Positions 1 through 64,000 of a stretch of 64,000 bases of DNA are shown here, piece by piece (position 1 is the first letter of the stretch; the number at the start of each line of letters is the position of its first letter). Under the pieces are notes generated by a model. It saw nothing but the letters and a program-made list of their open reading frames with translations. It was not told where the DNA came from and searched no databases. This DNA is from Oscillospiraceae bacterium (GTDB lineage: Bacteria > Bacillota > Clostridia > Oscillospirales > Ruminococcaceae). Where the stretch lies: NCBI GenBank assembly GCA_016281125.1, contig JAEEIA010000040.1:26784-90783 (forward strand), given 5' to 3'. The position numbers and the translations under genes were made by a program.

Positions 1-2236
1 GGAAGTCCTCAATCTCCTTCGGATAGAGGTTCTCACCGCCGCGGATGATCATATCCTTGATGCGGCCTGTGATCTTGAAATAGCCGCTCTCCGGCAGTCT
101 GCGTGCGAGGTCGCCGGAATGGAGCCAGCCGTCCTCGTCAATGACAGCGGCGGTTGCCTCCGGCATTTTGTAGTAGCCCTTCATGATATTGTAGCCGCGG
201 GCGCAGAACTCGCCGTCCACGCCGTCCGGAACCTCCTCGCCGGTTTCCGGATCCACAATCTTGCATTCGACGCCGAAAATCGGGCCGCCGACGGTGTTGA
301 CGCGCGCTTCAATCGAGTCGGTCGTCTTGGACATGGTCGTTGCCGGGGATGCCTCGGTCTGACCGTAGGTGATGCAGATTTCCGGCATGTGCATCTTTTC
401 AATGACCTCTTCCATGGTCTTGATCGGGCACGGCGAGCCTGCCATGATGCCCGTTCTCATGTGGGAGAAGTCGGTGCTCGGGAAGTTCTCATGTCCGAGC
501 ATGGCAATGAACATTGTCGGAACGCCGTGGAAGCAGGTGATCTTCTCCTTATTGATGCAGTTCAGACCCTTTCTCGGCGAGAATGCCGTGATCGGGGACA
601 TGGTGACGGCATGCGTCACGGAGGCGGTCATCGCCAGCACCATGCCGAAGCAGTGGAACATCGGCACCTGAATCATCATGCGGTCCTCAGAGGACAGATC
701 CATGCAGTCGCCGATGGCCTTGCCGTTGTTGACGACATTATAATGTGTCAGCATGACGCCCTTCGGGAATCCGGTTGTGCCGGAGGTATACTGCATGTTT
801 GCGACGTCGTCCTTCTTGATTGCGCGGCGGCGGCGCTCGACCTCAGCCAGCGGCACCTCCGTATACTTTGCAACAGCCTCATCCCATGTATAGCAGCCGG
901 GCTGCTTGCTCTCAATGGTAATGACATTTTTGAGGAACGGGAACTTTGCGGATTCCAGCTTGCCCGGCTCGGAATCGGTGATCTCCGGAATCAGCGTCCG
1001 GATAATCTCATTGTAATCGGTACCCTTGTAAGCGTCGATCATAACCAGCGTGTGCGTATCGGACTGCTTGAGCACATACTCGGTTTCGTGGATCTTGTTG
1101 CCGGTATTGAACGTGACGAGCACTGCGCCGATTTTGGTCGTTGCCCAGAATGTGATATACCATGCGGGCACATTGGTTGCCCAGATTGCAACCTTGTCTC
1201 CGGCACCGACGCCCATTGCGATCAGCGCGCGCGCAAAGGTATCGACATCGTCGCGGAACTGCGGATAGGTGCGGGTGTAGTCCAGCTCAGTATAGCGGAA
1301 TGCATACTGATTCGGGAACTGCTCGCAGATGCGGTCGAGCACATCCGGGAAGGTGTAGTCGATCAGGCGCTCCTTCGGCCACGGATAGAAGCCGTTGCCG
1401 CGGTTGCTGACCTGGAGCTCATGCTTATACTTGGTGTGATACTTGGACATGTAGTCTGCAAACTGCGGGAACACGACGGCTGCATCGGAAAGGCCGGGCA
1501 TCCAGCGCTTGACCCATTCCAGCGAGATAAAGCCGGTGTAATTGATACCGGAAAGTGCTGCCATCATGGCATCCAGCGGCAGGTCGCCTCTGCCCATCAT
1601 CTCATAGCGGAGCACGCCGTCCTTGAAGGAACTGTCCTTCGTCTGCACAAACTTGATGTAATTGCCGAGCGTGGAAACGGTTTCCTCCGGCGATTCGCCG
1701 CCGTAGCGGTACGGATGATGCATATCCCACAGCGCCGCGACATGAATGCTGCCGACCTGATCGAGCAGCTTTTTCAGGCGTTTGGTATCACTGAACACGC
1801 CGTTGGTTTCCACCAGCAGCGTCACGTCATGCTTTTCCGCCTCCGGAATCAGGGAGGTCAGCACGGAGGCGAGATAGCTGTCATCGACAACGCCGGTCAC
1901 CTCGCCGTAGCGGTCGCCCAGCACGCGGACATACGGTGCGCCGACAGCCTGTGCCAGCTCCATACATGCGAGAAGCTCTCTGCGGTTCTGTGCTTCATTG
2001 TCCTGCTCGTTCAGGCAGCAGTTGGAGCTGATGCAGGGAATTTCCAGCTTGAGGGATTTCAGCTTTGCAACGGTTTTGGGGAGCATGACGCCGGTGAACG
2101 GCTTGCTGCGGAACGGATCCGCGGGCAGACCGTAGCAGCGGAGCTCGATGCCGTCAAAGCCGAGGTCTTTTGCCATAGAGTATACATCCGGCCACTCAAA
2201 ATCCGGACAGCCCAGCGTGGAAAAACAGATTTTCAT
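1..2236 (-). CDS. Fusion protein: N-terminal sugar-phosphate isomerase/epimerase-like TIM barrel + C-terminal AMP-dependent acyl-CoA synthetase (partial, continues off the left edge)
   Basis: Own reverse-strand translation from ATG at 2236 (RBS GGGAGG): MKICFSTLGCPDFEWPDVYSMAKDLGFDGIELRCYGLPADPF...HVAALWDMHHPYRYGGESPEET..., then in the same frame ...YTSGTTGFPKGVMLTHYN...ITYGQTEASPATT...GYYKMPEATAAVIDEDGWLHSGDLA...GRIKDMIIRGGENLYPKEIEDF. No stop found across the junction (~1460-1260). Confidence 0.88.
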   Translation of the reverse strand, partial: MKICFSTLGCPDFEWPDVYSMAKDLGFDGIELRCYGLPADPFRSKPFTGVMLPKTVAKLKSLKLEIPCISSNCCLNEQDNEAQNRRELLACMELAQAVGAPYVRVLGDRYGEVTGVVDDSYLASVLTSLIPEAEKHDVTLLVETNGVFSDTKRLKKLLDQVGSIHVAALWDMHHPYRYGGESPEETVSTLGNYIKFVQTKDSSFKDGVLRYEMMGRGDLPLDAMMAALSGINYTGFISLEWVKRWMPGLSDAAVVFPQFADYMSKYHTKYKHELQVSNRGNGFYPWPKERLIDYTFPDVLDRICEQFPNQYAFRYTELDYTRTYPQFRDDVDTFARALIAMGVGAGDKVAIWATNVPAWYITFWATTKIGAVLVTFNTGNKIHETEYVLKQSDTHTLVMIDAYKGTDYNEIIRTLIPEITDSEPGKLESAKFPFLKNVITIESKQPGCYTWDEAVAKYTEVPLAEVERRRRAIKKDDVANMQYTSGTTGFPKGVMLTHYNVVNNGKAIGDCMDLSSEDRMMIQVPMFHCFGMVLAMTASVTHAVTMSPITAFSPRKGLNCINKEKITCFHGVPTMFIAMLGHENFPSTDFSHMRTGIMAGSPCPIKTMEEVIEKMHMPEICITYGQTEASPATTMSKTTDSIEARVNTVGGPIFGVECKIVDPETGEEVPDGVDGEFCARGYNIMKGYYKMPEATAAVIDEDGWLHSGDLARRLPESGYFKITGRIKDMIIRGGENLYPKEIEDF

Positions 2237-2261
2237 AATGATACCTCCCAGTATCTGCGCA

Positions 2262-2301
2262 ATAAAAAACGGTGTGAAGCCTGCTCAGACCTCACACCGT
2301 T
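2262..2301 (-). terminator. Intrinsic terminator 26 nt upstream of the fusion gene start
   Basis: AACGGTGTGA-loop-TCACACCGTTTTTTATT on the minus strand. Confidence 0.75.
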
Positions 2302-2474
2302 GATTATGCATGATTTCGGACTTTTCCGCATGTATCATTCCGAAACGCCCGTGCACAACGAAGCAGGCCTGTGACAATCTGCCAAGACCGTAAGTCGAAG
2401 GACGAGCGTAAATACATCGTACATGGAAAACATCCCTTTCCGCCGGATACAGCAAGACCGTTCCGGCAACTGAT
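2262..2474 (-). ncRNA. Candidate structured leader RNA / small RNA ending in an intrinsic terminator
   Basis: Own promoter on the minus strand; nested complementary segments 2442-2447/2462-2467, 2420-2430/2322-2334 and 2402-2409/2345-2352; terminator stem AACGGTGTGA...TCACACCGTTTTTT at its 3' end. Confidence 0.6.
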
Positions 2475-2480
2475 AGCAAT

Positions 2481-2509
2481 ATTATAGCACACGCGACAGG
2501 GTTTGTCAA
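2481..2509 (-). promoter_or_regulatory. Sigma-70/A-type promoter TTGACA-17-TATAAT
   Basis: Reverse complement reads TTGACAAACCCTGTCGCGTGTGCTATAAT (consensus -35 and -10, 17-bp spacer). Confidence 0.8.
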
Positions 2510-2747
2510 GGATTTGTCAATCTCCCGCGCAGATTTCGGCAGATTCAACAGTAATCCGTGCAGGATGCGTCTGCGTTTCAGCGAGATAAAGCGAAAAAGC
2601 CCTGCGCTTTTTTCGGCATCCGGCACGGAAAGATAAAATAAAATCAAAATGATATTGACTTTTTGTGCAGTTTCGTGTATAATAGAGTCAGCGGCTGCGT
2701 TTGAATGTGATACAGCCGGAGATTTTGAAAACAGGAGGATCAAGGAA

Positions 2748-3119
2748 ATGGGCAAATATCTGATCAAAACGACCAAGACCGGGATCAAGTTTGATCTGAA
2801 GGCCGGCAACGGTGAGGTCATCGCAACCTCTGAGGTGTATACCACTGAGAAGGCATGCCGCGCCGGTATCGCAAGCGTGCAGCGCAATGCGCCGATTGCA
2901 GCGGTGGAAAACCAGACGGTCGAGGGCTTTGCCAAGGAAAAGCACCCGAAGTTTGAGATCTACAACGACAAGGCAGGCGAATTCCGTTTCCGTCTGAAGG
3001 CAACCAACGGTCAGATCATTGCGGTCAGCGAAGGCTACAAGGCTCTGAGCGGATGCATGAACGGCATCGAATCCGTCAAGAAAAATGCCGATTCCGAAAT
3101 CGTGAAGCAGGAAGCATAA
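2748..3119 (+). CDS. DUF1508/YegP-like two-repeat protein
   Basis: RBS AGGAGG; MGKYLIKTTKTGIKFDLKAGNGEVIATSEVYTTEKACRAGIASVQRNAP... with second repeat FEIYNDKAGEFRFRLKATNGQIIAVSEGYKALSGCMNGIESVKKNA. Confidence 0.8.
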   Translation: MGKYLIKTTKTGIKFDLKAGNGEVIATSEVYTTEKACRAGIASVQRNAPIAAVENQTVEGFAKEKHPKFEIYNDKAGEFRFRLKATNGQIIAVSEGYKALSGCMNGIESVKKNADSEIVKQEA

Positions 3120-3153
3120 GCATTCTGTGATACAAAAATCTGGAGGTATTACA

Positions 3154-3444
3154 ATGGCACTGGATATTAAGGCTGAGATCGAAAAAATCATTGCGCAGGT
3201 GACCAAGGACGGTGACCTGAAAGAAAAGTTCATGAAGGATCCGGCAGCGACCGTCCGCGGACTGGTCGGCGATCAGGCGGATGACGATACCATCAAGAAG
3301 ATCATCGAGATGGTCAAGGAAGCAATCGGCAAGAGCGGCGGCCTGAGCGGCCTCGGCGAGAAGATTACCGGCGTACTCGGCAGCATCCTCGGCAAGAAGG
3401 ATGATGACAACGACGACAAGAAGGAAGAAAAGAAGGACGAATAA
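3154..3444 (+). CDS. Small hypothetical protein with acidic/lysine-rich tail
   Basis: RBS TGGAGG; MALDIKAEIEKIIAQVTKDGDLKEKFMKDPAATVRGLVG...KKDDDNDDKKEEKKDE. Confidence 0.7.
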   Translation: MALDIKAEIEKIIAQVTKDGDLKEKFMKDPAATVRGLVGDQADDDTIKKIIEMVKEAIGKSGGLSGLGEKITGVLGSILGKKDDDNDDKKEEKKDE

Positions 3445-3610
3445 TCCGCTGATAAGTGCCAAGCGCTTCGGGGAAAACCCGGAGCGCTTTGCCTTTCTCA
3501 GCGGAGAATCCGCATCCGGCAGTGCCTTTCAGACAGCCATAAAAAATTTGCGGAGCATGTGACCAAACAGAAGGTTTTTCCGTCTGTGGGTGTAAAGGAG
3601 GTCAGAACGC

Positions 3611-4174
3611 ATGACAGCAGAGGATCAGCGGCTGGTTGCTATGTTTGAGTCCCGGGACGAACAGGCAATCGCAGAGGCCGAAAAAAACTACGGCGGATTC
3701 TGTTACAGCATTGCCTACCGCATTTTGCAGAATGTACAGGATGCGGAAGAATGTGTGAATGACGCAATGCTCCGTATCTGGAATGCAATTCCGCCTGCCA
3801 AACCCGACAGCCTGCGGGCTTTTGTCATCACACTGACAAGAAGGCTCGCACTTGACCGGTACGATGCGCACCGTGCGGCAAAACGCGGCGCCGGTCAGAC
3901 GAATATCCCGCTGGAAACGCTCTCCGGCAGTCTGACATCGACAGCGGACCCCGCGCGCACAGCAGAGCAGAAGATGCTCCGCGAGGCACTCGGCAGATTC
4001 CTTTCCGGTCTGCCGAAGGACACCCGCATCATGTTTGTGGAGCGTTACTGGTATATGCTGTCCGTGCGCGAGATTGCAGAGCATCACGGTGTCAGTCAGA
4101 GCCGTGTGAAAATGTCACTGTCGCGCACCAGGAAAAAGCTGGAGAATTTTCTGATGGAGGAGGAACTGCTATGA
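3611..4174 (+). CDS. ECF-type RNA polymerase sigma factor
   Basis: RBS AAGGAGG; sigma-70 region 2 (YSIAYRILQNVQDAEECVNDAMLRIWNAI) and region 4 (ERYWYMLSVREIAEHHGVSQSRVKMSLSRTRKKL). Confidence 0.9.
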   Translation: MTAEDQRLVAMFESRDEQAIAEAEKNYGGFCYSIAYRILQNVQDAEECVNDAMLRIWNAIPPAKPDSLRAFVITLTRRLALDRYDAHRAAKRGAGQTNIPLETLSGSLTSTADPARTAEQKMLREALGRFLSGLPKDTRIMFVERYWYMLSVREIAEHHGVSQSRVKMSLSRTRKKLENFLMEEELL

Positions 4175-5571
4175 ATGACAGAGAGCTTTACCGGCTGATG
4201 GAACTGATTCCGGAAGCATACACAGAGGAAACTGCGGATTTTCTGAAAATACACAGCGCAGATGACTGTATGGCAAAGCCCGCACCGGTCATCCGGAAGA
4301 ATACACAGGGGCTGCAAAACAACATCCTCTGGCGGATCCTGCTCCCGACCGGTGCTGCTGCCTGTCTGGCCGTTCTGGTTTTCGCGGGCATCCGGACCGG
4401 GCTGCATGAAAAGCCGGTGACAGAATCGTCCTCCGTACCCGAAATGACGGCTGTTGCTGCACAGACCGGAACGACGTCCGCGGAAACATCCCGTACCGAG
4501 GCAGCCGTACTGTACACCGAAGCCGTCAAGCAGACTGTCGTTCGTCAGGAGCGTACCGCCCCGGTGCAGAGCGGAACAACCGCCGTGACAGCAACCGAAA
4601 GCCGGCAGTCCGCAGACAGTGAACAGACAGTCGCCCGGACTGCGGCCGCGCAGGAAAAAGCAACTGAGCCGGCAGCAACTGCCGAACCCGCCCCGCAGCC
4701 TGACCCGCGCTATCAGCCGGGGGATGTCAATATGGACGGAACGGTGGATCTTTCAGACGCACAGATTCTTTATAAGGAGTATGTGGCCGTCGTCATTGAG
4801 GGCGGCGAAAGCATTCTGACCCCGCAGCAGATTGCGCTGGGGGATGTTTATCCGAATACGAAAGACGATAATCTGGATGTATACTTGGCAAGACTGCACG
4901 GTATAACAAGGCCTGAAGGAATAATCATGACAGACTATCTGATCAGCTATCAGGATTTCACTCTGATTATGGACTACCATACGTACAGTGTGGCGGGCTT
5001 TGACATGGGCGGCATGAATGTGTTGGAATATGCCGCGTATCTCGGTCTGCCGCCGGAGGAACCAGAGCTCCGTTACGCCGGAGAAACCGTTACCATGCGG
5101 GGCGATTCGCTCTCGAAGGACAGCGTAACCGTCAGAAGCCTCGGCAGCTTTCCGGTCAGCACCGAAAGATGGGAGATGACATATGCTTCGGTGGAATCCT
5201 GCGGTGATTTCACGATCATGTATGACGGCAAGGGCGACCTCGCAGGCCGCGGAGTCACCCTCTACGGTAGAATCAGTCAGGGAAAAAGGCATACGGACGA
5301 GTATTCGGAGGATTGGGAACGCAGCGCTGCGGATGGAGGCATGGAAAAACACGCTGTCGGTGACACGGCAGTTTACCTGGATCGGGATTCTTACGGCACC
5401 AGCAGCCGCCGGAACAAAGAAGCATCGTGCTATGATACCATAGCATTGGAGTGGAGAAACGGCGATTATCTGATATCCGTCAGTACACACAGTCAGGAAC
5501 CGTTTGAAACGTATCCGGATGAGATTCTGGAGCAGATCATTGCAGATTTTGTTGTCATTCCGGCGAAATGA
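4171..5571 (+). CDS. Membrane anti-sigma-like protein with extracellular dockerin-like domain
   Basis: ATGA overlap with the sigma gene; single TM (ILWRILLPTGAAACLAVLVFAGI), Thr/Ala-rich linker, dockerin repeat GDVNMDGTVDLSDAQILYKEY plus degenerate second half, DUF4367-like C-terminus (ALEWRNGDYLISVS...EILEQIIADFVVI). Confidence 0.75.
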   Translation: MNDRELYRLMELIPEAYTEETADFLKIHSADDCMAKPAPVIRKNTQGLQNNILWRILLPTGAAACLAVLVFAGIRTGLHEKPVTESSSVPEMTAVAAQTGTTSAETSRTEAAVLYTEAVKQTVVRQERTAPVQSGTTAVTATESRQSADSEQTVARTAAAQEKATEPAATAEPAPQPDPRYQPGDVNMDGTVDLSDAQILYKEYVAVVIEGGESILTPQQIALGDVYPNTKDDNLDVYLARLHGITRPEGIIMTDYLISYQDFTLIMDYHTYSVAGFDMGGMNVLEYAAYLGLPPEEPELRYAGETVTMRGDSLSKDSVTVRSLGSFPVSTERWEMTYASVESCGDFTIMYDGKGDLAGRGVTLYGRISQGKRHTDEYSEDWERSAADGGMEKHAVGDTAVYLDRDSYGTSSRRNKEASCYDTIALEWRNGDYLISVSTHSQEPFETYPDEILEQIIADFVVIPAK

Positions 5572-5586
5572 ATACAATAAATATAA

Positions 5587-5614
5587 GGGGCGCTGATGTA
5601 ATAATCAGCGCCCC
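5587..5614. terminator. Intrinsic terminator hairpin
   Basis: GGGGCGCTGAT-GTAAT-AATCAGCGCCCC. Confidence 0.6.
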
Positions 5615-5630
5615 ACAGCTTGTAGAAAAA

Positions 5631-5819
5631 GGTATCGCTGCGCGAGGATTCATAATGAGGGCTCTGCCCTCAAGCTCCTGCTGGGGATATATCCCCAGAC
5701 CCCATTTTGTATATAAATGACGAAGCTGCGAACTTATCATCAAAGTGGGATTCCAAAGGGATAGTATCCCTTTGGCGGGTTTGGGCGGAGCCCATTATCA
5801 ATCATCGCGGAGCGATACC
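5631..5819. repeat. Hairpin-rich intergenic repeat element, copy 1
   Basis: Ends GGTATCGCTGCGCGA ... TCGCGGAGCGATACC (inverted, 1 mismatch); shares GGATTCATAATG and GGGATTCCAAAGGGAyAGTrTCCCTTTGGCGGGTTTGGGCGGAGCCCATTAT with 54026-54220. Confidence 0.8.
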
Positions 5820-5823
5820 GTTG

Positions 5824-6381
5824 TCACAGCACGGGTGTTCCCGCCTGCCAGGTGCGGTATACAGCACCGTCAATCGTTTTCCACGTAAACACGCCGTTTT
5901 CCAGAGCTATATAACTGTTTTTTGAACCGTCCTTCGGGATTGACACGGAGCCGGGATTCAGGCAGACATGCCCGCCGGCCTCCGCGCAGAGCGGCACATG
6001 CGTATGCCCGTACAGCAGAATATCCCCCTGCCGCAGCTTCGGCAGATTGTCCGCATTCCAGACATGTCCGTGCGTTGCGAAGATCTGCACGGCGCCCTCG
6101 GAAATCAGCGCGTAATCCGCAAGCACCGGGAAATCCAGCACCATCTGATCGACCTCCGCCTCGCAGTTGCCGCGCACACAGAGAATGCGGTCAGCCAGCG
6201 GATTCAGCAGCGAAATCACCGTTTTTGGCGCATATTCCTGCGGCAGATCGTTGCGCGGCCCGTGATAGAGCAGATCCCCGAGCAGCAGCAGACGGTCTGC
6301 CTGTTCTGCGGCAAAGCGCTCTGTCAGCAGTCTGCAAAAATGCGCAGAGCCGTGAATATCCGATGCAATCATCCATTTCAT
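5824..6381 (-). CDS. yfcE: YfcE-family metallophosphoesterase/phosphodiesterase
   Basis: MKWMIASDIHGSAHFCRLL...LLLLGDLLYHGPRNDLP...VRGNCEAEVDQ...IFATHGHVWN...LYGHTHVPL...LNPGSVSIPK. Confidence 0.88.
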   Translation of the reverse strand: MKWMIASDIHGSAHFCRLLTERFAAEQADRLLLLGDLLYHGPRNDLPQEYAPKTVISLLNPLADRILCVRGNCEAEVDQMVLDFPVLADYALISEGAVQIFATHGHVWNADNLPKLRQGDILLYGHTHVPLCAEAGGHVCLNPGSVSIPKDGSKNSYIALENGVFTWKTIDGAVYRTWQAGTPVL

Positions 6382-7016
6382 TCTGCGGATGCTCCTTTCG
6401 TGCTTCTGACCGGCAGCCGGATGACCGTTTTCAGCTTGTCCGGTGCGGTCTTTCGCGGGTCGGAGAGGTAAATCTCATGATGCTGCCGCCCGCTTTCAAA
6501 ATCAGTCTGATATCCGTTTTCCTGCATGAACTGCTCCATGCGTGCTATGGTCGCAGGCTCATCGTCATAGGAGCCGATGTGCATGATCTGCACGCAGAGC
6601 CCCTCTGTAATCTGCCGCAGCTCCACATCGGAGCAATCCAGCTTTTTCTTTTTCAGCACAGTTTCCCGCGCCCACTGCACATCTGCCTCCGTGATGAAAT
6701 CCGGCAGACGGATGACAGACACCCATTCCAGCACGGATTTATCCGTCAGCACGGCGCCGTTCAGATTCCAGAAGCCCTCCAGCGGCGGCACGACATATTC
6801 ATAGAAGCCCTTGATGCGGTAGTCGGTCTTATAGCTCATTTTCAGCGTATAGGCGACCGCATACAGTTCAGCCAGCGCGGTTTGGTATGCGCCGTCCGGC
6901 TCGTTCGGATCGCCCCTGCCCGTGACGGCCAGAAACTGCGCAGCCGGAACTGTGACGATCGACGGTACATTTTTCGGCAGATAGAATTCCTTGTATTCTT
7001 TCTTGAAATCAAACAT
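6378..7016 (-). CDS. GyrI-like small-molecule-binding domain protein
   Basis: MFDFKKEYKEFYLPKNVPSIVTVPAAQFLAVTGRGDPNEPDGAYQTALAELYAVAYTLKMSYK...; overlaps neighbouring genes as in an operon. Confidence 0.75.
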   Translation of the reverse strand: MFDFKKEYKEFYLPKNVPSIVTVPAAQFLAVTGRGDPNEPDGAYQTALAELYAVAYTLKMSYKTDYRIKGFYEYVVPPLEGFWNLNGAVLTDKSVLEWVSVIRLPDFITEADVQWARETVLKKKKLDCSDVELRQITEGLCVQIMHIGSYDDEPATIARMEQFMQENGYQTDFESGRQHHEIYLSDPRKTAPDKLKTVIRLPVRSTKGASAE

Positions 7017-8409
7017 GTTCCGCTCCTTTCCGCTGCTTTCGCAGATGCTCCAGCGCGGCAGTCAGCTCCGGAATGGCGCGCTCCGGCAGTCCGCGCTCCG
7101 CATAGCGGTCAGTGTGGTACGCCGCTGTGACTGCATCGAGTGCGTCCTGCGGCGTGTGATGCGCCAGCCATTTGCTGCGGATTTCCCGCACGGTATCGGA
7201 ATCGCGGAGCTCTCCGGTTTCCCATGCAGGCGCCGTCACCAGCAGCTGATAACCGGCGTAAAATTTTTCGCGGGAATCCGGCATCGCCTTCCACGCGCGC
7301 AGCTTCTGCCGCCAGAGGCGCTTTTCCTGCTTTGCGGTCAGCTTTCGCCGCAGAATCGTTTCAGTATCGTGAAATTCGGCGGAATCTGATCTGTGTCTGT
7401 CCTTAGCGGAATTGCGGAGATCGCCGCGCAGGAACGCAATCAGCCGCCCGATCATGCTGCGGATCACATAGAACCAGTCGGAGAGCAGATTGCGCCAGAT
7501 GATCACAGCCACCAGAATAATCGGAATCCACAGGATCAGCCAGAACGGACTGAATTCGCCTTCCAGCGGCGGCAGTTCCATCATTTCTTCTTCATCGGTC
7601 TTGTATTTGCCGGTCATCTTATCAGCAGTTTTTGCGATGAGAGCCAGAAGTCCGTATACCGCTCTGGCTGCGGTATCGCGCATCCATGCGATCAGCGCAC
7701 CGATTTGATCACGGAACAGGAATACCGCCGCAGCCAGCAGCAGCAGACCGAGCACAAGAATCAGATTGGTACGGCGGATGTCCTGCGGAACCTGCGTTTC
7801 CGTATTGCTTCGTCGGTTCACGAGCCGGATCAGCATAAACTGATTGCGCAGCAGAAGATACAGCACTGCAACCACCGCCGTGACTGCAAGATACCACGCG
7901 GAATGTACCGGCAGTTTCGCATAATGCAGCATCAGCGCAGAAAGGCATACCGCAGTGAGAAACGCGGCAAAATGCGACTGCGTAAAGAATGTATCCGGCG
8001 AGTGATCCAGCCCGCGCATCGGGAGGAAAACCACAACAGCCGTCAGCACAACGGCATTGAACAGGCTGCCGCTCAGCCGGAATACAGCAAAGACACTGAG
8101 CGCGGCAGCGGGAATTGCAGCAGCCGCTTTGAGCGCAAACGCCCTGCGCGGGGATGTCCGCAGGCGGTGACCGATCTGATACGCAATCAACTGCACAGCA
8201 AAGGAAACGGCGCAGACCGCCGCAGAGGGCAGCAGAATCTGAAGCTCGGAATGAACGGACGTCAGTGCTTCTTCAAACAGCGTTGTCAGAAGCGCAATCT
8301 CTCCCTGCTCCGCACGGAGCGAAAGCATCAGGATGCAGACCGGGAACCATGCAAGACTCCGGCAGAAGATCGCCGTCACAGTCAGCAGCTTTTCTGACCG
8401 CATATGCAT
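7009..8409 (-). CDS. Multi-pass membrane protein, possibly DUF4129-like C-terminus
   Basis: 466-aa ORF with several hydrophobic segments; overlaps the GyrI-like gene. Confidence 0.6.
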   Translation of the reverse strand: MHMRSEKLLTVTAIFCRSLAWFPVCILMLSLRAEQGEIALLTTLFEEALTSVHSELQILLPSAAVCAVSFAVQLIAYQIGHRLRTSPRRAFALKAAAAIPAAALSVFAVFRLSGSLFNAVVLTAVVVFLPMRGLDHSPDTFFTQSHFAAFLTAVCLSALMLHYAKLPVHSAWYLAVTAVVAVLYLLLRNQFMLIRLVNRRSNTETQVPQDIRRTNLILVLGLLLLAAAVFLFRDQIGALIAWMRDTAARAVYGLLALIAKTADKMTGKYKTDEEEMMELPPLEGEFSPFWLILWIPIILVAVIIWRNLLSDWFYVIRSMIGRLIAFLRGDLRNSAKDRHRSDSAEFHDTETILRRKLTAKQEKRLWRQKLRAWKAMPDSREKFYAGYQLLVTAPAWETGELRDSDTVREIRSKWLAHHTPQDALDAVTAAYHTDRYAERGLPERAIPELTAALEHLRKQRKGAEHV

Positions 8410-8646
8410 CCCCCTTTCTTTTTCATGTATACGGTTATTGTACCATATGCGGCGCGGTTTGTCAATTCCGGAGGAACACGGGGAAGAAAACGCCGGCGGC
8501 AGTGCCGCCCTCCGTTTTAACTCCCATTTTTACACAGCGGTCGCTTTTTTGCCCTTCTCCCATTGCACTTTTCAGTATAATATGCTATAATATGCAGGGG
8601 AGGGGCATGCAGATCCGAAAAACGCCCCGAACGAAAGGAGCATGAC

Positions 8647-9522
8647 ATGGCTGAATACATCATTGCAGCAGCATCGACCGCTGATTTGCCGGATTCGTTT
8701 TACCGGGATCACAATATCCCGCTGATCCGTTACACATACTCGATCGGGATGGAAACTTTTGAGGATGACTGCAAAGAGGAATCCCGTGCGCGCGCCTATC
8801 AGGATATGCGCAGCGGGACGGTCTATACCACCTCCATGATCAATGAGGAAACCTATTATGATTTCTTCCGCAGGCTGATGGAAACCGGCAAGGACGTGCT
8901 GTATCTGGATATGTCCAGGGAAATGTCAAGTTCCTATCAGGCCTCGCACCGTGCTGCAAGCAGAATTCAGGCGGAGTTCCCGGATCTGCAGCTTGTGCTG
9001 CCGGATACCCGCTGCATTTCCGGCGGACTGGGTCTGCTGGTGCGCGAATGTGTCCGTCATATGGAGGAGGGCATGAGCTTTCAGGCGCTGCTGAATTTCT
9101 GCGAGAGCACCAAGCTGCATATCATGCACCGTTTTACCGTCGATGACCTGAACTATCTTAAACGCGGCGGCAGAGTGTCCAACGCCTCTGCGATGATCGG
9201 TTCCATGCTGTCAATCAAGCCGGTGCTCTATGTGCCCGATGACGGCAAGCTGACTGTTTCCTCCAAGGTGCGCGGACGCCGTGCGGCGCTGAATGCGCTG
9301 CTGGAGGGCGTCAAGCGGGACATGGTTTCGCCGTCCGGACAGCAGATCATCATCAATCATGCGGACTGTCTGACCGATGCAAACTGGCTCCGCAGCGAGC
9401 TGCTGGATGCGTTCCCGACGCTCGGCAGCGTCGATATATTCAGCCTGGGCATCATCATCGGTGCGCACTGCGGGCCCGGCCTGCTGACCGTGTTCTATCT
9501 CGGTGATCAGCGCAAGCCGTAA
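8647..9522 (+). CDS. DegV family fatty-acid-binding protein
   Basis: MAEYIIAAASTADLPDSFYRDHNIPLIRYTYSIGMETFEDD...; TSMINEETYYDFFRRLMETGKDVLYLDMSREMSSSYQ; LNYLKRGGRVSNASAMIGSMLSIKPVL. Confidence 0.9.
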   Translation: MAEYIIAAASTADLPDSFYRDHNIPLIRYTYSIGMETFEDDCKEESRARAYQDMRSGTVYTTSMINEETYYDFFRRLMETGKDVLYLDMSREMSSSYQASHRAASRIQAEFPDLQLVLPDTRCISGGLGLLVRECVRHMEEGMSFQALLNFCESTKLHIMHRFTVDDLNYLKRGGRVSNASAMIGSMLSIKPVLYVPDDGKLTVSSKVRGRRAALNALLEGVKRDMVSPSGQQIIINHADCLTDANWLRSELLDAFPTLGSVDIFSLGIIIGAHCGPGLLTVFYLGDQRKP

Positions 9523-9531
9523 ATAAAAAAT

Positions 9532-9573
9532 AAAGCCCGGAAGCAGCTTTGAAAGGCCGCTTCCGGGCTTTTT
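9532..9573. terminator. Intrinsic terminator
   Basis: AAAGCCCGGAAGC...GCTTCCGGGCTTTTTC. Confidence 0.7.
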
Positions 9574-9578
9574 CCGTA

Positions 9579-10478
9579 TCAGTGCTTTGCGTGCCGGATC
9601 GTATGCTTTCTGCGCCGGATGCCGTGCAGCAGTCCGAAAATCAGATAGCAGCCGACCGCTGCGATGATGCTCCAGACGGCCGTCCGGATCACGGCGTTTG
9701 TGCCGCCGTAGAGATATCCGGTGACCGCGGCAAAGGTGTGGTCGGTCTTGACGGCAAAGCGGTCGAACCAGCGCGTGTGCTTCAGCCACAGCGCCGGAAT
9801 CAGCAGCAGAACCGATGCGATCAGCGCACCCGTGCCGATCCAGTAGAAGCCGGTTTCCGGCTCCCGGTGATTGGCAAAGAACAGCAGCAGTATGAACAGG
9901 ATGACGGTGCCGAAGGCTGCGGCGACCGCATAGCCCGCCCACGGGATATATGTTCTGGCGGTTTTCAGCACACCCGTATCTGCGAGCGACTGAAAGCGGA
10001 ACACGTCACAGGCGGAGAGAATCCGCTCTGCCGCGTTGGCCTTTGCCGTTTTGACGGCTTCATGATAGGTGTCATCTTTGATGACATTGTGCTTTGCGGC
10101 ATAATCCTCAAAGAAAGCAGTGATCTGATCGTCCAGCTCTGAAAAATCATGCCGGATTTCCAGCTTGGCGGTATCGCCGCGCAGATATGCAAAGCCGTTC
10201 GAGATGCCGTCTGCAATCATCGGCTCCAGCTTGTCCGGCGTGATTGCGTCTGCATAGACAGAAGCGGGAATGCCGGATGCGCTTTCGGCGGCCTTGAATT
10301 CCGTCTGCAAGGTGTTGGATACCTTATTGGCAAGCTGCTGCTCCGTGACGACCGGCAGCACGGCTTCGGTATTCAGCATCCGGAATCGCACCGAACCGGC
10401 GAGGAATGCAAGGATGCATGAGAAAATCAGAAAGACCGTGAGGATCACGCATGTGATATAGGTGGATGTCCGTTTCAC
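9579..10478 (-). CDS. Hypothetical membrane protein of the sortase cassette
   Basis: N-terminal TM, ~150-aa extracytoplasmic region, then three TMs; start adjacent to the sortase stop. Confidence 0.65.
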   Translation of the reverse strand: MKRTSTYITCVILTVFLIFSCILAFLAGSVRFRMLNTEAVLPVVTEQQLANKVSNTLQTEFKAAESASGIPASVYADAITPDKLEPMIADGISNGFAYLRGDTAKLEIRHDFSELDDQITAFFEDYAAKHNVIKDDTYHEAVKTAKANAAERILSACDVFRFQSLADTGVLKTARTYIPWAGYAVAAAFGTVILFILLLFFANHREPETGFYWIGTGALIASVLLLIPALWLKHTRWFDRFAVKTDHTFAAVTGYLYGGTNAVIRTAVWSIIAAVGCYLIFGLLHGIRRRKHTIRHAKH

Positions 10479-10508
10479 GTTGTACCTCCGTTGCTCCGCG
10501 CGGCAGAA

Positions 10509-11201
10509 TCACTTTGCATCTGCCGGGGCATTGAATTTTCTGCTGACCGGTTCACACCAGACGCCGATGCGCTTGTCGGCGCTGCCGATGACCTGCGGGG
10601 CGCAGGTATACAGCGTCAGACGGTCGTCCTTGCTGACTGCAAGCCAGTGCTTATCCTCTTTATCGAAGCTGATCTGCTCTTTGACCTTATACGTGAACTG
10701 ACCGTAATTTGTGAACAGCTCAACCTCGTCGCCGGGCTTTAATTTGGAAAGCTCGGAGAAGTAAGTCGTGACATGCGCGTCGATGACGGTGTTGCCGTGG
10801 TCGCCGATGATTGCAGACTGCGAGCTCTGGCAGGCGCCGCGGTCGAGCAGCTCGGCATTGACGCCGTAATACACGCCGACGGTCAGGCCGATTGACTCGG
10901 CGGACAGCACAGCGTACTGCTCGCCGAAGACCGGATAATTGATCTTGCCGTCTTCAAAGGTATCCGCATCCGGCTTTTTGACGGTTTCGATTTCGTTTTC
11001 CTTGATATGCAGACCGTCCGTCGTGCCGGTCGTTTTCAGGTTGTCCATAAATGCGATGTTCAGATATTTCTGGACATAGTGGACAGGTGCCAGGGAATAG
11101 CAGAGCACCAGAATGCCGCCTGTCAGCAGCAGGAGCAGCAGCGGCGTCAGCAGATATGCGGGCAGCGAGCTGCGCTGCTTTGCGGTTTTTTCCTCAGCCA
11201 T
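10509..11201 (-). CDS. Sortase, class D-like
   Basis: N-terminal TM; SAIIGDHGNTVIDAHVTTYFSELSKLKPGDEVEL and catalytic LTLYTCAP...KRIGVWCE. Confidence 0.8.
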   Translation of the reverse strand: MAEEKTAKQRSSLPAYLLTPLLLLLLTGGILVLCYSLAPVHYVQKYLNIAFMDNLKTTGTTDGLHIKENEIETVKKPDADTFEDGKINYPVFGEQYAVLSAESIGLTVGVYYGVNAELLDRGACQSSQSAIIGDHGNTVIDAHVTTYFSELSKLKPGDEVELFTNYGQFTYKVKEQISFDKEDKHWLAVSKDDRLTLYTCAPQVIGSADKRIGVWCEPVSRKFNAPADAK

Positions 11202-12009
11202 GGAGCGCCTCCTGTTTTCTGCCGCGCAGACTGATCCAGGTCAGTCCGCCGACGGCCAGCAGGATCACGCCGCAGGAGCCGAACACCGGAACGGTCATGT
11301 TCCAGCCTGTTTCGTCCACAGAAGCGCCGACCGAGGTGGAGTCGATCAGGTCGCCCTCACCGTCGCGGACGGAGTAGCTGATGCCGTCTTCTCCGAGCTG
11401 ATCGACGGAAATATGCATTCCGAGCTGTTCGCCCAGCGTGATAAAGCTGCCGGCGATGTCCGCCTGGCTGCCGGTGTCCATCTGCTTGATTATGCTGTTG
11501 CGCTCCGAGGTCGAGAGCGAGGCGAGGAAGGCCGCGCGCTGATCCGCCGGCAGGGCAGCAACATAGGCCTGCTTTTCCTCCAGCGTCATATTGATAAAGG
11601 GCTTTTCAGGCTCCGGATAGGTCACCGGCTCGGTTTTGGTCGGTTCCGGATCCGCGCTCTGGGAAGCGGGCGGGGCGGTGGTCTGCATGGCCTTGCGGAT
11701 GTCCGGGCCGCTGACGCCGAATTGCTCGCCGACCTTGTTCCAGATCTCGTCCTCCTGCAAAATGACCATTTCCGCCCAGACATCATACGGGAGATACTGG
11801 CCCTCAATCTCCATGCCGTTTTCGTCGTGCGGTACGGTTTCGTACCGGTTTTTCGCGTTCTGGATCATGGTTTCAGGCATACCGATTCTCCGCATGGCGG
11901 CATATACATCTTCGATGCTGCCTTCCGCAGCTGCGTGCATGGTCAGGCAGCAGACTGCACAGACCGCTGCCGGCAGTACGGCAAGCAGGCGTTTCCGGAT
12001 TTTTTTCAT
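11194..12009 (-). CDS. Secreted, C-terminally membrane-anchored protein (candidate sortase-cassette surface protein)
   Basis: Signal peptide MKKIRKRLLAVLPAAVCAVCCLTMHAAAE; C-terminal TM GSCGVILLAVGGLTWISLRGRK; overlaps the sortase gene. Confidence 0.65.
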   Translation of the reverse strand: MKKIRKRLLAVLPAAVCAVCCLTMHAAAEGSIEDVYAAMRRIGMPETMIQNAKNRYETVPHDENGMEIEGQYLPYDVWAEMVILQEDEIWNKVGEQFGVSGPDIRKAMQTTAPPASQSADPEPTKTEPVTYPEPEKPFINMTLEEKQAYVAALPADQRAAFLASLSTSERNSIIKQMDTGSQADIAGSFITLGEQLGMHISVDQLGEDGISYSVRDGEGDLIDSTSVGASVDETGWNMTVPVFGSCGVILLAVGGLTWISLRGRKQEALHG

Positions 12010-12192
12010 AGGATCCGTCCTTTCGGTTCGTTTCAAACGGCTCCGGCTTTCTGCCGGAGATGTACCGGATCGTTCCGATACAGCCTATATTATATCACAA
12101 TATCGCAGAAAATGCAAGCAATGCGCTGCTTTTCGCAAAAAGCGTGCGGGAAACCGGTTCCCCGCACGCTCTGTTTTTGCATCCTGCTGCTG

Positions 12193-15100
12193 TCAGAAGG
12201 TGATCTTTTTGGCGATGTACCGCAGCAGATCGGTCAGATCGGTTCCGTCGGTTTTGCCGTCCTTGTTGCAGTCGGCATTGGCAAGCCCCTGATCCGTGAT
12301 GCCGGCCTCGCTGTCCGCATTGAGGAACCGCGCGAGCAGCACGGCATCGGAAACGTCGATGCTGTTGTCACAGGTGATGTCGCCGCGGCCTTTGGAGGCC
12401 GGTGCATCGCTGCGGATCGCTTCAAATCTGCGGTCAAAGCGCTGTGCGTACTTCTCTGCCGTGGAGTTTTCATAACCGCGGATCACGCCGGTATAGGAAT
12501 TATAATCGAACAATTCCTTGGGGTTGGCAAAGGTATTCGGCGCGTCGAAGATTTCCGTTTCCGGATTCAGCAGCGTGACCGACAGCAGATTCTCACATCC
12601 GCCGAATGCCTCATAGTCGATGCTTCTGAGCGTTTTCGGGAGTGTGATATCCGTCAGCATCTCGCTGTTTCCGAATGCGCTTGAGCCGATTGTTTCAAGC
12701 CCCTCATTGAAAACAACTTCCCGGATGCAGAAGCTGTCGAAGAACGCACTGTTTCCGATCTCCTTCAGGGTGGAAGGCATCTCCACCTTTGCGATTCCTG
12801 TGTTCCAGCAGAACGCGAATTCATTGATATGCGTGATGCCCTCAGGCAGTTTGACCGTCAGCGCCGGGTTCGTGCTGCTGTACAGATATCCGGAATCATA
12901 GAACGCACGGTTCAGCGCGCCGCCGCCGATCACGCGGATGCCCTCCGGGAACGTAAATTCGGTCAGGCTGCCGTCGCGGAGCGATTTGCTGATCTGATCG
13001 GTATTGGTTTTCAGCAGAATGCCGTTCTCGATGACAAAGGTGTCCGTTTTGCTGTCCAGCCATTTCGTGCTGTCAAAGGCATTGTTGCCGACATTGGTCA
13101 GGCTGTCCGGCAGTGTGACCGCTGCCAGCGAGCGGCAGTACCGGAACGCTTCTGAATCAATGGATTCCGTACCCTCCGGAATCACAATCGCTTTCAGATT
13201 GTTGCTGCTCTGAAATGCGCTCTGTGCGATGCGCTTGAGATCCTTCGGCAGCGTCAGCTCGCGGAATGCGGTGTTCTGGAACGCAGACGTTCCGATCTCG
13301 GTGATATGTTCGGAAAGCTGTACGGATTCCAGTCCGGTGCAGTTGTCAAATGCATTCGATCCGATTTTCGTGACGCTGTCTGCCATTTCAACCGATTCCA
13401 GCAGCTTGCAGTTCAGGAACGCGCCCGATCCGATGCTTGTGATGCCGTCCTCAATCACGACCTTTTTGATCTGATCTCCCCACGGCGCCGGGCAGGCAGG
13501 ACTCTTCTCCTCCTGCGGCGCGACAGTGGAAGACGTGAAATAAGGGCCGCGGTAATAATTTCCCATATCGCCGGTGCCGGAGATCGTCAGCGTGCCGTTT
13601 TCATCCAGCGTCCAGAGCGCATTCTCGCCGCAGGCATTTTCAGGGGGGATCAGCGAAGGATTCACATCCTCCAGCGCTTCAAAGCGATAGCCCATTTTCT
13701 TTGCGTAGTCTTCTGTTGTGGAGCCCTTCCGGCCGCAGAGCGTTCCGGTGTAGCTTTCGCCCTGATTGCTGAACAGAACGAACTTATCACTGAACTCAGC
13801 GATCGGATTTACGATCGTAACGCGTTTCAGCGCAGGGCAGTTCATTGCGAAGGGGTTCGCGTAACTCCGTACCACATCGGCGCGTCCGAGGAGCGTCAGC
13901 TCGGTCAGGCTGCTGCACTCGCTGAAAGCATCATCGCCGAGGCTCACAAGATCATACGGCAGCACAACGGATTTCAGTGCACTGCATCCCCTGAATGCGT
14001 CCCACCCGATCGAGATCAGTTTCTTCGGCAGATTGATCTCACGCAGCTTGACGCAGTTTTCAAATGCACCGTCACAGATTGATGAAACCGACTCCGGGAT
14101 CGTGATCGTTTCCAGTCCCTTGCAGTTATCAAATGCGCATACACTGATCAGTTCATAGCCGTCCGGAATCACAACAGAGGTGATCTTGTCATATCCCTCA
14201 AAAGCGCAGTTTGCCATCTGTTTTATCCCCGCCGGGAGTTCAACGGTGCCGGAATTGACCGTGCCGCAGTCCGTCAGAATGTCATTGATGATGACGAACG
14301 GCTGCTTTTTCAGTTCCGCATACCACGGCGTATCCTCAAATGCAAATTTGGAGAATTCCGTGAGTGAATACGGCACGTAGATGTCCGAAAGCTGCGTGCA
14401 GCCCATGAACGCGTAATCCTCGACCGTGCTCAGCGCAGAGGGGAGATGTATGCTTTTCAGTGCGGTGCAGTTTCCGAAGCAGCAGGCTCCCAAATAGGAC
14501 GAATCTCCCGTAAATGCGATTTCCTCCAGTTTGTCACAGCCATAAAATGCAAAAGAACCGAAAATTCCGATTCTCGCCGGGAAGCTGATGCGCTTCAAAC
14601 CGGATTTGCAGAATGCAAACGAACCGATCCAATCCAGCGTGGACGGCAGTGAAACGGATTCCAGATCCTTGCAGTCATAGAACGCGAAATTGCCGATCTC
14701 TTTGACACCCTCACCGATCACGATTTTTTTCACGCTGCTTTTGCTCCACGGTGCGGGTTCCGGAACGTCAGCCTCATCCCGCCGTACCGCGTATTCGAAT
14801 TCGTAAGGCACCTTATCCGTGAAGGATGCAAAATAATTGTACATTTTGCCGCTGCCGGAGATCGTCAGCGTACCGGTCGCTTCATCCAGCGTCCAGCGGA
14901 GGTTCTGTCCGCAGACATTGTCGCCGGCCGGATCCCCGATGAAGCGGAACGGATAGCCGTTTTCCATTGCAAAGGTCTGTGCTGTGGAACCCTCATAGCC
15001 GCAGATCGTCGGCAGGCCGAAAAAGTCATTTGCGGCAAAGCCGAGTGATTCCGTGCTGAGCGGGAGCGTCGGATTCAGGATCGTGAGTGTGTCCGGACGA

Positions 15101-15549
15101 CACTCTTTGAACACGCCGGTGCCGAGCTTTGTCACATTTGCCGAGAGCGTCAGGTTTTCAAATGAGGCGGCGCGGAATGCGTAATCGCCGATTTCCGTCA
15201 GTGAATCCGGCAGAGAAATGCTCCTCAGCGCGGTATTGCCGGCAAAGGCATTGCTGCCGATGCGCGTGACGCCTTCCCCGATCTTCACGCTTCTGAGATC
15301 GGTGCCCCAGGGCGCCGCGGTTTCTCTGCCTTTTTCAGGATCGCTGTAATCAATGATTTCGCCGCTGCCGGTAATGGTCAGGCGGTCGTCTTCTCTCAAC
15401 TCCCATTCAGTGCCGGTGCCGCAGGCGCCTCTGGCAATAGAGCTGATCTCAGTAGGCACATCTGCCGCCGCGGCCGGAAAAACGGAAACCGTGCCTGTCA
15501 GCGTCAAACAGAGCGCACTGACAAGCGCAATCGTTCTGAATGCTTTCAT
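12193..15549 (-). CDS. BspA-like LRR (LRR_5) secreted protein with C-terminal dockerin
   Basis: Signal peptide; many repeats such as ITSIGSGAFLNCKLLESVEMADSVTKIGSNAFDNC; C-terminal GDITCDNSIDVSDAVLLARFLN...ANADCNKDGKTDGTDLTDLLRYIAKKITF. Confidence 0.9.
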   Translation of the reverse strand: MKAFRTIALVSALCLTLTGTVSVFPAAAADVPTEISSIARGACGTGTEWELREDDRLTITGSGEIIDYSDPEKGRETAAPWGTDLRSVKIGEGVTRIGSNAFAGNTALRSISLPDSLTEIGDYAFRAASFENLTLSANVTKLGTGVFKECRPDTLTILNPTLPLSTESLGFAANDFFGLPTICGYEGSTAQTFAMENGYPFRFIGDPAGDNVCGQNLRWTLDEATGTLTISGSGKMYNYFASFTDKVPYEFEYAVRRDEADVPEPAPWSKSSVKKIVIGEGVKEIGNFAFYDCKDLESVSLPSTLDWIGSFAFCKSGLKRISFPARIGIFGSFAFYGCDKLEEIAFTGDSSYLGACCFGNCTALKSIHLPSALSTVEDYAFMGCTQLSDIYVPYSLTEFSKFAFEDTPWYAELKKQPFVIINDILTDCGTVNSGTVELPAGIKQMANCAFEGYDKITSVVIPDGYELISVCAFDNCKGLETITIPESVSSICDGAFENCVKLREINLPKKLISIGWDAFRGCSALKSVVLPYDLVSLGDDAFSECSSLTELTLLGRADVVRSYANPFAMNCPALKRVTIVNPIAEFSDKFVLFSNQGESYTGTLCGRKGSTTEDYAKKMGYRFEALEDVNPSLIPPENACGENALWTLDENGTLTISGTGDMGNYYRGPYFTSSTVAPQEEKSPACPAPWGDQIKKVVIEDGITSIGSGAFLNCKLLESVEMADSVTKIGSNAFDNCTGLESVQLSEHITEIGTSAFQNTAFRELTLPKDLKRIAQSAFQSSNNLKAIVIPEGTESIDSEAFRYCRSLAAVTLPDSLTNVGNNAFDSTKWLDSKTDTFVIENGILLKTNTDQISKSLRDGSLTEFTFPEGIRVIGGGALNRAFYDSGYLYSSTNPALTVKLPEGITHINEFAFCWNTGIAKVEMPSTLKEIGNSAFFDSFCIREVVFNEGLETIGSSAFGNSEMLTDITLPKTLRSIDYEAFGGCENLLSVTLLNPETEIFDAPNTFANPKELFDYNSYTGVIRGYENSTAEKYAQRFDRRFEAIRSDAPASKGRGDITCDNSIDVSDAVLLARFLNADSEAGITDQGLANADCNKDGKTDGTDLTDLLRYIAKKITF

Positions 15550-15877
15550 GATGATTCTCCCTTTCTGTTTGTAAAAATGTGCTGTGAAGTTTTGCTCTGT
15601 CTGCTGTTCCCCGTACAGCCGTGCTGACAGAGCATACCGAATACTAAGCTATTGTGATTATACTGCGAAATATGTGCAAAAGCAAGCATGTTCACGGATT
15701 CTTCATAATAATCGGCGCTTGCTACAAGAATCCGCCGGAATATTTGTCGGAAATACCTGTAACCGATTTCCGCTGAATGCCGTATGAAGAAAAAGCAGCC
15801 TCATTTCCTGATTATTGCGATTTGCTGACCGGCATTTGCCGAATCCGTGGTTTTTCACACTTCTTATGGGAAAACGC

Positions 15878-15906
15878 TTGACATTCGCGGCGATTTCCGG
15901 TATAAT
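15878..15906 (+). promoter_or_regulatory. Promoter of the PEPCK gene
   Basis: TTGACATTCGCGGCGATTTCCGGTATAAT, 17-bp spacer. Confidence 0.75.
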
Positions 15907-15959
15907 GTAAAAGAGGAAAATTTGGTTTTTCCCGGAAAGTTTTTTAGGAGGTCTGTATT

Positions 15960-17795
15960 ATGTCTCTGACAAAGAATCCCAATGTCAACAAATGGGTCGA
16001 GGAAATGATCGCCCTCTGCAAGCCGGACAATGTCGTCTGGATCGACGGCTCCAAGGAGCAGCTCGATCAGCTGGTCGCTGAGGTTACCGCTCTGCCGGAC
16101 GGTCATCCCGATAAACTCTATAAGCTCAATGAGGAGAAGTATCCCGGCTGCCTCTATCACAGAACCCGCCCGAACGACGTTGCCCGCGTTGAGGACAGAA
16201 CCTTCATCTGCTCCCGCAGACAGGAGGATGCAGGTCCGACCAACAACTGGATGGATCCGAAGGAAATGTACGCAAAGCTGACCCCGCTCTATGACGGCGT
16301 CATGAAGGGCAGAACCATGTATGTCATTCCGTACAGCATGGGCCCGATCGGCTCGCCGCTCGCAAAGGTCGGCGTTGAGGTCACCGATTCGATCTACGTC
16401 GTTCTGAATATGAACATCATGACCCGTATGGGCACCAAGGCTTTTGAGAACCTCGGTGATGTTTCCAATGACTTCGTCCGCGGTCTGCACTCCAAGGCAG
16501 ACGTCAACCCGGAGAACCGCTACATCGTGCAGTTCCCGGAGGACAATGCAATCTGGTCGATCAACTCCGCATACGGCGGAAATGTTCTGCTCGGCAAGAA
16601 GTGCTTCGCGCTGCGCATCGCTTCCTATCAGGCAAAGAACGAGGGCTGGATGGCTGAGCATATGCTCATTCTCGGCGTGCAGAAGCCGGACGGCGATACC
16701 AAGTACATCTGCGCGGCGTTCCCGTCTGCATGCGGCAAGACCAACCTCGCAATGCTGATTCCGCCGGAAGGCTACCGCAAGGCAGGCTACAAGGTCTTCA
16801 CCGTCGGTGATGACATTGCATGGCTGAAGCCTGGCGCTGACGGCAGACTGTACGCAATCAATCCGGAGTACGGCTTCTTCGGCGTCGCACCGGGAACCAA
16901 TGAAAAGTCCAACTACAATGCACTTGCATCCACCAAGAAGAATGCAATCTTCACGAACGTTGCACTGGATAACTCCGACAATACTCCGTGGTGGGAATCC
17001 CTGACCAAGGAGCCGCCGGTCGATGCAACCGAGTGGAAGGGCGAAAAGGTCAACGGTCCGGAGTTCTGCGCTCAGGTTGACGCAAACGGCAAGCACCTGA
17101 CGCTGGCACATCCGAACAGCCGCTTCACCGCACCGGCAGAGAACTGCCCGTGCATCAGCCCTGAGTTCAACAATCCGCAGGGCGTGCCGATCTCCGCAAT
17201 CATCTTCGGCGGCAGACGTGCATCCACCACGCCGCTGGTTTACCAGTCCTTCGACTGGACGCACGGCACCTACATGGGCTCTGCTGTTTCCTCTGAAACC
17301 ACCGCAGCTGCAACCGGCGCAGTCGGCGTGCTCCGTCACGATCCGATGGCCATGAAGCCGTTCATCGGCTACAATGTCGGCGACTACTGGGCACACTGGC
17401 TCGAGATGGGCGAGAAGCTCGGTGACAAGGCACCGAAGATCTTCAACGTCAACTGGTTCAAGAAGGACGCTGAGGGTCACTTCATGTGGCCGGGCTTCGG
17501 CGACAACATGAGAGTCCTTGACTGGATCATCAAGCGCTGCGAAGGCACCGTTGATGCTGACGAAACCGCAATCGGCTATCTGCCGAAGCCGGAGGATATC
17601 AACATCGAAGGCCTCGAGGGCGAGGTTGATCTCAATCAGATGAAGGCACTCGTCGCTGTTGACAAGGATCTCTGGAAGAAGGAGATTGTTGAGATGCGCA
17701 GATACTATGACGAGGACATCAAGGCAAAGGGCGGCAAGATTCCGGCTGCTCTGTACGATGTGCTTGACAAGATCGAGGCAAACCTCAACAAGTAA
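15960..17795 (+). CDS. pckG: Phosphoenolpyruvate carboxykinase (GTP type)
   Basis: RBS TAGGAGG; GTP-PEPCK motifs RPNDVARVEDRTFICS, YVIPYSMGPIGSPLAKVGVEVTDS, AAFPSACGKTNLAMLIPPEGY, TVGDDIAWL, NPEYGFFGVAPGTN. Confidence 0.95.
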   Translation: MSLTKNPNVNKWVEEMIALCKPDNVVWIDGSKEQLDQLVAEVTALPDGHPDKLYKLNEEKYPGCLYHRTRPNDVARVEDRTFICSRRQEDAGPTNNWMDPKEMYAKLTPLYDGVMKGRTMYVIPYSMGPIGSPLAKVGVEVTDSIYVVLNMNIMTRMGTKAFENLGDVSNDFVRGLHSKADVNPENRYIVQFPEDNAIWSINSAYGGNVLLGKKCFALRIASYQAKNEGWMAEHMLILGVQKPDGDTKYICAAFPSACGKTNLAMLIPPEGYRKAGYKVFTVGDDIAWLKPGADGRLYAINPEYGFFGVAPGTNEKSNYNALASTKKNAIFTNVALDNSDNTPWWESLTKEPPVDATEWKGEKVNGPEFCAQVDANGKHLTLAHPNSRFTAPAENCPCISPEFNNPQGVPISAIIFGGRRASTTPLVYQSFDWTHGTYMGSAVSSETTAAATGAVGVLRHDPMAMKPFIGYNVGDYWAHWLEMGEKLGDKAPKIFNVNWFKKDAEGHFMWPGFGDNMRVLDWIIKRCEGTVDADETAIGYLPKPEDINIEGLEGEVDLNQMKALVAVDKDLWKKEIVEMRRYYDEDIKAKGGKIPAALYDVLDKIEANLNK

Positions 17796-17817
17796 TCAAA
17801 CGAAAACGGCATAACAC

Positions 17818-17847
17818 GAGCCCGTATCCGGACATGGATACGGGCTC
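17818..17847. terminator. Intrinsic terminator
   Basis: GAGCCCGTATCC-GGACAT-GGATACGGGCTC followed by T-rich sequence. Confidence 0.7.
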
Positions 17848-17913
17848 TGTTTTCATAATAAGAAAAGAACACGGCGATGCGTTCAAAATCAAATCAACGC
17901 ACCGACGTTTTTT

Positions 17914-17995
17914 GTTTGTTTATACAAACCGTTGAAACAACCTATTGACATTGCAGTTAGCATATGCTACAATGATAAACGGATTATTGATAATC
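17914..17995. promoter_or_regulatory. TetR-gene promoter with two perfect palindromes (candidate operators)
   Basis: GTTTGT-TTAT-ACAAAC (17914-17929); promoter TTGACA-17-TACAAT; GATTAT-TG-ATAATC (17982-17995) just downstream of the -10. Confidence 0.55.
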
Positions 17996-18017
17996 GAATT
18001 TTCACAGGAGGGACAGA

Positions 18018-18653
18018 ATGGCCACACCGGATAAAAGCATCGACCCACGGCTGCTCGCCAGTGCAAAGGCAGAATTCATGAAATACGGCTACCTCAAAGC
18101 AGAGCTAAAGACGATTTGTGAGAACGCCGACATCACAACAGGTGCGGTTTACAAGCGCTACAAGGGCAAGGAAGACCTGTTCAGTGCGGTTGTTGAGGAC
18201 ATTGCCTCTGAACTGACCGATTTCGTTGAAAGCCGCTCCGAGCTTGATTTTTCGTTGCTTTCAGACGATGAGATCTATGATTCATGGGTGATGTCGTATG
18301 AATCCATGATGCCGCTTTTCAAGCTGCTCTACCAAAACAGGGACACGGTTTTTCTGCTGATCGACAAGGCAGCGGGCACACGCTACGAGAATTTCAACCA
18401 TGAATACGTCACGAAAATGAGCTGCGCCTATGAGCAGTTCTACACAGAAGCCTATAAAAGAGGACTTGCCCACGCAGAGGTCACAAGAGAGGAATTTCAT
18501 GTGTTGATCTCGTCGTTCTGGACTTGCGTCTGCGAGCCAATCATTCACGATATGTCATGGGAGCAGATTGAGGAGCATTGCCGTATCGTCTGTCGGTTCT
18601 TCAACTGGCAGAAGGTCATTATGTTAAAGAAAGGCGATGAAAACCATGTTTAA
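18018..18653 (+). CDS. TetR/AcrR family transcriptional regulator
   Basis: AKAEFMKYGYLKAELKTICENADITTGAVYKRYKGKEDLFSAVVEDI (TetR_N helix-turn-helix). Confidence 0.88.
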   Translation: MATPDKSIDPRLLASAKAEFMKYGYLKAELKTICENADITTGAVYKRYKGKEDLFSAVVEDIASELTDFVESRSELDFSLLSDDEIYDSWVMSYESMMPLFKLLYQNRDTVFLLIDKAAGTRYENFNHEYVTKMSCAYEQFYTEAYKRGLAHAEVTREEFHVLISSFWTCVCEPIIHDMSWEQIEEHCRIVCRFFNWQKVIMLKKGDENHV

Positions 18654-20388
18654 TAAGATCAGGCCCTATATGGGCGGCAACATCAAATATACCTATGCGG
18701 CACTGGCGGTCATGTTTGCGGGACTGATCGCCTCCGCAGTGCCGTTTTTTATGGTGTACCGCATCATCAAGCCGCTGATCGGCGGCGAAACTCTTTCCGC
18801 GGGCTATTATGCAGTGCATATCACTGTTATTTGTGCATGTGAGTTAGTCTACGCTATCTTATATGTGTTGGGGCTGAAATACTCGCATATCTCTGCATAC
18901 AACACACTGAAAAACATCCGTATCTCCTTGCAGAAAAAGCTGGAGCGCCAGCCGCTCGGCACGATTCAGGATATGGGAAACGGCAGGATAAAAAAGCTGT
19001 TCACTGATGATATAGACCAGGTTGAGCTGCTGCTGGCTCATGCAATTCCCGAAGGCATCTCCAATCTTGCAATGGCACTGATAGCGATTATCTGTATGTT
19101 CTTTGCGGACTGGAAACTGGCGCTGCTGTCGCTCTGTTCTTTGCCTTTAGGTCTGTTTGCCATGGGCATGATGTTCCGCACGGGGATGCAGCGCATGAAT
19201 GCCTACTATGCCGCATCTGCAAAGATGAACGCAACGATCATTGAATATGTCAACGGCATGGAGGTCGTCAAGGTGTTCGGGCGGGACGGCGAATCCTATC
19301 GGCGGTATGAAAGCGACATCAAAAGCTACCGTGATTTCACGCTTGCATGGTATAAGGCCTGCTGGCCCTGGATGGCGCTTTACAGTGCGATACTCCCGTG
19401 TACGGCGCTTGTCATGCTGCCTGTGGGAACGCTGTTTGTTATCAATGGCACATCCACGCTTGCGGATTTTGTGCTTGTGTTCTGCCTGTCGCTGTCAATC
19501 GGTATCCCGCTGCTGAAAGCCCTCAGTTTTGCCGGAAAATTCCCGCAGCTCGGCTGCAAGATCGACGAGATCGAAAAGGCGATGGACAGCACGCCTTTGA
19601 AAACGAACAGCAATCCGTTTTCCGGTGATTCGCATATCGTGCAGTTTGAAGATGTCCGCTTTGCCTACAAGGAGCAGGAGGTGCTGCACGGTGTATCCCT
19701 TGCGCTTGATGAGGGAACGCTGACCGCACTTGTCGGCGAATCCGGCAGCGGAAAATCCACCCTCGCAAAGCTGCTTGTTCATTACTATGATCTCAGCGGC
19801 GGACGCATCACGCTCGGCGGTCAGGATATTACCGATATGAGCATTGAAGCACTGAACGATCATATCTCCTATGTTTCGCAGGAGCAGTTTCTGTTCAACA
19901 CAACGCTGTATGAGAATATTCTGATCGGCAATCCTGCGGCAAGCCGCGACCAGGTGTTAGATGCAGCTAACAGAGCGCAGTGCGGCGAGTTTCTGGGGCG
20001 TCTGCCGAAGGGCATCGACACAATGGCGGGCGACGGCGGAAAGATGCTCTCGGGCGGTGAACGGCAGCGCATCTCTCTTGCGCGGGCAATTCTGAAAAAT
20101 GCGCCTGTGATCGTACTTGACGAGGCAACCGCTTTTATTGATCCGGAAAACGAAGAGAAAATGAATGCAGCAATCGCGGAAATTATCAAGGGAAAGACGG
20201 TGCTTGTGATTGCTCACCGCTTGCAGACAATCGTGAATGCAGATAAGATCTGCGTCATGAAGGACGGCAGTATCATCGCTGCCGACACGCACGAAAAGCT
20301 CCTGCAAAGCTGTGAAGAATATCAGAAACTCTGGAACAGCAGCGAAGCAAGTGCAAGCTGGACAATCGGAAATGAGGTGCGCGCATGA
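18637..20388 (+). CDS. ABC transporter, fused permease/ATPase half-transporter 1
   Basis: Six-TM region then Walker A GESGSGKSTLAKLL, signature LSGGERQRISLARAIL, Walker B VIVLDEATAF. Confidence 0.92.
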   Translation: MKTMFNKIRPYMGGNIKYTYAALAVMFAGLIASAVPFFMVYRIIKPLIGGETLSAGYYAVHITVICACELVYAILYVLGLKYSHISAYNTLKNIRISLQKKLERQPLGTIQDMGNGRIKKLFTDDIDQVELLLAHAIPEGISNLAMALIAIICMFFADWKLALLSLCSLPLGLFAMGMMFRTGMQRMNAYYAASAKMNATIIEYVNGMEVVKVFGRDGESYRRYESDIKSYRDFTLAWYKACWPWMALYSAILPCTALVMLPVGTLFVINGTSTLADFVLVFCLSLSIGIPLLKALSFAGKFPQLGCKIDEIEKAMDSTPLKTNSNPFSGDSHIVQFEDVRFAYKEQEVLHGVSLALDEGTLTALVGESGSGKSTLAKLLVHYYDLSGGRITLGGQDITDMSIEALNDHISYVSQEQFLFNTTLYENILIGNPAASRDQVLDAANRAQCGEFLGRLPKGIDTMAGDGGKMLSGGERQRISLARAILKNAPVIVLDEATAFIDPENEEKMNAAIAEIIKGKTVLVIAHRLQTIVNADKICVMKDGSIIAADTHEKLLQSCEEYQKLWNSSEASASWTIGNEVRA

Positions 20389-22121
20389 TCGGACTGATTG
20401 GGCGAATCCTCGGCGTTTCGGGGAAATACAGGGGCAGAATCTACGGGGCGATGTTTCTTTCGTTTCTGAAAGGAATGCTGATGAAAATGCCGATTATGCT
20501 GGCATATTTCGTTGTGACGGCATTCATCGGCGGAACGATTACAAAAAAGCACTGCATTTACATCGCCGCCGCGCTCGCGGCAAGCGTTGCGGTGCAGGCG
20601 CTGTTCCAGTATTTTGCGGACAGACTGCAAAGTGCGGCAGGCTACATGATTTTTGCGGATATGCGCATGAAGCTCGGCGAGCATCTCCGACGCCTGCCCA
20701 TGGGATATTTCACAGAGGGAAACATCGGAAAAATCAGCTCGGTGCTGTCAACGGATATGGTCTTCATCGAGGAAAACTGCATGATGACCTTAGCAGACAT
20801 GATGAGCTATCTGTTCTCGCAGGCGATCATGGTGCTGTTTATGTTTTTCTTCGATTGGAGATTAGGCCTTATCTCCCTGACAGTGACGGCAGCAATGCTC
20901 ACCCTCGGCTTTGCGATGAAAAAGAGTACCCTGCACCACTCAGACGAACGGCAGGAGGCTTCGGAAAAGCTGACGGAGTCGGTGCTTGATTTCACAGAGG
21001 GCATCGGCATCATCAAGACCTTTAACCTCATGGGCGATAAATCAAAGAAACTGACCGACAGCTTTGAGCTGAACTGCAAGGTCAACCTTGACTTCGAGTT
21101 TGACCATGTGCCGTGGCAGACTGGCGTGAACCTGATATACACAGTTGGAACGGTTCTTGTTCTTGCCGTATCTTCTTATTTCTATTGTACGGGAGCGATG
21201 CCGCTGAACTTCTATATCGGGATGCTGCTGTTCCTGTTTGATCTGTTTGTTCCCATGAAGTCCTTCTACGGACAGATCGCAAGGCTGACGGTCATGAACT
21301 CCTGCATGGACAGAATCGAATCCCTCTTTGCCGAAGAAGAACTGGATGACAGCGGAACACAGACACTGACTGACAGCAGCGCGCCCGAAATCGAATACCG
21401 CAATGTGACATTTGCCTACGGGGAAAAGGACGTGCTGAAAGATGTTTCGTTCCGGTCAGAGAGAGGCACCATGACGGCGCTGGTCGGGCCGTCGGGCGGC
21501 GGAAAATCAACGATTGCAAGTCTGCTGACACGCTTCTGGGATGTGAAATCCGGCGAGATCCTTCTGTGCGGAACGGATATCCGGAAGCTGCCGCTTGCAG
21601 CACTGATGGATAATATCAGTATGGTGTTCCAGCGGGTGTATCTGTTTCAGGATACGGTGTACAACAATATCGCGCTTGGCAGGCCGGACGCAAGCCGGGA
21701 AGAAGTCATCGAAGCGGCGAAAAAGGCTCGCTGCTATGACTTCATCATGGAGCTGCCGGACGGCTTTGATACGGTCATCGGAGAGGGCGGCGCAAGCCTT
21801 TCGGGCGGTCAGGCGCAGCGGCTGTCCATTGCAAGGTGCATCCTGAAGGATGCGCCCATTGTCATTCTTGATGAAGCGACAGCAAGTGTTGACGCCGACA
21901 ATGAAAGCTATATCCAGCAGGCGATCTCGGAGCTTTGCAAGGGAAAGACGCTGCTCGTCATTGCACACAGGCTCAATACGATTGCTCACGCCGATCACAT
22001 CATGGTCATCAAGGACGGAGAAATTGCCGAATCCGGCAATCACAAAAGCCTGATGGATATGGGCGGCATCTATCATAACATGGTGACAAAACGTGCAGTC
22101 AGCACGGGCTGGAAAAAATGA
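20385..22121 (+). CDS. ABC transporter, fused permease/ATPase half-transporter 2
   Basis: Walker A GPSGGGKSTIASLL, LSGGQAQRLSIARCIL, VILDEATASVDADNE; ATGA overlap with the preceding gene. Confidence 0.92.
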   Translation: MIGLIGRILGVSGKYRGRIYGAMFLSFLKGMLMKMPIMLAYFVVTAFIGGTITKKHCIYIAAALAASVAVQALFQYFADRLQSAAGYMIFADMRMKLGEHLRRLPMGYFTEGNIGKISSVLSTDMVFIEENCMMTLADMMSYLFSQAIMVLFMFFFDWRLGLISLTVTAAMLTLGFAMKKSTLHHSDERQEASEKLTESVLDFTEGIGIIKTFNLMGDKSKKLTDSFELNCKVNLDFEFDHVPWQTGVNLIYTVGTVLVLAVSSYFYCTGAMPLNFYIGMLLFLFDLFVPMKSFYGQIARLTVMNSCMDRIESLFAEEELDDSGTQTLTDSSAPEIEYRNVTFAYGEKDVLKDVSFRSERGTMTALVGPSGGGKSTIASLLTRFWDVKSGEILLCGTDIRKLPLAALMDNISMVFQRVYLFQDTVYNNIALGRPDASREEVIEAAKKARCYDFIMELPDGFDTVIGEGGASLSGGQAQRLSIARCILKDAPIVILDEATASVDADNESYIQQAISELCKGKTLLVIAHRLNTIAHADHIMVIKDGEIAESGNHKSLMDMGGIYHNMVTKRAVSTGWKK

Positions 22122-22133
22122 AGGAGGATCATT

Positions 22134-22724
22134 ATGAACGATAACAAACTGAAAGCAAAGGACTTTATCACAATCGGCATTTTCACGGCGCTGATCTTCG
22201 TTGTGGAATTCGCCTGCGGTATGCTCGGATTCATACACCCGTACATCGTCGCTTCCTTTGTTGTTTTAATCCCGCTGGTCGGATCGATCCCGATGATGCT
22301 GTTCTACACAAAAATCGAGAAATTCGGCATGCTGACAATCATGTCTGTGCTGATTGCGATTATCATGTTCATTACCGGCATGGGCTGGCTCGGCGCACCG
22401 CTGATTATTCTTTCGGGACTGATCGCCGATCTGATTGCCAAAAAAGGCGGCTATAAGCGTTTCAAACTGACAGCAATCAGCCACGGCGTTTTCTGCCTGT
22501 GGATCTGTGCCAATTATTTTCCGGTGGTCGTCACAGCAGAAAGCTACCGCAAGGGGCTGATCGAGGGCGGATATTCGGCTGAATACTGCGATGCACTGTT
22601 CCGTGCAATCAACAGCAAGACCATTGCGGTGCTGCTGATTCTCTGCTTTGTATTCGGCGTGATCGGTGCATTTGTGGGCAAGGCTGTTGTCAGAAAGCAT
22701 TTTGAAAAAGCAGGCATTGTATGA
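22134..22724 (+). CDS. MptD-family putative ECF transporter S component
   Basis: DFITIGIFTALIFVVEFACGMLGFIHPYIVASFVVLIPLVGSIPMMLFYTKIEKFGM...; followed by T and A components. Confidence 0.75.
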   Translation: MNDNKLKAKDFITIGIFTALIFVVEFACGMLGFIHPYIVASFVVLIPLVGSIPMMLFYTKIEKFGMLTIMSVLIAIIMFITGMGWLGAPLIILSGLIADLIAKKGGYKRFKLTAISHGVFCLWICANYFPVVVTAESYRKGLIEGGYSAEYCDALFRAINSKTIAVLLILCFVFGVIGAFVGKAVVRKHFEKAGIV

Positions 22725-23425
22725 AGGCACTGAAACTGGATCCCCGAACCAAGCTGTTTATGATCTTTGCGGTGTCATTCATCGTCATGGTCAATGCCGT
22801 TACGCCTTTGGAGTGGGCTGTGCGCATTGCCGTCACGGCGATTCCGATTTTACTGCTTGCGGCGGAAGGCAGATATGCTTCTGCCATCCGGTTTACCGTT
22901 TGTTACGGCGCCGCGCTTGCGCTGATGCGGTTCTGGCTCTCTGCGGAATCAACAGGCGTATTCTCTGCGATTCTGGTCGGTTACTGCGGCATTGTTGTGC
23001 AGTTTATGCCCGCGATGATCATGGCATGGTATGTGATCCGCACCACAAAGATCGGAGAATTTATGTCGGCGATGCAGAAAATGCACATTCCGGACGGCAT
23101 CTCGATCTCGCTTGCAGTGGTCATGCGGTTCTTCCCGACGATCAAAGAGGAATACGCTTATATCAACGATGCGATGCGGATGCGGGGAATCTCCTTCGGC
23201 GGCGGCAGATATACGAAAATGATCGAATACAGACTGGTGCCGCTAATGTTCTCCTGTCTGAACATCGGCGAGGAATTATCGGCAGCAGCAGTCACAAGAG
23301 GACTCGGCGCGCCGGTGAAGCGAACCGGCACGGTACAGCTTCGGATCGGCGCTGCCGATATTGCGGTGACAGGATTCTTTGCCGCAAGCGTGATGCTGTT
23401 TGTATTTGCAAAATATATAAGGTGA
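22721..23425 (+). CDS. ECF transporter T component (EcfT/CbiQ family)
   Basis: LDPRTKLFMIFAVSFIVM...; MRFFPTIKEEYAYINDAMRMRGISFGG; ELSAAAVTRGLGAP. Confidence 0.85.
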   Translation: MKALKLDPRTKLFMIFAVSFIVMVNAVTPLEWAVRIAVTAIPILLLAAEGRYASAIRFTVCYGAALALMRFWLSAESTGVFSAILVGYCGIVVQFMPAMIMAWYVIRTTKIGEFMSAMQKMHIPDGISISLAVVMRFFPTIKEEYAYINDAMRMRGISFGGGRYTKMIEYRLVPLMFSCLNIGEELSAAAVTRGLGAPVKRTGTVQLRIGAADIAVTGFFAASVMLFVFAKYIR

Positions 23426-23431
23426 GATTGC

Positions 23432-24862
23432 ATGATAGAGCTGAACCATGTCACATTCCGGTACAAAGGAATCTCTGAGGGCGGTGTGTACGATCTTTCC
23501 CTGAAGATTCGCGGCGGCGAGGTCGTTCTGCTCTGCGGCGCTTCCGGCTGCGGAAAGACGACTGCTGCAAGGCTGATCAACGGACTGATCCCGCATTACT
23601 ACAAAGGCGAACTGACCGGCAGCGTGACGGTGAACGGCAGGGATATTGCACAGACTGAGCTGTATGATCTTGCGGGGGTTGTCGGAACGGTATTCCAGAA
23701 TCCCCGCAGTCAGTTCTTTGCCGTGGATACGGACGGTGAAATCACATTCGGCGCGGAAAATATCGGAATGCCGCCAAAGGAGATTCTGGCAAGAAAGAAC
23801 GCCGTTGCAGGCGCAATGCAGATTGAGAAGCTGCTCGGCCGCAGCATCTTCGGCCTTTCCGGCGGCGAAAAGCAGATCATTGCCTGTGCGAGCGTGAGCG
23901 TTCTGTCGCCCGATATCATTGTGCTGGATGAGCCGTCCTCAAACCTTGACTGCGAGGCGATTGAAAAGCTCAAGGATATTGTGGCGCAGTGGAAGTCGCA
24001 GGGCAAAACCATCGTCATTGCAGAGCACCGGCTGTATTTTCTGCGTGAGCTTGCGGACAGAATGCTGATACTGGAAAACGGCAGAATCACAAAGGAACTG
24101 AATGCCGAAGAGATAAAAAAACTCACCAATGCCGATACCGAAAATCTTGGGCTCCGTCCGATGACGCTCCCCGAAATACACGGTTCGCACCAAAATACAG
24201 ACATACAGGGCGATGTGCTGTTGCTCGAAGATTTCCGTTTTACGTATAAGGACGGCAAGCACGGCATCAATATTCCTCGGCTTGAATTGCCTGCAAATCG
24301 CATCATTGCAATCACCGGCCACAATGGCGCAGGCAAAAGTACCCTTGCAAGAAATATCTGCGGACTGGAGCGAAAGTGCAGGGGTACGCTCACCATGAAT
24401 GGCAAAAAGCTGAAAGCAAAGGCGCGCCTGCGTCACTGCTATATGATCATGCAGGATGTGAACCACCAGCTTTTTACCGAAAGTGTCCGCGATGAGGTAA
24501 TGCTGAGTATGACGGACAAATCCCTGAACGATCAGCAGAAAGCCGATGCGATTCTCGCACAGCTTGACCTGACGGAATACGCTGACAAACATCCGATGGC
24601 GCTTTCCGGCGGACAGAAGCAGCGCACGGCAATTGCTTCGGGGATTGCATCCAGCAAGCCCATTCTCATCTTTGACGAACCGACCAGCGGCCTTGACCTT
24701 GCACATATGAAACAGGTGTCAGACCAGCTGAAAAAGCTGAGAGATATGGGCAAAACAGTCATTGTTGTTACCCACGATCATGAATTGATCCGTTCCTGCT
24801 GCGACCATATCGTCAGGCTTGAGAACGGCTGCGCTGCGGAAAACTGTCCGCTTGGCGAATGA
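23432..24862 (+). CDS. ECF transporter ATPase, two ABC domains fused
   Basis: Two Walker A (GASGCGKTTAARLI; GHNGAGKSTLARNI) and two signature motifs (LSGGEKQIIACASV; LSGGQKQRTAIASGIA). Confidence 0.9.
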   Translation: MIELNHVTFRYKGISEGGVYDLSLKIRGGEVVLLCGASGCGKTTAARLINGLIPHYYKGELTGSVTVNGRDIAQTELYDLAGVVGTVFQNPRSQFFAVDTDGEITFGAENIGMPPKEILARKNAVAGAMQIEKLLGRSIFGLSGGEKQIIACASVSVLSPDIIVLDEPSSNLDCEAIEKLKDIVAQWKSQGKTIVIAEHRLYFLRELADRMLILENGRITKELNAEEIKKLTNADTENLGLRPMTLPEIHGSHQNTDIQGDVLLLEDFRFTYKDGKHGINIPRLELPANRIIAITGHNGAGKSTLARNICGLERKCRGTLTMNGKKLKAKARLRHCYMIMQDVNHQLFTESVRDEVMLSMTDKSLNDQQKADAILAQLDLTEYADKHPMALSGGQKQRTAIASGIASSKPILIFDEPTSGLDLAHMKQVSDQLKKLRDMGKTVIVVTHDHELIRSCCDHIVRLENGCAAENCPLGE

Positions 24863-24956
24863 AGTGTTCAGGGCAGATGTGTGTGTGCCATGATTTTTAT
24901 ACAGTCAGCATCTGCTGCTTCGGCTGTTTTTCCCGAAAAGACCATAACAACAGAAA

Positions 24957-24987
24957 GCAGGCTGCGTCACTGAATGGCGCAGCCTGC
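24957..24987. terminator. Intrinsic terminator hairpin
   Basis: GCAGGCTGCGTCA-CTGAA-TGGCGCAGCCTGC. Confidence 0.55.
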
Positions 24988-25130
24988 GATGATAAATATA
25001 GCTTTTCGGTGTCCCTCTGTCGCAGGGCGTTCCCGCTTGCGGAACTCTTGAACGCTGGGGGATTCCGCCCGCTGCGGACGGCGGCCGGAGACTCCCCGCC
25101 TCCGGACTCTCGCTATTGGTTTCTAAGGAA

Positions 25131-26198
25131 TCACCCCACAAGGCCGGAGCGTTCGATGCCTTCTGTGAAATGCTTTTGCAGGCAGGCATAGAGAATCAGC
25201 AGCGGGGTAATCGAAATCAGGCAGCCTGCCTCCAGCCAGACAATTTTCTCCCGGATGCTGACATTGGCATTCGCATTGTTGAAGATTGCCAGATTCAGCG
25301 TCGCATCCAGATTTTTCAGCACCATGGAAATCGTCTTGCGGTTTGAGAAGAACGATCCCGCCACATAATAATCATTCCAGTACCAGACAATCGAAAACAG
25401 GAACACCGTCAGCACGGAGGAGCCTGCATTCGGAATCATCACCCTGAGGAACGTCCGGAACGGCCCGCAGCCGTCCAGATAGGCGGCATCCTCCAGCTCC
25501 TTCGGCAGTCCGCGGAAGAACTGCCGGAAAATGAAGATCATCAGTCCCGCGCGGATGCCGTTGGCCGTCATTGCGGGCAGGTACATCACCAGCGGATTGT
25601 CGATCAGATTGACCGTGCCGAACAGAAAATACCGGAACGTCACATACAGCGGAATCGAAATGATCTGCGTCGGGACGAGAATCATCAGAATGACGATGCC
25701 GAACAGCAGCTCCCGCCCTTTGAACCGGAACCGCGCAAAGCCGTACCCGGTGACGGCGCAGGACGCAACCTGACACAGGGAGCAGCCGATATTCAGCAGC
25801 AGCGTGTTCAGCAGCGGGTTATTGCTGCTTTTCGTCAGCCCCATGGCGCGGACGGTATCCTTCATGACGGAAAGCGTCGGGTGCCGCGGGATCCAGATGA
25901 TCGTCGGGTCACTCATGTCGCCGCTGTCGCGGAAGCCGTAGCTGATCATGAACAGCAGCGGCGTCAGGATCACGAAGCCCAGCCCGAACAGAATCAGAAA
26001 ACGGAACACCGGCCAGCATTTCTCCGCGAGCTGCTTGCGGCGCATTGCAGCGATTTCCGCCTTGTTCATGTGCTGCATCCGGATATGCACGGCCTCCTTT
26101 TTTGTCAGACCGCGGCCGATTTCATGCGGCTCGTGTGTATCCGGGATTGCAGAGGCGGGAATGCGGGCTTCGGCCGTCTGTGCCTGCGTTTGCTCCAT
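25131..26198 (-). CDS. Carbohydrate ABC transporter permease (MalG/YtcP-like)
   Basis: RELLFGIVILMILVPTQIISIPLYV...; EAA loop KELEDAAYLDGCGPFRTFLRVMIPN. Confidence 0.88.
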   Translation of the reverse strand: MEQTQAQTAEARIPASAIPDTHEPHEIGRGLTKKEAVHIRMQHMNKAEIAAMRRKQLAEKCWPVFRFLILFGLGFVILTPLLFMISYGFRDSGDMSDPTIIWIPRHPTLSVMKDTVRAMGLTKSSNNPLLNTLLLNIGCSLCQVASCAVTGYGFARFRFKGRELLFGIVILMILVPTQIISIPLYVTFRYFLFGTVNLIDNPLVMYLPAMTANGIRAGLMIFIFRQFFRGLPKELEDAAYLDGCGPFRTFLRVMIPNAGSSVLTVFLFSIVWYWNDYYVAGSFFSNRKTISMVLKNLDATLNLAIFNNANANVSIREKIVWLEAGCLISITPLLILYACLQKHFTEGIERSGLVG

Positions 26199-26212
26199 AT
26201 CCGCACCTCCTT

Positions 26213-27136
26213 TTACTCGACCTCGTAGAACACGTACTTGTTGATGATAACCGTGATGATGCCGACGGCGGCCATCACGATGAGAAAATAACTCCAGGAC
26301 ATCGCCGCGGCATAGGCATATGACATATCCTTCTGCTGGATTGTCAGCACGCGCAGCATGACGGCGTTGTCGGTTTTGGTAAACGAATCAATGACTGTAT
26401 AAATGAAATTTGCAAGGATCATCGGGCTGACATAGGGCAGCGTGATTTTCCAGAAATACTCCCACGCGGTCGCGCCCTCCATGGACGCGGCCTCCTTGGC
26501 GGACGGCGGGATATTCTGGAGCGCCGCAAGGAAAATCAGAATCTGGATGCCGGAGCTCCAGACCAGCCCGAAGATATTGGTTGTGACCGTGTTGATGACG
26601 GTGCTGAGGGATTCGCTGATATCCATGACGCCTAAAAACACCAGCAGCTTGTCCACCATATCGGTTTCAAAAAGCGTGGAAAACTGCGCGCCGCTGTCGG
26701 CACCGGTCACAGCGATATTGCCGCTGATGATGTTGTAAACCGGCCCCGTTGCAATGATGACCGGGAGAAAGAAAATCGCGCGGGCAAAGCCTCTGCCCTT
26801 GAATTTCTGATTCAGGATCACAGCGATGAACAGCGAAAAAATGAGAATCATCGGTGTGGTCAGGGCAGTATCGCGCAGCACGGAGGCCAGCGCCTGCCGG
26901 AATTCGCGGTCGGCGGTGAAGGCATTTTTGAAGTTGCCGAGCCACTGCCAGTCCGAGAGCGGCAGCCAGATCTTCTGCATGCCGCCGCTGTCCGGCTTTA
27001 ATCTGCGGTTATCCATAAAGCAGTAGCAGAGCGACTCTGCCAGCGGTTTCAGGAACCACAGCACCGTTCCGATCAGCCAGACCGAGATGAAGCCGTAGCC
27101 GTACAGCGATTTTCTGCGTTCATATGGGATTTTCAT
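26213..27136 (-). CDS. Sugar ABC transporter permease (MalF/LplB-like)
   Basis: EAA loop IPPSAKEAASMEGATAWEYFWKITLPYVSPMILANFIY. Confidence 0.88.
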   Translation of the reverse strand: MKIPYERRKSLYGYGFISVWLIGTVLWFLKPLAESLCYCFMDNRRLKPDSGGMQKIWLPLSDWQWLGNFKNAFTADREFRQALASVLRDTALTTPMILIFSLFIAVILNQKFKGRGFARAIFFLPVIIATGPVYNIISGNIAVTGADSGAQFSTLFETDMVDKLLVFLGVMDISESLSTVINTVTTNIFGLVWSSGIQILIFLAALQNIPPSAKEAASMEGATAWEYFWKITLPYVSPMILANFIYTVIDSFTKTDNAVMLRVLTIQQKDMSYAYAAAMSWSYFLIVMAAVGIITVIINKYVFYEVE

Positions 27137-29484
27137 GATGCTGCCGCGGCTCCTTCCTTCACATAGTCTTTCAGGTACCGTGTCTGTCCGCCGCAGGTTA
27201 CGGCGCCTGTATCCAGATCGACGACGGTTTCCGTTCCGTTTGCGTACCGCGTTGTGAAGCGGCTGCCGTCCTCGCGGAAGCTGATGATATACGAATCACT
27301 GACCGCAGAGAGCGTATCCTTCGCAAAGCGGTAATACTGTGCAGCCTGTTCTGTCCAGTCAGCAGCGTATGCGTAGTAAAAAACATCAAAATCGGTATCC
27401 TTGAGCAGCTCCGTTTCCGCAGCGAGCATGTCAAACCGCAGATCGCTGCCGGTGGCCACAGCCCGCAGAACCGTATCCCTGATATCTGCGCTGCCGTTGA
27501 CGGATTCGGTTGTATACGGCAGTACCCCGTGCAGAACGGTCTGATACAGCGGGATGTCCCCGTCGAAAATGTTGAATCCGCTGGAACAGAGCGGCAGGTC
27601 GGTGACCGCGTCCGTATAGGGCAGCACATAGGCATTCGGATGCTCCGAAAGCACCTTGCCGAGCGTGCGCTGCATCTGCGAGAGCTGCTTCGTCACGGTC
27701 TGCATCGCAGTATCGCGGGCGGTGTAGCTCTGCCTGCCGTAGTCGCCGTACAGCGACGAAGCGAGTTCCCCGATGCCGATGCCCGGCAGTCCGGCCGCTT
27801 CACAGCTGCCGCACAGCTTTCCGAGCAGCTTCGGGAATGCAGCCGGGGAAAGCAGGGACATCGTTTTTTTCTTGCCGTAGGGCACGCCGTATGCGCGCTC
27901 GTAATCCACAATGCGCGCAAATGCGCCGGAAACACGCACGGCGGTATCGGTCAGCGCCCAGTATCCGTTTCCGGAATAAAACGCCGTGTTACTGCAAACG
28001 GGATACCATTCCGCACCCGCTGCGTCGAGCGAAGCGGTCAGCTGTCTGAACGCCTTTTGCCCGCCGAGTACGGCTGAGGGCTTTGCCTTGCAGTCTGCCT
28101 TGCCGCTGATTCCGGCGTCCGTCCAGCGGTTCAGCGACACCTGAAGCCGATCGGCGCCCGCATCCTGCAAATCCCGGACGATCTGCTCCATATCTGAATA
28201 GGATGTCACGGCGGTTTTCATGAACACCGGAAATCCCAGCACATTGCGCTGCTTCATGCAGCCGCCGTAGAGATCAACGTGCAGCCTGGAATCATCCGGC
28301 TTTGCCTTGACCTGCACATGCTGATCCTCCAGCAGATACTGCCGGTATCTGGCCGCAAGATCGGCAAAGTCAAGCTCCTGGCTTCGGTCGACGTTGATGC
28401 TGTCCGAAGCCGTCAGCGGATAATACCGCACGGCAATGCTGCGCGGCGCCATATTCTTTTCGTAAACGTCAAGCGGCTGCATCTGGTCGCCGCCGAGATA
28501 AAACTGGTCGCTGCTGCGGAGAATAAATTTGAAATAGCAGCGGTTGTATTCGGTGTTGGACTGTCCCTTGCCGCTGACATCCGCGCAGAGCTGACAGTTT
28601 CCCTCGCCCTCGGATGCGACCGCGAGCAGTGCGTTTTCGCCCTTGCAGATGCCGTACATCGGGAGCGACACGCCCTTGACGACCGCGCCCTTTGTCTTGG
28701 GAACGGCCGTGCGGTCAGCGCCGTAGATCATCTGGCAGTACGGCGATGCCGCATTTTTGCCGTTGTTGAACTGAATGACCGCACCGGAGCCGTCCGGAAT
28801 GACGAAGCAGCCCTCCTCGGTGCTGTCCGCCGCGCCGAAGCCGTTCAGTACGGCGAGCGCCTGTGCAAGCTGCGGCTCCTCGTCGTCGGGGCCGTGCTTT
28901 TCCGTGATTTCCGAGGTATCGGTGCGCACCTCCAGGTAATCGTCCCGGAGCTGATAGCTGACCGGCACCTTGATGCCGCACTTGCGGAAAAAGTAGGTGA
29001 TTCTGACGCCGTCCGGCAGCAGCTCCTGCGTAATGACCGTTTTCAGCGGATCTCCGGACGGGAATTCGTTTTTGGAGCGCTTGCTGAGCAGCGCATCCGT
29101 CAGCACCAGGCAGGACGCCAGCTTGCTGCGGATTGCAGGCGTCGCAATGCGGTCGCAGCGCGCGTTGACCGGCGACGACCACCAGACATAGCCGTTGGTC
29201 TTGTTGACCAGCGCAAACAGATCCTCCGGCTTTTCATCGGCATCCTCATCGAGCAGCTCCGTATCCCATACCCAGAGTGCAAGCCGGTCATTTTCTGCGG
29301 CAATGCGCATCTTTGCAAAGACCTCGTCCTCCGTTCGCGGAGGGAGCTCCGGTTCCTCTGTTTCCGCAGCGCTTTCAGCGGCGGCGGAATCCGCATTCTC
29401 CTCCGCATAGGCGGAAAGCCCGGTAAACGGCAGAAGCATCACGGCAGAAAAAAGCAGCGCAAGTAATCGTTTCATGTTCGGCAT
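27133..29484 (-). CDS. DUF5696-like secreted protein, possible divergent glycoside-hydrolase fold
   Basis: Signal peptide MPNMKRLLALLFSAVMLLPFTGLSAYAE; ALWVWDTELLDEDADEKPEDLFALVNKTNGYVWWSSPVNA...; overlaps the permease gene. Confidence 0.65.
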   Translation of the reverse strand: MPNMKRLLALLFSAVMLLPFTGLSAYAEENADSAAAESAAETEEPELPPRTEDEVFAKMRIAAENDRLALWVWDTELLDEDADEKPEDLFALVNKTNGYVWWSSPVNARCDRIATPAIRSKLASCLVLTDALLSKRSKNEFPSGDPLKTVITQELLPDGVRITYFFRKCGIKVPVSYQLRDDYLEVRTDTSEITEKHGPDDEEPQLAQALAVLNGFGAADSTEEGCFVIPDGSGAVIQFNNGKNAASPYCQMIYGADRTAVPKTKGAVVKGVSLPMYGICKGENALLAVASEGEGNCQLCADVSGKGQSNTEYNRCYFKFILRSSDQFYLGGDQMQPLDVYEKNMAPRSIAVRYYPLTASDSINVDRSQELDFADLAARYRQYLLEDQHVQVKAKPDDSRLHVDLYGGCMKQRNVLGFPVFMKTAVTSYSDMEQIVRDLQDAGADRLQVSLNRWTDAGISGKADCKAKPSAVLGGQKAFRQLTASLDAAGAEWYPVCSNTAFYSGNGYWALTDTAVRVSGAFARIVDYERAYGVPYGKKKTMSLLSPAAFPKLLGKLCGSCEAAGLPGIGIGELASSLYGDYGRQSYTARDTAMQTVTKQLSQMQRTLGKVLSEHPNAYVLPYTDAVTDLPLCSSGFNIFDGDIPLYQTVLHGVLPYTTESVNGSADIRDTVLRAVATGSDLRFDMLAAETELLKDTDFDVFYYAYAADWTEQAAQYYRFAKDTLSAVSDSYIISFREDGSRFTTRYANGTETVVDLDTGAVTCGGQTRYLKDYVKEGAAAAS

Positions 29485-29528
29485 CACAACACCTCCTTTT
29501 CCAATGTACTCCCGGTTCACGCAGCAGT

Positions 29529-29615
29529 ACGCCGCTGTTTGCGGCTTCTGAAAGGTCATCGCTCTCAACGGTTTGCGTTTTTGGAAAGACTCTTTTCAGA
29601 ATTGTGTTGCTGTGA
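29529..29615 (+). repeat. Inverted repeat arm A flanking the 29635-30192 gene
   Basis: ACGCCGCTGTTTGCGGCTTCTGAAAGGT...TTGCTGTGA aligns without gaps to the reverse complement of 30222-30308, about 70 of 87 positions by eye. Confidence 0.85.
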
Positions 29616-29634
29616 AAAAAAGAATTCATGTATC

Positions 29635-30192
29635 CTAATATTTCCACAATTCAATCTCATACGGAAGCATATCTTTGTAATCAAACTTCACAATGAAAAA
29701 GAAATACGGAGCGTCAGTGTTTGGAAATTCAATCGAAAAACTGTCTGCGGCGTATTTCGGATGATGTTTGCCGCGGCGGTATTGTTTCCATTTCAGAATT
29801 CTCCACTTGTCCGAGATTTTGATATCACCAAATTTGATCCCGTTTACCTCATAGATTTCCTGAGAAAATATTTTATCCAGATTCGCAGCAAGTGTTTCAT
29901 TTCCATTCTGATCTAAATGAATGAACCAGTCATACGCCTTTTCGATGCATTCTTCTATATGCGCCAGCACATCCAGCATTCGCCTGACGGTTTCCTCCGG
30001 AATCACATTGTCTGATCCTTTATATTCAATCTCGATCTCACCGGCTTCCGAATCAATCAATGCATACCCTTCGTCGCTGTAGAAACGGAATTCTGAAAAT
30101 TCTCTGTTTTCCAGTAAGAATATGACATCATCGAGAGTATAATCGTCTACATCCTGAAAAACGACTTTTCCTGAACAGAATGATTTCGGCAC
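29635..30192 (-). CDS. Hypothetical protein in the inverted-repeat-bounded insert (start GTG at 30192 or 30201)
   Basis: ORF ...VPKSFCSGKVVFQDVDDYTLDDVIFLLENREFSEFRFYSDEGYALIDSEAGEIEIEYKG...; looks more AT-rich than neighbours; GAGGA upstream. Confidence 0.65.
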   Translation of the reverse strand: MPKSFCSGKVVFQDVDDYTLDDVIFLLENREFSEFRFYSDEGYALIDSEAGEIEIEYKGSDNVIPEETVRRMLDVLAHIEECIEKAYDWFIHLDQNGNETLAANLDKIFSQEIYEVNGIKFGDIKISDKWRILKWKQYRRGKHHPKYAADSFSIEFPNTDAPYFFFIVKFDYKDMLPYEIELWKY

Positions 30193-30221
30193 AACACTCA
30201 CTCCTCACAAATTCTGATTTA

Positions 30222-30308
30222 TCACAGCAATACAGCTCCGAAAAGGGACTTTCTGAAAGCGCAAACCATTGGGCGCAGTAACCTTTCAGAAGCCGCGGAC
30301 AGCGGCGT
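30222..30308 (-). repeat. Inverted repeat arm B flanking the 29635-30192 gene
   Basis: Reverse complement ACGCCGCTGTCCGCGGCTTCTGAAAGGT...TTGCTGTGA matches arm A. Confidence 0.85.
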
Positions 30309-30374
30309 GTATTATGATTTTCGGGAGAGTATCGCTAACCGCCCCCGGAGGGAAATGCCGGCGCGGGCTCCGCG

Positions 30375-31004
30375 CTATACACGGATGCGATACAGAATTT
30401 CTGTGTACAGCGTATAGAAAAAGACATAGACCTTCTGGAACAGGCTGAGGAGCAGCACCGCCAGAAACAGAATCACAAGCATGGCAAAGAGCGTCAGCAG
30501 AACTGCCATGACCGTCTTGGTGACGGTATACTGATGCACCGCCTTGACTGCGGAGAACAGCAGCAGCCCCGACCAGATCAGCCCGATATAATAGACCGCG
30601 GCAAAGAAAACCATTTCCTCCCGCACAAGAATATGCGAGAGAATCACGTTGATGAACGTGGAGATAATGTACGGGATCAGCGCGTAGGAGCTGTAAATGC
30701 AGATGTTCTTCATCGTGCCCTCGCCGTCCAGCAGGGTACAGACCGCCCAGTTCCCGACAACCCACGCGAGAAAATATACGACCGAGCGCATCAGATACGG
30801 CACGACCGAAAACAGCGCGTCCGGCAGCGGGCGGAACTGGAACCCGCACCAGCGGTCGTTGGCAATCAGCGAGAAAAACAGCGCCGCAATGATGATGACC
30901 GTATATTTCAGCGTGCCGCCCTTTTTCCAGCGGAGATCCTCAAAGCCCTCAAACGGGTGCAGCACGGTATGCCGGACCCACTGCGGCTGTGTCAGATCCA
31001 TCAT
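30375..31004 (-). CDS. YIP1-family membrane protein
   Basis: LHPFEGFEDLRWKKGGTLKYTVIIIAALFFSLI...GEGTMKNICIYSSYALIPYIISTFINVILSHIL... Confidence 0.75.
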   Translation of the reverse strand: MMDLTQPQWVRHTVLHPFEGFEDLRWKKGGTLKYTVIIIAALFFSLIANDRWCGFQFRPLPDALFSVVPYLMRSVVYFLAWVVGNWAVCTLLDGEGTMKNICIYSSYALIPYIISTFINVILSHILVREEMVFFAAVYYIGLIWSGLLLFSAVKAVHQYTVTKTVMAVLLTLFAMLVILFLAVLLLSLFQKVYVFFYTLYTEILYRIRV

Positions 31005-32521
31005 GCCGCCGCACCTCCCTTTTGCCTGTTATGCTTTTTCTTCCGGTATTGCTTCAGGACGATCCATGCCGCAAGCAGCAGAACGCATCCGGCCAGAATC
31101 CCGTTCAGATGCGCCCGCAGCCACTCCGAACGGTAGCGCCCGAATGCACGGTTATAGACCCACGAGGCATCTGCGCGCTTGGCGTATTTCATTGCGTCGC
31201 GGTAGCGCCCCATATTGTAATATGCGCTGGAAATGCCCAGGCAGGCTCTGCGGTAATTGCCGTCCTGCCGCAGCACCGTCTGCCACGGTTCGAGCGCCTC
31301 CTCGTAGTAGCCCCGGTTGTAGAGGTCGGTCGCGGTATGGACGGTCTGCCCGAAATCCGTCTGCGTAAAGACCGTGACCGCACCCTTTCCGGCATCGAGC
31401 ACGCAGATTTCCTCACAGCCTGCGCCTTTTGTTTCCACGGCGGTGACATTGCCGCCGGAGGAGAATGTGCCGAGCTGATCGCCGGTGCCGCCCAGAATAA
31501 ACAGCAGATTTGCCTCCTTGTCATACTGGAACACGCGGCCGGTTGTCTGGTCAAGGCAGTTGATCGAGCCGTCCTCGCCGATGTCGAGATCGACGATCCG
31601 GGTTTTGTAGGTCGTGCCGGAATACCACGCGGAGAACAGGTCGCCCCACTTGTGGTCGGACAGATATCCGAACAGGTTATAGCCCTCCGGATTGACCTTT
31701 TTCACGATGTCGGTGTCCGACGCGCCGGAGGAGGTCGAGGTGTAGATAAATCCCTTCTCGCTGTCAATGTCGAAATTGTCGAATGCGGTCGGCGCAGCGC
31801 GGTTGCTGTGCCGCCGCCCCTCGTCGGAGGCAATGAGATTCCAGAAATGATCTGCAATGACCTTTGCCGTTCTTGCGACGGCGTTTGCACCGTAATAGCC
31901 GATGAATTCGCCCTCTGCGCTGAACATCGCGGCGCCCTTGGTCGTGTTGCTCAGCACAATGTAAATATTGCCCGCGCTGTCGCAGAGAATCTTCTGCGGC
32001 AGGAAGGTCAGATCCCTGTCGTAAACCGGGGAATCCGGCTTGGTGATCTCCATGCACACGGTGCCGTCCGGCTCGCAGATCAGCGCGCGGTTGTTTTCCG
32101 TGTCGGCAATGTACATGCGCCCCGTATCCGGCGACACAAACACGCCCCTCGGATTCTTGAGCCTTGTGCGGGTTCCGTCGGGCAGGGTGAAGCTGTCGTA
32201 AATTTGCAGCACTGCTGTCAGATCGCCGTCCGTTTTCACGATGCGGCTGTTTCCGGTGTCTGCAATGTAGAAGCAGTCATCTGCACTGCGGAACAGATCC
32301 TGCGGACTGCTGAACGCGCCCGTGCCGAGGTCGGTGCCGCTGACCGAACGCTCTGCCACATATCCGGCATGCGAGGGCACCGCCTCGCCCAGCCGGTTGT
32401 AGTTGTAGACGTCATACGGCTCGTCCGCAGATGCCGTCAGCGTCAGCACGGAAGCGGCTGCCGCAAGGGAACAGAGAACCGCTGCGCACTGTCTGCGCAG
32501 AAAACTGATATGCTGTTTCAT
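31001..32521 (-). CDS. Secreted NHL/beta-propeller protein with C-terminal TPR-like region and TM
   Basis: Signal peptide; LFRSADDCFYIADTGNSRIVK, LKNPRGVFVSPDTGRMYIADTENNRALI; LYNRGYYEEALEPWQTVLRQDGNYRRACLGISSAYYNMGRYRDAMKYAKRA; C-terminal TM. Confidence 0.8.
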   Translation of the reverse strand: MKQHISFLRRQCAAVLCSLAAAASVLTLTASADEPYDVYNYNRLGEAVPSHAGYVAERSVSGTDLGTGAFSSPQDLFRSADDCFYIADTGNSRIVKTDGDLTAVLQIYDSFTLPDGTRTRLKNPRGVFVSPDTGRMYIADTENNRALICEPDGTVCMEITKPDSPVYDRDLTFLPQKILCDSAGNIYIVLSNTTKGAAMFSAEGEFIGYYGANAVARTAKVIADHFWNLIASDEGRRHSNRAAPTAFDNFDIDSEKGFIYTSTSSGASDTDIVKKVNPEGYNLFGYLSDHKWGDLFSAWYSGTTYKTRIVDLDIGEDGSINCLDQTTGRVFQYDKEANLLFILGGTGDQLGTFSSGGNVTAVETKGAGCEEICVLDAGKGAVTVFTQTDFGQTVHTATDLYNRGYYEEALEPWQTVLRQDGNYRRACLGISSAYYNMGRYRDAMKYAKRADASWVYNRAFGRYRSEWLRAHLNGILAGCVLLLAAWIVLKQYRKKKHNRQKGGAAA

Positions 32522-32577
32522 GCCTGACCGCTTCCTCCTTTCAGGGTTGTTGGTTTCTCAGCGGTTTCTTCCGCCGC

Positions 32578-33468
32578 TCAGTCCTTGATGCCGGAATGTG
32601 CCATGGTTTCCATGACCTGACTCTGTGCGATGATGAAGAACAGCACGGGCGGGACGAACAGAATCACTGCCGCCGCCATGGTCACGCCTTGCCGGGAGAT
32701 GCCCGCGGAGGCCGCCTGCTGAATCACGGTCGGGAGTGTTTTCAGCGATTCGTCATAGATCACGCTGCCGCCCGTGATGTTCCACGCGCCCTGAAATGCG
32801 AAGATTGCCATGGTCATGAGCGCGGGCTTCTGGTTCGGGATCACGATGCGCCAGCAGATTGTGAACAGGCCTGCGCCGTCCACCTTTGCCGCCTCGATCA
32901 TTGCATCGGGGACGGAGGCCATGGACTGCCGCATCAGATACAGCCCCATTGCGGATGCAACCGCCGGGAAAATCAGCGCAGACATCGTATTGATCATGTG
33001 CAGCTTCGCCATGACGATATACTGCATCAGATAGATGACATTGCTGTTGTAAAGCAGCGCGAGCACAATGATCGCATTGATGATCTTATTGCCCGGGAAA
33101 TCGACCTTCGCCAGACAGAATGCCGCCATGGATGCAAACACGCACTGCAACACCGTCACCGCAAGCGTTACGAACACACTGTTGAACACGTAGCGGGAAA
33201 ACGGCACCCACATCTGTCCGAGCACGCGGTAGGTGTCCTTGAAATTGTCGAGCGTCGGGTTCAGCGTGTACCACTTCGGCGGGAACATGAACATCTCATT
33301 GACCGGCTTGACCGCATTGACGAGCATCAGCCAGATCGGCAGCACCATGAACACGCCGAGAATCAGCAGCAGCAGAAAAATCATGACCGTTCCGGCATGC
33401 TTTCTGCCTGCACGCCGGTTGGAGGCTTTCAGCCTGACGGGCCTTTTGCCGGTTTTGGATTCAGACAT
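32578..33468 (-). CDS. Carbohydrate ABC transporter permease
   Basis: EAA loop VPDAMIEAAKVDGAGLFTICWRIVIPNQKPALMTMAIF. Confidence 0.88.
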   Translation of the reverse strand: MSESKTGKRPVRLKASNRRAGRKHAGTVMIFLLLLILGVFMVLPIWLMLVNAVKPVNEMFMFPPKWYTLNPTLDNFKDTYRVLGQMWVPFSRYVFNSVFVTLAVTVLQCVFASMAAFCLAKVDFPGNKIINAIIVLALLYNSNVIYLMQYIVMAKLHMINTMSALIFPAVASAMGLYLMRQSMASVPDAMIEAAKVDGAGLFTICWRIVIPNQKPALMTMAIFAFQGAWNITGGSVIYDESLKTLPTVIQQAASAGISRQGVTMAAAVILFVPPVLFFIIAQSQVMETMAHSGIKD

Positions 33469-33480
33469 TGTCCCGCCTCC

Positions 33481-34443
33481 TTATTCCATATATTTGCCGA
33501 GTACGCGGCTGATCAGCTTGTTTGCCGCATACATCGCAATGAACAGAATCATGCAGATTGCAGATGCATAACCCATTTCAAAGCGCACCCAGCCGTAGTC
33601 ATAGGCATGTGTCATGATCGTATGTGCGGCGTAATCCGTGCTCGGGAATCCGACCAGGTTCCGTGCGACGATGTCTGCGGTAAAGGCGGAAACAATCTGC
33701 ATGACCGCCGCAAACATCAGCGAGGGCCCCATGCCGGGAATCGTGATGTAAATGAGCTCCTGCCACCGGTTTTTGATGCCCTCAACCGCGCCGGCCTCAT
33801 ACAGTGCCGGGTCGATGTTCTGGAAGCCTGCGCGCATGGCGAGGAATCCGGCGCCCATGCTGACCCAGAGCTGCACGATGATGACGACCGCGAGAATGTA
33901 CCGTGAATCGGTGAGCCACTGGATTGCGGAGGTCGTGATGCCGAGATTCATCAGCGCGGAATTGGCGATGCCGTAGCTGTCGCCGGAGAAAATCAGCTGC
34001 CAGACCGCATACACGCCGGAGGCCATGGACGGCGCATAGAAAATCAGCGTAAAGATGACCTTCAGCGTCCGGTTCATCTCGTTGATGAGCCACGCGAGCA
34101 GAAAGCTCAGGAAATAGCTCAGCGGGCCGGTAAAGACCGCAAAAATCAGCGTCACGCGGATGGATTTGATGAACACGCTGTCGTTCAGAAACAGATTGTA
34201 GAAATTGCTCAGCCCGACCCATTTGGGCGGGAACGTCGCCATGTCGAAATCGGTCAGGCCGACCGGCAGCGACATGATGACGGGGATGACGGTGAATAAC
34301 GTGAACAGCAGCATGAACGGGAGCATCATCAGGTAGGCCTCGCGGTTCTGCCGGATGCGCCGCAGGAGCTGCTGACGCTGTTCCTTTTTGGTTTTTCTGC
34401 CGGTCTGATCCGGCTGCTTTTCAGGCTGCGGCAATCCGTACAC
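33481..34443 (-). CDS. Sugar ABC transporter permease
   Basis: EAA loop IDPALYEAGAVEGIKNRWQELIYITIPGMGPSLMF. Confidence 0.88.
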   Translation of the reverse strand: MYGLPQPEKQPDQTGRKTKKEQRQQLLRRIRQNREAYLMMLPFMLLFTLFTVIPVIMSLPVGLTDFDMATFPPKWVGLSNFYNLFLNDSVFIKSIRVTLIFAVFTGPLSYFLSFLLAWLINEMNRTLKVIFTLIFYAPSMASGVYAVWQLIFSGDSYGIANSALMNLGITTSAIQWLTDSRYILAVVIIVQLWVSMGAGFLAMRAGFQNIDPALYEAGAVEGIKNRWQELIYITIPGMGPSLMFAAVMQIVSAFTADIVARNLVGFPSTDYAAHTIMTHAYDYGWVRFEMGYASAICMILFIAMYAANKLISRVLGKYME

Positions 34444-34455
34444 CTCCTGTGCCGT

Positions 34456-37341
34456 TTACTGGATGCCGAGATTCTCGCGCTTTCTGCGGATCTCGTCGTT
34501 GATATCGCTGTTGTAGTACATGAGCGTATCGCGGGGGTTCTCGTTGGAATTGACCGTTTCGCGGAACGCATTCATAATGTTGCGCGTGACGGCATAGGAT
34601 GCGGGGAGCACGGGAATTTCCCGTAAAGCGTCCCGCTGCGCCGTCAGCACGGAGAGCTCCTTCTGTGACCAGTTCAGCTGCGCGAGCGCTTTGGTATTTG
34701 CGGCCTCATAGCGTCCCATCTGTCCCATGAGCCCCTCGAGCTCGCTGCCGTAAGCTGCCTGCACCTCCGCCGAGCTGAACCATCGGACGAATTCCCATGC
34801 GGCCTCTTTGTTTTTGACCTTATTGAAGATGACAGCGCCGGTGCCGCTTGAATTCGATGCGTGGCAGACCGTGCCGTCCGGCTGTTCGGTGCCGGGCATG
34901 ACCGTGAAATCCCACAGGCCGCGGATTTCCGGGGCGGCGACCGAAAGCTGATTATAGAAGCTGTAATTTGCAATGACAATCGGATACTGTCCGGTGCGGA
35001 AATAGCTGTATGCATCGTAAACCTGCATGAACTTGTAATCACGGTACAGATCCGTCCATTTTTCAAAGCACTGGATTGCAGGCACCGTGTCAAAGGTCGT
35101 GCGGGTCAGGTCATCATTATAATAGTTCAGCCCCTGCTGGAGCAGCATGGAGGCAAAGGTGTGTCCCGGCTCCGTTGCGGCGGCGACATTCGCGGACGGC
35201 AGAATCAGTCCGACGCCGAGATGCTTTCGCTGGAGTGCGGGCAGCGCGCCGATCAGATCGTCCCAGGTGCGCGGCAGCTCCGTGAAGCCGAGCTCCGTCA
35301 GAATATCCTTCCGGTAGAACATCATGGTCCAGCTCTGCGTCAGCGGCATCCCGTACACGCCGTCCTGATACTGATACTGCACGGCGGCCTCCGGATGGAA
35401 GTCCTGCATGGCTTCTTCGTAGCCGTCAAACTGCGTCAGATCCGTCAGCAGGCCGCGGCAGGCCAGATTGACCGGGAATTCCCCGCCCAGAAACAGCGCG
35501 ACATCCGGCCCCTTGCCCGCGAGCGTCGCTTCGACCACGCCGCCCGCCACGAGATTCACCGAAACGGGAATCTCCGGGTGCTTCAATGCGAAATCATTCT
35601 CGACCAGCTCGCGCACCGCAAGTGCCTGATCACGGCCGAGATTGACCCAGACCTCGATTGCGTCATCCGTACCCGCATCGGAGATTGTGTTGTAGTCCTC
35701 CGTAAAGGAACCGGCCAGCGCGCGGATCCGGAATCCGAGCTGCCGGAAGAATCCGGCTTTCAGCGGTGCAAACTGCGCTTGCGGGGAGACCAGCTCGATG
35801 TAGTCGATTTCCAGCGGCTGACTGCGCCGGTCGCGGATGAATGCGGAGATCGTCGAGAGATTGTCCTTGATCTGCCGCACATACTTCGGAATGCGCGTCG
35901 GCTTGGCCGTACATTTGTCAAGGATCACATACATTCTTTGCAGTGCGGCGGCCTCGGAGCCCTGCATGCCGGAGAGCTGCTCGATGCCGTCCTGCGCGTC
36001 CCGGAGCTCCTGCGAAATCCGCCGGAGATCGGAAAGCAGCGTCGGGATGCTCTCCTCGACATAGTAGTCGTTATACGGATCGGGGTTCGGCCCCGTCACC
36101 ATCAGAATCTGCTGATAACAGGTGTTGAGCGCAGTGATGGTCTTTTCCAGCTTTCGCATCGTGTCGCCGATTTCGCCGGGGATGGCCTCCAGCGTCAGGG
36201 TGTGCGCCTCATCCGCTGTCAGATAGAGATAGGCGGTTTCGCCGTTCTGCTGCGCCGTCGTCAGCGACCAGTCCGTGTCGTAGTAGAATTTCAGCTGGGA
36301 GAACGCGTCGCTCGGGACGCTGCCGTCAATCAGCAGACGGCGGTTGGAGTAAAAGCCGCGGATCACGTCCTGCCGCGCCTTGATCCCGAGCTGATACCAG
36401 CCGTCGCCCGGCAGGGTTCCGGCGGGAATCTCCCATGTCACGGCCTGCCCGGCCTGATTCCAGTTCGCGCCGCCGATTGTGTTATAGACGGTTTTGACCG
36501 GATCGGACGGAGAAACCGTGCAGGAATTGCGGTCGTAGGCGGGCGAAAGCGTCGGCGCGGATTTATATGCTGCATCTTCGCCCTCAATGCGGACGGTTCC
36601 GGCGGGTGTATTCTGCAAATCCGCCTGGGACGGCGCCTGATACGCAGGCGTCTGCGGCGGCTGACAGAACCGGATCGTGTCAATGCCGACGGAGGCCTTG
36701 ATGCCGGTCAGCGTCAGCGTGTGATGCCCGGCGGACAGGCTGAACAGCAGCGGCGTGTTGAACAGGCCGTCGCGGTCGTATAGAAATCGTGTCTGCCACG
36801 CGGGAGATTCGACCTGTGCGGGACGGATCTGATTGCCGCGGGCATCTGTTTTGAATCCTGTCCGGCTGACAAAGCGCTTGCTCAGGCTGATGCGGGAGGC
36901 CGCTTCAAACGGCAGGGCGCCGTCCAGCGAGAGCGAAAGCTCAGCGCGGTCGGAGGGGGATTCCAGTGCGTAATAGCGGATTTCCGCCGCGTAGCAGCCG
37001 GATTCCGGCACATCAAATTCATAGCTGACGGAGCCCTCCGCGCTCTGCCAGATCAGCACATGCTCCGTGCCGTCCAGTGTTCCGACGGAGAAGTCGCCGT
37101 CTGCGGCTTCGGTATAGTCCGCGCCGTGCAGCAGAATCTCCGCGTCCGGACGCGGGTCGGCGGCGTGTGCGTCGTAGTAATCGCTGTAACTGTTTTCCGG
37201 TTCAAACCGCAGGGCGTAGAGCGCATCGTCTTCGGGCTCCGCTGCGGACGCCGCAACCGGGAATAACCCGCAGAAACTGCCGCAGAGGAGAATCGAAACA
37301 GCCGCTGCGGCAAGCCGCCTGACCGTATTTGCTGCGAACAC
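34456..37341 (-). CDS. Large extracellular solute-binding protein with N-terminal CBM-like domains (GTG start)
   Basis: AAAGGCGGTGAT RBS then GTG: VFAANTVRRLAAAAVSILLCGSFCGLFPVAASA; beta-sandwich-like region; SBP module EVWVNLGRDQALAVRELVENDF...VNLVAGGVVEATLAGKGPDVALFLGGEFPVNLACRGLLTDLTQF...YGMPLTQSWTMMFYRKDILTELGF. Confidence 0.8.
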   Translation of the reverse strand: MFAANTVRRLAAAAVSILLCGSFCGLFPVAASAAEPEDDALYALRFEPENSYSDYYDAHAADPRPDAEILLHGADYTEAADGDFSVGTLDGTEHVLIWQSAEGSVSYEFDVPESGCYAAEIRYYALESPSDRAELSLSLDGALPFEAASRISLSKRFVSRTGFKTDARGNQIRPAQVESPAWQTRFLYDRDGLFNTPLLFSLSAGHHTLTLTGIKASVGIDTIRFCQPPQTPAYQAPSQADLQNTPAGTVRIEGEDAAYKSAPTLSPAYDRNSCTVSPSDPVKTVYNTIGGANWNQAGQAVTWEIPAGTLPGDGWYQLGIKARQDVIRGFYSNRRLLIDGSVPSDAFSQLKFYYDTDWSLTTAQQNGETAYLYLTADEAHTLTLEAIPGEIGDTMRKLEKTITALNTCYQQILMVTGPNPDPYNDYYVEESIPTLLSDLRRISQELRDAQDGIEQLSGMQGSEAAALQRMYVILDKCTAKPTRIPKYVRQIKDNLSTISAFIRDRRSQPLEIDYIELVSPQAQFAPLKAGFFRQLGFRIRALAGSFTEDYNTISDAGTDDAIEVWVNLGRDQALAVRELVENDFALKHPEIPVSVNLVAGGVVEATLAGKGPDVALFLGGEFPVNLACRGLLTDLTQFDGYEEAMQDFHPEAAVQYQYQDGVYGMPLTQSWTMMFYRKDILTELGFTELPRTWDDLIGALPALQRKHLGVGLILPSANVAAATEPGHTFASMLLQQGLNYYNDDLTRTTFDTVPAIQCFEKWTDLYRDYKFMQVYDAYSYFRTGQYPIVIANYSFYNQLSVAAPEIRGLWDFTVMPGTEQPDGTVCHASNSSGTGAVIFNKVKNKEAAWEFVRWFSSAEVQAAYGSELEGLMGQMGRYEAANTKALAQLNWSQKELSVLTAQRDALREIPVLPASYAVTRNIMNAFRETVNSNENPRDTLMYYNSDINDEIRRKRENLGIQ

Positions 37342-37799
37342 AGCATCACCGCCTTTCGTATCCTGCGCGGCACCGGTTTGCGGCTGCATCCGCGGCAGGG
37401 CATAATCATACACTTTATTATAACATAAATGAACGGAAAATGCAATGATTTCAGGACGTAAAATCATACCGGCATTGCAGCATGAAAAGAGTGTTTTCCC
37501 TGACCTGCGCCGTGCAGTGGCTGGCACATGCAGATAAAAGCATAGATTTCCTACTTGTATAATCTGATTTCGCTCCGGGCTGCTGTGACGAAGAAAATGG
37601 CCTGGAAACTGTACAGACTGTACAACGGCAGGCTCGGATTCTGCCGTTTCAGCAGCGTTTCTGCCAAATTCCGGGCGCGGAGAAAATATTTTTGAAAACC
37701 ACTTGATTTTTTCCGAAAATATGATACAATAGGGGAGGAGAGCCGTGGACCGCTCTCCGAACACAAACCACCACATTTTATATAACAGGAGGTAACATT

Positions 37800-37970
37800 A
37801 TGGCATACGTAATCAGTGATGCTTGCATCCAGTGCGGTGCATGTGCAGACGCATGTCCGGTCGGCGCAATCTCTGAGGGCGACGGCAAGTACGTCATCGA
37901 CGCAGATGCATGCCTTGAGTGCGGCGCATGCGCAGATACATGTCCGGTCGGCGCACCGGAGCAGCAGTAA
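37800..37970 (+). CDS. 2[4Fe-4S] ferredoxin, 56 aa (below the ORF-track cutoff)
   Basis: RBS AGGAGG; MAYVISDACIQCGACADACPVGAISEGDGKYVIDADACLECGACADTCPVGAPEQQ. Confidence 0.95.
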   Translation: MAYVISDACIQCGACADACPVGAISEGDGKYVIDADACLECGACADTCPVGAPEQQ

Positions 37971-38152
37971 TCCTGCCAGAACGTGCAGCACGGCGGTTCC
38001 CGAAGCGGAGCTGCCGTGCTTTTTCGCTCTGTGCCGCAGAAATGCCGTATTTTTCCATAAATACGGCGGCAGGGATATGCGTTTTTTGCCTGAATTGAAA
38101 AAAAATCCGCAAAACCTCTTGCTTTTTCAGGAGAACTGTGATATAATAATAC

Positions 38153-38373
38153 AGCATTTGAATATCCGCCGGTCCTTGGCCGGCGAGGTCAGAATGCCAT
38201 GCATACGCAAAAAGGGCGTTTTTCCGTGATTTGCGGTATGCAAAACATTATGACGATTGGGTGGTCCGCTGCATTTGCCCTCCGCATTCATGAAAGATGA
38301 GGGATTCTGCCGGTGCATCTGCACGGGAGCGATGTATGAACATCCGTAAACAATTCAAGGAGGAACTCATAAA
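38153..38373 (+). promoter_or_regulatory. rplS leader region (candidate ribosomal-protein leader)
   Basis: Promoter TTGCTT-17-TATAAT near 38120-38150; ~220-nt leader with hairpin GCATACGCAAA...TTTGCGGTATGC. Confidence 0.4.
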
Positions 38374-38718
38374 ATGAATGCACTTGAGCAAATCAGCAAG
38401 TCCAGCATGAAGGCTGACGTCCCGGAGCTGAATGTCGGCGACACCGTGAAGGTACACGTCCGCATTCAGGAAGGCGACAAGAGCCGTATCCAGGTTTTCG
38501 AGGGCACGATCATCGCCAAGAAGCACGGCGGGATCAGCGAAACCTTCACCGTCCGCAGAGTTGCGCACGGCGTCGGCATTGAGCGCGTGTTCCCGGTTCA
38601 TTCCCCTGCTGTTGACAAGGTCGAGATCGTCCGCAGAGGCGTCGTTCGCAGAGCGAAGCTGTACTATCTGCGCGGCAGAGTCGGTAAGGCGGCAAAGGTC
38701 AAGGGACTGGTTCGTTGA
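38374..38718 (+). CDS. rplS: 50S ribosomal protein L19
   Basis: [92 protein letters not shown]. Confidence 0.98.
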
Positions 38719-38809
38719 TTGCAAAAAAGCGAAAGGGGACTGGCGCAGTCCCCTTTTGTTTTTACTATGGAATATGATTTAATATAAGATGAGAAAAGAG
38801 GCATGATGT

Positions 38810-39460
38810 ATGTCTGAGCAGACAGTTCCGGAACAAAACACGAATGAAACCCGCAGCCGGGGAGGACTCCTCGGCGATCTGATGGATATTGTCGAAGCAG
38901 GTCTGGTCACAGTCTTTCTCTTTTTGCTTCTGTTTGCTTATCTGGTACGACCGGTGACGGTGGAGGGCGGCTCCATGAATCCGACGCTGCTCAATAAGGA
39001 TCAGATTCTGATTCTGATGACGCTGTACGAGCCGAAGAACGGACAGATTGTGGTGCTGGATGACGAGGTTTCCGCGCTGTTCCGGGATTATGAGCAGACA
39101 GAGGTCATGGAAAAGGACGGCGCCAACATGGTGCTCGTCAAGCGGCTGATTGCGAAAGCGGGACAGACCATTGATATTGATGCTTCGCAGGGCACCGTCA
39201 AGGTGGACGGTGTGCTGCTCGATGAACCGTATATTGCAGATCCGACAACCGACGACGACGGCGCGTTCCGGTATCCGATGACCGTGCCGGAGGGATACAT
39301 TTTTGTGATGGGCGACAACCGCCTGTACAGCATGGACAGCCGCAGCCCGCAGGTTGCGCTGATTCCTGAGCGCGAGATCCTCGGAACGGCGATGTTCCGC
39401 TATGACCGCGACAAGGAGCAGCGGACAAAGTGGACGGAGCGGTTCGATTACTTATTCTGA
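38810..39460 (+). CDS. lepB: Signal peptidase I (copy 1)
   Basis: VEGGSMNPTLLNKDQ, MVLVKRLIAKAGQ, GYIFVMGDNRLYSMDSR. Confidence 0.92.
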   Translation: MSEQTVPEQNTNETRSRGGLLGDLMDIVEAGLVTVFLFLLLFAYLVRPVTVEGGSMNPTLLNKDQILILMTLYEPKNGQIVVLDDEVSALFRDYEQTEVMEKDGANMVLVKRLIAKAGQTIDIDASQGTVKVDGVLLDEPYIADPTTDDDGAFRYPMTVPEGYIFVMGDNRLYSMDSRSPQVALIPEREILGTAMFRYDRDKEQRTKWTERFDYLF

Positions 39461-39481
39461 TACGAAACGGAGGGATCCGTG

Positions 39482-40153
39482 ATGGAGCCTTGGGAGAAGG
39501 AGCAGCAGACCTCCCCTGCGGCGGGGCAGGAGCCCGGCGGCGACGGGGAGAGCGGCCACTTTTTCAGTGACCTGATGGATATTGCGGAGGCCGGTGTGCT
39601 GACGGTATTCATCTTTCTGCTGGTGTTCATTTTTCTGATCCGCCGCGTAACGGTTGACGGCGGTTCCATGAATCCGACGCTGATCGACAAGGATCAGATT
39701 CTGATTCTGATGTCGCTGTATGAGCCGAAGAACGGGCAGATTGTTGTGCTGGATGACAAGGTTTCCGCCGTGTTCTGGGATGAGGAACAGACGCAGGTTG
39801 CAGAAAAGAACGGCTCTGACATGATACTCGTCAAGCGGCTGATTGCGAAAGGCGGACAGACCATTGATATTGACGCATCGCAGGGCACCGTCAAGGTGGA
39901 CGGCGTGCTGCTGGATGAACCGTATATCGCTGATCCCACGACTGTTGACGACGGCGCGTTTCATTATCCGATGACCGTGCCGGAGGGGTACATTTTTGTG
40001 ATGGGCGACAACCGCCTGTACAGCATGGACAGCCGCAGCCCGCATGTTGCACTGATTCCGGAGAGCGAAATCCTCGGAACGGCGCTGCTTCGCTATGACC
40101 GCGAAAAGGATCTGCGGACAAAGTGGACGGAGCGGTTTGATTTCTTATTCTGA
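39482..40153 (+). CDS. lepB: Signal peptidase I (copy 2)
   Basis: VDGGSMNPTLIDKDQ, MILVKRLIAKGGQ, GYIFVMGDNRLYSMDSR; highly similar to copy 1. Confidence 0.92.
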   Translation: MEPWEKEQQTSPAAGQEPGGDGESGHFFSDLMDIAEAGVLTVFIFLLVFIFLIRRVTVDGGSMNPTLIDKDQILILMSLYEPKNGQIVVLDDKVSAVFWDEEQTQVAEKNGSDMILVKRLIAKGGQTIDIDASQGTVKVDGVLLDEPYIADPTTVDDGAFHYPMTVPEGYIFVMGDNRLYSMDSRSPHVALIPESEILGTALLRYDREKDLRTKWTERFDFLF

Positions 40154-40174
40154 TACGAAACGGAGGGCACAGCA

Positions 40175-40978
40175 ATGGAGCCTTTTGAGGAAGAAAAGCA
40201 GATGACGGCGGAGGCCGTTCAGGAAGCAGCGGAAACCGTGCAGGAGGCTGAGAAAGCCGTTCAGGAAGCAGCAGAAGCTGTGCAGGAGGCTGAGGGCGCC
40301 GTGCAGGAAGCAGCGGAAGCTGTGCAGGAAACCGCAGAAGCTGCACAGAATACAGAGGCCGCAGACGGGGAGGCACAGCCGGAGGCGGAGGCCGCAAAGG
40401 AAAAGGAAGGCGGCCTGCTCGGAGATCTGATGGATCTGATCGAATCCGTGGTTGTGTCCGTCTTTGTGGTGATGCTGGTCTTTACGTTTCTGGTCTGTAC
40501 GGCGGATGTCGAGGGCTCTTCGATGGAGCCGACGCTGCTGGAGAACAACCGCCTGCTCGTCAACCGGATCGACAAGCATTACAAAAGAGGCGATATTCTG
40601 ATCTTGGACAGCGACAAGGCGCGGATCCCGGAGCCGGACGGCACGATTTATGAGAAAAAGGGTCTGGAAAAGCGCATTGTCAAGCGCCTGATCGCACAGG
40701 GTGGTCAGCAGATTGATATTGATTTCACCGAGGGCATTGTCCGCGTGGATGGCGAGGTTCTTGACGAGCCGTATATCAGTGCGCCGACAATGCGCGACAT
40801 CGGCGGATTTACGTATCCGATCACGATCCCGGAGGGCTATGTCTTTGTCATGGGCGATAACCGTCCCGTTTCCAATGACAGCCGCTCGGATATGATCGGG
40901 CTGGTTCCGGTGGAGAACATCATCGGCAAGGTGATCATCCGGATTTCGCCGCTGAGCGATTTCGGAAAGGTCGAATAA
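40175..40978 (+). CDS. lepB: Signal peptidase I (copy 3) with Ala/Glu-rich N-terminal extension
   Basis: VEGSSMEPTLLENNR, KRIVKRLIAQGGQ, GYVFVMGDNRPVSNDSR. Confidence 0.92.
   Translation: MEPFEEEKQMTAEAVQEAAETVQEAEKAVQEAAEAVQEAEGAVQEAAEAVQETAEAAQNTEAADGEAQPEAEAAKEKEGGLLGDLMDLIESVVVSVFVVMLVFTFLVCTADVEGSSMEPTLLENNRLLVNRIDKHYKRGDILILDSDKARIPEPDGTIYEKKGLEKRIVKRLIAQGGQQIDIDFTEGIVRVDGEVLDEPYISAPTMRDIGGFTYPITIPEGYVFVMGDNRPVSNDSRSDMIGLVPVENIIGKVIIRISPLSDFGKVE
40217..40342 (+). repeat. Three tandem 42-bp repeats inside signal peptidase copy 3
   Basis: GTTCAGGAAGCAGCGGAAACCGTGCAGGAGGCTGAGAAAGCC / GTTCAGGAAGCAGCAGAAGCTGTGCAGGAGGCTGAGGGCGCC / GTGCAGGAAGCAGCGGAAGCTGTGCAGGAAACCGCAGAAGCT. Confidence 0.9.
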
Positions 40979-41003
40979 TTCGGAACACGGAGGGAGGCAG
41001 CCT

Positions 41004-41873
41004 ATGGAGGATATGAAGGATATCCAGTGGTTTCCCGGCCATATGGCGAAAACGCGGCGTATGATCGCAAAGAGTCTGCCGCTTGTGGATGCCGCAGCCG
41101 AGCTGCTGGACGCCAGACTGCCGATGAGCAGCCGCAATCCGGAGCTGCGTTCCCTGACCGGAAAAAAGCCGCGTCTGATCATCCTGAACAAGGCGGATAT
41201 GGCCGATCCGGATGTGACGCAGCAATGGATGCAGTATTACAGAAAACAGGGCTTCGCCGTAATCACGGCGGATTCTAAATCGGGCAGGGGCGTGAAGCAG
41301 TTTGCGCCCGCACTCCGGGAGCTTCTGAAGGAGCAGCTGGAAAAATATGCCGCAAAGGGCATGAAGGGCAGACCGATCCGCGTGATGATCCTCGGCATTC
41401 CGAATGTCGGAAAGTCCTCGCTGATCAACCGTCTGGCAGGCGGAAAGCGCGCGAAGGCTGAGGACAGAGCCGGTGTGACGCGCACGCAGCAGTGGATCAA
41501 GACTGCAGACGGCGTCGAGCTGCTTGATACGCCGGGCGTGCTCTGGCCGAAGCTGGACGATCAGGAGGTTGCGGTGCGCCTTGCGATGACGGGCGCCGTC
41601 CGCGACGACATTCTGGATAAGGAAGCGCTCGCGGCGCGTCTGATGACGCTGCTGCATACGGAATACCCGCAGGCGCTGGAGCAGCGCTATAAGATTCCGC
41701 CGGAGCTGGAGGCAGAGGGCTTTGCCTATCTGGAGCTCATGGCGAAGAACCGCGGAATGCTGCTTTCCGGCGGCGTGCCGAATACGGAGCGTGCGGCGAT
41801 TACGCTGCTTGACGAGTTCCGCGGCACAAAGCTCGGGCGGATCTCGCTGGAGAAGCCGCCCCGGGGGGACTGA
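41004..41873 (+). CDS. ylqF: Ribosome biogenesis GTPase YlqF/RbgA
   Basis: IQWFPGHMAKTRRMIAKSL, NKADMAD, GIPNVGKSSLINRLAG, DTPGVLWPKL (circularly permuted GTPase). Confidence 0.95.
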   Translation: MEDMKDIQWFPGHMAKTRRMIAKSLPLVDAAAELLDARLPMSSRNPELRSLTGKKPRLIILNKADMADPDVTQQWMQYYRKQGFAVITADSKSGRGVKQFAPALRELLKEQLEKYAAKGMKGRPIRVMILGIPNVGKSSLINRLAGGKRAKAEDRAGVTRTQQWIKTADGVELLDTPGVLWPKLDDQEVAVRLAMTGAVRDDILDKEALAARLMTLLHTEYPQALEQRYKIPPELEAEGFAYLELMAKNRGMLLSGGVPNTERAAITLLDEFRGTKLGRISLEKPPRGD

Positions 41874-41874
41874 T

Positions 41875-42507
41875 ATGGCAAGGGCATTGAAGGTTTATCA
41901 GGAGCTGTTTGATTTTGACGCGGAGGTGCGGACGCATTTTCCGGTGTTCTGCGGCGTGGACGAGGCCGGCAGAGGTCCGCTCGCGGGCGACGTATACGCA
42001 GCGGCGGTGATTCTGAAGCCGGATACCGTGATTCCGGGGCTGAATGACAGCAAGAAGCTCTCCGAAGCCCGCCGCGAGGATCTGGCGCCGGTGATCAAGG
42101 CGCAGGCGGCCGCATGGAGCATTGCATGTGCGACCGTTGCCGAAATCGAGCAGATGAATATTTTGCAGGCGGCGCTGCTTGCCATGCGCAGAGCGGTCGA
42201 GGGGCTGGACATCGTGCCGGACTACGCGCTGGCGGACGGCAATCAGAAGCCGCCGCTGACAGTTCCGGTCGGGACGGTCATTCACGGCGACGCGAAATCC
42301 GCGAGCATTGCGGCGGCATCCGTGCTGGCGAAAACCGCAAGGGATGCGGCGCTCCGCGAGCTGGACGAGCAGTATCCGCAGTACGGCTTTGCGGCGCACA
42401 AGGGCTACGGAACCAAGGCGCATTACGAGGCGATTGCGCAGTACGGGCTCTGTCCGGCGCACCGTCCCTCGTTTCTGAAAAAGTTTTATGAGCGCGGCGG
42501 GAAATAA
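41875..42507 (+). CDS. rnhB: Ribonuclease HII
   Basis: FCGVDEAGRGPLAGDVYAAAVIL, GLNDSKKLSEARRE, YPQYGFAAHKGYGTKAHYEAI. Confidence 0.95.
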   Translation: MARALKVYQELFDFDAEVRTHFPVFCGVDEAGRGPLAGDVYAAAVILKPDTVIPGLNDSKKLSEARREDLAPVIKAQAAAWSIACATVAEIEQMNILQAALLAMRRAVEGLDIVPDYALADGNQKPPLTVPVGTVIHGDAKSASIAAASVLAKTARDAALRELDEQYPQYGFAAHKGYGTKAHYEAIAQYGLCPAHRPSFLKKFYERGGK

Positions 42508-42865
42508 GCGGCAGACCGGCAATCTCGGAGAGGATGCGGTCTGTGCGTATCTGGAACGGCTGGGCGCAGAGATTCTCCGCCGGAATTTTACGGTTCGCGG
42601 CGGCGAGATTGATATCATTGCGCGGCAGGGGGAATACCTGCTGTTTGTGGAGGTCAAGACGCGGCGGCCGGGTGCTCTGGTATCCGGCGCGGCGGCCGTC
42701 GATGCGGCAAAGCAGCGGCGGATTATCCGCACGGCGGAGCAGTATCTGCTGAAATATCCGTGCGATTTGCAGCCGCGCTTTGATGTGGCGGAAGCGGAAT
42801 GCTCCGGCGGTTTTGTCCGGTATATCACGTATCTGGAGGGCGCATTTGATGCGACAGGCGTCTGA
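42488..42865 (+). CDS. yraN: YraN/UPF0102 family protein
   Basis: GNLGEDAVCAYLERLGAEILRRNFTVRGGEIDIIARQGEYLLFVEVKTRRPG. Confidence 0.93.
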   Translation: MSAAGNKRQTGNLGEDAVCAYLERLGAEILRRNFTVRGGEIDIIARQGEYLLFVEVKTRRPGALVSGAAAVDAAKQRRIIRTAEQYLLKYPCDLQPRFDVAEAECSGGFVRYITYLEGAFDATGV

Positions 42866-42883
42866 GGCAGCAAAGGAGGCGGC

Positions 42884-43084
42884 ATGGTGGGAAAACGCGT
42901 GATCGTGAAGGAATGCCCGTTCTGCGGCGGAACGGATCTGGTCAAGGGCTGGCAGTACGGCAGCGGCAAGCTGTTTGCGGACGGCTGCCTGGTGCAGGGC
43001 GGCCAGGAGATCTACCACATCGTCTGCAAGGACTGCGGCAGCATCGTCCGCAGTTATGTCCATTATCCGGAAAAGCTGAAATAA
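42884..43084 (+). CDS. Small zinc-ribbon-like protein
   Basis: KECPFCGGTDLVKGWQYGSG...HIVCKDCGSIVRSYV; CxxC...CxxC spacing. Confidence 0.65.
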   Translation: MVGKRVIVKECPFCGGTDLVKGWQYGSGKLFADGCLVQGGQEIYHIVCKDCGSIVRSYVHYPEKLK

Positions 43085-43144
43085 TACAGGAAACAGCGGT
43101 GCAGCCTGCGGGCTGTGCCTGAATTTGATAAGGAGGCGTTTGGT

Positions 43145-44641
43145 ATGGTATACCACAGCACACGAAACAGCGCGCTGGCTGTCAGCAGCGCGGAGGCGAT
43201 TGCGCAGGGCATCGCGGCAGACGGCGGACTGTTTGTTCCGGCGTTTATCCCGGAGCTTTCCGCGGCAGATTTTGACGCGCTCAAGGGACTTTCCTACGCG
43301 GAGCGCGCAGCACGGCTGTTCAAGCTGTATCTGACGGATTTTACCGATGAGGAACTGCGTGAGTGTACGCATAATGCATATGAAACCGGCAGCTTTGAAA
43401 CCCCTGCGGTGCAGGAGATCACGAAGCTGGCGGACGGCTCGATGCTGCTGGAGCTCTGGCACGGCCCGACCTGTGCGTTCAAGGATATGGCGCTCCAGAT
43501 TCTGCCGCACTTCCTGACCCGTGCGATCAAAAAGACCGGCACGGACAAGGAGGTCGTCATTCTGACGGCAACCTCCGGCGACACCGGCAAGGCGGCGCTG
43601 GCAGGCTTTCAGGATGTGCCCGGCACGAAGATCATGGTGTTCTATCCCGAGGACGGCGTCAGCTCCATGCAGAAGCGTCAGATGCAGACGCAGGAGGGCG
43701 AAAACGTCCGCGTTTGTGCCGTCAAGGGCAATTTCGACGACTGCCAGAACGGCGTGAAGGCAATCTTCACCGATCCGGAGATGCAGAAGGCGCTCAGTGA
43801 GAACGGCATGCAGTTCTCCAGCGCAAACAGCATCAACTGGGGACGCCTTGTGCCGCAGATCGTCTACTATGTTTCCGCCTATGTCACGATGCTGGAAAAG
43901 GGCATCCTTAGAAACGGCGAGCGGTTCAGCATCACTGTTCCCACGGGCAACTTCGGCAACATTCTGGCTGCGTGGTATGCAAAGCAGATGGGCGTGCCGG
44001 TCGGACATCTGATCTGCGCTTCCAATATCAACAATGTGCTGACCGATTTCATCAATACCGGTGTGTATGACCGCAGCCGCACCTTCCATGCAACGGTTTC
44101 GCCGTCCATGGACATTCTCATTTCGAGCAATCTGGAGCGCCTGCTCTATCACATGACCGGTGAGAACGATGCGCAGATCCGTGCATGGTTCTCCGCGCTG
44201 AAAACGGACGGTAAATACGACATCGGCACCGAGCTGCGCAACCGCATCCGTGCGGAGTTCACGGGCAGCTTCTGGAACGATGACCAGACCAAGGCCATGA
44301 TCGGCAAGGTTTTTGCGGAGAACGGCTATCTGAGCGATACGCATACGGCAGTCGGCATCTGCGCGGCGAGAGATTTTCTCAGCAAGGCTGCTGACAAAGA
44401 GCCGATGCTGATTGCTTCGACTGCAAATCCGTATAAGTTCGGCGCAGCGGTGCTGAGCGCAATCGGCGGCAGCGCGGACGGCGCGGACGAATACGCCGTG
44501 CTCGATCTGCTCCAGGAAAAGTCCGGCATGAAGATCCCGGCAGCGCTGGCCGCACTGAAAACGAAGGCTGTGCGCTTCAGCGATTCTGTCGCACAGGATG
44601 CAATGCCTGCATACGTAAAGGAAAAGCTGGGAATCCGATGA
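43145..44641 (+). CDS. thrC: Threonine synthase
   Basis: MVYHSTRNSALAVSSAEAIAQGIAADGGLFVP; LWHGPTCAFKDMALQILPHFL; TATSGDTGKAALAGF; VPTGNFGNILAAWYAKQMG. Confidence 0.95.
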   Translation: MVYHSTRNSALAVSSAEAIAQGIAADGGLFVPAFIPELSAADFDALKGLSYAERAARLFKLYLTDFTDEELRECTHNAYETGSFETPAVQEITKLADGSMLLELWHGPTCAFKDMALQILPHFLTRAIKKTGTDKEVVILTATSGDTGKAALAGFQDVPGTKIMVFYPEDGVSSMQKRQMQTQEGENVRVCAVKGNFDDCQNGVKAIFTDPEMQKALSENGMQFSSANSINWGRLVPQIVYYVSAYVTMLEKGILRNGERFSITVPTGNFGNILAAWYAKQMGVPVGHLICASNINNVLTDFINTGVYDRSRTFHATVSPSMDILISSNLERLLYHMTGENDAQIRAWFSALKTDGKYDIGTELRNRIRAEFTGSFWNDDQTKAMIGKVFAENGYLSDTHTAVGICAARDFLSKAADKEPMLIASTANPYKFGAAVLSAIGGSADGADEYAVLDLLQEKSGMKIPAALAALKTKAVRFSDSVAQDAMPAYVKEKLGIR

Positions 44642-45339
44642 GCCTGTATGTCATCGGGGATACGCACCTGTCCTTCGGTGTTCAGAAGCCCATGGATATT
44701 TTCGCGGGCTGGGAGAATCATACGGCGCTGCTGCGGGATGCATGGTGCAGCCGTGTCGCGCCGGAGGATACCGTCGTGCTGGCGGGCGACATCTCATGGG
44801 GTATGACCATGGAGCAGGCGCTGCCGGACTTTCAGTGGCTCGATGCGCTGCCCGGAAAAGAGAAGATTATCTTAAAGGGCAACCACGATTACTGGTGGGT
44901 CACGATGAAGAAGATGTGCGATTTCTTTGCAGCGCATCAGCTTTCCACGCTGCGGATCCTGCACAACAACTGCTATGCCTATGAAGGGTACGGCATCTGC
45001 GGGACGCGCGGCTGGGTGAATATGGAGCCGGGCGCCGCGCCGCCGGATGACGCGAAGGTCAGTGCGCGGGAGGCACAGCGGCTGGAGGTTTCCCTGAATG
45101 CCGCAGAGCAGCAGGGCTTAAAGCCGATTGCGTTCCTGCATTATCCGCCGGTTTACGGCAGCAGCTGCAATTATCCGATGCTGGACGTGCTCTGGAAGCA
45201 CCCGGTCACGGACTGCTGGTACGGGCATGTTCACGGCCGTTCTCAGCACCGCTATGCGGTAAACGGGGAGCGGGACGGGATCTGCTACCACCTGATTGCA
45301 GGGGATTATGTACAGTTTATTCCGCAAAAGGTTCTGTAA
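44638..45339 (+). CDS. Calcineurin-like metallophosphoesterase
   Basis: MSLYVIGDTHLSFG...VVLAGDISWGMTME...LKGNHDYWW...CYGHVHGRSQHRYA-like C-terminal motif. Confidence 0.88.
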   Translation: MSLYVIGDTHLSFGVQKPMDIFAGWENHTALLRDAWCSRVAPEDTVVLAGDISWGMTMEQALPDFQWLDALPGKEKIILKGNHDYWWVTMKKMCDFFAAHQLSTLRILHNNCYAYEGYGICGTRGWVNMEPGAAPPDDAKVSAREAQRLEVSLNAAEQQGLKPIAFLHYPPVYGSSCNYPMLDVLWKHPVTDCWYGHVHGRSQHRYAVNGERDGICYHLIAGDYVQFIPQKVL

Positions 45340-45483
45340 ACTGTATGAACCGAAGAAAGCGGCGGAACCACTGGAAAAATTCTCCTGATTGTGCTATAAT
45401 AAAGTGTATCTGTCAATACGCATATGACGCGGCGCCGGGCAGCGCTGCGGCAAAGAAATAACGAAATGTTGGAGGAACAACCG

Positions 45484-46848
45484 ATGAGCTTAGTATCCGA
45501 TGTGAAAACCGATGTGAATATGAGAGAAGTAACCTTCTCGATTTCCGCCGAGGATCTTGAGGCGGCCTGCGAGCGCGTTTATCAGCGCCAGAAGAAGGAT
45601 ATTGCCGTCAAGGGCTTCCGCAAGGGCAAGGTTCCGCGCAAAATGGTGGAAAAGCTCTACGGTGAGGATGCCTTCTTTGAGGATGCAGTCAACATGATCA
45701 TCCCGGGCGAGCTGGATGCGATCCTGCGCGAGAAGGAAATCATTATCATTGACCGTCCGTCCGTTGAGCTGGTTTCCTGCTCGAAGGAAGAGGGCGCAGT
45801 GTGCAAGGCGATCCTGATCACCAAGCCGGAGGTCACGGTCGGCGAGTACAAGGGCATCCACGCACCGATGCAGGTGCGCGAGATCACCGATGATGACGTG
45901 AACCAGCAGATCGAGATGCTGCGTCAGCGTCAGGCTCGTGTCGTCGACGTTGATGACCGTGCTGCACAGACCGGCGACGAGGTCAAGATCAACTTTGAAG
46001 GCTTCATCGACGATGTCGCATTTGAAGGCGGCAAGGGCGAGGATTATCCGCTCCGTCTTGGCAGCGGCCAGTTCATCCCGGGCTTTGAGGATCAGATCGT
46101 CGGCAAGAACATCGGCGACAAGTTTGAAGTCAACGTCACCTTCCCGGAGGAGTACGGCGACGAGCGCTATGCAGGCAAGCCGGCTGTGTTCAAGACCGAG
46201 CTGCTCGGCATCACCATGCAGGAGCTGCCTGAGGTTGACGACGAGTTTGCAAAGGATGTTTCTGAGTTCGATACCATTGCCGAGCTCAAAGAGGATATCA
46301 AGAATAAGCTGACCGATTCTGCTGAGCAGCAGGCACAGGTCGCATTTGAGAACGCTGTGTTCGATACGCTCGTGGAGCGCACCGAGGCTGTCGTTCCGAA
46401 GGTCATGTTTGACCGCCGCATTGACCAGCGTGTCCGTGAGTTCGAGAACCAGCTCCAGCAGCAGTACGGCGACCTGAAGCTCGCTGAGTACCTCCAGCTG
46501 ACCGGTATGACCATGGATCAGCTGCGCGACGAGTACGAGCCGCAGTCCAAGAAGGAGGTCATGCTCCGTCTTGCACTGGAGAAGATCGCAGATACCGAGG
46601 ATATTCAGGTTTCTGACGAGGAATTCGAGGAGGCACTCCAGAACTTCGCAGCACAGATGCAGGCTCCGGTTGAGTTCGTCAAGGCGAGAATTCCGCTTGA
46701 CGATTACCGCACCGATCTGCGCGTGCAGAAGGTCGTGGAGCTCATCAAGAACAATGCTGTCGTTGACAACGACATGGCAAAGGCTGATGAAGCACCGGCG
46801 GCCGAGGAAGCTCCCGCTGCGGAGGAAGCTCCGGCTGACGCTGAGTAA
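45484..46848 (+). CDS. tig: Trigger factor
   Basis: FRKGKVPRKMVEKLYGEDAFFEDAVN; FKBP domain GDEVKINFEGFIDDVAFEGGKGEDYPLRLGSGQFIPGFEDQIVG. Confidence 0.95.
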   Translation: MSLVSDVKTDVNMREVTFSISAEDLEAACERVYQRQKKDIAVKGFRKGKVPRKMVEKLYGEDAFFEDAVNMIIPGELDAILREKEIIIIDRPSVELVSCSKEEGAVCKAILITKPEVTVGEYKGIHAPMQVREITDDDVNQQIEMLRQRQARVVDVDDRAAQTGDEVKINFEGFIDDVAFEGGKGEDYPLRLGSGQFIPGFEDQIVGKNIGDKFEVNVTFPEEYGDERYAGKPAVFKTELLGITMQELPEVDDEFAKDVSEFDTIAELKEDIKNKLTDSAEQQAQVAFENAVFDTLVERTEAVVPKVMFDRRIDQRVREFENQLQQQYGDLKLAEYLQLTGMTMDQLRDEYEPQSKKEVMLRLALEKIADTEDIQVSDEEFEEALQNFAAQMQAPVEFVKARIPLDDYRTDLRVQKVVELIKNNAVVDNDMAKADEAPAAEEAPAAEEAPADAE

Positions 46849-46983
46849 TCAGGATGTAAACAGATCAAGGACCGGCTTTTTGCCCCGCGGTATCTGCTGC
46901 GGGGCAGAAGCCGGAAATCTGCTTTATTGCGGCGCTCCGCGAATTCCGGGAGCTGCTGCTGATTTCCCGAAAGGATGGCAACC

Positions 46984-47589
46984 ATGAACCAGAGCTATAT
47001 GAGCCTTGTCCCGACGGTCATTGAACAGACCAACCGCGGCGAACGGGCATACGACATTTACTCCCGCCTGCTGAATGACCGCATCATCATGCTCTCCGAG
47101 GATGTCAACGACGTGACGGCGAGCCTTGTTGTCGCACAGCTGCTCTTCCTGGAAAGCCAGGATCCGGAAAAGGATATTTCGCTGTATATCAACAGCCCGG
47201 GCGGCTCCGTGACGGCGGGCATGGCAATCTATGATACCATGCAGTATATCAAGTGCGATGTTGCGACCATCTGCATCGGACTGGCAGCGTCCATGGGCGC
47301 GCTGCTGCTCTCGTCCGGCGCAAAGGGCAAGAGAATGGCGCTGCCGAACAGCGAGATCATGATTCATCAGCCGCTGATCATGGGCGGCGGACTGTCCGGC
47401 CAGGCGACCGACATCAAGATCCGAACGGATAACCTGCTCCGCACCAAGGGCAACCTGAACCGGATCCTCTCCGAGAATACCGGCAAGCCGCTTGCGGAGA
47501 TCGAGCGCGACGTTGAGCGCGATTACTTCATGACCGCGCAGGAGGCTATGAACTACGGACTGATTGACAAGGTCGTTGACAAGCGCTGA
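46984..47589 (+). CDS. clpP: ATP-dependent Clp protease proteolytic subunit
   Basis: [83 protein letters not shown]. Confidence 0.97.
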
Positions 47590-47634
47590 GCCCGGTTTTC
47601 CGGGATCCGATCCCATTTCACAGGAGAAAAGAAT

Positions 47635-48903
47635 ATGCCTGATAAAAATATGCGGACCTGTAATTTCTGCGGCAAGCCCGAAAGCAAGGTGCAGAGCATG
47701 TTCTCCGCAGGGCCGAACAATATCTGCGACGAGTGCGTGACCTACTGCTACGAGCTGCTGTACGGCGATCTGGATGTGAAGCCGAAGAGCCCCGGCAAGG
47801 GCAGCAAGCCGAAATCCGCCAAGGAGATCAAGCTGCTCAAGCCCGCGGAAATCAAGAAGGTTCTGGATGAATATGTCATCGGGCAGGACAGGGCGAAAAT
47901 CTCGCTGGCTGTTTCTGTGTATAACCACTACAAGCGCATCCTCAGCCAGGATGACGGCGGAGATGTGGAGATTCAGAAGAGCAACGTGCTGCTGCTCGGC
48001 CCGACCGGTGTCGGCAAGACATATCTTGCACAGACGCTCGCAAAGATTCTGGATGTTCCGTTCGCAATCGCGGACGCCACGACCATTACCGAGGCGGGCT
48101 ACGTCGGCGATGACGTTGAAAATGTGCTGCTGCGTCTGATTCAGGCGGCAAACTTCGATGTCGAGGCCGCGGAGCGCGGAATCATCTATATTGACGAAAT
48201 TGATAAAATTGCCAGAAAATCTGAGAATACTTCCCTGACCAGAGATGTCAGCGGTGAAGGCGTGCAGCAGTCCCTGCTGAAAATCATTGAGGGCACGGTT
48301 TCCAATGTGCCTCCGCAGGGCGGCAGAAAGCACCCGAATCAGGAGTTCATTCACATCAATACGAAGAATATCCTGTTCATCTGCGGCGGCGCGTTTGACG
48401 GACTGGAAAAGCATATCGTCAGCCGTACCGAATCCTCCGGACTCGGCTTCGGCGCGCAGGTGCTCTCCAAAAAGGAGAAAACCGAAAACATTTTCCGGAA
48501 GGTCATCCCGCAGGATCTGGTCAAGTACGGCATCGTGCCGGAGCTGGTCGGCCGACTGCCGATCATCACCACGCTTGACGAAATGGACGAGGAATCGCTG
48601 ATCCGGATTCTGACCGAGCCGAAAAACGCATTGGTGCGGCAGTATGCAAAGCTGTTTCACTATGATGACATCGAGCTGGAGATCGAAACCGGAGCACTCG
48701 CAGAAATCGCAAAGCGTGCGATTGAGCAGAAAACCGGCGCCCGCGGCCTGCGTGCAATCCTTGAGGGCATTCTGATGCAGACGATGTTCGATGCGCCGTC
48801 GGTCGGGAATGTGAAGAAGGTGCTCGTCACGGCGGACTGTGTGCAGAACAGCACGCCGCCGAAGCTGCTGACTGAAAAGGGCGAGGAAGTATCCGCTGCA
48901 TAA
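47635..48903 (+). CDS. clpX: ATP-dependent Clp protease ATPase subunit ClpX
   Basis: N-terminal zinc finger [11 protein letters not shown]...[52 protein letters not shown]. Confidence 0.97.
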
Positions 48904-49153
48904 GGCATAAAGAGTCAATCCAGAATCTCCTGCGGTGTACGGCTGCGGGAGATTCTCTCTCATTCCGCGGAAAACCGCACAGAATTTTCATGAAGATATC
49001 ACAGTATGGCTGAGTTTTCCGCTTGCTTTTTGCTGCCGAATCATGTATAATGTTATTACAGCAAATGAGCGGAGCGATCCGCGTGATCATATATCGCACC
49101 TGTCCCCGGCTGCGCACGGGAGCAGGGCTTGTCACAGTGCCGCGCAGGGCAGA

Positions 49154-51625
<2,472 letters not shown>

Positions 51626-51642
51626 GCAGGAGGTGCGCGTCC

Positions 51643-52242
51643 GTGAACTGGAATACCGCGGAATTTACCGCAGCATACGGACTGGCGAGCCAGCTCCCGA
51701 AATGCAAATGCCCGGAGATTGCCTTTGCGGGGCGCTCCAATGTGGGAAAATCCACGCTGATCAACAAGCTGTTTCAGCGGAAGAATCTGGCGCGCGTCAG
51801 CTCGGTGCCGGGCAAGACCGCAACAATCAATTTCTATCAGTGCGGGCATGTGACCTTTGCGGATCTGCCAGGATACGGCTATGCAAAGCGGTCGAAATCC
51901 GAGCTGAAACGCTGGCAGGAGCTGATCAATGCGTATTTGCAGGATGAGCGTGACCTGCGCGCCGTGCTGCTGCTGATTGACATGCGGCACCCGCCGACGG
52001 CGAATGATCTGCAAATGGTGAATTTCCTGATTGACACGGAGATGCCGTTTGCGATTGTGCTGACGAAGGCGGACAAGCTGAACAAAACCGAGCGCGCGGC
52101 GCGTCTGGCAGCGCTGCCGGATGAGCTGCCGCAGTTTGAGGATCTGAGCGTGACGGTCTTTTCCTCCGTGACCGGAGAGGGCGTTGAACCGCTCCGGGCG
52201 CTGATTGAGGAGATCACCGCCGACGATCCCGAGGAAGCATAA
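51643..52242 (+). CDS. engB: Ribosome biogenesis GTP-binding protein YsxC/EngB
   Basis: PEIAFAGRSNVGKSTLINKLFQRKNLARVSSVPGKTATINFY; ADLPGYGYAK; VLTKADKL. Confidence 0.95.
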   Translation: MNWNTAEFTAAYGLASQLPKCKCPEIAFAGRSNVGKSTLINKLFQRKNLARVSSVPGKTATINFYQCGHVTFADLPGYGYAKRSKSELKRWQELINAYLQDERDLRAVLLLIDMRHPPTANDLQMVNFLIDTEMPFAIVLTKADKLNKTERAARLAALPDELPQFEDLSVTVFSSVTGEGVEPLRALIEEITADDPEEA

Positions 52243-52246
52243 CAAA

Positions 52247-52278
52247 AACCCCGTCTGATTCTGTGATCGGACGGGGTT
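52247..52278. terminator. Intrinsic terminator
   Basis: AACCCCGTCTGAT...ATCGGACGGGGTT. Confidence 0.65.
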
Positions 52279-52293
52279 CGTTCTGTTTGAACA

Positions 52294-53616
52294 TTATTTT
52301 GCAGCTGTTGTCTGTACTGCGGCGGTCGTCATGACCGGCACACTTGTCGCAGCAGGTACGGTTGTCATGACCGGAAGTGCCGTCGAAGCGGGCGCGGTTG
52401 TGACAGCAGGAGCAGATGTCGTCTGCGCCGGAGCAGCAGACGTTGCCGGCATCGTGGATGTGGTCACAGCGGGCGCAGTCGTGGTGGTGACGGCGGGCGT
52501 TGTGACGGGCTTTTCGGGCGCTTCAACCTCGACCTTGCCGTAGAGCAGATCCTCCCAGCTGGCCGGGGTGCCTGCCAGCGTATTCGTGACGTAGTATTTC
52601 AGGATCAGCTGTGCATCCTCCACGCCGACGGCGCCGTCACGGTTGATGTCGCCGTTTTTGCGCTGCGCAAAGGTCAGCGTGCTCTTGCCGCCTGCGACGG
52701 TTGCGGTGGTGTATTCCCGCAGTGCGAGCTGTGCGTCCGCAACGGTGACTTTGCTGTCACCGTCCAGATCGCCGGCGTCCTTGTCCAGGTAGCTGAGGTA
52801 TTCAAAATTGCACTTGAACTTCTCTGCGTATTCCTGTGCGGTGGAGCCGTGGTAACCGTGAATTGTGCCGTAGAACAGATAATTCAAGGTTTCTCCCGGC
52901 CATAACGGATCCGTTACGGCATCGTTAAAGAAAGCGTTTTCTCCGATTTCTGCATAGCTGCGGGTTATGATTACATCCGCAAGATTGATGCAGGAGGTAA
53001 ATGCGTACCGTTCAATAAATTGTGCGGGAATTTTGATTTCCGTCAGGGCATCACATCTGGAAAATGCACCTTCCTCTATCATGTCCAGTGAACTCGGAAG
53101 ACTGATGTTTTCCAATTTCCGGCAGTTATTAAATGCATAGGAATCAATCTTGTACAACTGCGGCTCGTCATCCATATTATAGTCAAACCGGACATCGGTC
53201 AGATTTGCGCAGTTCTCAAAAGCCCGCATGCCGATTTCTTTGACAGTATACGGAATTGTGATATCCATCAGTCTTTTGCAGTCAGAAAAAGCGCCATCAC
53301 TGATTTCCCGGACCTCCAGTGCTTCATACTCCTCCATGCCCTCAAAAGGCGGCATGCTGCAGGTTTCAACTATGAACGGCAGATGAAGCGAGGGAGGATA
53401 ACAACCTTCCTGCATCGTATCCTTTGTAAAGCCCTTGACAACCAGATACGGCTTTCCGGAAGGCCGTTCGAATGCAATCTGCATGAGCATGTCTTCATAA
53501 ACAAACGTGTTCTCCGGCAGCTCATTATCAATGCCGAACGCAGTGAAGGATGCGGAGGTGCAGGAGAATGCGGTGCAGAGCGCAGATGCCAGCGCGGTCA
53601 GTTTCGTGTACTTCAT
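52294..53616 (-). CDS. BspA-like LRR protein with internal dockerin and Thr/Pro-rich C-terminal tail
   Basis: LRR_5 repeats (YTVKEIGMRAFENCANLTDVRF); dockerin GDLDGDSKVTVADAQLALREYT...GDINRDGAVGVEDAQLILKYYV; then TTPAVTTTTAPAVTTSTMPATSAAPAQTTS... tail. Confidence 0.88.
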   Translation of the reverse strand: MKYTKLTALASALCTAFSCTSASFTAFGIDNELPENTFVYEDMLMQIAFERPSGKPYLVVKGFTKDTMQEGCYPPSLHLPFIVETCSMPPFEGMEEYEALEVREISDGAFSDCKRLMDITIPYTVKEIGMRAFENCANLTDVRFDYNMDDEPQLYKIDSYAFNNCRKLENISLPSSLDMIEEGAFSRCDALTEIKIPAQFIERYAFTSCINLADVIITRSYAEIGENAFFNDAVTDPLWPGETLNYLFYGTIHGYHGSTAQEYAEKFKCNFEYLSYLDKDAGDLDGDSKVTVADAQLALREYTTATVAGGKSTLTFAQRKNGDINRDGAVGVEDAQLILKYYVTNTLAGTPASWEDLLYGKVEVEAPEKPVTTPAVTTTTAPAVTTSTMPATSAAPAQTTSAPAVTTAPASTALPVMTTVPAATSVPVMTTAAVQTTAAK

Positions 53617-53982
53617 GTCATTGTCCTTTCTGAAAACATATGTTCCTGTCGTTTTTTCCGAACCGGGGACGGTTCGTGCGGGGCATGTTCAGAGATCGCC
53701 TCGCTCAGATGGCGCAGGCGGTCAGCCGTTCGGGGGCGGCGTTCTGAATCATACAGATTGGAATATATTGCAACCTGTATCTGTCGCTATTATAGCACAA
53801 AAAGTCTGATTTGTCAATTATTGGCATGCTAATCGTATATATGCACAAAAGGGATGCGTAATAATTGCATATAGTGCATAATAAACTGCCGGATCACGGC
53901 ACGCTCCGGAAATAAACCGTTCACATCAGTGAAATGAAAAACTAAAACTATAACTATATTGCTATCTGATAGCGCGTAAAAA

Positions 53983-54009
53983 GCACCCTCCGCCAGCGAC
54001 GGAGGGTGC
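53983..54009. terminator. Intrinsic terminator-like hairpin
   Basis: GCACCCTCCGtc-like stem: GCACCCTCCGCCAGCGACGGAGGGTGC. Confidence 0.5.
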
Positions 54010-54025
54010 CGCATTCTGTATAAAA

Positions 54026-54220
54026 AGTGCCTTCGTCGGATTCATAATGGGGCGCTGCTCCCATACCCCTGCTGAAAGGCTAGTGCCTTTCAGTATACCG
54101 TTATTATGAAAACAATGCATTTTCTTCGTTTTCCTATATTGCGGGATTCCAAAGGGACAGTGTCCCTTTGGCGGGTTTGGGCGGAGCCCATTATAAATCA
54201 TCTCATCGCGCAGCGATACC
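54026..54220. repeat. Hairpin-rich intergenic repeat element, copy 2
   Basis: GGATTCATAATG...GGGATTCCAAAGGGACAGTGTCCCTTTGGCGGGTTTGGGCGGAGCCCATTATAAATCATC...TCGCGCAGCGATACC; near-identical right half to copy 1; left boundary uncertain. Confidence 0.75.
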
Positions 54221-54239
54221 TTTATCGATAAGCTGCGGT

Positions 54240-55082
54240 TTACCGTTTGCCCCATTTCATCGAAATGTCGAACGCCTTGACGCTGTGCGTCAGCGCGCCG
54301 ATTGAGATGATGTCCACGCCGGTTTCCGCGACGCCGCGCAGCGTGTCATGGGTGATGCCGCCGGAGGCCTCCAGCATTGCTTTGCCGTCCGTGATGCGCA
54401 CGGCCTCCCGCATGGTATCATTGTCCATGTTGTCGAGCATGATGATGTCCGCCTTTGCTTCCAGCGCCTCGCGGAGCTCGTCCAGCGTCCGCACCTCGAC
54501 CTCAATGCGCACCATATGCCCGATGTGCTGTCTGAGCTGTGTGATCGCCGGGAGAATTCCGCCGCAGGCGTCAATGTGGTTGTCCTTGAGCATGGCGCCG
54601 TCGGAGAGGTTGAAGCGGTGGTTCTTGCCGCCGCCGCAGCGGACAGCATATTTCTGCATGGCGCGGATGCCGACCATGCATTTTCTGGTATCTGCAATGG
54701 AAGCGTTTGTGCCTGCGACGATATCAACGCATCTGCGCGTTTCGGTCGCAATGCCGGAGAGATGCTGCAAAAGGTTCAGCGCGGTGCGCTCGCCTTTCAG
54801 CAGGGTGCGCGTTTTGCCGTGCATCGTCGCAAGAATGTCGCCGTATTTCACGCGGTCGCCGTCCTTTGCAAGCGCGGTGAAGCTGACGCCCTCACCGGCC
54901 AGCGCAAAGACGTGCGCCGCAATCTCCGTGCCGCAGAGTACGCCCTCGTCCTTTGCCATGAGGTAGGCGTCGGATTCATGTGCTTCGTCCAGCAGAAAAT
55001 CACTTGTAATATCCATGCCGGTGATGTCCTCGTGCAGTGCGCGCAGGATCACCTCATCCACGTAGGATTGCAGCAGTTCCAT
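54240..55082 (-). CDS. nadC: Nicotinate-nucleotide pyrophosphorylase (carboxylating)
   Basis: GERTALNLLQHLSGIATETRRCVDIV, ADTRKCMVGIRAMQKYAVRCGGGKNHRFNLSDGAMLKDNHI, LEASGGITHDTLRGVAETGVDIISIGALTHS. Confidence 0.95.
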   Translation of the reverse strand: MELLQSYVDEVILRALHEDITGMDITSDFLLDEAHESDAYLMAKDEGVLCGTEIAAHVFALAGEGVSFTALAKDGDRVKYGDILATMHGKTRTLLKGERTALNLLQHLSGIATETRRCVDIVAGTNASIADTRKCMVGIRAMQKYAVRCGGGKNHRFNLSDGAMLKDNHIDACGGILPAITQLRQHIGHMVRIEVEVRTLDELREALEAKADIIMLDNMDNDTMREAVRITDGKAMLEASGGITHDTLRGVAETGVDIISIGALTHSVKAFDISMKWGKR

Positions 55083-56542
55083 TATAATTGTTCCTCCAGA
55101 ATCAGGTATGCGCAGGTTGCCTGCGACTTGGCTTCAAGATAATCAAGATCCATCTTCCAGTCCTCACATGCGATGAGCTGGATCAGCTCGGTCACGCGCT
55201 CATAGGCCTGCCGCATGTGCTCGGTATTCGGAATGACGAAATAGTTTTCCTGCAAAATTTTGCGCAGCTCCGTGCGGATGCCGTGCGGGATCGGCTCGGT
55301 CGCCGTGACCGGCTTGAATTCGCCGTGTACAAAGCGCGGCGTGATGTCCGCAGCAGCTCTGGCGATTTCCTGCGCGGCGCGGCGGGAAAAGACCAGCGCC
55401 TCCAGCAGACTGTTGCTTGCAAGGCGGTTGTTGCCGTGGACGCCGGTGTGCGCGCATTCGCCGCAGGCATAGAGCCGGTCTACGCGGGTCTGCGCATTGG
55501 AGTTGACGTCGATACCGCCCATGAGATAATGCTGGCAGGGGTAGATCGGAACAGGCTCTTTCGTGAGGTCGTAGCCCTGTTCCAGCAGCTTGTTGTAGAT
55601 CTTCGGAAAGCGCGCCTTTACGACTTCCGGATCCTCATGCGAAATGTCCAGCCAGAAATCCTTGGAGCCGGTGCGCTGGCTTTCCAGAATGATCGCATGG
55701 GAAACCACGTCACGCGGGGCGAGCTCCAGACGGTCATCATAGCGCTGCATGAAGCGCTCCATGTTGCAGTTGCGCAGATAGGCGCCCTCACCGCGGACAG
55801 CCTCGGAGATGAGGAAGCATTCGCGGGTGTGCTTGTTGTTGAAGGCGGTCGGGTGGAACTGAATCAGGCTGAGATTCTTGATGCGTGCGCCGAGCTCATA
55901 TGCAATGCGGATGCCGTCACCGGTTGCAATCGCGCTGTTTGTGGTGTATTCGTATACGCGCCCGATGCCGCCGGTTGCCATAATCAGGAAGTGGCAGTCA
56001 ACGGTTGTCAGTTCACCGTCGCGCAGCAGCTCCACGGAGAAGCCGGTTTCGGTCTGCATGGCGCGGCTCATGACAGTAAATTCAGAAATTGTCACATTCG
56101 GGAGGTTGCGCGTCTGTGCCAGCAGCCCTCTGAGAATCTCTGCGCCCGTGGAATCGCGGTAATGGAAGATGCGTCTGCGGCAGTGACCGCCTTCCAGCGT
56201 GCGGTCGTAGTCGCCGTCCGCGCCGCGGTCAAATTCCACGCCGTATTCGACCAGCTGTTCAATATCCTGCGCAGCCTCGGAAACAAGAATCCGGAGTGTT
56301 TTGGGGTTGTTCGTAAAGGCACCTGCGATGCGGGTGTCGTTTTCGTGCAGCTCGATGTTGTCGCCGGGGGAATTCCATACACCGGCGATGCCGCCCTGTG
56401 CGAGTGCGGAGTTGCAGAGGGTCGCTTCGCGCTTGGCCAGCACAAGCACCCGCAGATTTTCCGGCAGATGCAGCGCCGCATAGCAGCCTGCCGCGCCTGC
56501 GCCTGCAATGACAACGTCATAGTTTTGTTCGAGATTCACCAT
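55082..56542 (-). CDS. nadB: L-aspartate oxidase
   Basis: YDVVIAGAGAAGCYAALHLP; ALAQGGIAGVW; GGHCRRRIFHYRDSTGAEI; CQHYLMGGIDVNSNAQTRVDRLYACGECAHTGVHGNNRLASNSLLEALVF. Confidence 0.95.
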   Translation of the reverse strand: MVNLEQNYDVVIAGAGAAGCYAALHLPENLRVLVLAKREATLCNSALAQGGIAGVWNSPGDNIELHENDTRIAGAFTNNPKTLRILVSEAAQDIEQLVEYGVEFDRGADGDYDRTLEGGHCRRRIFHYRDSTGAEILRGLLAQTRNLPNVTISEFTVMSRAMQTETGFSVELLRDGELTTVDCHFLIMATGGIGRVYEYTTNSAIATGDGIRIAYELGARIKNLSLIQFHPTAFNNKHTRECFLISEAVRGEGAYLRNCNMERFMQRYDDRLELAPRDVVSHAIILESQRTGSKDFWLDISHEDPEVVKARFPKIYNKLLEQGYDLTKEPVPIYPCQHYLMGGIDVNSNAQTRVDRLYACGECAHTGVHGNNRLASNSLLEALVFSRRAAQEIARAAADITPRFVHGEFKPVTATEPIPHGIRTELRKILQENYFVIPNTEHMRQAYERVTELIQLIACEDWKMDLDYLEAKSQATCAYLILEEQL

Positions 56543-56773
56543 AAAGAATGGCTCCTTTGACTTCAAAAGTAACTTTATTATATCATAATATGCCGAAAAA
56601 AGCAATGGATTTCAGAATGAAAAATCAGACGCGCAGTATACTGACAGGAGATGATCGGTATTGTTTCAACGTGCCGGAACTCCTGATATATGAAAAAATA
56701 TTGCAAAAAGAAGCCGGATATGTTATAATATAAAACGGCTGAGGCCGAACCAGATTCAGAAAGGGTGTAAGAC

Positions 56774-59143
56774 ATGAAAGGTACAAAAGGGATTTCCCTG
56801 CTCAGCGCGGCATGTCTGGCGCTGACGGGGCTTGCAGGCGGATTCCCGCTGTTTTCCGCAGAAACGCCCGCAGTCTATGCTGCGGCGGTGAAAGACATTC
56901 CTGTGATCCCGGAAACGGCGATGACACAGATCACCGCATATTTTGATGCGATGAAAACCTGCGAAAAGGCATATACCGATATCAATGCGGGGCCGGATCC
57001 GGCGTTTTACCACGCATACGTCAGCGATGTGCTGCGTAAGGCAGGCGAAAAGGATACGGTTTCCTTTGCTGTTTACAAAACGGCAGCGGAGGAATGTCCG
57101 TTCACGCCGCAGAATCTGAAAGAGAAGCTGACCGCGCTCAAGGTCTACGACAGCGCCAAGGATACGGTGAAGCTGGCGGCTGAAAACGCAGACGCGAAAA
57201 ATCTGAAAAACCGGCTCTGGTGGATTGACACGCAGGAGGATCCGGACGGCGTCGTGTATACCGTTTACGGCACGACCAACGAGCTGAAAACAGGAAAACC
57301 GAAGGCTGAGGATTCGGAATTCGCGGATTACTGCGATTGCAGCGCGGACGGCAAGCAGTATTACAGCATCGGCACGCCGGTGGTCATGGAAATCCGTCAG
57401 AATCTGAACGGTACGTTCTTTATTCGCCGTTATGAAAAGACTGACCGCTACACCGCAGGCGGCAGACTGTATGTCGTTTCGCATTCCGAGGAGCTTGGCG
57501 AGGATTATAAAACGGTTTATGCGCCGGTCGATCTCAAAATGCAGTTCAGGGATGCAGAAACCGGCAAGCTGACGGATGCGGCGTATCAGCTCTATAAAAT
57601 GCGTCTGCTTGACGAGCGGACACAGTCCTATTATGAGGTGAATGTGACGGTCTGCGATGTGATTGACGACAGTGGCAATCTGCGGCTCGAGTTCCCGGGT
57701 GAGGATACCGCGTTTGCATTTGAAAGACTGTGGAAAACGGTGGACGGTGAATTCAAGTATGAAGCCATGCCGGGCGAAAAGACGACTGTCGAGGCTGTCT
57801 GCAAGGATGCAAAGGGCAGCAGGGATGTCAAGGACAATCTGGTGCAGTCTTCGGGCGACACCGAACTGACCTTCACGATCACGAAAGATCCGCAGCTTGT
57901 CACATCCGATCAGCTGAGCAGTCTGTTTACGCAGGTCGGCTGGTATTATTCCGAGGTCGTGCAGGACGGCGGCGATTTTCAGACCGGGGAAGCCGCACCG
58001 GATTCTCTCGTCATGCATATGACGGAGGACGCGCTGTACAAGTCGCCCTATAAATCGGAGCTGACCGAGATCAAAGAAACAATTCAGGTTCTGCGGTATT
58101 ACACCGTGCCGTACAAGACCTATATGGAGTATGCCGATCAGCTGTTTGCCAAGCATTCCGATCTGAAAGAGATTCTCGGCGAGCGCTATGACAGCAAGAC
58201 GGATACGGTGAAGGTTTACGTGACGTTCAGCGGTTCCGGCGGGCTGGATACCGCGAATGTCATGGTGGATTATGTGGAAAAGGACGGTCTGTTCATCGTG
58301 CGCGGTGCAAAATGCACGCCGGAAAGCGAGATGACCGGTTATACGATCTCTGATAATGCAGTTGAGAATGTGGATTATTTCACAAAGGAGTATCCGCAGT
58401 ATTCGGTTCGCTATATGATCGGCACGCCGATGCAGATGACTGTCCGACGCAGTGACCTCGGGTATCAGATCGTGTCTTATACACAGACCGAAATGCTCCG
58501 CATCGGTGATGTGCTCACGCGCAGATTCTATACACCGGATGCGACCGGCCTGCCCAAGTATGTGTGCAATATTTATTCGCCGGTCAGGGTTACGGTCACG
58601 GACAATGCGACAGGCCTTCCGGCGGAAACGAAAACGGAGCTCAACAGCAGGACCGGTGCGCTGACCGTAACGACCGCGGACGGGAAGATCAAGGTTGCGT
58701 CCTCGTCCGGCACAGCGTATCTCTATGACGGGCTTGCATGGCGCTTTCCGGTCGAACCGCTGACCTTTACCGTGACCGGTGCATGCACGGTCAACGGAAT
58801 CGACGGCAAAACGCTGAAAGCGACAGGCAAGGAGAATACCTATGAGCTTGCAGCAAAGGACGGTATGGCGGAATTCACGGTTTCTGTCGGCAGGGAACCG
58901 GAGCGCGGCGATCTTTCCGGCGACGGCGATATCTCGGTTGACGACGCGCAGCTGACGCTGAAAGCCTATACAAAGAGCGTGGCCGGTCTGGACAACGGCC
59001 TGAACCCGGCGCAGGAGAAGGCGGCGGACATCAACGGCGACGGCGAGGTGTCTGTCGATGACGCGCAGCTGATTCTGAAATACTATACGCAGAAAAAGGT
59101 CGCAGGCAAGGACATCACCTGGGATGATCTGCTGAAAAAGTGA
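56774..59143 (+). CDS. Secreted protein with two related domains and C-terminal dockerin
   Basis: Signal peptide MKGTKGISLLSAACLALTGLAGGFPLFSAETPAVYA; dockerin GDLSGDGDISVDDAQLTLKAYT...ADINGDGEVSVDDAQLILKYYTQKKVAGKDITWDDLLKK. Confidence 0.88.
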   Translation: MKGTKGISLLSAACLALTGLAGGFPLFSAETPAVYAAAVKDIPVIPETAMTQITAYFDAMKTCEKAYTDINAGPDPAFYHAYVSDVLRKAGEKDTVSFAVYKTAAEECPFTPQNLKEKLTALKVYDSAKDTVKLAAENADAKNLKNRLWWIDTQEDPDGVVYTVYGTTNELKTGKPKAEDSEFADYCDCSADGKQYYSIGTPVVMEIRQNLNGTFFIRRYEKTDRYTAGGRLYVVSHSEELGEDYKTVYAPVDLKMQFRDAETGKLTDAAYQLYKMRLLDERTQSYYEVNVTVCDVIDDSGNLRLEFPGEDTAFAFERLWKTVDGEFKYEAMPGEKTTVEAVCKDAKGSRDVKDNLVQSSGDTELTFTITKDPQLVTSDQLSSLFTQVGWYYSEVVQDGGDFQTGEAAPDSLVMHMTEDALYKSPYKSELTEIKETIQVLRYYTVPYKTYMEYADQLFAKHSDLKEILGERYDSKTDTVKVYVTFSGSGGLDTANVMVDYVEKDGLFIVRGAKCTPESEMTGYTISDNAVENVDYFTKEYPQYSVRYMIGTPMQMTVRRSDLGYQIVSYTQTEMLRIGDVLTRRFYTPDATGLPKYVCNIYSPVRVTVTDNATGLPAETKTELNSRTGALTVTTADGKIKVASSSGTAYLYDGLAWRFPVEPLTFTVTGACTVNGIDGKTLKATGKENTYELAAKDGMAEFTVSVGREPERGDLSGDGDISVDDAQLTLKAYTKSVAGLDNGLNPAQEKAADINGDGEVSVDDAQLILKYYTQKKVAGKDITWDDLLKK

Positions 59144-59145
59144 AA

Positions 59146-59202
59146 GGTATCGCTGCGCGATGCTTTATAATGGGCTGCCCCCATTATGAATCCGCCGGAG
59201 GC
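59146..59202 (+). repeat. Short member of the hairpin-rich intergenic repeat family (copy 3)
   Basis: GGTATCGCTGCGCGATGCTTTATAATGGGCTGCCCCCATTATGAATCC; GGTATCGCTGCGCGA end identical to copies 1 and 2, ATAATGGG...CCCATTAT hairpin. Confidence 0.7.
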
Positions 59203-59462
59203 ACGTTTTTTAAAGCATGAGGGCGTCGGCTGAAACAGCCGGCGCCCCTGCGTTTTTTCTGTGCCGGAAGACAGCAATCCGTTGCACTTTTTCCGATTAT
59301 ATGTTATAATGAAATCACCGGCGAAAAAAGGATGTAACCTTTTCCGAGCCGTTCCGGTCTATAAAGGGTGAAGGCGGATGCGTCCGCCGCGGCTGCCGCA
59401 GGCAGCTTCTGACAGAATCACTCTTAACATCCATTTCCACACACAGAAAGGCAGGTACATCT

Positions 59463-62400
59463 ATGAAGATGAAACGGACACTTTCATTCCTCAGCGCGGT
59501 CGTTCTGGCGCTGACGGGATCCGGCGCAGGCCTGACAGCGTCGGCAGGTGCGCCTCCGGTAGACGGCACAGGCGTCTACGAGGGCATGAAGTACAAGATT
59601 ATGAGCGGCAAGTGCTATATTCAGGGCTACACCTCCGCACTGCCGGAGGATGTCGTCATTCCGGATCGGATCGCCAATGCGCGGGTCGTCTGGATTGATA
59701 TGAATGCGTTTAAGGACTGCACCACGCTGAAATCCGTCACGCTCCCGGAAACCATTGAGCTGCTCAACGGCTACTGCTTCAGCGGCTGCACATCGCTGGA
59801 AACGATCAATATTCCGGATGGCGCGGCGAAGCTGGAGATTTACAGCTCCGCATTTGAAAATACGGCATGGCTGAACAAGAAGCACGCGGAAAAGCAGCTG
59901 GTCACGCTCGGTCATATCGCGTTTGACGGCTCTGCGTGTTCCGGCGATGTTGTGATTCCCGAGGGCATCACGTATATCGTGGAATCCGCATTCAAGTATA
60001 ATGATGACATCACGGGCGTCACGCTGCCTTCGACGCTGACAGAAATCGGATCGCTCGCGTTCTACGACTGCGATTCGCTGAAATCCGTAGCGATTCCCGG
60101 CAGCGTTTCGAAAATCCCCGACAGTGCATTTGACGGCTGCGAAAGCCTGGAATCCGTCACGCTGGAGGAGGGCGTCGAAAGAATTGAGCGGGAAGCATTT
60201 GAAAAGTGCAAATCCCTGAAAAGCATCGAGTTCCCGTATTCCCTGGAGCACATCGGAACGGACAGCTTTGCCGGGTGCAGCGCACTGGAGGAGGTCACGC
60301 TGCCGGAAAACCTGCGGACGCTTTTCAGCGGCGCATTTACCGACTGTGCAGCGCTGAAATCCCTCACATTCTCAAATTACTATACGGCGATTGACGGAAA
60401 ACTGCCGCCGGCAGACAACGAAAACATTGATTACGGCGTCACGATCAGCAATCAGGGACGCTATACCAAGGAAGCGTCCTATCAGGGCGTTGTGCGCGCC
60501 TATGATGATTCCCCGGCGCATAATTACTGCAAGCTGTTCGGGCTGAAATTTGAGTCCCTCGGTGAAAGACAGACCTCCGGCCGGTGCGGCCAGACGATGA
60601 ACTGGAAGATGGAGGGCGACACGCTGACATTCAGCGGCAGCGGCAAAATGAGCGATTATCAGACTCCGATGAAAATTAACGGCGAGTACACCGGCGAAAG
60701 CTATCAGGGCGTTCCGGCGTGGTATGCGTACCGCGACACCGTCAAGCATGCCGTGATCGGAGAAAATGTTAAGAGCATTGAAGGTGTTGCGCTGAGCGAC
60801 ATGGCAGCGCTGGAATCCGTCACGATCTATTCAAAGGATCTGAACATTCCGGAGTTTTATGACGGTCTTGCCATCAGCAACGGCGAAAAGGACAAGAAAG
60901 ACTATTATAACGGTGTGATCCGCGGTTATGCGGGCTCCACGGCACAGGAATATGCTGAAAAGTACGAACTCACGTTTGAGGAGATCACGGATCAGCCGGT
61001 GACTACAACAGCGCTTGTGACGACAACTGCACCGGTTACGACCGTGATCGGCGACCATGAGTGCCTGACAACGGCTGCAACGACCAAAGCGACAACGAAA
61101 GCGACAACCAAGGCAACGACCAAGGCAACGACCGCTGAAAACATCGTTACATTGGGCACGACGACGATGCCGGAGGATGCGGTTACCACACAGGGACCGG
61201 TGACATCGGCGCCGGACGATACGATCCGCGGCAAGTGCGGCGAAAGTGCAACATGGGCTTTCAACATTGTCATGGAGAATCTCTGGATTGACGGCGAGGG
61301 CGCCATGGCGGATTATGACATTGACCAGCAGGAATCTGCGCCGTGGTTTGCATATGCATTCTTTGAGAATGACATGTACCAGCGCATCCGTAAGATCAGT
61401 ATCGGCAGCGGCATCACGCGGATCGGTGACGGCGCATTCGTCGGCTGCGCAAGCGTGGAGAATGTTGAGGTACCGGCAAATGTTTCAAGTATCGGCAAAA
61501 ACGCGTTCTACCTCTGCGGCGCACTGGATCAGATCACGATTCTGAATCCGGCATGCGAGATCGCAGATACCGAATGGACAATCAGCAGCGGCATTAAGAA
61601 TAATCACGCGTTCTTCAACGGTACGATCCGCGGCTATGCAGGTTCCACCGCGCAGAAGTATGCGGAGAAGTACGGATACAAGTTTGAAGCAATCGGAAGT
61701 GAAACGACAACGGCTTCCGCGGTGACAACCGCGACGGATGTGACCCGAGCGGGCGAACACGGCTGCGACACCACAACTGCAAGAACCACAACGGCAGCGA
61801 CGACAAAAGCAACGACCAAGGCAACGACCAAAGCAACAACTTCGATAACCGAATCGGTTACGACGACCATGCCGGTAGAAACAACGACCTTTATGCCGGT
61901 CACCACGAATATGCCTGATTACAGCCGTTGGGGCATGTGCGGTGAAAAAGCAAACTGGGAGTATATCGGTTTGGGAGGCCTTGCGATCGAAGGCACAGGT
62001 GATATGTCCGATTATGACGTTGCCAACGGGCAGACACCGCCGTGGTATGAGCACGCAATCAGTGACGAGAATGAAAAAATGATCGTCAATATCCATATTC
62101 TGGACGGCATCACCGGCATCGGCCGTGATGCATTCAATGGATCTCACTGGATTGGCAATGTTACAGTTCCGGTCGGTGTCACGCATGTCGGGGAGCAGGC
62201 ATTCTGCAACTGCCGCGCACTTAATCGGTTGGTTTTCATGAATCCGGATTGTGAGATTGCAGACAGCGCATTGACCGTGTGCAACGAAACCGAAAACGGC
62301 AAGGGGTATTTCAAAGGCAAGATTGTCGGCTTCAAGGATTCCACGGCACAGAAATATGCAGAAAAGTATCATTATAAGTTTGAAGAACTGGATGTGGCTC

Positions 62401-63227
62401 CGGCGTCTGTTTATCCGCTGACGGGCATGGATGTCAGCCTCAAGCTGGTTCCGTATCTGAAAGCAGACGGCTATACGGAGGCTGAGCAGAAAAAATATCA
62501 GGCGAATGCCGAAGCAATTCTGAGCAAGGTCAAAAAGATTACGCTGACAGGGGATTATTACGTTGTTGATCCGGAGCATCCGGAAAAAACGGAAATGGTG
62601 ACCGGCGGAACGATGACGCTGACGGAAAATGAGCGCGATATTCGTTTACTGGCGCAATATGACGGCGGAATGCTCATTCTCCCGCGGCTCATGTCGAAAG
62701 CGGAAAACAGATTCAACGACAGCGGTACTGTTGATGCGACCGTCGCATTCCTTGATGAAAACGGCGAGGAACTGTTCCGGGTGGCGGTCTGTGCGTATGC
62801 ATGGAATACGGAAAGCGGTATCCGGTGTTATAACGACCGTTGCCTGTATGTGGCCGATCTGAGCAAATTTAATGCTGTGAATCCCAATGAATATGATGCT
62901 GACCTGGGAGGTGCCGAGCTCTGTCTGAAATCCTTCGGAAAGGATTTCGGCACAGCGGATTACGACTGCCTGACCGCGCTCGGCGATACCGACGGCAGCG
63001 GCGAGGTTGATGTGGCTGACGCACAGCTGGCGCTGAAAGCGTACACGGCCTATGTCGCAGGTCTGGATCAGAACCTGACCCGGCAGCAGATCGTGTGTGC
63101 GGATATCAACCGCGACAACACAGTCAGCGTGGAGGACGCACAGATGATCCTCCGGTACTATACAGAAAAGAACGTCGCACTCAAGAACATCTCGTGGGCA
63201 GATGTCCGCGGCAAAAATGAAGAATAA
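59463..63227 (+). CDS. Modular BspA-like LRR protein with Thr-rich linkers and C-terminal dockerin
   Basis: Signal peptide; LRR_5 repeats; three CG..W...GYxGSTAQ(K/E)YAEKY modules joined by TTKATT linkers; dockerin GDTDGSGEVDVADAQLALKAYT...ADINRDNTVSVEDAQMILRYYTEKNVAL. Confidence 0.9.
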   Translation: MKMKRTLSFLSAVVLALTGSGAGLTASAGAPPVDGTGVYEGMKYKIMSGKCYIQGYTSALPEDVVIPDRIANARVVWIDMNAFKDCTTLKSVTLPETIELLNGYCFSGCTSLETINIPDGAAKLEIYSSAFENTAWLNKKHAEKQLVTLGHIAFDGSACSGDVVIPEGITYIVESAFKYNDDITGVTLPSTLTEIGSLAFYDCDSLKSVAIPGSVSKIPDSAFDGCESLESVTLEEGVERIEREAFEKCKSLKSIEFPYSLEHIGTDSFAGCSALEEVTLPENLRTLFSGAFTDCAALKSLTFSNYYTAIDGKLPPADNENIDYGVTISNQGRYTKEASYQGVVRAYDDSPAHNYCKLFGLKFESLGERQTSGRCGQTMNWKMEGDTLTFSGSGKMSDYQTPMKINGEYTGESYQGVPAWYAYRDTVKHAVIGENVKSIEGVALSDMAALESVTIYSKDLNIPEFYDGLAISNGEKDKKDYYNGVIRGYAGSTAQEYAEKYELTFEEITDQPVTTTALVTTTAPVTTVIGDHECLTTAATTKATTKATTKATTKATTAENIVTLGTTTMPEDAVTTQGPVTSAPDDTIRGKCGESATWAFNIVMENLWIDGEGAMADYDIDQQESAPWFAYAFFENDMYQRIRKISIGSGITRIGDGAFVGCASVENVEVPANVSSIGKNAFYLCGALDQITILNPACEIADTEWTISSGIKNNHAFFNGTIRGYAGSTAQKYAEKYGYKFEAIGSETTTASAVTTATDVTRAGEHGCDTTTARTTTAATTKATTKATTKATTSITESVTTTMPVETTTFMPVTTNMPDYSRWGMCGEKANWEYIGLGGLAIEGTGDMSDYDVANGQTPPWYEHAISDENEKMIVNIHILDGITGIGRDAFNGSHWIGNVTVPVGVTHVGEQAFCNCRALNRLVFMNPDCEIADSALTVCNETENGKGYFKGKIVGFKDSTAQKYAEKYHYKFEELDVAPASVYPLTGMDVSLKLVPYLKADGYTEAEQKKYQANAEAILSKVKKITLTGDYYVVDPEHPEKTEMVTGGTMTLTENERDIRLLAQYDGGMLILPRLMSKAENRFNDSGTVDATVAFLDENGEELFRVAVCAYAWNTESGIRCYNDRCLYVADLSKFNAVNPNEYDADLGGAELCLKSFGKDFGTADYDCLTALGDTDGSGEVDVADAQLALKAYTAYVAGLDQNLTRQQIVCADINRDNTVSVEDAQMILRYYTEKNVALKNISWADVRGKNEE
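61078..61137 (+). repeat. 12-bp tandem repeat encoding (KATT)n linker, first block
   Basis: ACGACCAAAGCGACAACGAAAGCGACAACCAAGGCAACGACCAAGGCAACGACC. Confidence 0.85.
61795..61842 (+). repeat. 12-bp tandem repeat encoding (KATT)n linker, second block
   Basis: GCGACGACAAAAGCAACGACCAAGGCAACGACCAAAGCAACAACT. Confidence 0.85.
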
Positions 63228-63261
63228 AGTCCTGTATACAGACTGACACGGCAGTATTTTC

Positions 63262-63302
63262 AGCCCGCACCCCCGGATTCGTCCGCCGGGGTGCGGGCTT
63301 TC
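63262..63302. terminator. Intrinsic terminator
   Basis: AGCCCGCACCCCCGG...CCGGGGTGCGGGCTTT. Confidence 0.7.
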
Positions 63303-63460
63303 TGCGTTTCACCGGATGAAACTGGCAAATCATCCCAAACCGCCGGGAGATTCGTGAGAAAAATAATCCGAAATGTGAAATTTGCTAAAATCGGAAAAAA
63401 CACTTGCAATTCGGGGTAAGTTTATGATATAATGTGTAGTTGAAGTGAGGTGTTCGCAAT

Positions 63461-64000
63461 ATGCCAAAAAGAACTGATATTAACAAAGTGATGATCATCG
63501 GCTCAGGCCCGATTATCATCGGACAAGCATGCGAGTTCGATTATTCCGGCACACAGGCTTGCAAGGCACTGCGCAAGCTCGGATACAAGATCGTGCTCGT
63601 CAACTCCAACCCCGCCACGATCATGACGGACCCGGGCGTTGCCGATGTGACCTACATCGAGCCGCTGAACTGCGCACGTCTGACCGAGATCATCAAGAAG
63701 GAGCGCCCGGATGCGCTGCTGCCGAACCTCGGCGGACAGTCCGGTCTGAACCTCTGCTCCGAGCTTGACAAGGCAGGCGTCCTCAAGGAGTACGGCGTCA
63801 AGGTGATCGGCGTGCAGGTCGATGCGATTGAGCGCGGCGAGGACAGAATCGAGTTCAAGGAAACGATGGAGTCCATCGGCGTGGAAATGGCACGCAGCGA
63901 GGTCGCCTATTCCGTAGACGAGGCTGTGAAGATTGCGGATCAGCTCGGCTATCCGGTCGTTCTGCGTCCGGCCTATACCATGGGCGGCGCCGGCGGCGGC
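63461..64000 (+). CDS. carB: Carbamoyl-phosphate synthase large subunit (partial, runs off the right edge)
   Basis: [69 protein letters not shown]...[17 protein letters not shown]. Confidence 0.96.

Follow-up and report, generated by a model that had tools for sequence, protein, structure and literature searches.

A short, hairpin-built and mobile-looking DNA repeat adjoining intrinsic terminators in an Oscillospiraceae bacterium and its congeners

Group IIC introns insert beside intrinsic terminator stem-loops. The REP and BIME repeats of E. coli, comprising GTAG- and CGTC-tagged REPs (PMC3733652; RepRanger, PMC12306157), are short, palindromic, mosaic and high-copy intergenic repeats. Many REPs are found no more than 15 nt away from a stop codon, and in some cases the stop codon that closes the neighboring ORF is part of the REP itself (PMC12306157). 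Bacterial MITEs (reviewed in PMC10969869) are non-coding, shorter than 400 bp and bounded by terminal inverted repeats (TIRs); they present many copies and recent bursts, often in 3' untranslated regions. Finally, the pneumococcal repeats BOX, RUP and SPRITE (PMC3049150) are modular hairpin repeats of Bacillota with a variable number of modules and are enriched downstream of genes.

The repeat analyzed here belongs to a short DNA element that is made of hairpins, carries no gene, looks mobile and is present in well over a hundred copies. It behaves like a MITE or a REP, is as modular as pneumococcal BOX and presents an unusual insertion signature. As with group IIC introns, insertion is immediately beside a terminator stem-loop; unlike these introns, the element shows no intron core, possesses TIRs and duplicates the stem-loop. 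No Rfam 15 family, including the intron catalytic core, was matched above its gathering score in the whole window (i.e., the 64,000-nt stretch of DNA that was analyzed). BOX and RUP are associated with ordinary target duplications rather than with a stem-loop duplication, and SPRITE is itself terminator-like whereas the element is inserted at terminators. The likeness to BOX is one of architecture only and, to our knowledge, the sequences of BOX, RUP and SPRITE are unrelated to the element.

A first-pass annotation of the window had described two copies of an intergenic repeat with inverted ends and three internal hairpins. This observation was confirmed: the sequences and coordinates of both copies were correct, and the first copy (W1) contains the three hairpins and the inverted ends. 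The window also carries a third copy of 60 bp (W3; Table 1). The inverted repeats that were taken as the limits of the element do exist, but the true outer ends lie farther out, at 5616 (left end of W1) and at 54012 and 54235 (W2). The T-A to C-G compensatory change reported for W2 is present and the covariation in the CCAAAGGG hairpin is genuine. The middle hairpin of W2 does differ from that of W1, but this represents the swap of a module (CTGGGG.. versus CTGAAAGG..) and not a series of compensatory point changes. The predicted RNA folds reach -99 kcal/mol for W1 (z = -8.4 relative to 200 dinucleotide shuffles) and -79 kcal/mol for W2 (z = -5.2, dinucleotide shuffles). W1 and W2 each present one terminator, without a duplicated terminator.

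Table 1. Coordinates of the three element copies and of neighboring features in the window.
Feature	Positions	Strand	Basis or remark
Copy W1, from intact outer left end to end module A beside the stop codon of a minus-strand gene	5616-5819	+	stop codon 4 nt off
W1 outer terminal inverted repeat CAGCTTGTAGAAAAAG	5616-5631	+	G000:C59:32399-32414, 0 mismatches
W1 end module A, left (mini-hairpin)	5631-5650	-	end-motif matches
W1 hairpin 2, left: GAGGGC-TCT-GCCCTC	5657-5671	+	sequence
W1 hairpin 1, left: CTGGGGATATATCCCCAG	5681-5698	+	sequence and fold
W1 linker GGGATT	5747-5752	+	invariant in 55 aligned right halves
W1 hairpin 1, right: CCAAAGGGATA-G-TATCCCTTTGG	5753-5775	+	covarying
W1 hairpin 2, right: GGGC-GGA-GCCC	5783-5793	+	sequence, right-half alignment
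W1 end module A, right	5801-5819	+	4 nt from stop codon of gene 5824-6381
Host terminator stem-loop GGGGCGCTGAT..ATCAGCGCCCC	5587-5614	not assigned	1 nt from W1 outer end; T-rich tract on minus-strand side
Calcineurin-like phosphoesterase gene	5824-6381	-	Pfam PF12850, E 2e-20; W1 between its stop codon and terminator
Copy W2, both outer ends, left one degenerate	54012-54235	+	
W2 end module C	54026-54042	-	
W2 hairpin 1: CCAAAGGGACA-G-TGTCCCTTTGG	54149-54171	+	
W2 end module A	54202-54220	+	
Host terminator stem-loop GCACCCTCCG..CGGAGGGTGC adjoining W2 outer end	53983-54009	not assigned	
nadC-type gene (quinolinate phosphoribosyltransferase)	54240-55082	-	PF01729, E 4.9e-60; W2 between its stop codon and terminator
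Copy W3, 60 bp, end A joined to end C	59146-59205	+	2 nt past stop codon of ORF 56774-59143
Terminator stem-loop GGGCGTCGGCTG..CAGCCGGCGCCC, downstream of W3	59221-59247	+	

These copies are far from the only ones in their genome. A BLAST search with W1 returned at least 57 matches, a lower bound obtained from the scoring of 40 of 143 candidates, and a covariance model of the right half yielded 147 hits, with rough E-values. End module A was detected 65 times and end module B 143 times (reversed-pattern control: 0). Using stretches of this genome around end-motif matches, 224 ends were assembled into 75 paired elements and 74 unpaired ends. The paired elements present two size modes of ~60 bp, the kind to which W3 belongs, and ~190 bp (range 33-338), and their end combinations are AB (19), BB (18), BA (14), BC (9), CA (5), CB (4), AA (4) and AC (2). 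Ends swap freely between copies. Because 53 of the 75 copies carry different end modules, the idea that both ends must pair across the whole element was rejected.

From the outside to the inside, the element consists of an outer end (CAGYYTGTMGAWAAAG and its inverse), an end mini-hairpin, hairpin 2 (GGGGC-NNN-GCCCC), the linker AAACCCCGC, hairpin 1, AATCCC and a central hairpin or host terminator, after which the order is reversed. The end mini-hairpins are of kinds A (GGTATCGCTGCGCGATGATT), B (GGTATCTCCGATGGATT) and C (AGTGCCTCCGGCGGATT), with others in congeners, and hairpin 1 exists as CCAAAGGG.., CTTAAGGG.. or CTGGGG... Among the unpaired ends, 37 resemble clean half-elements with hairpin 2 and AATCCC inside the end; the examples that we read were ordered as stop codon, end, hairpin 2, hairpin 1, AATCCC and terminator. 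Several long copies of 190-340 bp in this genome (L224, L239, L198, L243, L212 and L228) contain an extra internal terminator-like stem-loop, and a tandem pair with a 254-bp unit (L009:992-1433) has a host terminator (GCGGCATCAGCT..AGCTGATGCCGC) in between that is common to both copies. Four elements of the same genome (L211:1615-1873, L019:694-905, L016:1205-1415 and L231:2390-2454) combine the same outer ends (CAGACTGTCGATAAA..) with other inner hairpins (..GTCGAGCTTTTTTCAAAAAGCTCGCGGGTCGAGGGCAGCGCCCTCG..). They constitute a second family with common ends whose minimal form is 65 bp, and two of them present the stem-loop direct repeat described below. In the congener G031, units of ~195 bp form a tandem array (L309:700-2500) with a half-element in each unit, beside a long ORF that resembles, by eye, a LysR-type regulator.

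The pairing of the hairpins is well conserved across copies. In 55 aligned right halves, the structure named in the first-pass annotation was paired in 94.7% of the cells and its covariation score (0.252) exceeded the scores of shuffles (0.109) and of slid structures (at most 0.056). Neither of the two outcomes named beforehand as refuting the first-pass annotation was observed: copies exist well beyond those of the window, and changes in the stems did not break the pairing. Since copies from other genomes were found via the outer stem, the inner pairs constitute an unbiased test. Inner pair 1 of the CCAAAGGG hairpin is a Watson-Crick pair in all 39 copies of this genome and in 114 of the 119 copies of other genomes (plus 3 GU pairs), where 52.7 were expected from the margins and where four pair types (AT, CG, TA and GC) are found. 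The preserved pairing, which had been attributed to selection on RNA or DNA structure, is thus real. Selection on the structure is the simplest reading, and quasi-palindrome correction during replication is an alternative that may also account for it. A proposed GNA signature of the hairpin triloops was rejected, as the loops found across phyla are mostly AGC, AGA, GGC and GGA (i.e., RGM).

Based on simple codon-bias gene calls, convergent genes flanked 47 of the 75 elements, while tandem gaps contained 23 and divergent gaps 4, compared with 6 convergent, 63 tandem and 22 divergent among the element-free gaps of the same loci, which were selected for carrying ends. In 35 of 75 cases, the distance between the element and the nearest stop codon was -1 to 7 nt, and a called ORF stopped ~20 nt inside the element in 6 more. 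When a strong hairpin was present on one side only, the terminator was situated away from the near stop codon in 46 of 52 cases. This bias is partly forced because a coding near side cannot hold a terminator, but the far-side hairpin still prevailed (13 versus 4) at elements where only one gene ends. These one-sided hairpins indicate that the decayed copies are in the 3' UTR: older copies that have lost the outer end on one side are located between the stop codon and the terminator. Element-free orthologous sites were found for both long copies of the window, for W1 in the congener G032 (L158) and for W2 downstream of nadC in G031 (L280), and each of these sites has a single terminator directly after the stop codon.

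Such a location would also be expected if the repeat were not mobile but a structured 3' UTR cassette, selected for mRNA stability, translation or termination and growing by template switching between neighboring hairpins. Strong pairing and module swapping agree with this possibility, as does the presence of the linker-hairpin unit beside terminators in other phyla; moreover, a stem-loop could also become duplicated when the template is switched at a stalled hairpin, and palindrome correction can mimic covariation. However, insertion is what is suggested by the many unrelated loci that carry identical copies and by the element-free orthologues, and the presence of the element is patchy (2 of 148 genomes of the class, its own included). 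We consider such a cassette an unlikely explanation.

The junctions of the element are part of the evidence for mobility. Target-site duplications had been proposed as a check: none was found at the inner GGTATC ends of 69 of the 75 elements, but at the outer ends of some copies a whole terminator stem-loop is duplicated. A strong stem-loop ending 0-1 nt before CAG adjoined 34 of 49 element-like outer ends and none of the 47 controls taken 200 nt upstream. In sixty stretches of the congener G007, 45 of 63 junctions likewise presented a stem-loop 0-1 nt before the outer end. Both outer ends could be read within a single contig for 17 elements, and in 9 of these a direct repeat of 23-32 bp directly adjoins each junction, with no more than one mismatch between its two copies. 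These repeats correspond to the complete terminator stem-loop and vary in length with it (e.g., ACCGAAGCAGCTG-CATCAA-CAGCTGCTTCGGT in L109 and ACGCCCCGGTGCAAAAGCCGGGGCGT in L019 of the same genome as the window), while the longest common word in 270 comparisons of mismatched flank pairs was 9 nt. The right stem-loop copy is mostly followed by T-rich sequence and the left one often follows A-rich sequence, which suggests that both convergent genes could still end in a stem-loop with a tract. After insertion, each convergent transcript would cross the element before terminating. The duplication is not universal and unlike hairpins flank the two sides at several loci (e.g., L369 and L308). We know of no described transposition signature in which the direct repeat is exactly one whole terminator stem-loop. 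Our search of open-license papers retrieved no report of stem-loop duplication as an insertion signature and nothing relevant for the sequence strings of the element.

Recent activity is apparent in congeners. Eight junctions of G007 share an identical long element sequence with differing flanks, and the CAG end directly follows a stem-loop in most of them. This genome contains ~200 outer ends (control: 2) with many identical copies, and identical copies with different flanks are found in both G007 and G034. The burst copy of G007 is identical in sequence to loci L071 and L099, which come from Ruminococcus sp. UBA4275. Very similar terminator stem-loops also recur beside elements at many loci, such as GGGGACGCCCT..AGGGCGTCCCC at L189, L196, L198, L225 and L235 of the genome of the window and CGGAGAACC..GGTTCTCCG at L313, L336, L359 and L369 of G007. 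Terminators may spread together with the element.

The MITE-like origin that had been suggested is supported insofar as the element is dispersed, is bounded by terminal inverted repeats, does not code for protein and has recently spread in bursts. The actual TIRs and the target duplication, however, are elsewhere than supposed. A classical MITE of an IS family, mobilized by a DDE transposase with a fixed short target duplication, would share these TIRs, the shortness, the lack of coding capacity and the bursts of many dispersed, identical copies. Yet no fixed short duplication was found at the inner ends and the outer-end duplication is variable in length, being the stem-loop itself. Moreover, no parental IS is known: in the stretches that we read, these ends were never noticed around a larger element containing an ORF or transposase, a non-exhaustive search with partial coverage of genomes whose assemblies break in copies. 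We regard a classical MITE as highly improbable.

The copies also resemble a REP or BIME as already known, whose spread depends on a Y1 (HUH, RAYT) transposase with single-stranded DNA as its substrate and the feet of hairpins as its cutting sites. They are high-copy extragenic palindromes in mosaic clusters and are found near stop codons like the REPs of E. coli (PMC12306157), and a HUH enzyme would suit insertion at the feet of hairpins. In contrast to REP/BIME, however, the element strings 4-7 hairpins together into a composite chain, possesses conserved linkers and is bounded by outer TIRs, and its junction is at the foot of a host terminator whose stem-loop is duplicated, which is not known as a product of HUH enzymes. 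Its outer ends (CAGYYTGT..) lack a GTAG or CGTC tag at the hairpin foot, and neither tag was seen at the palindrome foot in the aligned right halves or end logos (consensus read by eye). The Y1 transposase (PF01797) was absent from the genome of the window. It was likewise missing in 11 of 12 congeners, among them both genomes that present recent bursts, whereas control genomes were positive. The sole Y1 transposase among the 13 genus genomes searched is at G001:C240:262-618 (L310). Because the transposase test failed, we did not file the element as a RAYT-REP; as Y1/RAYT is lacking in 12 of the 13 genomes of the genus, the repeat is not a known REP, and spread by such an enzyme appears quite unlikely.

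The full element was detected at the DNA level in 18 of 19 genomes of the genus (its own included) and in none of 12 other families of the order. The pattern GGGATTCCAAAGGG-N(2-9)-CCCTTTGGCRGG matched at least 112 stretches of genome contigs, mostly from Oscillospiraceae and other Clostridia, and the inner-unit pattern was also found in Methylobacterium, Desulfovibrio, Lentisphaerae, Chlamydiales, Chloroflexi and Candidatus Magnetomicrobium. The model R1 yielded 6 to 114 hits per genome (best E 4e-8 to 1e-13) in ten distant genomes that were selected because the pattern was present. In an unselected set of 148 genomes of the class, strict filters retained only its own genome and one marginal hit. 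This indicates that the distribution is patchy, and the idea of a universal, vertically inherited RNA was rejected. In the distant genomes, 37 of 68 hits had a nearby stop codon facing the outer end (random: 0.18), and 18 of 62 hits had a strong hairpin within 70 nt before GGGATT (5% expected). At L051, L063, L085 and L123 of Methylobacterium, the unit is found inside-out directly after stop codons (GGGATT-hairpin 1-GCGGG-hairpin 2 .. hairpin 2'-CCCGC-hairpin 1'). The inner units of different phyla likely share common descent by transfer. With regard to a phage or plasmid vehicle, two patterns had no match in IMG/VR viral contigs and W1 had none in PLSDB or INPHARED.

We observed that the element is dispersed, that its junctions are at the foot of terminator stem-loops, that roughly one two-ended copy in two has a duplicated stem-loop, and that bursts occurred recently and relics are present in 3' UTRs, with most of this evidence coming from metagenome assemblies that break inside identical copies. 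We assign a probability of roughly 0.7 to the reading that this is a non-autonomous, mosaic, hairpin-built mobile element, both MITE-like and REP-like and ~60-340 bp long, that is bounded by outer TIRs and has the base of stem-loops of intrinsic (Rho-independent) terminators as its insertion site. Its insertion machinery might make a nick in both strands at the stem-loop foot, with an extruded cruciform or single strands as the possible substrate, and fill-in would then duplicate the hairpin; alternatively, a template switch at a stalled hairpin could take the place of these two steps. One stem-loop copy would keep the U-tract and the other the A-tract, which would provide a terminator to both convergent genes and render the insertion nearly harmless. 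The hairpins that older copies leave in 3' UTRs may be tolerated or, by analogy with E. coli REPs beside stop codons, may stall ribosomes or protect 3' ends. Ribosome stalling by REPs of E. coli within 15 nt of a stop codon is reported in PMC12306157, with reference to earlier work.

More tentatively, the element could form a class of its own among non-autonomous mobile elements, with the intrinsic-terminator stem-loop guiding its insertion. Copying the whole stem-loop to both sides would make it self-insulating and leave transcription undisturbed. Its inner units (GGGATT-hairpin-GCGGGG-hairpin) would then form a super-family present in high copy over many bacterial phyla (including Bacillota, relatives of Desulfovibrio, Lentisphaerae, Chlamydiales, a magnetotactic Nitrospirota and Methylobacterium) and spread by machinery not yet recognised. 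Our results point to insertion by a mechanism that recognizes the structure of DNA or RNA, not sequence, and that leaves a terminator to both neighboring genes. They offer a concrete origin for the hairpin-rich 3' UTRs of gut and rumen Clostridia and, with a linker-hairpin module that recurs in distant phyla, the spread and persistence of REP-like repeats become a testable question.
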